Source: Atherix ibis (Eukaryota > Arthropoda > Insecta > Diptera > Athericidae). From it: a DNA stretch of 64,000 nt. Shown here in pieces: positions 1-64,000 of this stretch. Position 1 is the first letter of the stretch; every line of letters begins with the position of its first letter. Below the pieces are notes generated by a model. It was not told the origin of the DNA, searched no databases, and was given only the letters and a program-made list of their open reading frames with translations. Location: the NCBI GenBank assembly GCA_958298945.1, contig OY282607.1, positions 89,969,270 to 90,033,269 on the forward strand, given 5' to 3'. The position numbers and the translations under genes are program-made.

Positions 1-1329
1 TTATGCATTTTTGATTTTAGTTGAATTATTTTGTCTGGTTTCCCTTTAATCAGATTGTTTTCGTTATTGAATAAATGTGATTTATATCAATCGGAAATAT
101 TACTTATGAATTTTTCTATAGAAATATATATAATGGTTGAATGATTTTGTTTTTTTTTCTTTTTACACGTGAACAGGTAGGAAATTTGCCATAAGTACTT
201 TTGTGTTTGCGGTCTTCGTGTATCTGTCTGCAGGTCTGCCAATGATCGCCTATCATTCCTCCATCTATGAGGATGGGATTATGCAACTTATCCACTTATC
301 GTGATTATTTTCACGAGTAGTTAAATGTGAAAATCATGTGTCAGACTTGCTGTTGTTCACTTCCGTCTTCATATTTGAAGATAGATCTAGATTTACATTT
401 TGACTACCGAGAGTTTCAAGCTTTTCGGTCTATTATTGAAATGGCTAAAAATTGTCTAACGATATGCTAGAGTACACCTGAAAATCCCCTTCGATCAAAT
501 GGGTTAGACCCTGTTTTTAAATACATATTAAAGCAAAAAGCCAAAACAATGACATTCGAATTTTTCTATTTTTAACATAAACGAGCTACGACCATCTTCT
601 AAAATTATCTTCGTACTATTTTCTTTTAATCTTTGAAATTTTCAAATTAATTCCAAAAAAAAATTCTAGTGCGGATGTGGAAAATATTTTTTTTGCCTGT
701 TGGCATATTATTAGATTTTTATGAAAATTCTCTTGACTAAAATGGACAATTTGGAATATGTTTTTTTTTTTTTAAACTTTTCTAAAATAACAAAAACTGA
801 ATTCCGAAAATCATAAACTAATCGTCTAAATTTGGCACTAACACCTAATAATCCTCATTATGTTGTAACATTTCGCCTTCGTTTGCCAAAAATAGAATTG
901 ATGGCAATGAGCAAGTGTTGAAATTCTTTATTTGAAATTTTCCGAAACAAATCTAAATGAAATTATAGACACTGGAAAAGGAGGAGGCGAAAAATAATCT
1001 TAGAAAAATAAAATTCTTCATTTAGACTGTGTCTAGTCTATGATTACTCCAGAACCTCTTCGTAATTCCGACCATAAAGATGATGTTATTTATTTATGCT
1101 TCTTTTTGGAAGCTCTCAAAATAGAACTATAAAGATGGTCTTACTGATTATTAGCAGATAAATTGCATTTAATTAATGCCTTGTTTAATTTTCTGTTTTT
1201 GGTAATTTCGCAATTTCGGTTAAATTCATTGGATTTGTTTACTCAAAATATACAGAGTGAGTATATTGTGAAATGGATTTAAATGAATGTTTTCAAACTT
1301 AATTAGTACTCTTAAAGAACAATTGAAAT
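1..1329. other. AT-rich intergenic DNA, no gene recognised
   Basis: I read both strands and saw no convincing exon, RNA gene or recognisable transposase. The stretch is low-complexity A/T-rich sequence with several poly-T and poly-A runs. Confidence 0.5.
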
Positions 1330-1600
1330 AATGATAATTGTACAGAACTGTTTTATTTTTTTTATTTTTGAGGAGAAAAAGAAAAGAAAAAATAGTAAAA
1401 ATTTTCTTATTTAGAAGAAAGAATTTATTTTCGAGTATACAAAATTTTAATAGGAAAAATTCAATTTTCCCATTCATGATATTTACTACATTTTTTTAAA
1501 TAATTACACTTTTTAATAACAATCTTAAAGGTACTTTTATCAAACTGTTAAGGAGAAATTATTTTAAATTCAACATTATCCAATTTATACTCTAAGAAAA
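1330..1600. repeat. Dispersed repeat, copy 1 of 3
   Basis: A block around 1435-1600 (gagtatacaaaattttaata, then a segment ending in a cattcatgat-like motif) recurs diverged at about 14620-14830 and 24120-24390. In copies 1 and 2 it lies directly before a Tc1/maT-type relic, so it may be the degraded end of the same or a linked element. No coding capacity is visible. Confidence 0.5.
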
Positions 1601-1639
1601 TAAAATCATATAAAATATATTTAAATAAAATTTTTATTT

Positions 1640-2168
1640 TTCTATATTAATATAATTGTGGTATTATATAAAAAATAAACATTATTTAAATAATTACCAT
1701 GAGACTTTTTTCAGGACTCATTCTTTTTGAGATAATTTTTGATCGCTATTCCGCATATTTCTTAGAGCACAATTTGGTCATTACTCAACGGATGTTTTTT
1801 TTTAAATGCTCTTTAGTTAAGATTTTAAACATAACTACTTATTCAATTTCTTTATTAAAGAATAAATATAATTTTTTGCGTAATGCTACAAAGAAAAATC
1901 AAAGTGCGTCAAATTGCATGATCTTGCAGATCAGTTTATATCACCAAATCTTAACATTCCGCGTTAATGAAAATTTTCGCTCAACAAAACCAAAATGTGT
2001 CATATTTTGTAGTTTATGGCACCGCATTATCAAAGTTTAGATTTAAAAAAAAATCATTAATAATATAGTCATGGCGCTCTGGGTCGATGGTAATTGTGTA
2101 TTTTTTTTTCATTTTCAAAGAAAATTATACCGTCAGAACAAAATGTATATCAGACAGAATATTCTGTT
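1640..2168 (-). mobile_element. Tc1/maT-type transposase relic A, first part
   Basis: This is an old copy of the commonest repeat family in the window. Read on the minus strand, the family encodes pieces of a Tc1/mariner-superfamily transposase; better copies give GDVNWPPRS and VNKQN-type motifs. Here the gatcttgcagatcagtttat region corresponds to the NWPPRS segment, but stops and indels destroy the frame. The relic stops near 2168, and its missing part resumes at about 4046 after a non-LTR relic, so the latter appears to have inserted into it. Confidence 0.6.
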
Positions 2169-2229
2169 TATTTAACGTGACCATATTCCGAAAACACACT
2201 CTTTTCTATAATAAAATCTTTAAATAATA

Positions 2230-3420
2230 AAAAGTCTACTGGCATCGATAATATATCGAATTTGATGCTGAGAAAGATTCCGAAAAAGAGTTTGAGTCCC
2301 TTAGTTACAATATTTAATCACTGCATCAACAATTTCTACTTCCCTAAAGCCTGAAAGATAGGCATAATCTTTAATATTCCGAAAACTCAAGGTAGAGTAG
2401 TCATCCAACAACATCGACCTATATCTCTTCTTTCCTGTTTGGGAAAAATATTAGAAAAATTCTTTTACGAAAAGGTAAATTATTCCCGACTTTCAATTCG
2501 GATTTCGGAAAGGGCACTCTACTTTGGATGCGCTTTTTCTACTACATAGTGAGATCACAACTGGGTTTAACCATAAAGAGTCAACAGTTGCTTGTTCCCT
2601 AGATATTACCAAAGCCTTTGACTCAGTTTGGCATAAGGGACTAGTGCACAAACTATGTAAACTTAACTTCCCTCCATATTTTACGCTGCTGCTGCACTAA
2701 TTTCTTCAGGATAGATCATCTTGCGTCAAATATCAGAACACGACTTCCAAATTCTTTACAATAGGTAAAGGAGTTCCACAAGGCTCGGTATTAGGTCCCT
2801 TGCTGTATTCAATATATAATGCAGACATACCAACAGCCGCAAGAGCACAAATGATATTATATGCAGACGACACTCTTATTTATGCCAAAAGAAAATCACC
2901 AAAATTAGCTCTGATGACTGGAACTTGTCAGTCAATCTTAATAAGTCCAATTGAATCTGTTTCCGTAATCCCAGCACTCGAGGACCGAGGAAAATTGCTA
3001 CAAAGAGCAAAAAGCTGCGTATTCTGATTAAAAACACAGCTATTCCAGTCTCAAATCAACTAAAATATTGAGGCATCAACTTTAACTCAGTGTTCAAATT
3101 TAACCCACATGTTGAGTTAACTCTGAAAAAAGCCAAAAGGGCTATTCATACCTTTCTATTCCTACTTAGGCGTCAGAAAGGGCTTAGTATAAATACAAAG
3201 TTACTATTCTATAAACAACTTATTCGGCAAATTATTGGCTATGCATTTCCGATCTATTTAAGTTTCTCGAAAACGTATCCCAATAAAGTCCATGCATTTG
3301 AAAGGTCAATCATTAGGAAATGCCTTTCAAAATATCGTAAAATAGACAGCAAGCATTATTCTAACTCCTACACATATCAGAAATGTAATCTTACTCCTTT
3401 TATTTCATACATGGTTGTAT
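2230..3420 (+). pseudogene. Reverse transcriptase pseudogene (Jockey type)
   Basis: RT copies RNA into DNA at the target site in non-LTR elements. The translation, jumping between frames, gives HRPISLLSC near 2420, an ITKAFDSVWHKG-like block near 2610, a GVPQGSVLGPL-like block near 2775 (broken), YADDTLIYA near 2860, and FNPHVELTLKKAKRAIHTF with LLFYKQLIRQIIGYA at 3095-3250. The order matches the palm and thumb of Jockey/I-type RTs. No endonuclease domain was seen upstream, so the copy is 5' truncated. The frame is broken several times. Confidence 0.8.
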
Positions 3421-3469
3421 GTATGAAATAAAAGGAGTAAGATTACATTTCTGATATGTGTAGGAGTTA
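3362..3469. repeat. Perfect inverted repeat, 51-bp arms, 6-bp loop
   Basis: Positions 3362-3412 are the exact reverse complement of 3419-3469, with ggttgt between them. The left arm is coding RT sequence of the relic, so the right arm is a fold-back copy of it. The RT reading does not continue cleanly beyond the palindrome. Confidence 0.97.
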
Positions 3470-4045
3470 ATCTAACCAAAAACTTTCTCCAGCATTTAAT
3501 AGACCATACCAATCCAGTCATTCAAGAGTCAATAGAAAGGATTAAATCCCATGCCAACCCAACACAGATACTTACACAATGATTACCTCTATGCCTCACC
3601 AGTCATTATATCTGATTTTGCTAAATATAGTGATATTATGAACGTTCAGTTTTATAATTCCTTAACTCCCCATTTCCATCGTGGTTAGCGGAAGCAACAC
3701 AAAATTTCCAAAAATCCCAAACTCCTAATCCACTCTCCCTGAATATTCCCTTCCCTAATTTTTTTTTAAGTCTAGTATTAACGTTAGTCTATAAGCAATT
3801 AAATCTAAAACTCTGTTCTCATAAGCAGTGACAGCGATCCGGAGAACGTAGGTGCCAACCACAGAGACCACATAAATGCCGAAGCACCGCACCATAACCG
3901 AGCATAGAATCTGCTATTTCTATGGGCCCTCTCGATTCTCGTTGCACCTATTTTTATTATTAGAGTACTTTAGGTTTATACCCCGCTCTGTGGAAAACGG
4001 TCAGGACAATCACTTTTCATAGATATAATAGCTTACTTAAAGTTA

Positions 4046-4330
4046 TTTGTCAGTTTTCCGAGCTTTATTTATGAAAATTTTGCTTATTGACTATATCCTT
4101 ATCGCCGAAAAATATTTTTTGCGAAAAATTCTCCTATTTCAGCACTCCATCAATATATATCCTATAACTAAATTATCAATAATATAAAATGGCAAATTAT
4201 AAACTAAACAAATAATACCTTAAATATTATTTATATTAAACAACTTTGACACGACAGGATTGTAGTTTTCAAACTTAAAAATGGATAATCTGATATAATT
4301 GGACAATATCATTTTTGCATAAGTTTTATT
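4046..4330 (-). mobile_element. Tc1/maT-type transposase relic A, second part
   Basis: The segment resumes the family consensus interrupted at about 2168: gaaaattttgcttattgac at about 4073, then taatataaaatggcaaatt at about 4180, both shared with the copies at 20.1, 22.4, 28.8, 54.3 and 58.2 kb. No open frame remains. Confidence 0.6.
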
Positions 4331-4447
4331 TTTAGGAAATTTGCTTGAAAAAAATTGAACTTACATTGTTAAATTATATTTTGGTTTATTTTTATTTAAA
4401 AAAAAATTACCATTAAATTTCTAAATGTAAGAGTGAATGAGAGAAAA

Positions 4448-4608
4448 ATGTGCTCACGTTACTTTTACACTTTACCGAGAACAGACCTCTGACATAACCC
4501 TAAATGGCTGTATCTGTTGAGGAGCCTAGTTTCAAAAGGTGAACAGTAAAGGTGATTGAAAACAATTGTGCTCATGTCAATTGTATACTTTACCGAGAAC
4601 AGACCTCT
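4448..4608. repeat. Direct repeat, 118-bp spacing
   Basis: A 22-bp exact motif starting actttaccgagaac occurs at 4469-4490 and again at 4587-4608, each preceded by a tgtgctca motif. It is a small direct duplication of unknown origin. Confidence 0.7.
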
Positions 4609-4614
4609 CACAAA

Positions 4615-4850
4615 GACAGAATAAGCTTTACGTAGAAGTTATGATAGACTAACTGCTAATCTGGAACCCTCACATACAAATAAAACGAAGTAAACTGAAT
4701 AAAAATATTCATTAAGATTCCTAGACAATGGGTCACAACTGACTATAATACAGTTAATTATTACTACCCATAACACGTTACTAAAACCAATATGGACCTA
4801 CGGACTCAAACTTAGGGATTTAACTAAGCATTCCAATTGAATTAGGTGAA
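4615..4850 (+). pseudogene. Jockey-type RT fragment with the unexpanded motif
   Basis: A short, frame-broken piece of the same RT type as the element at 5.3 kb. Around 4783-4822 it encodes an LLKPIWTYGLKL-like peptide, the conserved motif just after the RT thumb in Jockey-type elements. The motif is present once here, which gives an internal reference for the form of the sequence before the 52-bp expansion seen at 6.3 and 24.7 kb. Confidence 0.65.
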
Positions 4851-5275
4851 AGTTTTTTTTTCAAAAAAAATTCCGTAATAAATATGAGTCCAGATAAATA
4901 TAGAAAATTTTAAATTATTTGATTAAAATACTATAAAATTATTTAAACAAATATTTTCTTATCTTATGAAAAAGGTTTTCCCATAAACTTCTTGGAATTT
5001 TGATATATTATTTTCTTGTGAAAACTTCCCAGAAAAATTATCAATTTTCACTTTCCAGCTTACATTTTCCTTACCTTATCTTCTAGTACAAGTAATTATC
5101 ATTAAAACAATTTTTTTTCTATTTTTTCTAAAATACAATTTTTTTTTATGTACATTTTAAATAATTCTATTAAATTTGACTAAAAGTTATGGATTTACTT
5201 ATTTAAAAATTTCATATTGAAAATTCTATAAACTTTAATTTTAACTGGTGGTTGGTAATTATTGTCACCACAAGT

Positions 5276-5333
5276 TATTGCCTTTGGGTGAAGATTCATG
5301 GATAAGAGAATGAATCTTCACCCAAAGGCAATA
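5276..5333. repeat. Perfect inverted repeat, 24-bp arms, 10-bp loop
   Basis: Positions 5276-5299 are the reverse complement of 5310-5333, with ggataagaga between them. The right arm merges with the start of recognisable RT coding sequence, so the fold-back sits at the truncated 5' boundary of the second Jockey-type relic. Confidence 0.95.
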
Positions 5334-6262
5334 GCTTCTTCCAAAGTTGCCAATTTAATCAAACTCCTTTCTAAAAACAAAACTCCTGGCTATCATCTGA
5401 TCACCTTTAATATACTCCAATAACTTTCTAAAAGATCAATACTTGCCTTCGTTACACCACACTTCGCAGAACACATTTTCCAATCCTTTGGAAATTTGTC
5501 ATTATAAAAATGATCCCTAAACCCAATAAACCAATAAACCTCCCCACTTCCTACAAAACAACAAATATCCTTCCATTGCTCGCAAAAATCTTTGAAAAAA
5601 TAGTCTCCTCCTCAAATTCTCAAATTTAATTCCCAACCATCAATTCGGTTTCCGTTACGAACTTTCCACTACCCAAAAGTGTCTTCGACTTCTCGATTTC
5701 ATTGCATCCTCTTTAAAAAGCAAAGAGTACTATCCTGTTGTCTTTATTGATATAAGTCAAGCTTTTGGGCACCTGGGCTTACTGTGGAAACTTGAGAGGA
5801 TCCTCCCTTCCACCTATTTCTTAGTTCTAATATTATTCCTTTCCAACTGACACTCCGAAGTAAACGAATTCAACGAACTGTCCGATATTGGCTGATGTTC
5901 CACAGGGAAGTTTACTTGGGCCCATTCTCTACAAAATTTACACATTCGAATCCGGTCCATACGGTCTGCCTTGCATCTATCGAAATCCCCAATATGCTTC
6001 CAAAATTCTCGAAACTAAAATGCAAACTACCTCGAACTGATTTACTAAGTGGCGGGTAAAGGTAATGAAGCACATAATTTTTACTCTCCATTGTGAACCA
6101 TGTACTCTTATATACCTTAATGGCAGCGCCATCGAAGTTCGCTGTCTAGGACTGCACTTAGACAAATGGGCGACATTGAACCAATGTACAAGACTTAAAA
6201 GTTAAGAACTAAAAAAAGTACTGCGACTTCAGGATAACCGTTCTTAACTTGCTATAGAAACG
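5310..6262 (+). pseudogene. Reverse transcriptase pseudogene, 5' to array
   Basis: A frame-broken RT. NLIKLLSKNKTPG near 5350 is the conserved RT start of Jockey-type elements. A QPSIRFPLRTFH block near 5635, a YYPVVFIDISQAF block near 5730 (RT motif A) and a CTLIYLNGSAIEV block near 6100 follow in the expected order. The YADD box is not intact. Stops and indels rule out function. Confidence 0.75.
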
Positions 6263-7088
6263 CAAGTTCTTTTCTACAATGCCACTGAAACCAATATGGA
6301 CTTACGGATAGCAAAGTACTTTCATACAAAGTCCTACTGATACCAATATGGACTTACGGACAGCAAAGTATTTTCATACAATGCCCTACTGAAACCAATA
6401 CGAACTTACGGACAGCAAAGTACTTTTATACAAAGCCCTACTGAAACCAATATGGACTTTCGGACAGCAAAGTACTTTGACACAAAGTCCTACTGATACC
6501 AATATGGACTTACGGACAGCAAAGTACTTTTTTACAAAGTCCTACTAATACCAATATGGACTTACGAACTGCAAAGTACTTTTATATAAAGTCCTACTGA
6601 AACCAATATGGACTTCTGGACAGCAAAGTACTTTCATATAATGCCCTACTGAAACCAATATGGGCTTACGGACAGCAAAGTACTTTTATACAAAGTCCTA
6701 CTTATACCAATATGGACTTACGGATAGCAAAGAACTTTCATACAAAGCCCTACTGAAACCAATATGGACTTTCGGACAGCAAAGTACTTTGATACAAAGT
6801 CCTACTGATACCAATATGGACTTACGGACAGCAAAGTACTTTTATACAAAGTCCTACTTATACCAATATGGACTTACGGATAGCAAAGAACTTTCATACA
6901 AAGTCCTACTGATATCAATATGGACTTCCGGACAGCAAAGTACTTTCATACAAAGTCCTACTGATACCAATATGGACTTACGGACAGCAAAGTACTTTTA
7001 TACAAAGTCCTACTAATACCAATATGGACTTACGGATAGCAAAGTACTTTCATACAATGCCCTACTGAAACCAACATCAACTTACGGA
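6262..7088 (+). repeat. 52-bp minisatellite derived from RT codons, about 16 units
   Basis: The unit consists of 48 bases that read KVLLYKALLKPIWTYG in one frame plus a 4-base junction (cagc). Spacing was checked at 6421, 6473 and 6525, exactly 52 bp apart. Unit variants differ at cctactgaaacc, cctactgatacc and cctacttatacc, and at atggacttacgg versus atggactttcgg. The pattern of variants suggests a higher-order period of about six units (312 bp). Because 52 is not a multiple of three, each unit changes frame, giving a 52-residue protein period in the open stretch 6660-7016. After the last unit the RT motif resumes as TYGLEH. Confidence 0.95.
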
Positions 7089-7465
7089 CTAGAACACTGC
7101 GACTCTGATAAGCCTTCCAATTACCGTCGAATCTAATTCCTTTAATCAAAAATTTAATATGTTCGCAATCAGCCGTGATCTCAAAGTTCCTTTTTGTTCA
7201 TGATGTTACTCTGTCTCGTTATAAAAAGTAATCCCTCGTTCGAAAATTATCCTCCACTTTCTTTCCAAAAAAAAACCCTTCGCAGACTTAGGCGTCACTG
7301 GTCGTTTGATTTACTTAAATACGAAGGCTTACCATAAGCAAACGCTAACAGAAGAAACGTCTATGGATGTTGACTCCCCACAACCATTCATGTAAATTAT
7401 TACTAATATTCAAATCTGCTTATTACTATATGTACTTTTAGATATCTGTAAAAAAAAATAACTGC

Positions 7466-9029
7466 TGCTATAAAAACAATAATTGTTCTTCCGTTCTAAC
7501 TAAGCAAGAGAGGCTATACTCTCGTATTCAATGATAGCAAAAACCAGCCAAAATATGATTTTATATTTAATTTAAAAACTGATAGACATTCAACAACTTC
7601 CTGTTGATAGAGTAAGTGAAAAAAAGTTGTTTTTTAACACACAAGGAAATCTGCTAATTCAAATCGCACTTAAGAAGGATGAATACAAAAAGCATATTTT
7701 ATCTATTATTCTGCTTTCTAATATTTAGTATTTTGTTCTTGAATAAATTTACTAGTAAAAATGAAGAAAAAAAACACATTTCCGGTCACTTTTCTATAAT
7801 TTAGTCTTCCTGAAATTGAAGTTGAAGAACGAAAAATACAGAAAGGAAAGAAGATACAATGACCTTTTATGAATTTCAAATACGAATTTCGAATTTTATA
7901 ATCACTCAGAGAAAAAATATACTCTAACAACTCCTCACCTTAATGGACCGGACTTATTCTTATTTATTTGGAGTAGGAGAAATAATGGAGTTTTTTTTTT
8001 TTAAAGTCTGCCAATCAACATAAGGAAAAAAAACTATAGTCAAAATAAAAAATAAATTGTGTAAATAGATAAAAAAATATACAACAATATTTTTAATCTC
8101 ATCCTAAAAGATAATTATTATGCAATGAAAATATAACAAAAAACAAACGGATAGATAAAAAAACTATATTTAAATTTAGTAAGAAATTCTTTTTTTTTTT
8201 GTTATTTGTTGATTTCATCAACTCAAAATGTCTTGAGTTGATTTCTTTTTATTTTGGAATTTGTTTTGTTTTTTCCCGTGAAAAGGGGCCGATTGTTGAT
8301 ATCAATTCCACCATTTTGACAATTTATTACGTCATCAGATCAAAATGGCAATACGTAAGAGTTAGTTGATTTGTTGACAACCAGAGTGCTCTTCACCTCT
8401 TCTATGCTTCAGATTTGTATCTTCATATACGATTGAGTATATTTGGACATTCAGACAAGATTGAGTTGCATGGGTTTATTTATTTTTGTTACTAACAAGC
8501 GCCGTATTGGGGAAAAAAGTGAAAATCAGACATTTTATTTTCTAGAAAAAAAAACTATTGTTAGTTTATTACTAAAGATTTTTTACTTTTTTTTTTCATT
8601 GAATAAAAAATTCCAAATAAAAAGTCAATGTGCGCTCCGCTTCGTAGGTCGTTTTATGTGCGTGCGTATATTTTGATTAATCAAAAAAAATTTTTTACTT
8701 ATACGGAATTTGTTCGTTTTTTATGATTGATATTTAGAAATATTGTTGGATGTAGAAACGTTATAATTAAAGTTTTTCCTTTTTTTCTTATATAAAATAT
8801 GTAATTATTATACAATTTTTGAAGTATGGACACATTCTTAGGCCATAATTTTATTATCAATAAATTTTCATCAGCAAATAGATTTTCATAAAATTTTTTA
8901 ATAGATTGTAGATATTTTTTTTGTGGTTGAACTTTTGAAAATAATCTTTTGATCAACTTTGATGATTGCAAATATTATTTAAATATGTTTTTTTAATAAT
9001 ATTTTATGTTTAGATATTTAAATTTGCTA
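7466..9029. other. AT-rich intergenic DNA, no gene recognised
   Basis: Short open stretches here are low-complexity (Phe/Lys/Ile-rich) and look like chance. No transposase, RT or spliced exon was recognised. Confidence 0.5.
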
Positions 9030-9260
9030 TATTTAGGTTGTTCCAAAGTATATGCAACAATTGAATTCTGCGCTGTTTTGTGCGATAAAGTGACAGCTGT
9101 CAGTTCAGGTTTATTAAAAATGGAGATAGAGCTGCGCGTTTTCATTGTTAATCAATATTTTAAAAATAATGAAAGTACAGTTCGCAGTTATCGTATAAAA
9201 TATGGTCAGAATGGTGATATAACTTTATCAGCTGTGAAGAGATTAATTTAAAAATTTAAA
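9030..9260 (+). pseudogene. Tc1/maT-type transposase N-terminus, fragment 1
   Basis: From 9120 the frame reads MEIELRVFIVNQYFKNN and then VKRLI, matching the helix-turn-helix start of maT/Tc1-like transposases (RVFIVEQYFKN-type). It ends after about 44 residues. The preceding ~80 bp (including gacagctgtcagttcag) recur at 9.65 and 10.1 kb, so this is the first of three 5' ends of one family. Confidence 0.6.
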
Positions 9261-9589
9261 GACTCCACAATTATCGCCAATCAACAATTTGGTTTTTGAT
9301 TAGAACATGCCATGATCCAACAATGTTATCATTTCCTGAATAGTACCATTTTCTCTTTAAAAATTAGATGCAATTTGAAATCACCAAAAAAGTACCATTT
9401 TTGCTGAAAATTGGGAATTTGTTTTAGGGAAAATGGTACTGTTTAGGCTATCTCGAGGATACTTCGAATAGTTTTGATTGATTGTGGCACCCTTTCCACG
9501 AACTAGCTTTTTTTAAAATCATATCTCTTCTAAATACAATAGCTTTTAATAAAGAAAATTCTGAAATATATCCTTTAATACTTATTAAA

Positions 9590-9790
9590 ACTGATCAAAA
9601 CCCAATCTTACATTATCTTTGCAAGTCCCGCTTAACCTTATTATTTAATGTATCCCAAAACAACATGCGAGAATTGAATTTTGCGCCATTTGTATGATAA
9701 AGTGCTGCCAACGACAAAAAAAAGACAGTGTGACATCTGACAGTTCAGAGTTATTAAAAATGGAGCGCTACATGGAAGAACAACGCAGTT
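9590..9790 (+). mobile_element. Tc1/maT-type element 5' end, fragment 2
   Basis: Non-coding 5' sequence of the same family (aaaactgatcaaaaccc ... ttattaaaaatggag) that recurs at 10050-10220 with about 80 percent identity by eye. Only the first codons after ATG remain. Confidence 0.55.
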
Positions 9791-10049
9791 AATAAAGGTT
9801 TGCCAGCTAATCACATATTTCATGGGTATTTCTATTACCCGTCATGTGAGATGGAATCTGCATATAGAAAACATTATCAATCAAATCAACTGTATTTAAT
9901 ATGACGAAGATTTTCGTTGGTAGTAAATATAAAATTAGACAAAGTGCGGCTATTATAGTAGTACTATTCACTCCGTCGACGCCCAACTGGAAGGAACGTA
10001 GCGTAAGCAATGGCATGCTGGACATCTCCGGTGGACTCTATCCTAACTG

Positions 10050-11165
10050 AAACTGATCAAAACCCCATCCTACATTATATTTGCTAATCCCGCTTAACGC
10101 TAATATTTAAAGTATCCCAAACCACGCGGAAGATTTGAATTTTGTGCCACTTGTGCGGTAAAGTGTTGCCAACGGTAAAAACAAGTCGTGACAGCTGACA
10201 GTTCAGAGTTATTAAAAATGGAGGTTATTAAAGAAAAAATAACGCATTTTCATTATTGAGCAATATTTTAAAAATAATGATGGTTTGGCAGCCATAGTTT
10301 AGAGTTTTCGTACAAAATATGATCGTAATAATGATTTAACTTCATAAACTGTAAAGAGATTACCTAAAAAATTTACGGAGACTGGATCAATTAGTGATTG
10401 ATTCAATAAGTAGTTCATCACAGAACATCAACGTAATTAGTGAGAGTGATCCTGAGAGTCCAGTAACATCAATTTGCCATCGTGGGTATTAATTGAATAT
10501 TTCGAGAAGCTCTCTAGAGCGTATTTTCACAAAACATTTGCATCTTCATGCTTACAAAGTTGAATTGACTCAAATACTGAACCCTTCTGACCACGCACAG
10601 CTAATGAGGTTCGTTAAATGGATTTTGGAACAATAACAAGATGATTATGATGGCTTGGTTAATCGACCAAATTGTCGCATTTGGGGTTCAGAAAGTTCAC
10701 GAGTGATTGTTGACAAATAAATGCATCCACAACGTGTTACTGTTGGTTGGGGATTTTGGGGCTGGAGGCATCATCGGACCTTTTATCTTCGATAATGTAT
10801 GATAATCCAGTTCATCGTGACATGATAATGCAGTTTTCTGTGTGTAAATTTCAATATATGCATGTAGATGACTTGTGGTTTCAAAAAGACAGTGCCGAAA
10901 AACAATTATTTTTTGCGTGACCAATGGGACACCTTTTATAAGAATCTTTTTTATCCAAAATATCCCCTCACAATTTTTTAAAACAAATATCTTACCCCTC
11001 CTCCCCTCGCTTTTCACCGTTCCGCTTCTTTTCCTTGAATGGATCATGGAACAACATAAAGTGGATGGCGATTTTTCAAACAAAATCATCTTCAGCGATG
11101 AGGCTCCTGATGGCTTGTTTAATCTACCAAAATTGTCGTATTTGGGGTTCAGAATAAAAAAAAAA
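10050..11165 (+). pseudogene. Tc1/maT-type transposase pseudogene
   Basis: A frame-broken transposase on the plus strand, after a 5' leader shared with the fragments at 9.0 and 9.6 kb. Recognisable pieces are LEWIMEQ near 11035, FSNKIIFSDEAPDGLFN near 11075-11125 (FSDEAHF catalytic region, first Asp) and GAGGIIGPFIFDN near 10755-10795. The order of the pieces is disturbed: the GIIGPFIF segment lies before the FSDEA segment, so the relic is rearranged or consists of two copies. Confidence 0.6.
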
Positions 11166-12195
11166 ATTGAAAAATTCTATTAAAATAATGCTTAATAGAA
11201 GAAAAAAAAGCTCTGTAAAATTAAGAAATTTTTATTAAAAAAGTTTTATTTAAAAAATTTTATTTAAAAAAGTTTTTTTTTTCCGCTTTTAAATACTAAT
11301 TTTAAAGCTATTTCATAATCGTAGTATCACAAAAGAAAAATATTTTTTAGACGCCAATAATAAAAAGAAAATGTGTTATTTAAAATAAGATTTTGCTAAA
11401 ATTTTTAGAAAGTTAAGTTATTTTTTTTTATAACAAACAAAAAAAGATATAAGAATTCATTGTTGTTTAACTTAAGAAAATACGATGCAATTTTGTATTT
11501 AGAAGAATTCCAGTCTTTAAGTTACGTAAATTTTTAATTATTTCTTAAAAATGAAATTTTTTTTAATCTATTATATCATATATGAAATGATTTAATTTTT
11601 AAATATAGTTTTTCTGTTGTTAAAGTTATCCTCTCAAAATGCACAATTTACGATAAGATTAGAAAACAAAGCAAGAAGGAAAAACTTCACAAACCATAAT
11701 AGTTGATAAGAAATTCCGAAATGGAAAGTTTTGTTATGTTTTTCACTATTATTAAGATTTCTACTCTTAATAATCACTAATATTTAATAGTTGATTATTT
11801 TTCTAAATAATAGTCTACAAAACTTGATATAAACAAAACGAACATAATGTCTTTCAACATTTCTCTTTCAACTAAAACTTTATGCTTGATTGGATTATGT
11901 ATTGTCAGAGAGCTTTATCCATTGAGTACAAATAAATTCACAACTCCATAAAATCCATAAAATCAAATAAAAGCAACAACAAAAAAAGCAAATCTCTCTC
12001 ATTCACTTTCATTTTATTATAAATTTTTTCTATTTCCATTTGGGGAACTTTATTTGGATTTTCATATTAAATATTTTTCAAACTTAAATAATTGATCAAC
12101 GTAATTTAGCTGCGATATTAACTAAAATTTTGCAAAAATTTAATTTCAGATAGTTGAACAGTAGTAGTTGGTGAAAAGTAAATCGATCGAGCGAA
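11166..12195. other. Region upstream of the PH-domain gene
   Basis: AT-rich sequence without a recognised repeat or open frame. It must contain the promoter and 5' UTR of the downstream gene if the first coding exon is the one called at 12196. No convincing TATA/Inr pair can be singled out in such AT-rich DNA. Confidence 0.4.
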
Positions 12196-12282
12196 ATGCA
12201 AAAATTCGTCGTACCAAAAAAATTCAACAATTCGGAACAGGCCAAAGTGAAAATGAGCGGATATTTGAAAAAGAAACGAAAC
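12196..12282 (+). CDS. PH gene exon 1
   Basis: 29 codons starting MQKFVVPKK and ending with the first PH strand (MSGYLKKKRN). The donor is gtaagt, phase 0. The ATG context gcgaaATG is acceptable. Confidence 0.8.
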
Positions 12283-15200
12283 GTAAGTAATAAATAAATA
12301 TCTACTCGTAATTTGCATTTTTAATGTCTAAATTTCTGTTATTTATTAACCACGTATTTGTGTAATTATATAGAATTACATGTACACACAATATTTGTTA
12401 CCAGCTATTTAATTTGCAATAATGAAGAAAAAAATAAATAAGCAAAACAATAAACAAAAACAAAAACTCAACAACATAATCATATTGTATTTTTTTGAAA
12501 TAATATAATATAATTAACTAATTCAAATAGCAAAATTATTTTCTTTTAAATTTTATTAAATTTTATTATGGTTATTTTGTTTGGTGAAATTATTTCCACT
12601 CATAATCAAAAAGGTAAAGTAAAGTGCTGTACGGTCGGTCATTAATAAATTATTTTGAAAATAGAAAAAAAAATAACTTTTATAATATTTTTAATTATTA
12701 AAAACATTTGCGGAAATTTCATTTTCATTCTCAGTTGGGTTTACCATATGTTTAGCATCTTAATCGTTCGTTAAGTTTGATTTAAAAAAGTTTCGTTAAA
12801 AAACAAATTCACATCAAAGGTTGCGAGTAACTTTCGATTTCCATTTGGATTTTAATTGAAAACGACGAAAAGAATAAGAAGAAGACAATTTAGTTTTCAG
12901 CCAATTGCGTTAGTTGTCAGAATTGTAATGGCAGAAACGACAATTTGCAAATGCAATTGGAAATGAAATTTATTAATTTTTAATATAATTTAAATTTAAT
13001 ATATTCTATTTTAATTCCAACTGTCAAAGAAGACAATACTGCCATATGACAGATTACTAAAATATGTTGCAGGGCACTTGTTGTCCGTTATCGGAATTTT
13101 TTAAATTTCCATAAGATTGTGAAGGTTTTATAAAATTTTAATAACGAAAACTACTGTTCGTCGAAATTGTGTTCTTGCTAATAGAATACCATGCAGTGAG
13201 TGACTCTATGTTACATACAGGATGGTTTTTATGTTCCACGTCGATTTTGTTTGGCCGCCATTTTGGTTTGGATGACATTTGTCAATTGGCATTTGACAGA
13301 TTACAATTTTTTATGGAGTAACCAATGTCGCAACAACGTGTTAAACTTTTTATTTAAATAACTATTTAGTTAAATGGGATATAAAGCGAAAACTTGGCAA
13401 CAATTAGGGAACCTGAAAAGATTGATGCAGTGAGGCAGAGTATTGCTGAATGTCCGGGTATATCTATGCCGTGCACAAGAACTGGGAATATTTACATCAT
13501 GTTTTTTTTATAAAATTCTCAAAAAAGATTTGCTTTTTTACTCGTAAAAAATTCAAATAACACAAAAGGTACAGGTAAATGGCCATGAACGGCGGCAAGA
13601 CTCGAGTGCTGCGGTATAGACGACCACCATTTTTGTCAAAAACTCATTTTGGGTGACGGAGCACACTTCGACTTGGCTGGCTTTGTTAATAAACAGAATA
13701 GCTGCTATTGGGGCACTAAAAACCCTTCACTGATATATTATAGACCACTTCACCCTCGTAGATTAAATGTATGGTACGGCATTTGAGCCGGCGGCATCGT
13801 TGGGCCATATTTCTTTAAGGATGCTGGAGGCAATGCTGTAACAGTTACTGGGGACCGCTATCGGTATACTTTGGATACATTTTTTTTGTCCGAATTAGGC
13901 CTTCTGAACATGTGACTCCAACAAGAGGGTGCAATATCATACATAGCTCGTGCTACGATGCAAATATTGAAAGAAATTTTTCCCGGGCGAATAATGTCAA
14001 CAAGTGGTCATATCTACTAGCCCCTACGATCCTCTGATTGGAATCCTCCCAATTTTTTCGTATGGAGGTACTTGAAAGACAATAACCGATGCTTAAGGAC
14101 AACAATCGAAACGAAATTGCTGAAATAACACCAGAATTTTTCGAAAATGTTATAAAAAATGTGCTTTAAAGAGCTCGCCTTTACGCTACGACCTAAATCA
14201 ATCAGAAAAATACAAATTATAAAATTGTATTTCATTTAAAAAATATTAAAAATAAACTTCGACCTGGAACATAAAACGCACACTGTATTTTGTTGCCGTC
14301 ATTCTATTACAACGCCACCACAGTCGTTTTGCCGAACTACCCATAACGTGATATAGGATTGAGTTCTCTTAGAAATCTCCAATTTGCGCTTCGGAAAGTA
14401 AAGTTAAATAAAAAACATTTAAACTTTTATTTTACTATATTATCTGTACCTTACCATTATATTAAAAAATGAACAATTATTTAAATAACTGCCATAAGAT
14501 TCCTACCAGAATCGAATCTTTTTGAAGTAATTTTTTTTAGATATTTGTCGCACATTTCGGGTTTTAATCCGACCATTACGTGACAAAGTTTCGTTTTCTT
14601 TTAAGAATATTACTTATGATCAGCAGGCATACGCACGGTTATTTATTTTCTCAAAATTATTACAATTTTTCCTTATTTATTTTCATTTAAAACCAACTCC
14701 CCTCCTCACCCCACCATGAGTACACACAATTTTAATTCTAAAAATGCAACTTTTCCATTCAAACAAAATGTTCCCTATCATTTTTAGATATTTTTTTATA
14801 AATACTCTTTTTTAATAATCATTTTTAATAAAATTATTAATATAATACAAAATTCAACGGCGTCAAATCCCATGATCTTGGATGCCGATTGACATAATCA
14901 AATCTCAAAATACCCCCAATGGTGTGCTTGCAACTTTTCGCATAATAAAGTTGAAATTTGTTGCGTTCTGAGGCTTGTGGTGCCGTTTTGATATTTTCGC
15001 ATATGGTCCAGATAAAAACCTTTAAGTTCAAGCCGAAATGAATTGGTAATAATGTGGCCATAGGGCACCAAATCGACGCTAACTATTTCTCCTACACTTT
15101 CAGACCAAAAAGCATAACAGACAGTCACTTTTTGCAGATACAATGGCTTCTCCGTGATTTTTTCAAGACCCTATGTAACAGTTTTGCTGATTAGCATACC

Positions 15201-18200
15201 CACCGAACACGCATAAACCTCATCGTACCAAGAAAATATTGCATCTTCTGCGTTATTTAATTACGTATCTAATTAAAATTATAAATAACATTATCCGTTC
15301 ATAATTAAATTGAGCGCGTATTAATCGCAAATATATTACAATAATTTATACTGACTTTTTCGTAAACTATTTAATATTTAATAAAACCGCACTTAAAATT
15401 TCACTTCGCGATAACTACCTAAATCTAAACAAAAGTATGCAAGCATTTCAGTATGCTACCATTTCATGGAGAATGGCGTATTTTAAAACTCTTTGAAATT
15501 CTACAAAATTATGATTGATATTTACAAAATAAATAATAAACCTAAAATACAAGTTACATTTAGTAGCAGAAGATTGGAAAAAAATAAATATTGTCTTCTG
15601 TCGTGTTTAAGTTATATTTGAGTTTGGAATACTATAATTGAGTTCAAATAGATATTGATTATGCGTTTGGAATTCAATAAATTTCTATTACGAGAAGTAG
15701 ATGTCATTGGGTGTCATGTCTATATAAAAAAATTTACACAAATGTATGCAAGTAGTACGATTTCTCGCCGCTTTTGCCTATCCATATATTCTGTAACCTT
15801 AGGCTTGCACTGTAGTTTCACAAGCGTGCTGTATGACAGCTGTCAGAAAAAAATCTCTCAAAATTATTGTGTTGCCTGATGGGTCTATCTAATTTGTCTC
15901 ACCTTTAAAATAATGTCATCATCTGGTGGCGTTATGCAGAACGGTTTTAATCACTTAGCAGGAACACAAATATGTACATTCATTCACAATTTTTTAATTG
16001 TATATTTACTTTAGTTTTGCATCTTAATTTGAATTAAAGCATAGCAAAATAATAAAATGACAAAGAAATTACATTGAAACATTAAACAAAAGCACTAATT
16101 TTTAATTTTTCTTGTTACGTAATATTGTACATGACCTATAAGCAAATAGACCCCAATAAGATGTTATACACTCTATACTATAATGCTTGGTTTAGTAGTT
16201 GACTTTTAAATTTTGACTGCTTTTTCCATCCAGATCAAAACAGCTACTTTACCAAAATGGCGGCAAACTCAAATGTCACACTATTTTTGAATTTTTTTAA
16301 ATTTTACACCAAATTTTCGAATTGATTTTTTAATTTCATTTTATGATTAATATTATCTTTTCAATTTGATTAAAAGAGCAATCAAATTAAAAAAAATTAT
16401 TTACTTAACTTCGACTAAATGAAAGACAATGCATTTTTTTTGCCGATGGCGCTAGTTGTTAGAACAGTTACTTTACCAAAATGGCGGCAAACTAAAATAT
16501 CGCATTGTTTTTTTTTAATTGTACACCAAAACTATGTATTTATTTTTAAATTTTCTTTTTTTATTAATATTGTCTTTTCGATTCGATTAAAAAAGCAATC
16601 AAATTAAAAAAAATATTTACTTAATTCGCTAAAATGACAGACAAAGAATTTTCTGACAGTGACGTTAGTTATTACAATAAAACAGCTACTTTACCAAAAT
16701 GGTGGCGATCTAAAATATTGGACTACTATTGATTTCTTTTTAATTGTATGATACACCAAAACTATTTTTGATTTTTAAATTTTCTTTTTTTATTAATATT
16801 ATCTTTTCAATTCGATTAATAGAACAATTAAATTAAAATTTGTAACCGACTCAATTCGATTAAATGAAAGACAAACAATTTTCTGTAATGGCGTTAGTTG
16901 TTTTTGTAGATCAGCTACTTTACCAAAATGGCGACAAACTCAAATGTCACACCACTTTTGAATTTTCTTTAATAATAAATAAAAAATTTTGAAAATTCGA
17001 TTAAAAGAGCAATTAAATTAAAAACTTTTATTTATTTAATTTGATTAAATGAAAGATAAAGAATTTTCTGCCAATGGCGCTAGTTGTTAGAACAGCTAAC
17101 TTACCAAAATGGCGGCGATCTAAAATGTCGCATTATTTTTGAATTTTCTTTAATTGTACACCAAACTATTTTTGATTTTTTATTTTTCTTTTTTTACTAA
17201 TATTATCTTTTCAATTTGATTAATAGAACAATTAAATAAAAATTTATAACCGACTCAATTCGATTAAATGAAAGACAAACAATTTTCTGTCAATGGCGTT
17301 AGTTGTTTTAGTAGATCAGCTACTTTACCAAAATGGCGGCTAAAAAAGGGTATCGCACTGCTTTTGAATTTTCTTTAATAATAAATAAAAAATTTTGAGT
17401 TTACTTATAGTTTTTTTTAATACAATTTTCTTAATTTGATTAAAAGAAAAATTCACGTTAAAAAACAAACACGTTTTTTGTGTGTCAAACACACCAAAAA
17501 AATATCTGATTAATTGAATTTTAGTTAAAAATATAAATTTCAATTAATTGCCATTTTATTAAATATACTTTAATTTGCCCATCAGTATTAAAATGTTGAT
17601 TACATCGTGTAAAAGCTTTGATTGATTTCATAAAATTTTTTTTATTATATTTATTCTCGTTACGTTTTTAACTTTGGTTTTTTTTGTTTGTATTTTAATT
17701 AATATTTTTTTACCCAACAAACAGTGCACAGTTGATAAAATGATTAATGAGCGAAAAATTTAATACCTGGCTACAAATATAATCAATTAATTAGATAGGA
17801 CAGAAGAACGAAGTTATAAGATGCGTCGATTTTCAGTGAAATTTTTGTTCACACTTGTATTAAATGAATACTCTTGTAATGAATGGGATTTTTTGTGACC
17901 TTTAAAAGGTGTCGATGATGGCCTGTGGTGAGAAGGTGTAAAAATGATGTTTCGCTCTTTATGATTGATTAAATAAAATTTAATAAAAATGAAGTCTATA
18001 AAAATAGTAGTTTTATTTTTATCTTCGTTAATTTTTCACAATTTCTAATTAATCAAAAAAAAATTTTTAAATACCAATTGCAGAAAGTTGGTGGTTGGAG
18101 AAAAATGTGGTTTGTCCTACAAAATCAACTGTTACTGTCATACTCATCCAAGGAGGAATACGAAAAGAAATTGATCCCGTTTAAGGATGTTTTGAATTTA

Positions 18201-21200
18201 GTGCCTGGTACAGTGGTCCGTCCCTGCGGCGGTTTTCGTTTCACAATCGAAACAACAACAAACATTATTTTTACATTTGTATGCGCTACTGAATTAATTT
18301 AACAAATAAAAAAAAAATACAATTTTTTATTAATTCCAAAACGAATCAATTTTTTTTTTGTATTTGAATTTTATTTTTTAGCGCTGTGATGATAGTAAAA
18401 CTTGCACCGAATGGATAACCGCACTTGTGGAAAGTTTAACGATGCAAGGCCAATGTGCCAAGGAAAATGGTGTCGGGTAAAAATTAATAAATATTTTTCT
18501 TTTCTTTTTATATAAGAACTAAAAAAATAATTGGATATATTATGAAAATTTTGCAGAAGAGTAAAATATAAAAGTTTCATGAAATTTTTTTCTTCTGGCA
18601 TTATTGACTATTTTCAGATATGCTCCACAATTTCATATATCGCTCGAAAATATCAGACAAATTGGGGGCATGGTCAAAAGGCCAGTACAGGCAAGTTGTA
18701 GCTGGGATTCGATTTGTTCTCCAAAAAATCCAAAATCACCAAAGTTGCCGATAATTCAAAGCACCGCAAGACTTCTAGAACGAAGCGGCGGACCATCAAG
18801 TGATTCGAACCGTACCCCGACACAATCTCATCCCAACGAAAACCCTGACAGGTAAGAAATGGTCTTTCGTGACACAAACCAATTCTATTCATCATCGGCA
18901 ATTGGAACGTATTCAAATTTTAATTGCCATACAATTACTGGTATGCTAGAATTGCGATTGTTTGAATTGGTTTATTTGTGAAATTTCCCGTCGCACTATT
19001 CATTATAGCGATTTTCATAAATTTTTCTGACATTCTTTGCTATTGTTCCCATTATCGTATTGTTAGAAAATCTATTTGAATTAATTTTCGGTCCAATTAA
19101 TCTATGAAAATATGCTAAATTACTAATGCTGTAACAGGTAAAAAATGCCATACTCGTATTGCCTGATAATGTTTTTTTTTCTTCAGAAATATGGTTTTTT
19201 TTTCCTATAAAAATTCAGTTAATGAACTTATATAATTTTTTTTTATAATATAAATTATTTTTAACTATAGCAATTCTTATAAAAATAGAGCAAATTATAG
19301 CAAAACTGAAATATTTAAATGATAAAAGATTATCCAAGTTGAGCTTTGAAAAATAAAGTTTTTTTAAAATAAATTTTAAATTTAGATTTTAATACAATTT
19401 TTATTTTTTTGTATTGATAAAAAGACGCCATTATATATAAAAATATAAGTTTTTTCAAATAATTAACAAAAATAATTTCTTTCAGGACTCGATTCTTTGA
19501 GGTAATTTCTGATGACTCTTTCGAAAATTTCGGTTTGTAATTTGGCAATTACTTGATGGATATTAGTTTTTAATAGCTCTTAAATTTAAAAATTGTCTAT
19601 TTAAATACAATATTTTATATAGTTTTATAAAAAAAAATTTAATGGCATCAAATTGTACGATCTTGGGGGCTAATTGACTTTTTAGCCAAAATTTATTATT
19701 TTGTGTAGGTTTTGGCACTATTTAATTCAAATCACATTTAGTCCAGACTAAATTGTTTAAGTTTAGGCTAAAAAAACGGTTATTATGTGGCCATAGCGCT
19801 TAGTATTGATGGTAGCGATCTCTCGTTCTTTATTTTGAAAATATTACGGGTCAATGACACCTTTAGTCCAAAATTCACACTAGACAGTTACTTATTGCAG
19901 ACATGAAAGCTCTTTACAATCACTTATGAATTTTCAGAGTTCTGTATATAGAATTTTTGCTTATTTGCGCATCCACCGAGCGAGAAATAAGCCTTATTAC
20001 TGACGAAAATTTTCTTTAATAATTCAGCATGCAAATCTTTTATTTCAGCATACAAGCGTTTGTGCAATTTTAAGGAATTAGTTTGATTCACAGTATAAAA
20101 TGGCAAACTTTAATCTAAATAAATAAAATTATAGTTGAAATATTTACCAAGTGTATAAGCTTAAATTTACTGTTTTTTAGTCCAAAAAAAACACATGTTT
20201 TTTTCATAGAAAGCAAAAACAAATTTATTCAAAGCACTTGCCCTTGTTAGTTACACATTTTTCCCATCTCTCGGGCAATTTGTGGATACCACGCCAACAA
20301 AAATCCTTCTCCTTCGAGGCAAACCACTCATTAAGCCATTTTCGGACGTCTTCGTAAGAATTGAAGTGCTGCTCAGTAAGCGCGTGGCCCATCATCGAAA
20401 ACAGGTGATAGTCGGAAGTTAAGAGGTCTGATGAATAAGCGGGGTGGGGTAGCACCTCCCAGTTGAGTATCTCCAAGTAGTTTCGGACCATTTTGGACGT
20501 GTGCGATGGTGCGTTGTCGTGGAGGAAAATCAGCTTGTCATGTCTTTGTTGATAATCCGTCCTTTTTACAGGCAGAGGACGGTGCCATTTTGTCAGTTGT
20601 TGGTGATAGCAGTTGGCATTGACAGTTTCACCAGGTTTTAACATCTCATAGTAGACGATATCCTGCTGATCCCACCAAACGCACAACATCATCTTCCATC
20701 CGAGGCGATTTGGTCTTGGGGAAGATGTTGATGGTTGGCCGGGATCAACCCATGATTTCTTACGTTTAGAATTCTCGAAATATATCCACTTTTCATCGCG
20801 TATCACAATCCGATGCAGGAACAACTTTCTTTTTGGTCTGGCAAGCAAGATTTCACATGTGTTTTGGCGTCGCTACATCTGCCTATCATTCAATTCATGC
20901 GGCACCCATTTTCCGATCTTTTCAATCTTCCCCATGGCACGCAGACGCATGGAAATGGCTGGTTGAGTAACACCCAATTTCTCCGCGAGCATTTTTTACG
21001 ATTGGGTATCGTCTTCGTCCAAAAGAGCCTGCAATTGATGGTCCTCAACCTTCCTAGGCCGTTTTTCACGCTTCTTGTCCCACAAGTCAAAATTGCCGTC
21101 TTTGAACCGACGAAACCAATCTTTGCACGTTGTTCCAGATAAAGCACTGTCACCATAGGCTTCCATAAGTATTCGATGCGATTCGGCAGTCGATTTCTTC

Positions 21201-24200
21201 AAATTGAAGCAGAAATGCAGAGCTTCCCGCATATGCTCTTTTTCTGGCACAAAACTAGACATGATTACCAAAGGAAAAATGTATGTTGTTGTACGAAATT
21301 GCTGACAATGTGCAGTGATTAATGTTGACAGATGTCAAACTCATAAAAAAAAATAGTATGGCGTGCCCATGGTAGTTTAATAGGCCCACTCACGCCATCT
21401 ATGACCAAACACCGAATTTAAGCTTTTACCCCTGGTATTTATTATAGATATTTAATAATAGGACTCTGCTTTCCAAAACGTAAAGTGAATAATCCTTCAT
21501 TAAATGATTAATTATTTAAAAAGAAAGAATTTCCAAAAAGGACTTTTTTTATTCAATAATATTTTATTTGAAATAATAATTTAAAAAGAAACCATTATAA
21601 AATTGGTATTAAAGATGTCGGAGTACTGAATAACGACGAAATCTCAGTCGTTTGATATTCGGTCGACAACCGTAATACCAAAAAAATGAGCTGAACATAA
21701 TTTTGCTCAAAGCATGACTATTTTGACTTTTCTGTGTTTGATTTTAGATTCTGACAGTCTCATATATGGCAGTTGTTCTTATTATTATATTTATCGAGCG
21801 AAAAATGAGTCCCGCCGCTAAAGAAAATATTTTTGCAAAAAGCATCGAAAGCGTGTTGTTACAGCATACAATATTTTGTATAATTTTTTCGTATTATCTT
21901 AAAGTCGATTGATTCACATTTTAGAATCGTAAACTTTAGTCTAAATAAATAAAATTACAAATGATATATTTATTTATTATATATATTTAATAATATAAAT
22001 GCGCTTTCCAAACCATAAAATGAATAATCCTTTATTAAATTATTAATTACACAAAAAAAGAATTTCCAGAAAAGACTTCTTTTAGTCATTAATATTTTAT
22101 TTGAAACAATAATAATAAAAAACCAACATAGAATCGATATTAAAGATGTTCGAGTATTGAATAACGCCGAAAGCTCAGTCAATTGATAATCGCTCGACAA
22201 CCGTAATACCAAAAAAATGAGCTGAAGATAATTTTGCTCAAAGTATGCCTATTTTGACTTTTCTATATTTTATTTTAAATTCTGAAAGTCTCATATATGG
22301 CAGTTGTTTTTATTATCGTATCCACCGAGGGAAAAACGAGACTCACCGTTGAAGAAATCTTTGTTTACAAATAGAATCTTGGTCTCACATCAAATCGACA
22401 TAAACTGTCCATAATATAAAATGGCAAATCTCATTTCAAACATACTATAGCTTAAATATAATATATTTTTTATAGCAATTACGTAATAAGAGAAGTGTAC
22501 TTTCCGAACTGCAAACTGAATAACTCTACACAAAAGAAAACCCAAAAAAAAATCTAATTTTCTCTTCATTAAAACAAAAGATTTTGTTAAATAACAAATT
22601 TTAATTATACCATATTAATTTGAATTTTTTTCTTTCATAATTATTTTCAAACACTTTCCAAGAAGAGATAAGAACGGATTAATTGAAAATCGCAATTAGA
22701 TTTAATGTTGTGCCTTTTGAAAAATTAACGCCGCCCTCCCCCAGTACATCAATCCTTTCAAGTGGTAAATTTGTGGTACACCCCAAAATCCTTTTTCATT
22801 TAATTACACCCTTATTGGAAAATACAATTTTCACACATTCAACTTCCCATCGAATAGAAGGGGGGGATTTTGACTATACAAATTTTTAATGCGCCTAGTG
22901 TGTATGCAAAATGTCATTAACACCTGAAATAATTGTTTTCAAACGAAGAACAGGCGTCGTATTGTTAACGTCTTCATCATTTCAAATTTATCCTTTTTTT
23001 TTTGTTATAGAGTAACAGCTTTTTTTTCGTGGATAATGTTAAAAATGGAAAATGTATACAACCATTGAAAAGAAATGGAATGGAAATGGATATTTGTATG
23101 GAAAAATGTTAATATGATGAGTACTCGTACTTGTGGGACTCAGACGATATTTGTGAATAACTGCAACGCATGGTTTGGGTAAGGGTGTAAATAGCTAAAA
23201 CTCCTTAAAATACGCATGCACGTAAAAATAAAAAAGAGCATTGAAAAATTCGACAAAAACCAGAGGAAATAGAAATTTTTTTAATATTTTTGAGTAGATA
23301 AGAAGAATTTATTTTTTATTTTTATTTTTTTTTTTGAATTGTTATTTTCCGTTTTGTATATTAACACAAAAGTGGATGTTTGCATCACGAAATACCAAAA
23401 CATCGAAAAAGGCTCAGTCTGGTTTAGACTTTAGGCAGTAATGTCTGATATTTAATAAAATCAGTTCCTGCCATCCATCAACAGTCAGTTACTTTCAGGC
23501 AAAGCTGGAATGGTTCTGGAGATATGTACACCAACCATCAAGAGTAATGCTCAGCAATTATATATTCACGAATATCGTATCATTATAGCTGAACTATATC
23601 ACTTCAGACAAGAGTCTCTTCTGGATTTGCATGCAATCCTGCTCTGTGGATTTGTTTACGTTCCAGTGCGCATAGAACGTATCTGGAATAATGCTGACGA
23701 TGATGAAGATGATGATGACGATTTTGTTGACGTCGATGGTAATACGGATACTTCCACTGACATTGATGATCCGAGTAAGGATGCAGAAACGGAGGGAATG
23801 AAATAAACAAATGGAGATGCACGATTATATAAAAATGAAGACACAAATAACGAACGGCATAACCCTAGGACGACCAGAAATCGTTCCTTTTTCCCTCATA
23901 GACGAAAAGTACATCAAAAACAGTACACAACATTGCATCGATCTGTTGATTGTGAATACACTCGTACTCGTATAGTCGTCAATTTTTTAGTGCAACGAAA
24001 TGCAATCTCGTATTCATCGTACGAGTACAAATAGTAGTAGTACTATTAGTAGTGATAGTCATAGTAGTTCAACGTCATAGTACTCTCGACAAGTAGTAGT
24101 TCGTAAACTCATAAAAACTCCACTTATCATCAGCAGACTATACGCACTGTTGTTTATTATCTTAAATTTTTCACATGTTTTCCTTATTCCCCCCCCCCCC

Positions 24201-27200
24201 TCTCTCCTCTCCCCTCTCTCCTCTCCCCTCTCCCAATCCCCCGTTGAGTATACAAAATTTTAATACGAAAAATGCACTTTTCCCATTCAAGATGTTCACT
24301 ATCATTTTTTTTTTTTTATATTTCCACTTTTTAATAATCCAAAAGCTATTGTCAAACTGTTCAGGAAAAATCATTTCAGAAGAAATTTTTCTATATTTTT
24401 TAATGAGTCTACATAAAGGATTATATCCAATTTGTAGTTTTTCTCTACAGCATTTATACATTCCATATACCAATCTGTCTCAATAACTTCTTTTCAATAT
24501 ATAGTACACCTTGCATCTAGCAAAAATCATTAATATTCTTCCGAAATTATCCAAATCTAAATCCAAACCCTCCAGCAATAGTTTACCAGGTGGAGAGTGA
24601 AAGTTAATTAACGTAAATCTATCCACGTGACTTTTACTATCCGTCGTGAACCATATCCTCTTATATACCCTAATGGCAGGGCCATCGAAGTTCGCTATCT
24701 AGGACTGCACTAACGCTTGACATGGAAGCAAAGTACTTTTATACAATGCCCTACTGAAACCAATATGGACTTACGGACAGCAAAGTACTTTTATACAAAG
24801 CCCTACCGAAACCAATATGAACTTACGGGCAGCAAAGTACTTTTATACGAAGCCCTAGTGAAACCATTATGGACTTACGGACAGCAAAGAACTTTTATAC
24901 AATGTCCTACTGAAACCAATATGGACTTACGGGCATCAAAGAACTTTTATACAATGTCCTACTGAACCCAATATGAACTTATAGGCAGCAAAGTACTTTC
25001 ATACAATGCCCTACTGAAACCAATGTGGACTTACGGACAGCAAAGTACTTTTATACAAAGCCCTACTGAAACCATTATGGGCTTACGGACAGCAAAGAAC
25101 TTTTATACAATGTCCTACTGAGACCAATATGGACTTACGGGTAGCAAAGTACTTTTATATAAAGTCCTACTGAAACCAATATGGACTTACGGACAGCAAA
25201 GTACTTTCATACAATGCCCTACTGAAACCAATATGGACTTATGCACTAGAACTCTGGGTCCGACTAAGCCTTCCAATTCCTGTCGAATCTAATCCCTTCA
25301 ATCAAAAATACTACGTACAATTGTCGAAGCTCCATTTTATGTTCGCAATAGTGTTATTCGCCATGATCTCAAAATCATTTTTGTTCATGATGTGGGTGTG
25401 TCTCCAATCATACTAATCCCCATGTTCAAGAACTATCCTTCAGTTCCTTTCCAAAAAAAACACCCATCACAGATTTAAGCGTCACTGGTCGTGTGACTTA
25501 CTAAAATAATGAGGCACGCAGGAGAAACTTCGTTGGCTGTTTACTCCCCACAACCATTCATGTTAATTTGTTACTATTATTCAAATCTGTTTGTTATAGT
25601 TGTAGTAATCTGTGAAAATTAAATAATTTATAAACTATTTGAACAAACTTTTAATCAGGCAGCTCGAAATTAAAAGAAAAAATAATTTTATTTATTCAGT
25701 TTTTAAGTACAGTGTAAACTGTCCCCAGTATACACTATAGGCTAAGCATGGATCCACTACGAATAAACAATTTAAATTTTCAAATTTTTTATCGATTTTC
25801 CTCAAGTATAAATAAAATTATCTAGAAATAGCCCAGATCGATTTCCTTGACCCATTCAGATTTGAGTATGTTTTGTATAGTTGAAAGAGTAATCAGTGAA
25901 TGATGGCAAATTGAATTAGGACACATTCGGTCTGTGCCAGATTACGAAATTGTATTAAATTTTCTGGACCAAATTTATAAATTGACGAACGTATAAAAGC
26001 GGTGGTTTTTTTTTGTTTGTTCGAAAAGAACATAATCAATCAGCTTATAGGTAATTTAATCAAATCAGTTTCTGGGGAGTATTCTGTGCAATTGTACGAG
26101 TACATGTTGAGAACAACAGGACGTCTATCGTAGACTAACCTCCTGCGCCTTCCAATCAGTCGACTGCATTTTCCGAATGAAAAGAAATCATTTCCATTTG
26201 GGGATTGGGGATAGGGACTTTGAGTATTTTCACCGCACAAACGTATGTGTTCCCATGTGTAAAGGGAAAACGTACCACAACGAACGGTTATGAAAAAATT
26301 GAAATGCATTTTTCCAACTGCGCTTGTGTACGTATGGCCTGTTGGTGTATATATGATATTATATATATATATGGACTGGTAGCATTTTGTGTGGATGGAT
26401 GTGTGTGAATTTATTTGTTATTAGAAGTCAGAATTCACTTTTTAGCTTTGCTACGTTCAGAATTCATTTGGAAGTCTCAGTTTAGCGAGAGCTTCGTCCT
26501 CAGACGTTGCAGTGATTCTATTTAAAGGATATTTTTTTCTTTTCTCTTTAAGGGCACGAAACTTCCGGTTGCACGAGAAAAACTCAACGGCAAGTCAATC
26601 TGACGAAGTGTTCCGCATCAATCAAATGTTCAATCGAAGTGCTGTGGTTGCTGCTGGTGGAATGGAATCGCCCGGAAGCGGCGGCGGCGGCGGACTCTTG
26701 GTCCGATCCAATGTGCCGAACTCGTTTAGTAGTGATACGGACTCGGGCCTAGCGAACAGTGTACTCCGCGATAGTGGAAGTGGATCTGAAACTGGAGCTG
26801 GTTATATTGAACGTATCCAAGAACAATTGCCGCTTACCAGCCAAATGGAAAATTCTTCTGACAAATTAAATTTTCCAAAAATGTACGAAGATAATACAAG
26901 TCCGCGCGATTTAAATCAAAACCGAATGTTCGATAGAAATATAAGGTAAGGACTGATTTATCCTTAATCCTTTATGAGTATAGAAAAAATTTTAATATCA
27001 TATGTAGTTACACCAAAGAGGAATATATGCAAAAATATGGAAGAGAATGATTCATTAAAGTTCAATCGATTAGTTAATTTTTGTGAATTCATTGTAAATT
27101 CTCAGTGTGAATTGATGTGTAAATAAAAACATTATATCAATTTTATAGTGAATTGTATCCTTTGTGATTGATATTTTAGTATTAGACTATAAAATAATAT

Positions 27201-30200
27201 TTTAAGTGCAATAATTAGAATTGAAAAAAAAAAGAAATCTTTTCTTAGTCATCTATTTTTATTGTAATTGATAATAAAATGTTTTTAGACTAATTTGAAA
27301 AATACTAAAAAAATTTCTCTCTCTTAATCGATAGACAAAAAATTGTCTTAAAAATAATTTTCTATTAAAAAAATTTCGTTTTTTTTTCTTAAAAAATTCT
27401 TATTTTCAAAACGAAATTTTTTAAATTTAACAGTTTGCATTTATCATTAAAATTGTTAACTTTTATTTGCACAAGTAGTTAGTAAATTAGAAAGAAAAAA
27501 AATTGTGAAATAATAAAAAAAAAGCTTTTTTGCTATTAATATTTAATATAATTTAATATTTGTAGAATTTTTTTTTTTTTATTAATAAAATGTATTCATT
27601 CTTTCTATGTTTTTGTATTTAATTATTTTTTTTAATTAAAAATTGTTTTTCTTCTAAAAAAAAAAATGTCTTTGGTTTTTTCTTTAATTCCTGGTTTAAT
27701 ATTTTATATTAATATTTTTTTCTTTCCATAATATAATAATAAGGTACTCGTAATTAATGAATGATGATCTAAAAGGTAGTTTGGATTCAACAAAGTCATT
27801 CATTCTATTAGGCTTGAGATGATTTTATAACTTATTTCTTTTTTAAGATACTTTTTTTTATGATGTAAATATTTTTTTTTTAAATTCTTCTTGATCTTTA
27901 TTTAAATTTTGCACATACTTTTTTCCAAATTTTTATTTATTCACTATCGACTGATTTTGTGTCAAATTGAACGATCTTGGAGGCCAATTGACATCACCAA
28001 TTTCTCCAAATTACGCATTCTGGTAAATTTTCAAGCAATAAAGCAAAAATTTGTTATGTTCTGTAGCTTGTGGTACCGTTTTGTTAAAACCACATATAAG
28101 GCAGATTAAAAAAAAAATTTAGTTTAGGCCAAAAAAAACTCAGTTATCAAAAAAAAGGTCATAATGTTCCAGAATTAAAAAAGGTTTCCAATGAAAACTT
28201 CAGACCAAAATGCACACCATAAAATCAATTTTTTCAGATACAGTGGCTTTTTCATAGTTACTTGTAGATTTTTAAAGCATCTTATAGGGTAATTTTGCAG
28301 ATTGTCATATTAATCGAGCGAGAAGTGAACTTTAGACCAAAATGCACACCATAAAATCAATTTTTTCAGATACAGTGGCTTTTTCATAGTTACTTGTAGA
28401 TTTTTAAAGCATCTTATAGGGCAATTTTGCTAATTGACCTATCCATCGAGTGAAAAATGAACTTTAGATCAAAATGCACACCATAAAATTAATTTTTACA
28501 GATACAGTGGCTTTTTCATAGTTACTTGTGGATTTTTATAGCCTCTTATAGGGCAATTTCGCTAATTGACACATCTATCGAGTGATAAATGAACCTCATT
28601 GTTGAAAAAGACTTTGTTCATAACGCTCAGAATTGACATCTTTAGACCAAAAAGGTCTCCCCAATGACAACTTCAAGATTTTTAAAGCCTCTAAAAGAGC
28701 AATTTTGCTGATTAACATATCCATCAGCAAGACATTTTTTTGTTGCTGAAAAAGGCAGCACAAAAAAGCCTCTAAAGCCCAATCGGTCTATTCCACAGTC
28801 ATAATTTGATAGTAACTATACGTACTATAAAATGGCAATTTTTATTTTAATTTAAAATTATTTTCTTTATTATATTAATTTTACAACTGTCAAACAACAA
28901 GGCTATGCTTTCCAAACTACAAAATGGGTAATCATGTCTTGTAGACTTGCATTAAATATAAACTTTTAGTTTGATTTTTACCTTTAATACACTTAATATT
29001 ATATTATAATTAAATAAATACCGTTTTTCATAAAAACATTCCCTTCTATTGTAATATATTTGGTTTTTTTTATTGGAATTAGTCACTTTTATTAGGTTTC
29101 TTTTATCTTTAACAGACCATCAAAACTTTCTGTTGAAGTAGTTGAAATTTTCCTCAAAACCATCAAAAAAATTTTATTTTTCGTTAATTTAATATATTTT
29201 ATATACATCGTAAAATGTATCTATTAACATCGTAAAATAGAAATTTTTAGTTTTTTTTGTGTTAATAGCACCATTTTTCTTATAAGCACCAAATTTGGAA
29301 AATTTTTCAACAAAAAAAATCAAATTTTAGCAAAATTGTTGGCGTTTCTTTTACATCAAATTTTATAAATATTTAAAAGTTTAATCGAAAAAAAACTACA
29401 TTTATTTAATAAACAAAAAGTATTCTTTGTTTTTTTTATAAGAAACTGATTAATTTTTAGTACAAACAATTTTTTAATTATAAAGAAATCATTCAACAAT
29501 TTTTTTTAAATATCCTCACAGATTGCGAGTAAATTTTGATAAAAAATAAAAACAAAACTTATATTTTAATCTATCAACAAACTTACAGATAATAAAAGTT
29601 TAATATCGAATTACGATAAAATCAAAAGCAAGGGAAATAAATAAAAATGGAAATCTTAAAGTGTTCGTATTTCGAAAATGTGATAAAAATAATACAGAAA
29701 ACATTCTCAACTTCAAAGGTCTTATTCGCTTCCACTTAAAGTAGATTTTCTTTCTGATAGTTGAATTTTTTCCCTCTTCTCCTTTTTATGTTTTTAAATA
29801 ATCTAAAAATAATTTTTTTTTTCTTTAACCTATTTCATATACAAAACGTATGTTAAAAGTAGAACAACTGTTTATGATCATAAAACAGAGAACATGCCTG
29901 TCGTCTCTACCTATGTTGAAAATTATACAATAAAAATAACTACAAAAAAAAATGGGGGAAAGTAATTTTTAAGAAAGAAAATCTAATCCAACATGAGTTT
30001 GGTGTGTTGTTTTAGATAATTTTGAAAGCACGCGTTCATAAGAAGCTATAATTTCGAAAAAAGGTATAAAAATACACTATTTAAATAGTCCCTAAATTTA
30101 GATGAGTGTACGTTGTTCTTCCACATTATTAACCGGAACTATACACACTCTTATAGTAGATGCACATTATCATAGAAAAATTTCGATAGTACACTGAAAT

Positions 30201-33200
30201 GACGAGGAAGTACGGTATGCGTCTCAACAAGAGGGTCATAATGTGTTACTCCAAGATCTGGGCGCCGACACACTCATTTCTATAAATATTCTTAAGTTGT
30301 GATCTTGAAATTTAAGCATTAATATATCATTAATTATTATTGACACCTCCAAAAATACACATAGTCAACTAAGAGTTATGCTTTGTTGGCGTCCTTTAGA
30401 AAACATTTTTTTTTTTTAAAAGAAATTTATTTTTTACATTAATTATTTTGAAAAGTTTCTTAGTAAATATTGTTAAATGAAACGCACTTAAAATTTAGAT
30501 TTTAAATAATTTTGTTGATGCTTCCCATAACATCTTAAATACGTAATAGAAAAAAGTATTTACCAAATGAAATTGCCTTAAGGTATGGGTATCAGTAAAT
30601 AATTTTTATTCCGTTTCAACATGAAATTACCTTAAGCCTTCGAAGGACGCCATTTTAAAAATATTGACATGAAATTATGCTCATTTGTCATAAAAAATTA
30701 ATGTCAGATCATTTTTTTTATTCTTTTAATTTTCCCTTAACATTTTTCAACAATCGAATGTTAAAACTTCAAGGAATTTGTAAATTTAAAAGTTAAAATT
30801 TTAAGGAATTTTGTAGTAGATACTACATTAACATAGGCTTAGGGGTCACTGCCCCCTAAGTAAGTACCAAGATCTAGATGACCTTCATATGTTTATAGTA
30901 GTAAGGGGACGTATAAGCAAAACTTAATTACAATTTATTGTAGTAAAACAAATTCATAATAATAAACGGTTATTTATGTTAGGTAAAAATATGAGTGCAG
31001 TTTCTTCTTTTATGGCGCTACAACTCGCCTTCGGGCCTTGGCCTGCTAAATTTTTCTTTTCCACGCTGGCCGATCTTCTGCGGCCGACTGCCAGTGTGTA
31101 GTACGCAAGCGTCATTTCGAATTGCATAACACCAACGGTTTCCTGGCTTTTCCGGTGGTCTCATCTTATCTACCCCGCCATTGAAGACCTTCTTTGGAAT
31201 GCGGTTGTCGGACATACGTTGCACATGGCCCGCCCATCTAACGCCGTATATATTCACATGTTATGTATATCCCGTCATTGTATCTTTTAGTGGGCCCAAA
31301 ATATCTTTTGTAAACTCTTTCTTTCGAAATGGCCGCGTAGATTTACCGTTGTTTGCGTCATTGTCCAATTTTCACTACCATAACACAGGACTGGTCTGAT
31401 AATTGCTCTGTACAGTTACAATTTTTTTTTCTAAAGGTACTCCTTCGATCTCATTATCTTCGACAGCGCAAAGTGAGCGCTATTGGCTTTGCTAATCCTC
31501 CTTGTCACTTCTGCTGTTTCTGCTAGTCCTCCTTGTCACTTTTGCTGTTTCTGTGTTTCTGCTAGTCACTCTTAGGAGTTTTAATTTAACAAAAATGGCA
31601 ATTTTGTTGTGCCGAAATGACGTTCTCATAAATCAGTGTTACTAGATTTTAAAAAAAGCGTTTGATAAGTTTTTCTCGCTTTCATTGGAAAAATACAAAA
31701 ACCCATAACATTTTGTAGAGTTCAATCTGGCAATACTAATTTATAAAAGCGCAATATAATTTTTTGGGGAAACAAGTTTTATAATTGCAAAGTTTGCATT
31801 GACTTTTACTAATTGTTAGGTTTTATCCTGCTAGTCGGCCATTTTTGAATGTTAACTTTTAGCCCAATTTCCCTGGCAGTTTTCTCTAATTAGACATAAT
31901 ATTCTCTGACGTTTGATACTGATCTTCCCATTAGGTTTAGATTATCAGCATACCCTGTCAGCTGCAATGACTTATATTCTCCTGATCACCTACTATACGA
32001 CGAGGTTAAAAAACATTGGCGCCATAATTGAGACCCTTACTGTGAGGATGTTTTAAATTCTGACCTGTACACGTGTGTTCGTTATTGTTGCCCTTATTAG
32101 ACTAGTGAGCTTTTCTGGTATGAATAGGTGTTCTCTCTGGATGGAGTCGTATGGTGACTTAAAATCAACGAAGATCTGGTGTACATCGATCTTTCTTTCC
32201 TACCATTTCTCCAGTACCTACCTTAGTATAAATAGTTGCACGTGATCTAAATCCTGATCGGTACTCTCCTATAGTTTTTGTTCAGCTATTCTCTCTAGGT
32301 TTGTTTTCAAGATGTTCATGAACACTTTATGTGAGGTGCTGAGTAATGATATTCCTCTATAATTTTGGTTATCCAACTTGTCTCCTTTCTTTTTTGATCG
32401 GACAAATAATACTTAATCAGTGAGTATTTGTTCTTCCATCCACGCTTTAAGAATTATAAGGTGGAGTATTTTGCACAGGTGTTCCCCTCCGGTGTTCCGG
32501 CCGGAATATTATCAGAACCAAGTCCTTTGTTTCAAGTGCTGTGTGGCATGTAGCGCCGTCTTGTTGAAACCGCATGTCGACCAGATGCAGTTTTTATAAA
32601 AATTAGAAATCACCGAGCGAGAGCAGCCGCCATTGACGCTAACGTTGCGACCAGCATTCTTCTGCCTGTTATTGTTTTTAATCAGACCAAATCCGACAAT
32701 TTTGCTTATTCATACACCCATTCAACCAGAAATGAGTTTTCGTAAAAAAAACGGATTTTCCTCAAGTTCTTCTAACAACTTTTCGGTAGGTCATTCGGCT
32801 TCCGTTCTTCTAATAAAGCTATAATTTGTTGTGTTATGTAACTATGGCAAAATTTTGTTTAAATTACATATAATCCAAATTAAAATTTTTAAGCTCATAC
32901 CAAAAAGCAGTTACTTATCATACGACCATTGCACTCGAAATAGACTATTACGTTTGCTACTTCTTCATTTACAAATGCACACCAAACAGTAATTTTATTT
33001 TATGTGAATACAATGGCTTTTCTACAGTTATCTGTGAGCTTTCAAAGCCTTATATATAGAAATTTTACTTATTTACATATCCACCAAAGGAAAAATTAGC
33101 CCCAATGCTGAAGAAAATTTTGTTCAAAAACCTGTTGTTCCAGAATATAACTGGCGGATCTTTTCTGATATTTTAACGCATTTATTGTAGTTATTTAATT

Positions 33201-36200
33201 AATATTTTTAAATTGCAAATATGATTCTAAATAAATAAAATTCTTAACAATATATTTATGCATAAAAAATAGCAATAACATAATTATGCTTTTTGAACTG
33301 CAAAATGGATCACCCTTGATTGCATAATTAATTTAAAAAAAAAAGAATTTCCATAAAGTTTAATTGAAACAATAATAAAAAAAAATTTAAAAAAGCGGTA
33401 TTAAAAATAATTACGGAAGTTTAGTTGATTGGTAGTCACTCGACAACCGTAATACCAAAAAAATGAGCATCGTCGCTATAAATGAACAAATAATATTTTA
33501 AATACAATATAAATTTAACAACTTTCAAATAACAGAGCTGTACTTTCCAAATTTAAAAACAGGATACACCTTAAGAATTCTCTAAAACCTAACAGAATTT
33601 ATTAAAGAAGAAAATTTTAGCTTTAATAAGAAGTTAAGTACTTTTTTTTGTATATTTTAAATACTCTTTGCTCAACTTATGATGTTTTTTAGTTCTTGGG
33701 GGTTTTTTTAAAGATAGAATTTAATTTCTAAATTTGAAAAAAAAGATTCAAACTTTGCTTATACGGTTATGATGATCTTGTATATGTACCTACTAAGCAG
33801 GATTGCAACTTGAAGTAATTAAAAGTTTGAAACGGATTCAGAAATCTCATCAAGTTAACTGTTCTCCTTGCTGCTGCAGAGCAAGGCATTTTCTCAAGTA
33901 CCACCCACTGTTGTCTCTGATTACTCACATTTTTCTTTGAAAAAGAAAACTCAACAAGAGGGTTGAAAAGAAATCCTTTTTGTAGAAAATATTTAACACA
34001 CACATCCATTTTCATATAATTGCACATTTATACACAATTACATATAAACGAATGCTTTTTATTTTATTTTTGGTTATTATTATTATTATTATTATTATTG
34101 TTGTTTTTGTTATTTTGTTTTTCTTACTTTCCTCTTATTTTTTTGCAGCTCGTTAGAAGAACAAATTCGACGACTCGGCCTCAATGACCTTAGCGGCTCA
34201 GATACAGTGTGTTTTGCGAAAACGAAATCCTTCGATATCGACAGCGGCAGGATATACGAGCGAATTGAGTCGCCGGTGACATTCTCCTCGTCGTCGCCAG
34301 ATACGTCTTACGAGCATAAAATGCATGCGCGCCTCTCTGCCTCCACCGACAACGTATGCCAGACTGAGCCGATTTATGCAGTTGTTGACCTGAAGACCAA
34401 GTATGCCCGTCGGGCGAAGCTACTCGAGATGGAGGAGCAGATGCAGCGAGAAAGACCAAAAAGTATTCATGTCGTTACAAGTGATTATGAAGAGGTTAAA
34501 TATTTATAAGAATATATTTGTATTTTGCTTTTATACACAACCACACTCACTCCTTTCTATATGAACACGTGCTTGTACCTATCAAAAGCACTCCAGACAC
34601 TCACCCATCCAACCTTGTTCATCCTCTTTTCCTACTTATACGGATGCATGTCTCTCCCCAATTAACCCACAAAATATTCCTACAATTCTGCTGCTAATTA
34701 TGTTTGTGTGCGAATATACTTGTACCCATTTTTTTTTGTCGCTATTTTATTAAGCTTCAATTTGAATTCAACCCTCCGACACCGCATTGTTTAACTAAGA
34801 TTTGAGTAGAAAAGTTGGAAAACTTTAATTGCAGAAAAATAAATTTCGATATCAGTGCAATAAAAATTGGAGCTATTTTTTCCGTTCAATCTATCAATGA
34901 GAGAGTCAGGTTTTTTTTCATTTTTAATTATTGATTAAATTTTTTTTAAAGTTTTGCAAAAGAGTTTTTTTTTATATTAAATTTATGTTAAAATTTTTCA
35001 TTTATTATGAGAAGAATAATTTTTTTCAATACAAAAAAATGCACAAACAAATAATAATATTTTTTCAAACTGTAAATTGATCAGATCTAAAAAAAAATAA
35101 TAAAAGGCGTTTCATATAAATCAGTGTTGCCAGATTCGCTGGAAAAAGAGAAAAACTCATAAAGTCAAATCTGGCAATACTAATTTATGAAAGCGCCATT
35201 TTTAATACGTAGTTTAGATTATTTATATTGCAGAAGCTCAAAAAGTACAATTTCTTAACTAATTCAATGTAAATCCAATATTTACGAGTAATATAATAAA
35301 AAAAATTTTGGGGAAACAAATTTTATAATTGAAATTTTTTTTTGTTGGCTTATTTTGAGTCAGTTGAAAAATGTAGATGGCAGATCGATCGATAGTTGCC
35401 GAGACAAGCCGTTTTGTATTTGCTTTTAAATCAATCTTTAGCTTTTATATTATTTATTACAATAAATAATTATATTTTTTTGTAAAAACAAAAAATTTAA
35501 CATTTCCCTTTCAAAGCTGAATTTTTTTATTACTTCCTCTTCTAAAAGTAATTAAAACAAAAACTTTCCTAATACACAATTTTATTATAAAAATCATTAA
35601 AAATTCCATTAATCATTAAAAAGTACATCATTAAAATTCCATTGCAAAATAGTTATTACCATAAATAATGAAGAACTAAAAATACTAATGCAATCTGATT
35701 TTCTTGTAGGTCTTGAATTTTTCTACTGAATACTCGGATAAAGATGAAGATGAAAATGAAAATATTTACGAGCCTGTAAGTAAAGTAAAATGCCTCTGAA
35801 AAAAATTGGTTTTTTTTTCATTCAACCAGAAAATTGCATATTTTTAGAAAACTGTGTAGTTTATAGATTTTTGTTTTGTATATATTTTAGATAAACATTC
35901 CCGATTGTAATCATCACCATCACCATCACCATCATAATCATAGTCACCACCATCACAGTCACAATCACAATCCCAATCACAATCAACGGAATATTGTATG
36001 GCGATACCTTCCAAAAATAAATCTGGAATCAATTATTGAAATGGCTCGGCATAAAAAGAAGGACAACAATACAACCAAAACGGATCAGCATTCGCCATTT
36101 TCCGATATTCGTCGACGATTTGGAAATCATCGGAAATCAATTAAAAACCGGATGAAGCGATTCTATATCAAAGAAAGACCAAACACAATTGTTAAAGAAC

Positions 36201-36639
36201 GAAATGCATTCAGCGATGACGAATTAGACAGTCAAGGCGCCACTGGTTCAACTTCCGGTACATCCGACAATAGCATAAAGTCGTCCTGCGGCCATATTGA
36301 TAAATCTACACCGTCTCTCCTTCTAAACGAAATCGACAAGTATCGACGTGGAGAGAAGCACATCTTCGGAAGTTTGTCACGCTTGAAGAAGGCCAGAACG
36401 TCTTTGTGCTTGGACGATAGCAACAGCAAGAAGAATTTTGTACTGCAACAGAATAATCCGATTTTTCAACATGAATTACGACAAGAAATCAATCGGAGAT
36501 CGGGACGAAAGGTATTATTATATTTTCTATAATAAAAAAAAAAGGAAAATAAAATTAACTGAGCATAAATCATTCGTTCGGTTTCTGTTTATATTTTCAT
36601 TTCCAGAAAGTGGAGTGCCATAGCAAATTTTATGATTAA
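12196..36639 (+). CDS. PH-domain protein, nine coding exons, 689 aa
   Basis: Join of 12196-12282, 18084-18278, 18382-18476, 18618-18851, 26553-26945, 34149-34494, 35710-35775, 35891-36511 and 36607-36639. The sum is 2070 nt, and all junctions are GT-AG with matching phases. Residues about 20-117 form a pleckstrin-homology domain: MSGYLKKKRN, WRKMWFVLQ, then RCDDSKTCTEWITAL with the invariant helix Trp at about residue 105. PH domains dock proteins on membranes or partners. The basic position before WF is Met here, so phosphoinositide binding may be weak. Exon 5 has a Gly tract, exon 6 an EPIYAVVDLKTK motif and a charged helix, and exon 8 a His-rich tract and basic clusters. The tail looks disordered. 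I do not recognise an orthologue name; an adaptor role is inference. The start has a second possible ATG at codon 20. Confidence 0.85.
13218..14285 (+). mobile_element. Tc1/mariner-like element with TIRs, 1068 bp, in intron 1
   Basis: Imperfect terminal inverted repeats of about 27 bp (caggatggtttttatgttcc at the left; the reverse of the right end reads cagtgtgcgttttatgttcc) are flanked by TA on both sides. A gccgccattttgg motif follows the left end. The element carries a decayed transposase on the same strand as the host gene. A relative lies at 42.1-42.84 kb on the other strand. Confidence 0.85.
13395..14170 (+). pseudogene. Tc1/mariner-like transposase pseudogene
   Basis: DDE transposase remnants in order: PEKIDAVRQSIAE near 13420; LGDGAHFDLAGFVNKQN from 13650 (first catalytic Asp region, DEAH changed to DGAH); GGIVGPYFFKDAGGNAVTV from 13792; a QQEGAISYIARAT block near 13920 where QQDG is expected; and SSDWNPPNFFVWRYLKD near 14033. 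The second Asp is replaced and there are frameshifts and an internal deletion in the N-terminal half, so it is dead. Confidence 0.8.
14610..14830. repeat. Dispersed repeat, copy 2 of 3
   Basis: Begins cagcaggcatacgcacggtt and matches 24130-24390 over most of its length; its 3' half also matches about 1435-1600. As at 1.6 kb it is followed immediately by a Tc1/maT-type relic. Confidence 0.6.
14830..15300 (-). pseudogene. Tc1/maT-type transposase relic B
   Basis: Read on the minus strand the relic gives, from high to low coordinates, LYLQKVTVCYAFWSE near 15140, YGHIITNSF near 15060, DHMRKYQNGTTSLRTQ near 15000 (QQDGATSHTA in live relatives) and NRHPRSWDLTPLNF near 14870-14890 (NWPPRSCDLTPLDF). 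That is the C-terminal two thirds of a DDE transposase with a broken second Asp region and several frameshifts. Confidence 0.7.
15301..16229. other. Intron 1 sequence, no gene recognised
   Basis: Nothing convincing was seen beyond AT-rich intron sequence and a palindromic gacagctgtc at about 15836, a motif also found in Tc1-type leaders elsewhere in the window. Confidence 0.45.
16230..17400. repeat. Tandem array, about 220-bp unit, six copies
   Basis: The core ctactttaccaaaatggcgg recurs, sometimes with one change, at about 16241, 16467, 16683, 16912, 17097 and 17322 (spacings about 226, 216, 229, 185 and 225). Each unit also has aatggcgctagttgtt-like and gattaaaagagcaat-like segments and a variable A/T-rich part. 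The array lies inside intron 1 of the PH gene. The AAAATGGCGGC core resembles a YY1/Pleiohomeotic binding site, which is inference. Confidence 0.9.
17401..18083. other. Intron 1, 3' end, no feature recognised
   Basis: AT-rich intron sequence ending in the acceptor caattgcag at 18083. No repeat with another copy in the window was noticed. Confidence 0.5.
18084..18278 (+). CDS. PH gene exon 2
   Basis: 65 codons, KVGGWRKMWFVLQ to NIIFTF: strands 2 to 6 of the PH domain. The donor gtatgc at 18279 fits because the next exon continues with RCDDS in phase 0. Reading through would give a stop at 18301. Confidence 0.85.
18382..18476 (+). CDS. PH gene exon 3
   Basis: RCDDSKTCTEWITALVE and onward: the last strand and C-terminal helix of the PH domain with its invariant Trp. 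Acceptor ttttttag, donor ggtaaa, phase 2. It is too short to stand out as an open frame. Confidence 0.85.
18618..18851 (+). CDS. PH gene exon 4
   Basis: Continues in phase with GYAPQFHISLENIRQIGG, then a Ser/Pro-rich segment ending NENPDR across the donor gtaagaa. Acceptor ttttcag. The HISLENIRQIGG segment just after the PH domain is the least disordered part. Confidence 0.85.
18852..19389. other. Intron 4 start, no feature recognised
   Basis: AT-rich intron DNA before the first transposase relic in this intron. Confidence 0.45.
19390..20146 (-). mobile_element. Tc1/maT-type relic C, left part
   Basis: A minus-strand relic of the common family: near 19650-19680 an NWPPRS-type segment (gatcttgggggctaattgac on plus), and at 19965-20000 a FSLGGCANKQKFYI peptide (FSLGGYVNKQN-type, just after the first catalytic Asp). 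The relic is interrupted at 20146 by a mariner insertion, and family sequence resumes at 21438. Confidence 0.7.
20147..21435 (-). mobile_element. Mos1-like mariner, 1289 bp, complete with TIRs
   Basis: Starts ccaagtgtataagcttaaat and ends attta agctt ttacccctgg, giving imperfect inverted termini, flanked by TA at 20145-20146 and 21436-21437. The length and the 345-codon transposase match the Mos1/mauritiana type (Mos1 is known to be about 1286 bp). It inserted into an older Tc1-type relic. It is the youngest-looking transposon in the window. Confidence 0.93.
20225..21262 (-). pseudogene. Mariner transposase, 345 codons, two nonsense codons
   Basis: Begins MSSFVPEKEHMREALHF at 21262 and ends with TAA at 20225. 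The frame runs over 346 codons without a net indel. Two in-frame stops interrupt it: TAA at 20996-20998 (after LLDEDDTQS) and TAG at 20873-20875 (inside the ELNDRQM-RRQNTCEI block), where Mos1-type relatives have Gln and Glu. DD34D catalytic blocks are present: IRDEKWIYF, FLHDNAPSHTS and AYSSDLLTSDYHLF. The last normally reads YSPDLAPSDYHLF, so two or three changes lie next to the third Asp. The C-terminus GIHKLPERWEKC is typical. It is not expressible as a full protein unless the stops are bypassed. Confidence 0.93.
21436..22540 (-). mobile_element. Tc1/maT-type relics C (right part) and D, tandemly duplicated
   Basis: Family 3' sequence resumes after the mariner. Then a unit of about 530 bp is present twice: attaaagatg at about 21608 and 22139, cgacaaccgtaataccaaaa at about 21664 and 22195, and ctcatatatggcagttgtt at about 21750 and 22291. 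The motif tcgacaaccgtaatacca recurs at about 33448 and 48018 and may mark an element end. Coding content is almost gone; cgagggaaaaacgag near 22325 is the FSLGG-type segment on minus. Confidence 0.65.
22541..24119. other. Intron 4, middle part, no gene recognised
   Basis: One open stretch on plus (23510-23806, 98 codons) ends in a D/E-rich run (NADDDEDDDDDFVDVDGN) produced by a GAT/GAC repeat. It has no recognisable domain, and I treat it as a probable chance ORF over a simple repeat. At 24025-24065 there is a tag-type trinucleotide tract. Nothing else was recognised. Confidence 0.45.
24120..24480. repeat. Dispersed repeat, copy 3 of 3, with C-rich tract
   Basis: Matches the repeat at 14.6 kb (cagcagactatacgcac start) and carries a 24189-24242 polypyrimidine tract of C and CT runs. 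It is followed here by the second Jockey-type element and not by a Tc1 relic. Confidence 0.6.
24490..25622 (+). mobile_element. Jockey-type retrotransposon relic 3 (copy B) with minisatellite
   Basis: 5' truncated. 24590-24720 encodes a decayed segment with YPNGRAIEV then RYLGLH-like blocks (an RT thumb region), followed by the 52-bp array and then TYALELWV and the C-terminal part, including SKSFLFMMWV near 25375 and a 3' end near 25620 that matches copy A around 7440. Frames are broken. It lies in intron 4 of the PH gene in sense orientation. Confidence 0.8.
24727..25242 (+). repeat. 52-bp minisatellite derived from RT codons, about 10 units
   Basis: Same unit and same 4-base junction (cagc) as the array at 6.26-7.09 kb. 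Units differ by a few substitutions, for example gggcagc for ggacagc and atgccct for aagccct. The unit encodes LLYKALLKPIWTYG-type peptide in one of three frames. The array is entered from and exits to RT coding sequence at the same place as in copy A. Confidence 0.95.
25623..26552. other. Intron 4, 3' part, no gene recognised
   Basis: AT-rich intron with a short (TA)n run at about 26357-26370. The acceptor is ctctttaag at 26552. No recognisable relic. Confidence 0.45.
26553..26945 (+). CDS. PH gene exon 5
   Basis: 131 codons beginning R-ARNFRLHEKNSTASQ, with GGMESPGSGGGGG and a Ser/Asp-rich stretch. Entered in phase 2 from exon 4 and left in phase 2 at ATAAG/gtaagg. G+C and codon use are clearly higher than in the flanking introns, which supports it as an exon. 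Confidence 0.85.
26946..27739. other. Intron 5 start, no feature recognised
   Basis: Very AT-rich with many homopolymer runs; nothing recognised on either strand. Confidence 0.5.
27740..28960 (-). mobile_element. Tc1/maT-type relic E with internal triplication
   Basis: On minus, 27965-28010 reads GDVNWPPRSFNLT, the best-preserved third-Asp region of the family. The relic continues through the usual order to tataaaatggcaatttt near 28827 and a tail near 28960. Between about 28194 and 28600 one internal segment of 132-133 bp is present three times. Confidence 0.75.
28194..28600. repeat. Three tandem copies of a 132-bp segment
   Basis: agaccaaaatgcacaccata starts near 28202 and 28334, and with one change near 28467. 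The copies are nearly identical over about 100 bp (ending tacttgtagatttttaaagc in the first two). The duplication is inside the Tc1 relic and clearly younger than the relic. Confidence 0.92.
28961..31010. other. Intron 5, middle part, no gene recognised
   Basis: AT-rich intron DNA. A small palindrome lies at about 30836-30859 (cttaggggtcactgccccct). I saw no coding or transposon signal. Confidence 0.45.
31011..32515 (-). mobile_element. RTE-type non-LTR retrotransposon relic
   Basis: Read on minus: near 32200-32130 a VHQIFVDFKSPYDSIQREH block (RT motif A of RTE-type elements), then near 31255-31020 the typical C-terminal tail VRWAGHVQRMSDNRIPKKVF with a following Gly/Pro-rich stretch (the C-terminal domain seen in many insect RTE-type ORFs). 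Frameshifts are frequent, and a short MITE is inserted at about 31.6 kb. It lies antisense to the PH gene. Confidence 0.75.
31618..31752. mobile_element. Short MITE, copy 1
   Basis: Inverted ends: cataaatcagtgttactaga at the left and tctggcaatactaatttata at the right. It shares these ends with the copy at 35106-35197. The two copies also share a following ttggggaaacaa segment. Confidence 0.65.
32516..32830 (-). pseudogene. maT-type transposase fragment, FWLNG subfamily
   Basis: On minus, HFWLNGCMNKQNCRIW near 32745-32690 (just after the first Asp) and HLVDMRFQQDGATCHTALE near 32590-32530 (QQDGATCHTA second-Asp box). The segment between these boxes is partly deleted. A relic of the same subfamily lies at 50.9-51.4 kb. 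Confidence 0.7.
32831..33620 (-). mobile_element. Tc1/maT-type relic F
   Basis: Another copy of the common family: FSFGGYVNK on minus near 33085-33060, the tail at 33240-33310, cgacaaccgtaataccaaaa at about 33448, then a second copy of the family tail near 33500-33570. No open frame. Confidence 0.65.
33621..34148. other. Intron 5, 3' end
   Basis: No relic was recognised. Contains an (att)n microsatellite at about 34076-34099. It ends in the pyrimidine-rich acceptor ttttttgcag. Confidence 0.55.
34149..34494 (+). CDS. PH gene exon 6
   Basis: Phase-2 entry gives S-SLEEQIRRLGLNDLSG. The exon holds EPIYAVVDLKTK, a tyrosine-containing motif of the kind found in adaptors, and a charged helix (YARRAKLLEMEEQMQRER), ending SDYEE. 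The donor is the non-optimal gttaaa; it is chosen because the next exon continues in phase 0. Confidence 0.83.
34495..35709. other. Intron 6
   Basis: AT-rich intron containing one short MITE (35106-35197). Nothing else was recognised. Confidence 0.5.
35106..35197. mobile_element. Short MITE, copy 2, 92 bp
   Basis: Inverted ends of about 30 bp: ggcgtttcatataaatcagt at the left, and the reverse complement of the right end reads ggcgctttcataaattagta. There is no coding capacity. Related to the copy at 31.6 kb. Confidence 0.75.
35710..35775 (+). CDS. PH gene exon 7
   Basis: 22 codons, VLNFSTEYSDKDEDENENIY and onward, highly acidic. Acceptor cttgtag, donor gtaagt, phase 0 on both sides, so the exon can be skipped without a frameshift. 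It is too short to be seen as an ORF. Confidence 0.78.
35891..36511 (+). CDS. PH gene exon 8 with His-rich tract
   Basis: 207 codons. Starts INIPDCN, then eight His in a row and alternating His/Asn/Ser (24 codons of mostly CAT/CAC/AAT), then basic clusters (RHKKKDNN, HRKSIKNRMKRFYIKE) and SLSRLKKARTSLCLDD. Acceptor atattttag, donor ggtatt, phase 0. Confidence 0.85.
36607..36639 (+). CDS. PH gene exon 9 (terminal)
   Basis: Ten codons, KVECHSKFYD, then TAA. Acceptor tttccag. It is chosen over read-through of exon 8 (VLLYFL then TAA at about 36530), which would also give a valid short C-terminus through intron retention. Confidence 0.65.
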   Translation, partial: KVECHSKFYD

Positions 36640-36959
36640 AGGACAACAACAAATCAAACAATCAACTTCGTATATAATTTTTTTCTTCTTTTATACAATA
36701 TATAAAAATATTTATTTGAATATTTATTGTGTGATTTTTTTATACCAAAAAAAGAAAAAGAGAAATTTTTTAACCGAATATAAACGATTTTTATTGATTT
36801 TAATTTTGTTTGAAGTTTTTACAGATGTAAATAATTTTTAAAGCGAGATTTTGATATTAAATTTATGTTAAATTTATGAAAAAAGGATTATCAAAATTTT
36901 TTTTATTAAAAAAAATAGAAAAGTAATCAAAACGAACAATTGAAAAGGACTTTCTCTTT

Positions 36960-38240
36960 AAAATATGTAAGGTATATTTCTGATATTGTCGCAAACCCAG
37001 CAAATTTAAAATTAAAATTATAGTCAGATATTTTTTGGAAATTTTTTATTGAAAATACAATAATAAAGAAAAGCAAAACTGAAAAATAATAAAAGGTGGT
37101 ATTTAGATATAGTCACATGGCACATGGTTTGGGAGTTTACAAAAAAAACGTTAATTGCTCTTTTTAGATATTTGTAAGGTTTTAGTGTATAGACATTTGT
37201 AGGTTTTTAGTGTTTTTTTTAAAATCTGATTCATAATGTTATTATGAATATTTTTGTAATTTTTTCATTGAAAATAATAAAATTCAAAACAAAACTATTA
37301 AAATTAAAATCTTAGCTCTTTTTAGACCTTTGTAGGGTTTGTTTTTTTAAATCGTTTAAAACCCAAAAAATATTAATAAAATATGTTAATCTGAACACTT
37401 TCATAATTTTTCATTAAAAATAATAAAAGAGAAAACAAAAAACAAAACTGTAAGAAATTTAAAAAACCACATTGACTGCTCTTTTTAGACATTGGTAGTG
37501 TTTGTAGTTTATTTATTCAACGAAAGGAAATGGCAAAGAATAATAGAAATTTTTTGTAATTTTTTTTAGTAAAAAAAAGTAAAAGGAAAAACTGAAAAAA
37601 AAATTTTAAAAAACTTTGACTGCACTCTATATACATTTGTGATGTTTATATAGTACCTTCTGAAATTGCTGTCAACCCAACAAATTTTAATAAAATATGT
37701 TAATCACAATATTTTTGTTATTTTTTAATTAAAAATAATAGAAGAGAAAACTCAAATGGAAAAATTTAGAAACCCACGTTGACTTTTCTCTTTTGAGACA
37801 TTTGTGGGGTTTATATTGTACTTAGTTAAACCCGACAAATGTTTATTAAAAATATTATTTCAAATAATTTTTCATTAAAAATAATAACAAAAGATAAGAA
37901 AACTGAAAAAAAATCCACGCTATCTTTTTAGAAATTTGTAGGGTTTATTTTCTGAAATAGTTTTAAGCCCAAAAAATGTTAATCGGAATATTTTTGTTAT
38001 TTTTTTATTGAAAATAATAAGAAAAATGAAATGTTCACTGTTCCTTTTATGCATTTGTAGTGTTTGTAGTGTATTTTCTGAAATCGTTTTAAACCCAACA
38101 AATGGAAATTGAAAAGGATAATAGAAATTTCCCTGTAATTTTGTTTTAGTAAAAATAATAAGAAAAAAACAAAACTAAAAACTTTTGAGGTGGTTTTCTG
38201 AGATCGTTTTAAACCAAATAAATGCAAATTTCAGGAATTT
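36960..38240. repeat. Decayed tandem repeat, about 120-165-bp unit, seven or eight copies
   Basis: A ctctttttagacatttgtag-like core followed by gtttaaacccaacaaatgtt-like and gaaaataataaaagaaaa-like segments recurs at about 37155, 37313, 37478, 37622, 37786, 37921 and 38038. Units are diverged and of uneven length. It fills most of the space between the two convergent genes. Confidence 0.75.
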
Positions 38241-38459
38241 TTTAGCTATCATCTTTTTAAAATCTTAAAAATATTTTCTAACCTTTTACTGATATTTAAA
38301 ATTATTGCCTATGAGCATTTTATAACATATTTCCTTGTGTTGGAAAAATAATAAGCAATTATCAGAGGTTTTTTTTATCACACATTCTATATAATATTAC
38401 TAATTTAGAAAATAATATATTTATAAAAAAAAAACAATTTAAAAGTGACAGTTTTTCTA

Positions 38460-38465
38460 TTTATT
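38460..38465 (-). promoter_or_regulatory. Poly(A) signal of HFM1
   Basis: AATAAA on the minus strand, 44 bases beyond the HFM1 stop codon. It is the first canonical hexamer downstream. Confidence 0.55.
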
Positions 38466-38508
38466 TCAAAATTATTTTGCATATTTTAAATACTGAAATA
38501 TTTAGTAA

Positions 38509-39493
38509 TTAATCAACTTGTATGGTATTTTCTTCTATTGCTGATTGAAAAACGCTTTCATCTTTGAGAAAATTTTCAGAGAAATCATTTTCAAAATCCT
38601 TCGATTTTTGGCTATTATTTATAATCAAATCCGTATTTATCATTTCATGTTTGAAGAAGTGTGGATGTTCTGGACTGGAGCCTTTTCCCAGATCAATGAA
38701 AAATTCATTGACTCCGCTGCGAACATTACCATCTCCTACACTGCGTCTAGATTGTGAAATTAACAAATCCGTGTTCATCTGATCCCTTAATGCCGGTTGA
38801 TTTATGAGACAATCCATTTGGGATTTTCTTCTTAGCTGTGTTCGTGGTGTACTCACCAATCCGCTTATGTACTCATCCTCACTGATACCAGATGTTGTCG
38901 TATGTCTAAATTGGGATATCTTTCCACTAACAGAATCACCATCTTTCGGATAAGTTGCATCGCATTTGATAGTATTGGCTTGTCGCGGTGAAATGTCTAT
39001 TCGATATGGATTTGACATCTTTTCCTTCAAAGTCCTCAATCCACTATACTCGACAGATGGTTTTGTATGCCATGAAAGCACTTCCTTATTTGCATTGCGC
39101 TTTCGGTGATTAGCTTTCGACTGTAGCTCTCGAACTGCATTATCTTCACTTGCGCTATTAATCACTTCTTCATTTTCTGTTTCTTTTAAAAATACTTCCA
39201 GTTTTTTAAAAAATAGAACATCTGATGGTGACCCAGAAAATGGATTATCTTTGCTTAAAGCATCCATCCAGCCAGAATTTAGTGCTCTTCTCTCATCTTG
39301 TAACCTTTCCGGTTCAGTTGATTTGTTTATAGAAAATGTAGAAATTTGATCATATGCGGAAATGCTTTCATCTGTGAATATCCCACTTTCTGATTCGAAT
39401 TTATCCACCTTTGAAATTTCCTTTATTGGAAAATCATAAATACGTGAAAAACTATTTGTCTTATCTTGGCGAGTGTAGGTGCAGCTAATGGAA
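38509..39493 (-). CDS. HFM1: HFM1 exon H (terminal)
   Basis: Phase-2 entry gives S-SISCTYTRQDKTNSFSRIY and ends IQVD with TAA at 38509-38511. 327 codons of low-complexity polar tail (VDKFESESGIFTDESISAYD and onward), with no recognised domain. Confidence 0.85.
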
Positions 39494-42400
39494 CTGAAAT
39501 GAAAATTATAGTTTAAAAACTTTTTGTCATTTTTATGACAAAGTAAAGGTGCTATTTACCTTTTAGGAGTTGCTACAATCTTAGGGATTTTCTCTTTTTT
39601 AGGAGATAAAAATGTGGTAACATTTTGTGATTCTTGTCGGAGAGATTTTTCTAAACTCACAGACGATGCACGTTTAGATACAAATAATGGTTGTTTTGCA
39701 GAAGATTGATGATTAGTTTTATTAGCAAACTTGTTGAAATTCGTTCTTTCCAATTCTAAAGGATATGAGCATGGCAATTTGTCAAAATCACTTGACTCAC
39801 GGATTTTTTCTTCTGTTCTGGTAAATTGTAGACTTGAATATTTATTGAGATTGAAAATTGAAGTTCTTTTACTTAACAAACTTTCATTAAATTTATCTGG
39901 AATATTTGCTATAACTTTTATAGTTTCTAAGCTACTAACCGGCTTAGTAAAATTTCCTTTTTCGTGCCTTTTTGAATTTTTCGTTAAATCTAAAGGAGTA
40001 TCGTCATTGAATATAACCAATTTTTCTGTAGAATTTTTTCGATTATGGACAGTTAAATTTATTGGTTCTTCAATTTCGGAAAAATTATTTATATTCGAAA
40101 TTTCATCTTTATTTTTGTGAGCGCAAAAATTTTCATTACAATTAAATTCTAAATTATTCACTTTTCTGTTATTTGAATTTATTTCAAAAAATTTCTGCAC
40201 TGAATTAATTTTATTGATATTTGTATGACAACTTAACTTGACAAAATCAGGATTCTCAATAACACTTATACTCTCATTATTCCCATCGGTAATGGTCAGA
40301 TCTACAATACTTAATTGATCACATTCTTTGGTATTTTCAGAAATACTATTTCTTTTTTTAATCATATCAATTTTGTTGGTATTATTTTGTACAAAATCTT
40401 TTTCTAAGATATTGTCCAAAATACCATTTTTCATTTTAGTATTCAAAATAGGAAGTTTCTTATTTTCTTTATATTCAAAATTTTGTAATTTACACTTTCC
40501 ATAAAGATTATTTTCTTTTGTGCTTAACATTAACTGATTTTTAGAATCAACCTCTTTCTTTGAAATACTGCTGAGAATTTCGTCAAAATCAAAATCATCT
40601 TCCAAAAGTGAAACGTATTCATTTTTCGATTCTATCGTATTTCCTTTTTTATAAGAATTGAAATTTGTTGTATCTTTTTTGAAATGTTCTATTTGTAATT
40701 TAGTTTGTAGCTTCTTCTTTGGTAATTTGCTATCAGCAAACTCATTATCATAAAAATTTAATGTGATTTCAACCATTTTATCAACACCAACTATTATGAG
40801 AATAATGCATTTTTTTTTATTATTATTATAAATAAATATTATTTAATTAATTTGATTTAATATAAATTAAATATAAAAACAAAATAGAAATACCTAAATT
40901 TAAATGAATCAAATGTGCAGAAATTTTTGATGTTTTTGGATTTCGAATCTTAAATTTTTGACGAAAGATTCCATTCTCCAAAAGGATTGTGTCACTAATT
41001 AAGCAATAAACATATTATAAAACAGTCTGGAGTAAGTATTATTTTAATATTTTTATATATTTATATTAATTAAATAGTAAATTTAATATATAAACCAAAG
41101 ATAGAAACTTACATTTTTTCACTAAAAAACAATACCGTATTATCCGTGTCACCAACAATAAAATTAGCTTTCATCGTATTTATATTTTTTTTATATTTTT
41201 GATTATTTTGCTTTACGATTATTTCAACGAATTCATCATTAATAATTTGCATATCAAGACTGTAATCAGGAAACGACGCAATGGCTTGATGTATTTCCCT
41301 TCCAAATGGTGGTGCTTTATTTAAAATCTAATTAAAAATAACATATTTTAAATAAAAAATCAATTATAAAAATAAGTTTTATAGGTTTTTAATTTAAAAA
41401 ATTCCGTATTAAACAAAAGATTTTTATTTTATAATTAATCATATTCAGTTTGTTTTTAAAATGGCGGCTACAAGAGGTAATTTGTCAAGCAATGTGAGAA
41501 ACGCATGGTGCTGTTGTAAGGTTTAAGTGAAAAATTTCTCTTTAATGTTTTTGGATGCAAAGACGATAGTGGCACGATAAAGAACCGCAACTACAAACCC
41601 ACCAGTATCCACTGTCACTTCAAAGGTCTTCTGGAGGTTCTGGTTAACCTATCATAGCCATCTCTCTAGGAATTCCCGTCCGAATATTGTTTTTACAATA
41701 TTATAAAAATAATTTTATAGTTTTTAATTTAAAAAATTCCGTATTGAACAAAAGGTTTTCTATTTTATAATTAATCATATACAGTTTGTTTTTAAAATGG
41801 CGGCTACAAGAGGTAATTTGGCAAGCAATGTGACAAACGCATGGTGCTGTTGTAAGGTTTAAGTGAAGAATTTCTTTTTTTGTTTTTGGGTGCAAATACG
41901 ATAGTAGCACGATAAAGAATCGCAACAACAAACCCACCAGTATCCGCTGTCACTTCAAAGGTCTTTTGGAGGTTATGGTTAACCTATCATAGCCATCCCT
42001 TTAGGAATTCACGTCTGAATTTTGTTTTTTATACCACTACCAAATCTCCTAACTCTTTGAGAGTTATGGACACATAATATAACAAGGTTTCCTCAAAGAA
42101 TACCCTCGAGCTTAACAGGTTAGGTGGATCATTCTAGATCTAGCTTTGCCAGAAGATGCAAACACGCTGCGAAGATATTTGTTGATGAAAACGTAGAGTT
42201 TCCAACATGGCCCAATAGCGATCATCCTTAAATAAATATGACCCAATGATGCCGCCTGCCCAAATGCCGCACTATACATTTAATCTACGATGGTCTTTGG
42301 AGTATCAGTTGAGGGTTTTTAGTACCCCAGTAGCGGCTATTCTGTTTATTAATAAAGCCAGCCAAGTCAAAGTGTGCTTCGTCGCTCATATTGATTTTTT

Positions 42401-45400
42401 GCCAAAAAGAGTGGTCATCGAAAGCGAGCTGTAAAACTCGAACATACCAGCCTCGACGCCGTTTATTTGCCTGCAGATATTCCCAATTATTTTGCACGGC
42501 GTCGATGAGAGGTATCCGGACATTCCGCAACACTTTCCCTTACTGCATTAATCTTTTTCTTTATCTCACAGTATACGCGTATTTTCAAAATTATTCATTA
42601 TACACTGAATAATTGGCTTGCTCGGCATCTGATTAACACCAAAAAAGTCACGTAATTTTCTACGCGTATTCACAATTGAAGAATTATTTAAATAAAATGT
42701 TTTTATAATTTCAACATATTGTTGCCGCATTAGATGCTTCGTAATAAATTGTTATCAACTACGACTCTCAAATGCCAATGGATAAATGTCATTTAAAACA
42801 AAATGGCGGCCAAACAAAACGGCACATAAAAACCACCATGTGTTACGTGGTTACCGTACCCAATTCAACTAATAGTATGCAATCTTTGTTGATCCAAGAT
42901 AAAATATCTTGTTCCGTACCACCATCGTCTGTTATAACACTGCCTAGCTACCAAAAGTTATAAATCGTAGAAACATTACAGTCAATGTTAATCATTAGGA
43001 GATTCCGATTTTACGTTTTTCAATTCCTATTAATTTAGTCTTACTCATATTAACCTTCAATATTATCCTTCTCTCGTAAAAAATCAATTTGAAACATAAA
43101 AAATCCATTATAACGAACTATCAATTTTATAGTACAAAAAGTATAGGCCCATCATCTGACAGCTGTCAAATTTATATGTCATTTAAGGGAACATTTATTT
43201 ATTGTAGGTTAAAGTTTGCTATTGTTCATTATACTCATTATAAACAATGCGTAAAATTTGTAAAAACTTTCTATACACAAAGGTTCTGACTTTAAAAGGG
43301 CATTAAGATAGATCTTAACAAGCAAAATTGTCGCATTTTGGATTGAAAATGTTATTGGCTCATATTTCTTTGAAAATGAAGAAGAAGAGATCGATAACCG
43401 GCTTTTTTACCATGAACTAGAAAATTTTAATCTGGCAAGTCCTTGCTGTTATATATTTTAATACAAGACACAATAAATCAAATTTTGGCTTTAGTGCACG
43501 AAAACTTCCCAAGACTCTTAATTTCGAGATTGCGAGATGTCAATTGTCATCCAACTTTTTCTTGTGGGACTATCCAAAATATTATATTTACACAGACAAT
43601 CCTTAAATTTTTTTGAGCATTGAACAAGTGACATCTGTCATTGCAGCTTGAAATATGCGTCAAAGCCCTTAAAAAAATACCTCAAGTGGATCGAGTCTAC
43701 TAGAAGCACGATCGTGATAATCACGATTTTTTATTATGGGCTTTAAAACTTTATATTTTATGGATTTAAGATTTAATGTTTTAAATCCTATTAAAGTATG
43801 GACATGAAATTTAGTTGATTTAATTTCACTTTCCAAAGCATGAATTGGATAAACATTTTTAATATTCAACTCGACCACCAAAATTTCTTTTAAACCATCT
43901 CCACTTCTTAAGTATACAATTTCCATTTTATTCTTTGTAATAAAAATATTTTTAAAAAAACTATTAAAAATTATTCAATTTTTTCTGACTATTACTCATT
44001 TTGGATTCAATTTAATATTCGTGAATAGTTTATGACTTTTAACTGATTCTAAAAGTGATTTTATTCAAAAGATATGCTAATGAATCTAGTAGTATTCATA
44101 TTTTAAAATATGACGCTATCATGTACAACTCTTTTTCTAACTATTCGACATGGTACATATAGTATATTATATAAAAGGAGATCTGTTTGGTATGTCTTTT
44201 GTTTGAATACATACTTCGAAAGAGTTTAGAACGCAAAGATTCACCAATTGTATAGTAAAATGTTCCTTACCATTTCAAGTGTACTTGGTTCAGTTTCAAG
44301 AAGAGACTTTAAAGTTGTTTTTCCAGAATTAACAAGCGTACTTGAATAAACAGTACCAATTTTTTTCAACTGTTTACTTACAAACGATGAATTCTCCCAC
44401 AATTTGCATTTTAAACTTTTCGCAATAATTATTGAATTTAAAAGAGCTTTGAATATTTTCCCATTAAAATTCTTTTCCGATAATTGAACGTATTCTGAAA
44501 AACCTAAAAGAATATAATTAAAAAAAATTAATTAAACAAAATATAAATATTATTTTGTAAAAATAAGTAATATTTTAGAAAGATAAAGAAAAAAAACCAA
44601 ACATTTTGATACTCTTTCACCCAGTCGGACTATCTTAAGTGAATCCTGAATAAGGGATGGCTCAGTAATTGTTATGTTGTCCAAAACTGATTGCATTAAA
44701 CTGAAATTGACAATTTCTATTTAGCAGCAGATTTTGTTAAAAGTATTTTGTTTGGTAAAAATATTATATTAAACCAAAGCAAATTTAGTATTTTAATAAA
44801 AAATATCTAAATATTCTTACAAATACCAGTAAATTAACTAAAACATTAAGATTTGCTTACCATGAAATTTTGCATTGAACACTTTTAATTTTTCCTCTTA
44901 TAGGAAATCGTATCGGTTTATTATTGATTTCGTTTAATATTCTTTTATCACTAACACGAAGAGTAAATTCTGAAAATTCCTTAGCATGAACAATTATCAT
45001 CAAGACTTCTAGTAAGCATTCATCACCACGGATCTAAGAGAAAAGAAACAATTGAAATAAATTTTCGAAATAATATATGATTATCCAATTCGTAATTTAA
45101 AAAGTCAAATTTTAATAAAATTCTTAATTAATTATATTGTTTAGATCTTGCCATTATGTAAAAAATATATTTTATTTAAATATCTTATAGGACTTAATTT
45201 TTTTGAGGTAGTTTTTAATTAATTTAATTGCGGAATGCAACAAGTCAATTTACTGGAACACTGTTTATGGAAAAAAACCATAAATAAGCAAAGACAGTAG
45301 ACTCTACGTTGATGTTCTAATGAGTTTAGAAGTGCAATAATTTTGTGGATGATAAGGATCGGCTTAGCTTTAGAGACATGAGACAGCTTTGAAAGTATTT

Positions 45401-48292
45401 AACTCCACTCTATTCTTCGAGCACCTTAAGGATATACTATTTATATTAGAATTTAATGAGTTGAACGTACGGTTGCAGATCTCAATATAAACCTCAACAA
45501 AATGGTCTTAGGTCCATTCCCTAAGAAGAATAAATTGAACTTCACTAAGGTTAAGATGAAAGGAGACACTTAAGCCATATGGGCCCTTCGATAAAACTTG
45601 GGGTTTGCAATCAAAAATGATACAGTGGTTATATCTGGCAATAGTTAGACCCATCCCATCATCACCGATGCGGTTCTCGTTTGGTGGCCCAAGGCTGAAC
45701 GGCGTACTGATGCCTTAAGAACTTGCCCCACGAAAGCTCTTAAAGATCTTTTAGACCTTCTACCTTTGAATATATATATATTAAAAAGGAAGCGGCTAAA
45801 TGGGCTCTCAGGTTAGGACAGTCCAAAACCTTTAAACCAGGCGACCTGTGTGGACATCTTAAAGTTGTATCAGACCTTAAAGAATTCCAGGAAGCCAACT
45901 ATCTCTCGGATGCAATGCCAAGGAAACCTAAGTAAAGCCAGTCCTTCAAAGTAGCTCTCACAGAGCGCCTAACTTGAGAGAAAAGGAAAGGGTTTGGGGG
46001 GAGGGGCGTTTCAGGAAAAAAGGGCCCCCTTTGTTTACGCAGACGGTTCTAAAATGGATGTGGGTGTTATGGCAGATGTAGTCAAACTTTATTACCGTCT
46101 ATCTAAGATCCTTGGCAAATCTCCATCCATTTTTCAGGTAGAAATATATACCATAGAGCTTTGTGCTAGAGATGGTATCAGAAGGAACCTACGTAACGCA
46201 AATATCTACATCATCTCAGAAAGCCAAGCTGCGTTGAAAGCTCTCGTCTCATCTGATGTCCAATCCAAATTGATTTGGGATATTTCCACGATCTTAAATC
46301 AATGTGGTCAGATATAACAAAGTAACTTTGTTGTGGGTATCAGGTCGGTAGGGTATTGAGGGTAACGAACTAGTAGATAAACTTCAAAATACTCCGTTTA
46401 TTAGACCAGAACCCTTCTCTAGGTATCCAAAGGACCAACTGGAGTCTATTGTAGGCTCCTGGGAATCCGAGGTTAAAAGCTCACACTGGAGTAATTCCCC
46501 GGGCATGAATCACTCTAAAAAATTCATCGCCATTAAATTCAACAAACAAGATTAAGGCTTCTCACTGGCCTCAATATTATTATTATCTGAGTTAGGATTA
46601 TTCACCACAAAATACCTTATGGATCGGAGTGGTTTTGCGACTATGTGCCTCTTGCTACCCTTTTTATATTATAATTGTTAACATACTTTATCATTTCATC
46701 TCCTGTCATTAGTGAAATAGTGGATTGGATCGGAAGTAACAGATTAGAGATCATTTATAAAAATTAGAAAAAGGATAGGAGATAATACGGAACCCTGGGG
46801 AACACCAGCATTTTTTTGGTAGACCTCCAAACTCTCAAATATCTAATACCTTACAATCTCCGGAAAATGAAAAGTGTTGTTCTACTTTTCAGTTAAACGT
46901 GCCATTAAACCACTAGTGTATCTATTGCTATGAAAACCATAATTTCATTATTTTAAAAAAGAGGAACGTAAGTGAAATGTGTCACAAATTAGAGGAAGGT
47001 AAGGACTATCTTTTTTGGGGACTGATTGAACAAATGCTGTTTTCCATCTATTTGGAAAAATTTCAGAAAAAACAATATGGTGTGAAAAATATACCTCTTT
47101 TGCTGGTATAAAAGAATACCTCTTAAAAACGTTGAGGAATATACCATCTGGATAAGCGTATTTGTGTATATCGAGATCTCTAAGAACTCTTTCTACTATA
47201 TGAGTTTGTAAATAAATTTGCCCCATAAAATATTTAATGGCCTTGAGAATTGTCAAACTGCCATTAAGTTTGAGGATTGTCTGTATAAACACAATATTTT
47301 GCATAATCTTACAAAAAAGCCAAACAGCGTCAAATCGGCACGATCTTGCGGACCAATTGAAATCACAAAATTTCCGAAATTACTCGTTCTGAAAACTTTT
47401 CGCAAATTAATGCCAAATTTTTTTGTATTGCGTGGCTTTTGACAAGGTTTTTTTATATGATCTAGTTTTAAATCTACAAGTTTAACTTAAAAAAATGTTG
47501 TTAATAATGCGGCCAAAGTGCTCAGAATTAACGGTAAGAGTCTATGCTCTTCATTTTCAAATAAATACCTTCACACCAAAATCCACATCAGACAATCACA
47601 TTTTACGAATACAATGGCTTCTTCATAGTTACTTGTGGGTTTTAAGAGCCCCATACATGGAAATTATGCTTATTGGCACATTGTCTTAAGGAGAAGACAA
47701 TTTTTCATTTTAAAAAATCGGCATCTACTTAAGCTGAAGAAAATATTGTTAAAAAAATCAGCATCGAAAACCTGTTGTTCCAGCATACAGCCGACGTATG
47801 GCTATTTTGGGTAATTTTAAGGCATTAAATGGCTACCTAATCGACATAAAATAATACATTTTAAGCTAAACAAATAAAACATTAATTTATATATATTTTT
47901 ATAAGGATTGTCAAATGGAGTGGGGGGAAGGGGTTGCACTTTTCAAATTGTAAAATGAAAATATTAAAAGAAAAATAGCATAAAACTGATATTACTGATC
48001 TTGGATTGATAATCACTCGACAACCGTAATACCAATCGAAAACTAATCCTATATCTCAACCTGGATCAATTAGCTTTTATAATATGATCATTAGTTAATT
48101 AACCAAATATATTTTTTAGTCTAAATATAAAAAGTTCACATACCTTTCCAAATTGCTTAATCGTCTCAAATGATATGTAATATCGTGCCATTAATCGTCC
48201 GTATTCAGTTGATCTCAAAGTTAAACCAAAAGTTTGATCCTTAATCAGCAGATTATTCGCTTCTAGCGCATTTATTTGTATTAAGCATATTT
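38509..48292 (-). CDS. HFM1: HFM1/Mer3 meiotic helicase, C-terminal 1060 aa
   Basis: Join on minus of 48292-48144, 45033-44861, 44700-44603, 44503-44271, 41327-41113, 40994-40894, 40790-39560 and 39493-38509. The sum is 3185 nt, and phases agree at every junction. HFM1/Mer3 is a Ski2-like DNA helicase that stabilises recombination intermediates for meiotic crossovers. Evidence: STEYGRLMARYYISFETIK (winged helix into Sec63 domain), ALLNSIIIAKSLKCKLWENS and ILNKAPPFGREI (Sec63 domain), FIVGDTDNTVLFFSEKID (beta-rich part), all in the order found in vertebrate HFM1. The tail of about 700 residues is Asn/Lys/Ser-rich with a DDFDFDEIL acidic patch. The 5' helicase exons are not seen in the remaining 15.7 kb, so the gene is partial here: very long intron, or truncation. 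Introns hold many transposon relics. Confidence 0.88.
39560..40790 (-). CDS. HFM1: HFM1 exon G, large tail exon
   Basis: Begins VGVDKMVEITLNFYDNE, which completes the conserved beta-domain, then about 390 residues of Asn/Lys-rich disordered tail with the acidic patch LLEDDFDFDEILSSI and a TPLDLTKNS motif (39983-39997 region). Ends IPKIVATPK with phase 2 at ggtaaat. Confidence 0.87.
40894..40994 (-). CDS. HFM1: HFM1 exon F
   Basis: Completes EKI-DTILLENGIFRQKFKIR and TSKISAHLIHLNL; equivalent to the KITDSVLL region of vertebrate HFM1. Acceptor taattag; phase 2 in, phase 1 out. Confidence 0.85.
41113..41327 (-). CDS. HFM1: HFM1 exon E
   Basis: ILNKAPPFGREIHQAIASFP and then IVKQNNQKYKKNIN and FIVGDTDNTVLFFSEK. 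The first block is the conserved end of the Sec63 domain. Phase 0 in, phase 2 out. Confidence 0.88.
41364..42035. repeat. Tandem duplication, 337-bp unit, in HFM1 intron
   Basis: 41364-41700 and 41701-42035 are about 90 percent identical by eye: both run from ttataaaaata through aaaatggcggctacaagagg to acctatcatagccatc. Neither copy has coding capacity. The aaaatggcggc core resembles that of the intron 1 array at 16.2-17.4 kb. Confidence 0.93.
42100..42841 (-). mobile_element. Tc1/mariner-like element relative of the one at 13.2 kb
   Basis: The right end, read on minus, is catggtggtttttatg, then gccgttttgtttggccgccattttg, close to the 13218 end (caggatggtttttatg ... gtttggccgccattttg). The flank there reads TG where TA is expected. 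The left end is not clear. On minus it carries a decayed transposase. Confidence 0.75.
42245..42700 (-). pseudogene. Tc1/mariner-like transposase pseudogene
   Basis: From 42533: MLRNVRIPLIDAVQNNWEYL, a second helix region, then INMSDEAHFDLAGFINKQNS (first catalytic Asp intact) and YWGTKNPQLILQRPS at 42300-42285, where the frame breaks. An N-terminal piece with MPSKPIIQ lies upstream near 42630. The second and third Asp regions are lost, though GQAASLGHIY-like remains follow near 42250-42220. Confidence 0.78.
43139..43680 (+). pseudogene. Tc1/maT-type transposase relic
   Basis: Plus-strand remnants: gacagctgtcaa leader at 43159, ILDWKCYWLIFL-like block near 43338, then LALVHENFPRLLISRLRDVN near 43490-43545 (ALVHEKFPGRLISRFGDVNWP type, before the third Asp), and SIEQVTSVIAA near 43619. 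Both the first catalytic region and the second Asp are missing. Confidence 0.65.
43669..43926 (-). other. Unassigned ORF, 85 codons, in HFM1 intron
   Basis: MEIVYLRSGDGLKEILVVEL at the start, then NIKNVYPIHALESEIKS; mixed residue composition that looks more like a real protein than a chance ORF in AT-rich DNA. It runs at its 3' end into the tail of a Tc1 relic on the opposite strand, so only about 70 codons are independent. I recognise no family. It does not fit into the HFM1 reading: exons D and E join directly in phase. Confidence 0.35.
44271..44503 (-). CDS. HFM1: HFM1 exon D
   Basis: C-FSEYVQLSEKNFNGK, ALLNSIIIAKSLKCKLWENS and STLVNSGKTTLKSLLETEP. This is the core of the Sec63 domain and the best match to vertebrate HFM1. 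Phase 1 in; leaves in phase 0 at ATG/gtaagg. Confidence 0.9.
44603..44700 (-). CDS. HFM1: HFM1 exon C
   Basis: LMQSVLDNITITEPSLIQDS and then LKIVRLGERVSK. The donor gtttgg is used after AAA-T because only that phase continues into exon D. Confidence 0.85.
44861..45033 (-). CDS. HFM1: HFM1 exon B
   Basis: IRGDECLLEVLMIIVHAKEF, then SEFTLRVSDKRILNEINN and KPIRFPIRGKIKSVQCKISC across the junction; matches the IRFPMEGRIKT region of vertebrate HFM1. Phase 0 in, phase 2 out. Confidence 0.9.
45300..46690 (+). mobile_element. LOA/I-type non-LTR relic with RNase H
   Basis: The element lies in the HFM1 intron, antisense to the gene. From 45660 the RT C-terminus is readable (WPKAERRTDALRTCPTKAL, LLDLLPLNIYI), followed by an RNase H domain. 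Frames break repeatedly before and after. The 5' part of the element (endonuclease, RT palm) is missing or unrecognisable. Confidence 0.75.
46000..46400 (+). pseudogene. RNase H domain pseudogene of the non-LTR relic
   Basis: The open stretch contains FVYADGSKMDVGV (first catalytic Asp), FQVEIYTIELCARDG (catalytic Glu), NIYIISESQAALKAL (SDSQAA box with Asp changed to Glu), and past a stop WVSGR then GIEGNELVDKLQ (the WVPGHCGIEGNELAD box with the His region damaged). RNase H removes the RNA strand after reverse transcription. The changed catalytic box and the stop make it inactive. Confidence 0.82.
46780..47310 (-). pseudogene. Jockey-type RT fragment
   Basis: On minus, VERVLRDLDIHKYAYPDGIF, LNVFKRYSFIPAKE and EIFPNRWKTAFVQSVPKKDS, which match the RT start (LDxxKSxGPDGIP, FPxxWKxAxVxPVPKK). 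It ends after about 118 codons in a stop. It is a different family from the other RT relics. Confidence 0.75.
47311..48034 (-). mobile_element. Tc1/maT-type relic G
   Basis: On minus, DFNWSARSC near 47365-47340 (third-Asp region) and the usual downstream order. On plus it contains gcatcgaaaacctgttgttc at about 47761, the tail at 47845-47950, and the end motif ctcgacaaccgtaatacca at 48016-48034. It is in sense orientation inside an HFM1 intron. Confidence 0.72.
48144..48292 (-). CDS. HFM1: HFM1 exon A (first exon visible)
   Basis: E-ICLIQINALEANNLLIKD, FGLTLRSTEYGRLMARYYIS and FETIKQFGK. Acceptor gattttatag; the first codon is completed by an upstream exon not identified. Matches the LCLKNLNDL ... 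PTEAGRLMAWYYITFETVK region of vertebrate HFM1. Confidence 0.9.
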
Positions 48293-48578
48293 CTATAAAA
48301 TCAATATTGGAAATTTATTTAGTATAATTCCAAAAAATACAATCGTAAAACAATAATCGAATTTGATATGAATTATTCGATGATGATCGATAAATTTTAG
48401 CTCAATATTCTCAAGAGGTTAATCATTTCATAATGTCAAAAAAAAGATATGATAAAAAAAATTCCAATTGAAAATAAACAATAGTTTCCGGAATAGTTAA
48501 ATATCGAATTAGAAACTATTGTTGCTACCGTCCATTGTTAGTTAATCCGCAGTGTTACCGTATATTATTGGGGCCATA

Positions 48579-48806
48579 TCAATGGAGTTTAGCCACCTTT
48601 AAATTAGTCGATTCTCCTATAAGTAACCGTTCCAAGTAAAAACCAATCGCCCCATCATCACAAATGCACATCTTCTCAATAATGCCAATAATGATTTGTG
48701 GCTTCTTTCTTCGGAGTTTTTCTTCTTTAGATTCGTTGTTTGGTGAACTTTGGCCATAGTTAGTGGAAAAACTCGTTGACATGATCGTATATGCAAACCG
48801 ATAACA
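48579..48806 (-). other. Unassigned ORF, possible exon upstream of HFM1
   Basis: Preceded by an acceptor-like gtattttcag and open from there; contains MSTSFSTNYGQSSPNNESKE, then KPQIIIGIIEKMCICDDG and AIGFYLERLL. A possible donor gtggct lies just after STNLK. Residue composition looks coding. It does not match the HFM1 segment expected just before exon A, so it may be a diverged exon, another gene, or a relic. No function is assigned. Confidence 0.35.
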
Positions 48807-48809
48807 CTG

Positions 48810-50269
48810 AAAATACGCTAAACATGGCAGGTAAGCGGCATTTGAACATTTCGACTAACATTTTACATCCTTAATAGATCGTACATATTTAAAGAGTTAT
48901 ACACAACCGATCATAGTATGATGTATGGTGATAATATTTGTACATGCCTCTGAAAGCATAAGAATTCTTTACTTTGTAAATGTTACTGTACAAATTTGGC
49001 ATTTTGGAGCCAATAGTAGTCATCTTTACAGTGGAGATGACACTATCGATGGATGTCTAGTACGTGGAATTCATAGAAAAAATAAACTTTTGAACTATTG
49101 TAGAAGATACACTCCAAGAGACATTTTAAATCCTCAAATGAATAGTATCCATAATGGAGACGGTGTTTTATGCACAAGCATTTTTCAATGAATATTCATC
49201 GGATGCCAGCATAGTTACTTCAAATAGCGGCACATATCTACAATAACTTGCATATGATTTTAACTGGTTTTAATGCAACTATTTTTACTTTTATCCTATT
49301 TAGACAAACCTTTTGAGGATGATACGATGGCATCTGTAAATATATTGTACACTAACCAAAAATGAAAAGAAATAACGAAAGATGAATCTCTCTGGTTCAA
49401 GAATAACAGCAAAATAATCAAAAGCACGAGTAGCATTTATTGCGCAATATTTCCTCTTCTAATTCTGCCATATACTCGTACTAAGACTGTTTTTTTTTTA
49501 CGTCCAACTTTATTAACTCTACGATAATCACTTCTCTATAATAGATATTGGCAAAAAAGGGGTTCTTAAGTGCATCAGTAGAAGATCTGAGCGGTAGCAT
49601 ATGTAATACATAATATAAAATTAGATGCCATCGTCCACTACTAAGCATTGTACAATGCAAGGCAAAAGTATGCGACCAATTTTGTTTTTAAGGGCAAAAT
49701 TTAAAAAAAAACTCATCGGAAAATAAATCGAACAAGCGGACATTTTTTTTCTAATTATATTAATTTTGAAATTAAATGAAAAAAAAATTTTTTTTGGTCT
49801 CTGATGTAGCGTCACAAGTATGAGGTCATTTGGCTAGGTTTCATCTTGAGGTCATTTGGCTAGTTCAGCATTGCCAGTTGACCTAATGAAACTGATCGAT
49901 TGTTAGATGGTAGAAGTTATTAGAAATTACTTTCTAATTTTTTTACTTTTTTTAAAATAATTTAGGAAGCAAATCAGGATTAAGCAGGACGTACAAAGAT
50001 AGTGTGATATGGGGTTTCGGCCAGCTAAAAATAAGGATAAAGTCTACTAGGGGAGTCCGGTGTGCTCCACTGGCTCGTCAAATAGTGCGATTTACCGCTT
50101 TTGCCCAGCTTGGCATTCTGACAAATAAAATGAGGGAATAGAGAGAGCATCGTTCCGTCAATCATAGTAGCTGAAGCCCTATTGGATCGTTCCGACCACT
50201 TTTAAATATGGACAGTATTGGCTTGGTTGTTATCATATTAAAAATACTATATAAAAAAAATGCTTAAAT
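48810..50269. other. Intergenic or intron DNA, no gene recognised
   Basis: No helicase exon was found. One plus-strand ORF (48925-49191) has no recognisable domain. A 16-bp direct repeat gaggtcatttggctag occurs at 49822 and 49848. Confidence 0.4.
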
Positions 50270-50790
50270 TGATTTTTAATCAACAAAAAATAATCCTTTA
50301 CGTTTGATGATAGCTTATATTCGGTCGATCAGTTTCTTTTATTTCATGGAGAATAAACAGTGTTCGTTCACTTTTATGTCTAGCTCATCCCATAAAACTT
50401 GTATGGGATTGAAATTGGGTGATTGCTGTGGGCATGTTATAATTTCCAAGATTATTATCCTGCTATAAAAATATTTAGATACTGGTCTTTAAATAAAACT
50501 CCTCCAACTCTCCGTTTATAGGAAATTACCCCGAAACCATAATCAACCAACCACCTTGCTTCAGGGTTGCACCACAGCTTCCACCAACATTTTTTCTCCA
50601 GCACTGCAAGGTACATAAATTCTTTTTTTAGGCCCAAAAATCTGACACTTCAAGTCTTCTGTCCAGAGTACATTTTTAAATCCCTCACTAATCCTAGATG
50701 TTTTTTTGTATTTTGAGGGCATAATAATGAATTTCTAACTATCACGCGTTCAAATAAACTAGCAGTTCTCAATTGCCTTTTCATCGTTGT
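50270..50790 (-). pseudogene. Tc1-type transposase relic
   Basis: On minus: LVRDLKMYSGQKT near 50690-50650, FLGLKKEFMYLAVLEKKCWW near 50640-50585 (the FGxxGKxYVRR region of Tc1-type transposases), WCNPEARWLVDYGFGVISYK near 50575-50520 (VKHGGGSVMVWGCFS), and GVLFKDQYLNIF near 50495-50465. The catalytic Asps are not preserved. Confidence 0.55.
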
Positions 50791-50889
50791 CTAGTTCATT
50801 GGTATAAATCATCAGTGGTGGGTCATACCATAGATACATAGTATGACAGGGGTAAGATACATTAGCTCGAACCTGGCATTGATGTACCC

Positions 50890-51420
50890 TCATAGAAAAA
50901 ATAGTCAAAAGGTGTCAAATCGCAAGATCTTGGCAGCCATCTAGCATCAGCACGTCTCGAAATAACGTTACATGATAACAATTTTCTACATCAACTCCCT
51001 TGTTTCAACTGCTGTGGCGCAAGTCGCATATCGTCCAATTGAGGCAAAAAATATTTGTTATCATCCCTTGATACCTCTTGTCATTGATAATTACCATCGC
51101 ATTAGCCCCATTTCGAACGAAAAATGACGCCGCCCCAACAAAACTCTCACCAGACAAGACGTTTTTTTGTATGCAAAAGAAACTTATGGAACTGTTGTGC
51201 TTGCTTTTCATCCCAGACCTGACAATTTTAATTATTTACATAGCCTTCTAACCAAAAATTCGCTTCGTCGTTAAAGATGATTTTTTTACAAAATCTAGGA
51301 TGCCTTTCTAACTGCTCAAAGGTCCAGTCAGCAAACGCCGGACACTGCGCATGGTTTACGTGGCTTTAGTTTTTAAGCCAATTGAATCACAATATTCGCC
51401 AAGTTGACATCTCGTAGAGG
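50890..51420 (-). pseudogene. maT-type transposase relic, C-terminal part (FWLEG subfamily)
   Basis: On minus: FNDEANFWLEGYVNN near 51280-51240 (FSDEAHFWLNGYVNK; first Asp kept), VSRDDNKYFLPQLDDMRLA near 51085-51025, and ARWLPRSCDLTPFDYF near 50945-50900 (NWPPRSCDLTPLDFF; third Asp kept). The second Asp region is lost. Its N-terminal part may be the fragment at 52.2-52.45 kb, separated by a mariner-containing insertion. Confidence 0.7.
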
Positions 51421-51424
51421 CCCA

Positions 51425-52190
51425 ATTCTTGTAAAGGACTCTAGATTGATCAGTAGGGTGTTTAGACATTTTTAAATGGAATCTAAATGATTTTTTGCAC
51501 TGATTCATAACTTTTGATCATTACACATCAGAAACCAAATTCCAATCAAAATAATGGATGTCTACCAGAAAACGTGCACCAAAAAAAGTAAAAACAGTTC
51601 TATAGGCATGTATTGGGTACCATTTTTTTGGATTCACATCGACTATATTGAAGAAGGAGAAGAACAATATAAATTGCTTTCCCAATCACCGTATGCTTAT
51701 GATTCGGCTGCATGTGACTTTTTCCTATTAATAAAGGTAAAAAAATGGTTTCTTTAAAAGAAATTTGCGTCCAATTCTGAAGTTGTAGTCGAAAGTGAGA
51801 AATATTTTACAGAGTTTGACAAATCATACTACAATATGGTATAAGGAAGTTGGAATATCTCTGGATGAAGTATATCGAGCTTGAAAAAGTCTATGTTTAA
51901 AAATAAATCAATTTTTGTTGAATAAATTAATTCTCTTTTTAATTTATCACTAACTTATCAGACTGCCATCGAATGGATCGTTAGATCTTAAAAAAATTCT
52001 GATCGAATTCTGCTCGTGGACTCGTTCGAATGCTGTTCTATAAAATTAATGTTGGTTGAATTTTTTTTTATGTCAACAAAAATAATTAATTTTAGCAAAC
52101 ATTTTTCTTTAATTTTTTTTAAATTTTGTTAAATTTTTAATGAAAATATTTTTTTTTCCAATTGAAGAGTAAAAAAAACATTGTAAACGA
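51425..52190 (+). mobile_element. Irritans-type mariner relic 1 plus flank shared with relic 2
   Basis: 51445-51600 matches 60610-60770 (IQSKQW..TRKRAPKKVK-type block in relic 2). The middle is deleted, and the part after 51755 matches 60985-61190 to the terminus cttatcagactgcca. Similarity to the 61 kb copy then continues for about 200 bp beyond the terminus (aatggatcgttagatctt and onward). Confidence 0.75.
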
Positions 52191-52194
52191 CTCG

Positions 52195-52480
52195 AGATTG
52201 ATCGGTTATGGTCTTCATGCATATTTTGAGCTAATGCCTCAAGATTTTTGTTCGATTCAGCCCGATCGGTTTGAATTGTGTTTTGGGTAGAACGTCCGCC
52301 ATAATTTTTAACGGAACGTTAGAGCACAAATTTTTATAATAAATTTTCACCATTTCAACGTATTGTTGGATCGTGTGGTTCTGCATAATTAAATCATCCA
52401 GTTTTCCATCATATAAGAATAACAAAGCTGTCATTTGAAACGTCAAAATAACCGACTGTCAAAGATTCAGCGTACCTATT
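52195..52480 (-). pseudogene. maT-type transposase N-terminal fragment
   Basis: On minus from 52446: MTFQMTALLFLYDGKLDDLI then QQYVEMVKIYYKNLCSNV, which matches the helix-turn-helix start (QYVEIVKLYYENxxSV). Ends at a stop at 52231. Orientation and position fit it being the missing start of the relic at 50.9-51.4 kb. Confidence 0.6.
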
Positions 52481-53849
52481 GAAAAGCCCCTTACATCCGA
52501 TGAAATAATATAAGTTTTCTATTTATTAAGAGTTTAAATACAAATTTCTCTAGACTTATTGTTACAAAGATTATCGCATACTTTTAGCTTGCAATGTACA
52601 CGTAGTCTGGCTATAATCTTAACTGCCGCATAATTTATAGAAAATTACTTTCATTTAATTGATGATGCCCATAGACGGGAGTTGGAGTCATGATTGTTGT
52701 ACTCCCATTCGTAACATACTCGTATGCATATCCACATGAGTGCTTCGATGAGTAGAGCTCAGCTCCAAGCGAAATTGAAACTTGACAACAGAAGCCAACG
52801 ACATTGACCCGGATTGCTTATCCAAGATTTAACTATTACCGTTCGGGTCAAATGATGGGTTGCGACTACTCATTTTACAGGAAAGTTCGTGTTAATTCTA
52901 TTGTATAATAAATAAAGATTACTGGTTCCCGATGAAAAAATCTATTCAAATAAATTTTCAATATTACGAAGAGAACAAAATCATAACATGACAGTAGGTG
53001 CCATCAGTTTAAGTCATCATAGAGTAACGACAATGCCCAGACTCTATGGATAAATTATCAAATTTGCAAAACTCCAAAGTTATTCAGATAAATATCAGCA
53101 AACTAAAGTGTTAACCGTCATCTGAATGAATAAGTTAACACCATTTTGAATGTTTACTATCAAATATGTATTTATATTGTTCAAATAAATAAATTAATCA
53201 TAATCGAAAACCGTCAAATGGGAAAATTGCGAAAATACTCGTGTGTCTTATGTCGGTATTTATAATAAAATATAATTTTTATAAATGCTTAAAATTAATG
53301 AATCTTCAACAACTTTTTATTATGCAAACATCTGATGACCAACAACTAACTAACCAACCAGGTGGATTGGCAATTAAAAAACATTGAAATCGAAACTTGG
53401 ATTACTAAATCTTTTCAATATTGCACTTTCGTTTACAAAAATAAACAATTTTTTTTTGCAATTGCTAATATATATATATTTATTAAGTTATAGTATTTTC
53501 TAATTCGCAAATATAGTAAACTGAACATTTGTTAAGTTAGTTAATATTAACAAAATTATGTAAATAAACTAATAAATTTATAAATAATTTTTTGATAATA
53601 TTTTTAAAGAGTTTCAAATCAGTTTTGATGAAACAAGAAAATATACCAAAAAATTAATTCAATTTCATTCTATCCTCTCTCTCCTCTCAGTCTTCTCTTG
53701 ACCTCATAAAAATAGCTAAACATTTTTTTCTATTCCGATTTTATGAAATTTTTCGTTGATTTTTTACAATTAAATTTTTAACAATTTGCAAACTATTGTA
53801 AAATAACTAAATTTAAAATTCATAAAAACTACAAATTAAATTCAAACGC
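52481..53849. other. Intergenic DNA, no gene recognised
   Basis: No coding or transposon signal was recognised on either strand. Confidence 0.45.
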
Positions 53850-54375
53850 CTTTTCTGATTGTTTTTCAATTTTTCTTATGTAAAAAAACAATTTTTTGTG
53901 GCCATAGCATTCAGAATTGATAGTTACCGTGTGGCTTGGGGTACTGTTTCGTTGAAACCACATGATGTCCCGATTAAAATCTTTAACGTCAAGCCAGAAA
54001 AAAATCTATATTTTTTTTATATATCGCACAGAATTGACGGTAACTGTCTCTACTTCTTTATTTTCAAACCTAAATACACATCTCGCAGATAAAATGGCTT
54101 TCTATAGATAATTGTGGATTTTCGGAGCCCCATATAAAAATTTTTGGTTTACTAACGTGCCCACTGGGCAAATAATTGGCCTCACCCATCGCTGAAGAAA
54201 ATTTTGCGCCAAACATGGCCGCAGCAAAATCAAAACTTTTGTAGAAAATTTCTAAAATTTTAATGTAGTTCATAAAGTTAAATGGCAAATTTTAAACTAA
54301 GCAACATTTAGCTTAATGAGCTTATTTATTTAATAACTGTACCAAATTACAGGAGGGTACTTTCCGAAACGCAAA
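53850..54375 (-). mobile_element. Tc1/maT-type relic H
   Basis: On minus from 54288: FDFAAAMFGAKFSSAMGEAN then PSGHVSKPKIFIWGSENPQL, the region around and after the first catalytic Asp (FSDEAHFSLGGYVNKQNCRIWGSENPQ) with local frame slips. The C-terminal boxes are decayed. Confidence 0.72.
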
Positions 54376-55225
54376 ACTGATTAATCTGTATTAGCTAAAA
54401 TCTGTAATAATAAAAAGTTTAAAAAAAATCAAGACTTACAAATTATAATTTTTTTTTTCAAGACTTAAATTTGAAAATTCAAGACTTAAAGAAGTTACTG
54501 TCCCTATATAAGCGACTAATAACTCTGTATTAGCTAAAATCGGTAACAATAGAAAATTTAAAAAAATCAAGACTTAAAAATTATAATTTTTTTTTCAAGA
54601 CTTAAATTTGAAAAACCAAGCCTTAAAAAGTATAATTTTTCTTTTCAAGACTTAAATTTAAAAAAATCAAGACCTAAAAAAGTTATCGTCCCTATATAAA
54701 AGCCTGATAACTCCGTATTTGCTAAAATCTGTAATAATGAAAAATTTAAAAAAATCAAGGCTTACAAATTATAATTTTTTTTTCAAGACTTAAATTTAAA
54801 AAAATCAAGACCTAAAAAAGTTATCGTCCCTATATAAGGGACTAATAACTCTGTATTAGCTAAAATCTGTAATAATGAAAAATTTAAAAAAATCAAGGCT
54901 TACAAATTATAATATTTTTTTCAAGACTTAAATTTGAAAAAATCAAGACTTAAAAATTATAATTTTTCTTTTCAAGACTTAAATTTGAAAAACCAAGACT
55001 TAAAAAAGTTATCGTCCCTATATAAGGGCCTGATAACTCCGTATTTGCTAAAATCTGTAATAATAAAAAATTTAAAAAAATCAAGACTTACAAATTATAA
55101 TTTTTTTTCAAGACTTAAATTTAAAAAAATCAAGACCTAAAAAAGTTATCGTCCCTATATAAGGGACTAATAACCCTGTATTAGCTAAAATCTGTTAGGA
55201 TAAAAAATTTCGAAAAAATCAAGGC
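54376..55225. repeat. Tandem array with alternating long and short units
   Basis: The segment gtatt(a/t)gctaaaatctgt recurs at about 54387, 54517, 54714, 54850, 55040 and 55176, so spacing alternates between roughly 130-136 and 190-197 bp (a higher-order unit of about 326 bp). Within units a short motif aatcaagacttaaa...ttttcaagacttaaattt is itself repeated in inverted and direct forms, and gtccctatataagg occurs at each long/short boundary. Confidence 0.9.
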
Positions 55226-56759
55226 TATTATAAAGAAAAAATTTTCTTTTAATTACAATTTTTAAGTAATATTTTATATTTTTTCCAATAGTTTATCGAA
55301 TTTTTGTCATTTAATTTTATTTGCACAATTTTTACTACCAGACATACAATAAAACTATCATTTATAATGGGGGTGATGTAATCAATTAAAATATTTAAAA
55401 AATTATCAATTTGAAAATAATTCCAATTTATAAAAAAAAAATATGAAAATAATACATAAAAACAACACAAATTGAAGAAAAAAACATTTTTACTATAAAT
55501 ATAAATAAATAAACGAGTATGTAAATATTCGTGAAATTCGATTTCATCTTCTATTGCATTCGATGAGAAATGCAAACCTCTTTTTCGTAATCACAATTTA
55601 CTAAATGCGATAAGGTCGTGATGATGAGCTGCAATGGTGTGTGACATGAACAACCTTTAAGGCTGTTTATGTAATAAAAGTTAAATATAATAATAAAAAC
55701 CAGAAGGTAAATGAAGAAAAATAACAAATAAAAATTATTTTGACAAATAGAAAGAAATATCTTAAGAATGTTCGCACAATAATCTTAAAGGCCCTGGAGG
55801 ATAGTACTTGCTGGTCATATATTATTAGTTATTGTGGTTAATTGTAAACTGTATGATTAATAATAATACAATTATGATTTGATGATATATATTATAGTTA
55901 TTTGATGAAACTCTACTTTAAATACGGGCAGTATACCTGAACTGAAAGCTTAAGAGATCGTGCACCGCTTTATCAGCGACACATTCTTGACACCTCTTCA
56001 TTTATCGGAGATTACCTGTAAGCTACTAAAATTTCACCACCGAACAAATTGGCTTATGAAAAATGACCAGCATCAGATACTTCTTTCTTAAAAAAATCTA
56101 TTGAACTAAATTCGAAGAAAAAAATTTTACAACTATCATCTTTCCATATCGACGACGATGCAAATATTTCAAAATTCAATTTTTTTATTTTTAAATCGTT
56201 TTTTTTTTTTATTATTATTTTTTTTTCTGATTAAATATACAACAATCATTAATTTTAAAAGTATTTATTAATTCTGACATTTAACTAATATTATTTGAGC
56301 GATCAATCAATCTTTGAAGAAATCATTAAATATAAAAATGCGTGACAGCATTTTGCTGATTAACCTTTACCGATGGAAAGTGAATACTCGTATTAGAACA
56401 CGTATAAGCTAAGATTTGGTTTGAGGTTAGGCTCGTATTTGGTTTGAGCTTCCACTAATTACTAAGTCAGAATTTATTTTTAAGCAGAAATAATTGGATT
56501 TTTAACAGTTTTTATTTAAAATTTATATTTTATATGAATTTTTATTAATAATTTATAATATTTTTACTACTCGTAGTTTTAGAAAAATTTAGTTCAAATT
56601 AAAAAAAAATACAAACTTTTTTTAGAAGCAAAGAAAAAAAGTTTAATTTATACTTTGAAGAGTAAAGTTTAATCAAATATACTTTAAATTCCGATTTAAA
56701 TATAGTTTTTTTTAATTTATTATATTTATCAAATTCTGTCATAATGTATTAATTAAATA
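55226..56759. other. Intergenic DNA, no gene recognised
   Basis: A minus-strand ORF of 108 codons (55249-55575) is rich in Phe/Tyr/Ile and predicts a hydrophobic stretch, but residue bias fits AT-rich chance sequence. A (t)n/(ta)n-rich segment lies near 56200. Nothing else was seen. Confidence 0.45.
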
Positions 56760-56911
56760 TTATTAGAATGAATGCCGCAAGATATTCTTCAGGATTCGAT
56801 CCTTAAAAGGTTATTTTTAATGATTTTTTCGAACATTTTGTGCTGTAATTCGGCTATTACTTGATAAATGTTAGTTTTGAAATGCTGTTAAATTTACAAA
56901 TTATCTGTCTA
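56760..56911 (-). mobile_element. Tc1/maT-type relic I, left part
   Basis: Matches the family segment found at 19480-19580 (aggattcgatcc, then cttgataaatgttagttttg) and stops at the mariner TIR at 56912. It resumes at 57805. Confidence 0.65.
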
Positions 56912-57804
56912 CCAGGGGTATAAGCTTAAATCCACTGTTTGGTCATAGACCAAACATTTTTCCTTTGGTAATCATGTCTAGTTTTTTGCCAGAAAAAGAA
57001 CATATGCGGGAAGGTCTGCTTTTCTGCTTCAATTTAAAGAAATCGACTGCCGAATCGCGACGAATGCTTATGGGGGCCTATGGTGACAATGCTTTATTGA
57101 CTAAATTTATTAATTTTAACTTGTGACACAAGAAGCGTGAAAATCGGCCTAAGAAGGTTGAAAAGTGGATATGAAAGGTGGATATATTTCGAGAATTCTA
57201 AACGGAAGAAATCGTGGGTTGATCCCGGCCAACCATCAACATCTTCCCCAAGACCAAATCACTTCGGACGGAAGACGATGCTGTGAGTTTGGTGAGATCA
57301 GCAGGGTATCGTCTACTATGAGATGTTGAAACCTAGTGAAACTGTCAATGCCCACCGCTACCACCAACAAATGATCAAATTGCACCGTGCTCTGCGTTAA
57401 AAAAGGGCGGATTATCAACAAAGACATGACAAGCTGATTTTCATCCACGTCAACGCACTATCGCACACGTCAAATATGGTCCGAAACTACTTGGAGACAC
57501 TCAACTGGAAGGTGCTACCCTACTCGGCTTATTCACCAGACGTGGCCCATTCCGACTACCACCTGTTTTCGTCGATGGGCCACGCGCTCGCTGAGCAACG
57601 CTTCGATTCTTACGAAGACGTCCGAAAATGGCTTGCTGACGTCCGAAAAATGGTTTGCCTTGAAAGAGAAGTAATTTTTTGGAATGGTATACACAAATTG
57701 CCCGAGAGATGGGAAAAATACTTTGAATAAATTTTGTTTTTGCTTCTATAAAAAAAACGTGTTTTTTTGACTAAAAAACAGCGGATTTAAGCTTATAAAC
57801 CTGG
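56912..57804 (+). mobile_element. Mos1-like mariner with internal deletions, 893 bp
   Basis: Starts ccaggggtataagcttaaat and ends with its imperfect inverse (atttaagcttataaacctgg), flanked by TA at 56910-56911 and 57805-57806. It is closely related to the element at 20.1 kb but about 400 bp shorter through at least two internal deletions. It is inserted in a Tc1-type relic. Confidence 0.92.
56973..57730 (+). pseudogene. Deleted mariner transposase
   Basis: Begins MSSFLPEKEHMREGLLFCF. A small deletion follows GDNALL. A larger deletion joins the KVEK region to KWIYFE-type sequence near 57170, removing the linker. A frame-shifted middle part is still readable. From 57476 an open stretch reads MVRNYLETLNWKVLPYSAYS, then a third-Asp box (SPDVAHSDYHLF) and GIHKLPERWEKYFE. 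The second Asp box is damaged (VNALSHTS for HDNAPSHTS). Non-functional. Confidence 0.88.
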
Positions 57805-58330
57805 TAAATATATTTGTTTGCATACACATAGATCTATATAAAAACGTCTAATCGTATGATCTTGGAGACCAATTGACATAAAAAATTTTAGAAATTATTG
57901 AACGCAGATTAAAATCCTTACGTTTAGATAAAAAAAAAACGGTCGGTAATCATACGGCCATAGTCCTCAAAATTGCCGGTAATAATTTCCAGGTTTTAAT
58001 TTTTCAGGAAACAGAAGCCAATGACACCTTTCGACTAAAATACGCTACTTTTTGTGGTTACAATGGCTTATTTACAATCATTTGTGGTTTTTTAGAGCCT
58101 TTTATATAACAATTTTCCTTATAAGCATATCCAAATAGCGAAATATGAGCCTCGTTTCTGAAGTAATTTTTTTTTCGATAAATCAGCAAAATAATTTTAA
58201 CGTATTATTTGATAGCTTAACAGTCCATAATATTAATTAGGAAATTTTTAAACTTAACAATAATTACCTTTACTGATATATTTGCTTCAAAATATGAGGG
58301 CTCTAACTACAAAATTTTACCTTAATGACA
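57805..58330 (-). mobile_element. Tc1/maT-type relic I, right part
   Basis: On plus, gatcttggagaccaattgac at about 57860 (NWPPRS-type segment on minus), caatggcttatttacaatc near 58062, and the tail around 58220-58320. No open frame. Confidence 0.68.
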
Positions 58331-59579
58331 TGTTGTTAATAATCAGGTGGAAAATAAAAACAAATTATTGTTAATATTAACAAACATTTTGGAATATTCC
58401 AAAAAAAATATTTTAAAAAACATTTTGGTAAATCGCCATGATTAATGTTGCATTTCAATAAAACTCCTATAAAACGATAAATTTGGTTAGTAAATAGTAA
58501 AAACAATAAATTTTTAGCAGATAAGACAAGGTCAACTATTTAGTATTTTAGCTATGATTAAGATAATATTTAATCAACAGAAAAAAAAGAACGTTCAATT
58601 TATTCCAAATTTTATTTGAAATTTTCGTTGTATTTTTTGTTGTTGTTGTTAAATATTAAAAACTAATAAGTGAATACATCTTTCGTGCAATTGAATATAA
58701 TTATAAATTTTACAATGAAAAATATTATATACTATATTTTTTTCTGCAATAGTTTCACACGACCAAAGTATTTAGTAACTTCTACTAACTGTAAAAATAT
58801 AATACTAAAAGTTCGTGTGCAAATTGACTAACTACGGTGCTCAACGATCATCGACCTAATCAGCTGAGAAAAATGAAGTCTTGAATACAAACAAAACATG
58901 AAATTAAAGGTCATGAGAGACTCGAATATATCTTGTCTTGTATTTTACGTTAAATCAGAATATAAACATAAAAGATATTTTCTCCAATAGTACAAAGTTT
59001 ATAAATAATTATTTTCAGATTTTGTATACATAGCAAAACTTTAAGAATTAATTCGAAGAAAAAAAAATTGCCAAAATAACACCTAAAAAATTTTGTACAT
59101 TTTTAAACCTAAATAAAATTTATTATATAAGAAACTACAGATTTTATCTAAGAAAAAGTATTCAAATACTTCTGAAAATTTTTTTGTACAATTTTCAAAA
59201 AAATTAGACCAAACAAAAAATTTGGAAAAGTTATGCAAACTGTTTTTACGACTCCAATTAGACTAAAGATTAAAATTATAATTTAAAAATTTCTATAGAT
59301 ATCCTAATTTTATTCTTTTATTTGAACCAAAAATCTAGAAAGAAATCCTCTTTAAAATATTAAATATCCTAAAAATTTTACAGAAAAGCATGAAAAGTGT
59401 TTGGTGGAAAACTGTTTTTTTTAGAAAAAAATTCTAATTAATCGAATGTGTTAAATTTAAATAAATAAAAACCATTATTATTATTTTATAATTTATAATA
59501 AAATTAATAATATTGGGTCAGTAGGGCAGCAAAGAAGCTAGTAGGCGTTTGAATTATACGTCCAATAAGCGAGAGTATA
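58331..59579. other. Intergenic DNA, no gene recognised
   Basis: AT-rich with a short (ttg)n run near 58640. No coding signal was recognised. Confidence 0.45.
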
Positions 59580-59960
59580 AATTTGTAAACAAATGAGGTC
59601 TTTGACATCGACCTAAATATTTATGTGTAGACAAAAACAACACCAATGACCTTGACCGATATAAAAATAAACTATGTCATGAACATTGCATCCTCTGTAA
59701 GCAATCGAGGCAAGGTCGTAATATAATGGTAAAGGACATTGATCGTATTTGTTTATAAATGGGTCAAGGTCATTGACATTATTAACTTAGATATTTCTTA
59801 TTTTTATTAAAAAATGACCGTTTCTGCTTATATATAAGATCAGGACATTGACATAATTTTTTCAGTAAATGATCCGCAGCCTACAATATTATATTTATTT
59901 ATAATGAGCTTGGGGTATTGAACTCATATGCTTACGCTATATTCAAGGTTATTGAGCTCG
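59580..59960. repeat. Degenerate GGTCATTGAC-type repeats
   Basis: Variants of aaggtcattgacat recur at about 59596, 59650 (inverted), 59713, 59733, 59763, 59827, 59909 and 59943, with uneven spacing of 30-80 bp. Exact TCAAGGTCA is present at 59763 and, inverted, near 59652. Confidence 0.55.
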
Positions 59961-60073
59961 TTTGTTTATATTGTATATGATTCCAGTTAAACCTTAACTA
60001 TATATAAGTTAACATCAATGAATTTTTTTCTCGCAAAATATCTCAATTTGAGGACGTAAGTATAAGAACAGTC

Positions 60074-61192
60074 TGATAAGTCAATGATAAATGCAAGAAA
60101 TACAGCTGATAACACTAAAAAAATATTTCTTTTATAACTTGGTGTTTTTAGAAAGGCGTCATGCAAAATCTTTTTAACATGTATTTATTTGTTTAGTTTT
60201 GACAGCCACTTAAAGCAGACAAGATTTGTTTCTTTTTTTTAATATGAAAAAAAGTGAATGTTTTGCGTTAATAAAACACTTTTTTTTAAGGGGAAAAAAA
60301 TTTCTGAAATCAAAATCAAGCTTCAAAAGTATAATTGGGATTCCTCACTATCGTATGGAATGATTTAGAAGTGTTTAACTAAATTCCACAAGTGACGTTA
60401 AGCGCCGAAGACGTCCAATTTACATCACTACCGAAGAAATGATTGATAACATCCATGATATCATTTTAAAAGACCAGCAAAAGAAAGTGAATGTGATAGC
60501 GAACATGGTAAACATCTGAAAAGAATGTGTAGGCAACGTCTTACATGAAATTTTGGGTATGATGCCGCGTTTGCTAACATCTGACCGAAAACGTGTTCTT
60601 GTAACAACTTCAATGGAGTGTTTGGACATTTTTAAGTTGAATCTAAATGATTTTCTGCATCCATTCATAGCTGTAGATGAAACATGGATTCATTATTATA
60701 CATCGGAAACCAAAATCCAGTCAAAACAATGGATTTTTACTAGAAAACGTGCACCAAAGAAAGTCAAAATGGTTCTATAGTCAGGAAATGGGTACCGTTT
60801 TTTGGGATACAGATGGTATAATCTTCATTGACTATATTGAAAAAGAAAAAACGATAACAGGACAATATAATAATGAAATTAAGACAAAACAACCAAAGTT
60901 AGCAAAAAAAAAGTATTTTTCATCATAACAATGCACATTTATCGGTAATTGTTAAAAAACATGAAAAAATAGCTTGTTGGATAGAAATTTGCGTCCAATT
61001 CTGAAGTTATAGTCGAAAGTGAGGACAATTTTAAAGAGTTTGATAAAACGTATTATACAGATAGTATAAAGAAGTTGGAATATTGTTGGACAAAGTGTAT
61101 CAAGCCTGAAGACAGCTATGTTAAAAAATAAATCAGTTTTTGTTGAATAAATTAATTCTTTGTTTCATTTATCACTGACTTATCAGACTGCC
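60074..61192 (+). mobile_element. Irritans-type mariner relic 2
   Basis: Termini cagtctgataagtcaatgat at the left and the inverse of cagtctgataagtcagtgat at the right; no clear TA duplication. The transposase is decayed. The flank beyond 61192 is shared with the copy at 51.4-52.2 kb, so the TIRs do not mark the duplication edge. Confidence 0.82.
60244..61100 (+). pseudogene. Irritans-type mariner transposase pseudogene
   Basis: MKKSECFALIKHFF start near 60244; MPRLLTSDRKRVLVTTSMEC near 60560; HPFIAVDETWIHYYTSETK near 60660 (first Asp, VDETW); KRAPKKVK near 60750, then a one-frame shift; GTVFWDTDGIIFIDYIEKEK near 60795; KTITGQYNN; and HHNNAHLSV near 60925, where HQDNAPAH is expected, so the second Asp is Asn. 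The third Asp region is deleted. Frameshifts and these losses make it dead. Confidence 0.85.
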
Positions 61193-61420
61193 ACCGAATG
61201 GATCGTTAGATCTTAAAACCAAATTTTGCTCCGAACTCAGCAATTTTGCCATTAATCTCCAATCGTAGACTTGTTCGAATGCTGTTTTAGAAAACTAATG
61301 TTGTTTGTTTTTTTATTAAATTAACAAAAATAATTAATTTTAGCAAAAATTCTCTTTTAATTTTTTTTGAAATTTTGTAAAATTTTTAATGAAAATAATT
61401 TTTTTTCAAATATTTTTCTT

Positions 61421-63299
61421 CAAAAAGATTTGTTTTGTTAGATTTTTTCTATTATGATAATAAATTACTCATCTAAATAGCATTTATTTTTTACATTTAA
61501 TAACATTTAAATGTAATTTTTTTATAATAATATTATTTATTCATTTTAGTTTAAATTTACGTTAGAATTGTTAAATTGAAAATTTCCAATTAAAGAGTTA
61601 AAAAAAAAACATTATTCAATTAGAATTATTCTCGTTGACATTGAACTTTTTCAAAGTAATATTAACTTATACACAAATTTTTTTTGAAACCACAACTTTG
61701 AGGAAGTATCTATTGAGCATCTTCGTAATTGTAATCTAAGCTAATTAAAATCAAATCATTTTTTTTCTCACATTCTCCAATATATTTCCATGATTCATAG
61801 AAACTTGCAATTCTTTGTTTGTACAAAAAAGGAAAAATACTACAAGTCATTGTAAAATGTTTTCAAATTTCGCATAGAGAAAAAATGGATTAGGACTTTT
61901 ATAAAAAGGTAATGGTCATTCAAAAAAAAAGAAAAAGAAAACACTTTTAAAAAAGGATTGAAATTTTGAAACAAATCTCTTATATATACGGAAAATGAAG
62001 AAAATTTTTAAAATACCAATAATAATTCGGTATTCAAATAAATGTTTTGTAAGATTTAATTAAATTACAGTTGAAAATCTACAGCCAGAAATGTCTAATT
62101 GCTAATTTCGTGCCACATAATGCCTCTGGCTACATTATCCATTAGGACGCAATCTTCATCACATCATTGACTATTTATCTACTATTCGAAAAATATTTAA
62201 TGTGATTGCGATAAATAACTATCTGAAATTAAGGATTTTTTTCATTGTCAAATCTTACAAACTCAAATTTAAAATTAGAAATTACTACAGGTACTTCTAA
62301 AATTGACAAAATGCCTGACAACATTTTTTTTTTCAATGCCACGTCCCATCTTTTCTGCACAATTTAACATTAACTGATTATGACCACTATGAGCATATCA
62401 GCTTATGAGATAATGAAGATTTTTATTACTTTCCTGATTTTCTTTTTTATATATAATATTTTAACTATGTTCATTAATAATAAATATCTACGAGGTACGT
62501 GATGGAGACTCCAAAAGAGATGTTTCACAAAATTAAAGTTCAAATGGTGCAAGACTGATGAAGCTACTTGAACTGTCAACAATTGCATTCGCCAGTTAAT
62601 TTATACTTGTATTCAACCTTTGTTGATTTAGTGATTATTTTTAATAATAATAATTAATAAGATTTTTTTTTTGCAGATTTCTTAAATTCAGAAATTTTGG
62701 AAAAATCATAAAAATTAATTGATGAAACGTGAGGGATATTTGGAAATTTATTTCACTTTGAACTTTTGCAGCAATTTTTTTGTTTATTAATATTTTGCAG
62801 TGAATTCAAATATTTTCCTTAAAAAAAATTTATTTGTTTGAGGTCTAAATGTGTGTTTTTTCCAGAAATTTACAATGTGTACTTTGTTTTCTTAATTGTT
62901 CATAATTTTTAATATATTTGAATATATTTGTTTTAGGATTGTTTTTGGAGAATTTTTTATTTTGATGTAAAAAATTTTTTTTTAAACTATTTTGGTGGTT
63001 TTTTTATTAATTTTTTAAAGTTTTGATTAAATTTTTTTTTGGATTTCCTAAAATTTTGTTGTTGTTTCTAAACGTGAGATAAATTACTATATTTTTTATT
63101 TGTTTATTCCTTTTAATTTGTAAGATTTAATATTAATATTTCTAAAAGTTCTATATTCATTTAGCTTTTGGATATTTTGATAAAAACCAATCAAAATAAA
63201 ATTAATATTATATTTTATTACTAAAAAAAAATCTAATAAAATATTAGACAATTTGTGTTTAGAAGAGTAAAATTTATTAAAGTACACTTTAAATTAATA
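61421..63299. other. Intergenic DNA, no gene recognised
   Basis: AT-rich with many homopolymer runs; no relic or exon was recognised. Confidence 0.45.
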
Positions 63300-64000
63300 T
63301 TTAAATATACAATAATAATTTTATTTTATTTTTACTGCTTAATAAATTTTACTTTGAGGTAGTTTTTTAAGAACTTTTAGCCAAACCCTTGATGGATGTT
63401 GGTATTTAAACACAGCTAAAATTGAAGTATTATCTACTCAGACAGGATTTTTTGTTCGAAAAAGTCGTCAAAAATTACCTCAAAAGGATTATCTTCTTCA
63501 TTTTTAAATAATTACGGGCCAATAACACCTTTCGACCAAAGTGCACACTAAACAATCATTTTTCGCAGATACGAGGTCTGTTCAAAAAGTATCGTGAATT
63601 TCCGCGGGTTACGTATATTCGATTTTCGATTTTTTTGTGGCGTTATGTTGGTACTAATATCTCTCACTTTTGCCGACAAGTTCGGCCATTTTGAATGTTC
63701 AGTTAATTTTTGACAGCTGCTTTGCTTGCACTTGTTTTGCCTCGTCTTCGATTTTTGCCCATTCCAAAAAATGGAACAAAGAATCTGTATTAAATTTTGT
63801 ATGAAAAACACCGAAAAAAGAGCGCCAAGTTCAAAATTTTACAAAATAAATAATTTTTGAAAAAACACAAAGAACAGACCTCGTACAATAGCTTTTCAAC
63901 AGTCAGATGTGGGTTTTCAGAGCCCAATTTGTAGGCATTTTTTATATTGACGTATCCTTTGAGCAATAAATGGGCCTTGTAACTGAATAAAATTTTGTTC
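63300..64000 (-). mobile_element. Tc1/maT-type relic J (runs off the window)
   Basis: Matches family order: gaggtagttttttaagaac near 63355, ggccaataacacctttcgacc at about 63518, then, after a nested mariner derivative (63572-63883), caatagcttttcaacagtc and tattgacgtatcctttgagc. No open frame. The end lies beyond 64000. Confidence 0.68.
63572..63883 (+). mobile_element. Non-autonomous mariner derivative, 312 bp
   Basis: Termini cgaggtctgttcaaaaagta and, inverted, cgaggtctgttctttgtg, flanked by TA at 63570-63571 and 63884-63885. Removing it restores the family sequence cagatacaatagc of the host relic. Near 63770 the plus strand reads MEQRICIKFCMKNTEKRA, the N-terminus of a mariner transposase, which then ends, so this is an internally deleted copy. 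Confidence 0.88.

Follow-up and report, generated by a model that had tools for sequence, protein, structure and literature searches.

A minisatellite of reverse transcriptase codons in neighbouring decayed copies of a non-LTR retrotransposon of Atherix ibis

Transposons are a well-known source of minisatellites. SVA and LAVA, two VNTR composite retrotransposons, as presented in the relevant sections of PMC4432496, are non-autonomous elements mobilised in trans. Minisatellites in retroelements have also been described earlier, and the corresponding part of a review (PMC9659126) gives satellites that originate from the ORF2 of LINEs: PROsat, Pvc 20 and the CR1-related HinfI. The array considered here resembles SVA and LAVA, as outlined in those sections, in residing, as a minisatellite, within an element dependent on a non-LTR retrotransposon, in the gain and loss of units at the DNA level and in the microhomology at the breakpoints (PMC4432496); it differs in that its unit is RT coding sequence. 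With the LINE ORF2 satellites of the review it shares a repeat unit taken from non-LTR coding sequence (PMC9659126), but here the unit is 52 bp long, still resides inside the parent element and forms short arrays. The 3'-UTR repeats of Ogre that seed Lathyrus satellites, in the portion of PMC7004042 that deals with them, likewise demonstrate that a short array in a retrotransposon can expand locally, although in Ogre, which is an LTR element, the arrays follow gag-pol and are dispersed together with the element (PMC7004042). Similarly, the TIR-220 repeats of Tetris in Drosophila virilis are transposon-internal tandem repeats that seed arrays, but, according to the passages concerned, this is a DNA transposon, and the repeats, about 220 bp long, are in its terminal inverted repeats (PMC4079207). 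Among the titles and abstracts listed, none describes an RT-codon minisatellite in a Jockey-type element, and one may be in print within full texts.

The stretch analysed, called the window below, comprises 64,000 bp (C3:89969270-90033269, from a genome of 144 contigs and 669,839,804 bases). The first-pass annotation had noticed about sixteen 52-bp units at 6262..7088, as well as a second element at 24.7 kb with the same unit and junction, and both observations proved correct (arrays A and B, Table 1). TRF applied to the window reports period 52 at 6284-7089 (15.5 copies, 88% matches) and at 24727-25241 (9.9 copies, 88% matches). The 18-base core CCAATATGGACTTACGGA occurs, with at most three mismatches, 26 times, compared to a mean of 0.03 and a maximum of 1 in 100 shuffles. 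Sixteen of these matches are in array A, nine in array B and one at 4787; the count for B is nine and not ten, as the fifth of its ten units has more than three mismatches.

Table 1. Coordinates of the element copies and arrays. Positions with a contig name refer to the genome, all others to the window.
Feature	Position	Strand	Description	Evidence
Single-copy relative of the motif	4779..4838	+	17/18 core bases, no array	matched by single-copy queries
Decayed RT of element A, upstream of array	5292..6257	+		weak RVT_1 match at 5596-5847
Array A	6258..7089	+	16 motif copies, 52-bp spacing	TRF and unit table
3' part of element A, after array	7090..7461	+		70% identity, 408 columns, to B 25248-25626
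RT of element B	24441..24726	+	5'-truncated and internally deleted	sequence alignments
Array B	24727..25246	+	10 units of 52 bp, junction as in A	TRF and unit table
3' part of element B	25247..25626	+		alignment to A and single copies
Array D	C3:89080852-89081737	minus	16 motif copies	genome search
Array E	C3:89265504		3 motif copies	genome search
Array F	C3:89473934		4 motif copies	genome search
Sixth array (L012, L030)	C6:13178189-13181571		47 motif copies; units of 80, 81 and 85 bp mixed with 52-bp ones	

The junction between units, TACGGAC followed by AGCAAAG, is identical in arrays A and B. When cut in the codon phase of the element, the arrays tally 16 and 10 units, respectively. Compared with the typed pattern, 1-6 of the 52 bases differ in A, unit A1 apart, and 1-9 in B. 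Unit A1 (6258-6309) is array-like in its 3' half only, the 5' half being ordinary element flank, two bases short; it scores 33/52, and the remaining 15 units of A score 46-51. Unit B1 coincides with the native single-copy motif in all 52 bases; thus the repeat has the features of a transposon-derived minisatellite, a tandem unit in the range of 10-100 bp identical to a transposon stretch. Without the half unit A1, the most divergent pairs of units differ at 10 of 52 bases within A and at 12 within B, and some units recur inside A (A9 equals A12, A2 equals A14). A higher-order period is not significant either in A (period 3 or 6; 772/5000 shuffles reach the best lag) or in B (3304/5000), while array D has a 6-unit period (0/5000). 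The divergence between A and B units is 12.2% (site bootstrap 7.9-17.0%) and that of the flanks, 17.2% (91/530), is just above this interval, which, with only 52 sites, supports no conclusion about the age of the array relative to the flanks. No Rfam family reaches its gathering threshold in the window; the fold of 156 nt of B has z = -2.06, with 4/200 shuffles as good. The window contains other tandem arrays as well, at 54377-55226 with nested periods of 49, 138, 188 and 326 bp, at 28196-28594 (132 bp x 3) and at 41363-42029 (335 bp x 2).

The alignments place both arrays inside decayed copies of one non-LTR element. It is putatively Jockey-like, a clade name that comes from the first-pass annotation and from the motif. 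The flanks of A and B align with many gaps, at 75% identity over 205 columns on the 5' side and 70% over 408 columns on the 3' side; in particular, 5969-6158 of element A aligns to B. Element A matches single copies at the DNA level from 5701 on, and its earlier part is RT-like by eye only. The RT-like blocks, decayed as they are, can be read by eye in pieces. The RVT_1 match (E 0.0018, 18.5 bits) is below the curated cut-off of 29.6, and the other RT-like pieces of the window match no RT family of Pfam. Searches in the protein, viral, prokaryote/genome contig, PDB and plasmid collections found no useful relative of the element; at the protein level there were 19 candidates, none at E 0.01, and 2 candidates, none at 0.001. 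The copies have differing 5' ends and A-rich 3' ends, and at the ends of elements A and B there are only 7-bp repeats, which may be due to chance. Element B lacks about 100 bp of the RT just before its array. The RT fragment noted earlier at 4.78 kb with one motif is indeed there, but its wider homology is weak: the 5' score is reached by 67/500 shuffles, and the 3' scores by 2/500 (against B) and 35/500 (against A).

Several other features of the window adjoin or resemble these elements. At the 5' end of element A, positions 5272-5337 form a 66-bp inverted repeat (82%), as if the start of the element were inverted or duplicated. The open stretch of 113 codons at 3090-3428 contains the motif once, matches nothing in Pfam and looks by eye like the equivalent RT region of another non-LTR element. 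A dispersed repeat is present at 24246-24376, 1433-1564 and 14612-14820; element B adjoins one copy of it and is unrelated to it. On the minus strand, 20225-20848 is a fragment of a mariner-type transposase (Transposase_1, E 2.2e-23).

The origin of the unit becomes clear from the copies that carry the motif once. They read ...TATAGACAGCAAAGT...TTACGGACTAGAAC..., the native sequence being ...TATAGACAGCAAAGTACTTTTATACAATGCCCTACTGAAACCAATATGGACTTACGGACTAGAACTC...; most of those inspected read, with small variants, ACTTACTATAGACAGCAAAGTACTTTTATACAATGCCCTACTGAAACCAATATGGACTTACGGACTAGAACTCTGGGG. The unit consists of 17 native codons (SKVLLYNALLKPIWTYG, translated by eye) and one base, and in the array AGCAAAG stands directly after TTACGGAC. 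Given the native edges in the single copies, the array junction is the native 3' edge GGAC joined to the native 5' edge AGCAAAG. The first-pass annotation had divided the unit into 48 motif bases and a 4-base junction. The length of 52 bp stands; however, the additional four bases are not foreign to the element, being a native serine codon and the final C of GGAC. Natively, the motif reads ...YNALLKPIWTYG, and the K variant is one among several internal variants. The proposal of the annotation that the unit consists of RT codons agrees with this comparison, which supports a derivation from the RT of the host element. Both breakpoints share GAC, but at lag 52 only 5/12 bases match, and 26% of the segment positions are as good; hence this microhomology of 3 bp is weak.

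As the same annotation had stated, the RT frame resumes past the array at TYGLE in A, and it does so at TYALELW in B, although frameshifts and stops interrupt both copies before as well as after the array. The further suggestion of the annotation, that the RT is intact only when the number of units is a multiple of three, fails. A stop is present in one of the three reading phases in 23/26 units of the window, and an array of three or more units passes through every phase, so the rule cannot hold; even three perfect native units in a row leave no frame open. The distance from the first to the last core is frame-neutral in A (780 bp) and B (468 bp) but not in D (844 bp), E (106 bp) and F (155 bp), that is, the frame is kept in net length by two arrays out of five. 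We considered the rule of three as a selected trait and rejected it on the same grounds, the fit of A and B notwithstanding. A coding role of the array was rejected as well: frames 1/2/3 contain 5/8/9 stops in A and 5/8/2 in B, and the minus strand is also closed. Substitutions at codon positions 1/2/3 number 6/32/13 in A and 6/15/17 in B; with most changes at position 2 in A, and positions 3 and 2 nearly equal in B, there is no clear sign of coding constraint. Unable to encode a complete RT, the array-bearing copies are dead, and no coding role of the array is apparent.

Genome searches were performed with three units of A (best 40 of 1512 candidates scored) and with five units of D (best 40 of 1219). 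Among the best 40 candidates of each, multi-unit matches occur at A, B, D, E, F and a locus on C6 only; below these, the matches do not exceed 80 bp, with the exception of a 101-bp match to a two-copy locus on C5. Since the best 40 of 1512, 1043 and 1219 candidates were scored per search, the second of these being the search with the 5' flank of B, divergent arrays elsewhere could be missed. The number of motif copies varies between loci, from 3 in E, 4 in F and 10 in B to 16 in A and D and 47 on C6. Within this reach of the searches, A, B, D, E and F all lie in 0.914 Mb of C3; for five insertions placed independently and uniformly, the probability of such a span is about 2e-11, a post hoc figure.

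The element family seems to be very numerous: the two longest stretches read, of 64 and 65 kb, contain 3 and 2 copies, respectively. We read 45 other copies on C1, C2, C3, C5 and C6, namely, all 34 single-motif loci among the matches listed for the A units and 11 of the 37 dispersed loci from the search with the B 5' flank. These are best matches to the queries and not a random sample. None of the 45 has a 52-bp-spaced repeat; in five, a second motif match is found 114-632 bp away. When eight of the 11 copies were compared, three single-motif loci (L064, L065 and L067, on C2, C1 and C2) appeared as a younger subset, 94-98% alike over about 850 bp, the other pairs being 70-85% alike.

The sixth array, on C6, has a 212-bp higher-order unit (TRF). 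It occupies the same position in its element copy, but its junction differs from that of the C3 arrays, and it is independent of them. On C5, the motif occurs twice, 43 bp apart (C5:8880624-8880724, L070). Thus, within one family, tandem amplification of this RT segment took place at least twice, from different breakpoints, and its duplication involved at least three different breakpoint pairs, those of the C3, C6 and C5 loci. A different kind of repetition is seen at C1:114206800-114207800 (L071, minus strand), where the surroundings of the motif recur with a period of about 385 bp and motifs of two diverged types alternate.

Several markers bear on the relations among the C3 copies. A 12-bp deletion upstream of the motif is common to A, B, E and F. 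It is absent from all 20 single copies readable at this site (34 were aligned, 14 being unreadable there) and from 11 further copies examined by eye, of which seven keep the 12 bases and four have other indels nearby. Array D is not readable at the site, although bases stand there in two alignments. B, E and F, but not A and D, have in addition lost about 100 bp immediately before the first unit; this deletion is a weaker marker than the 12-bp one, since the equivalent RT stretch is missing, with other endpoints, from the single copies L062 and L067. A and B share nine derived unit variants compared to 3.7 expected (P 0.003), while the sharing between A and D and between B and D is not significant (P 0.10 and 0.11). 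The shared junction and the shared 12-bp deletion make a common origin likely for at least four of the five same-junction arrays, A, B, E and F, with D uncertain. Hence the single origin assumed in the first-pass annotation is probable for these four arrays and uncertain for D.

Among the matches to the 5' flank of B (best 40 of 1043), E is the best after B itself, F is 34th, under 31 dispersed copies, and A is absent from those listed. Among the array-bearing copies, the 3' flanks are 64-84% identical to one another (70-84% without C6), which does not exceed their identity to the best single copies (up to 87.5%): the 3' flank of B is 87.5% identical to the single copy L019 and 83.7% to E. A flank tree does not group the five C3 copies together and lends no support to a single lineage, although it carries little weight, as it took in non-element DNA beyond the ends of some copies. 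This reads as if the parts of the copies outside the shared stretch did not follow its history. Such differing histories match conversion, yet decay and small numbers could produce them too. In the outer flanks, 17-20 kb around the five loci on both strands, none of the 26 alignments listed continues the element at both copies, a result that would fit separate insertions better than plain segmental duplication.

Of the explanations considered, we lean, with some reserve, to a minisatellite that was born in a dead non-LTR copy, resized in place and passed among C3 neighbours at the DNA level. At the first step, as the comparison with single copies shows, a 52-bp piece of the RT was tandemly duplicated between two GAC trinucleotides (those of TATAGAC and TTACGGAC). 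Judging by the unit variants, the array would then have grown and shrunk by unequal exchange or slippage in DNA. Finally, it would have been passed between neighbouring copies by ectopic conversion, or else by local copying with later loss of flank similarity; confinement to 0.91 Mb is observed within the reach of the searches, and the mechanism is inferred from it. This scheme involves no genome-wide carriage by retrotransposition, and it is the confinement of the array-bearing copies to 0.91 Mb of C3 that argues for transmission at the DNA level. Plain segmental duplication is disfavoured because of the unrelated outer flanks. An ectopic gene conversion among old copies of this neighbourhood may account for the flanks as well as the clustering.

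We regard as improbable the model of the first-pass annotation, by which retrotransposition brought the array to new sites from an element lineage, active or mobilised in trans, in which it had arisen. This model accounts for one junction in five copies, for the two shared deletions, the 12-bp one of A, B, E and F and the longer one, about 100 bp, of B, E and F, and for the unit variants common to A and B; moreover, in the 26 alignments of the five loci no outside homology continues the element, and B is 5'-truncated and adjoins an unrelated dispersed repeat. However, a travelling array would be expected genome-wide, like the single-motif copies, whereas all five copies found are clustered in 0.91 Mb of a 670-Mb genome and all 45 other copies read lack it. 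At the element ends there are only 7-bp repeats, which may be due to chance, and, with the RT frame broken by the array, movement would need help in trans. The annotation had envisaged a transposon family spreading a VNTR seed, and had named a different junction as an observation against it: the array on C6 has one, and the five arrays with the same junction are neighbours. The nearest analogue of that proposal is SVA/LAVA, defined, in the sections cited, by an array in dispersed copies; there the VNTR is a part of the mobile element, whereas here it is restricted to one neighbourhood, on C3 only among the best 40 candidates per search, and all the dispersed copies read are without it.

Independent recurrence, by which separate 52-bp slippages via the GAC microhomology converged on identical junctions, seems to us just as doubtful as retrotransposition. 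Separate duplications of the segment are indeed seen on C6 (80/52-bp units, another junction) and C5; besides, the junction is the only readable marker that D shares with A, B, E and F, and the C3 copies are not a clade in the flank tree. Yet the microhomology amounts to 3 bp and the matching at the 52-bp lag is ordinary, and recurrence leaves the clustering on C3 and the 12-bp deletion of A, B, E and F unexplained. An assembly artefact, with tandem units collapsed, expanded or misplaced, is highly improbable, given the differences between units within A and within B and six assembled loci with different unit numbers and flanks.

Coming back to transfer at the DNA level, a more specific version of it is that the array moved by ectopic gene conversion into independently inserted copies of the family within a megabase, and that these old non-allelic copies form a conversion network limited to the neighbourhood, with the array as a marker of its range; we put this forward only tentatively. 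What distinguishes the case is one array common to five copies with unrelated outer flanks, all within 0.91 Mb. If this local confinement holds throughout the assembly, the array would be a natural marker for the reach of sequence exchange between non-allelic transposon copies.
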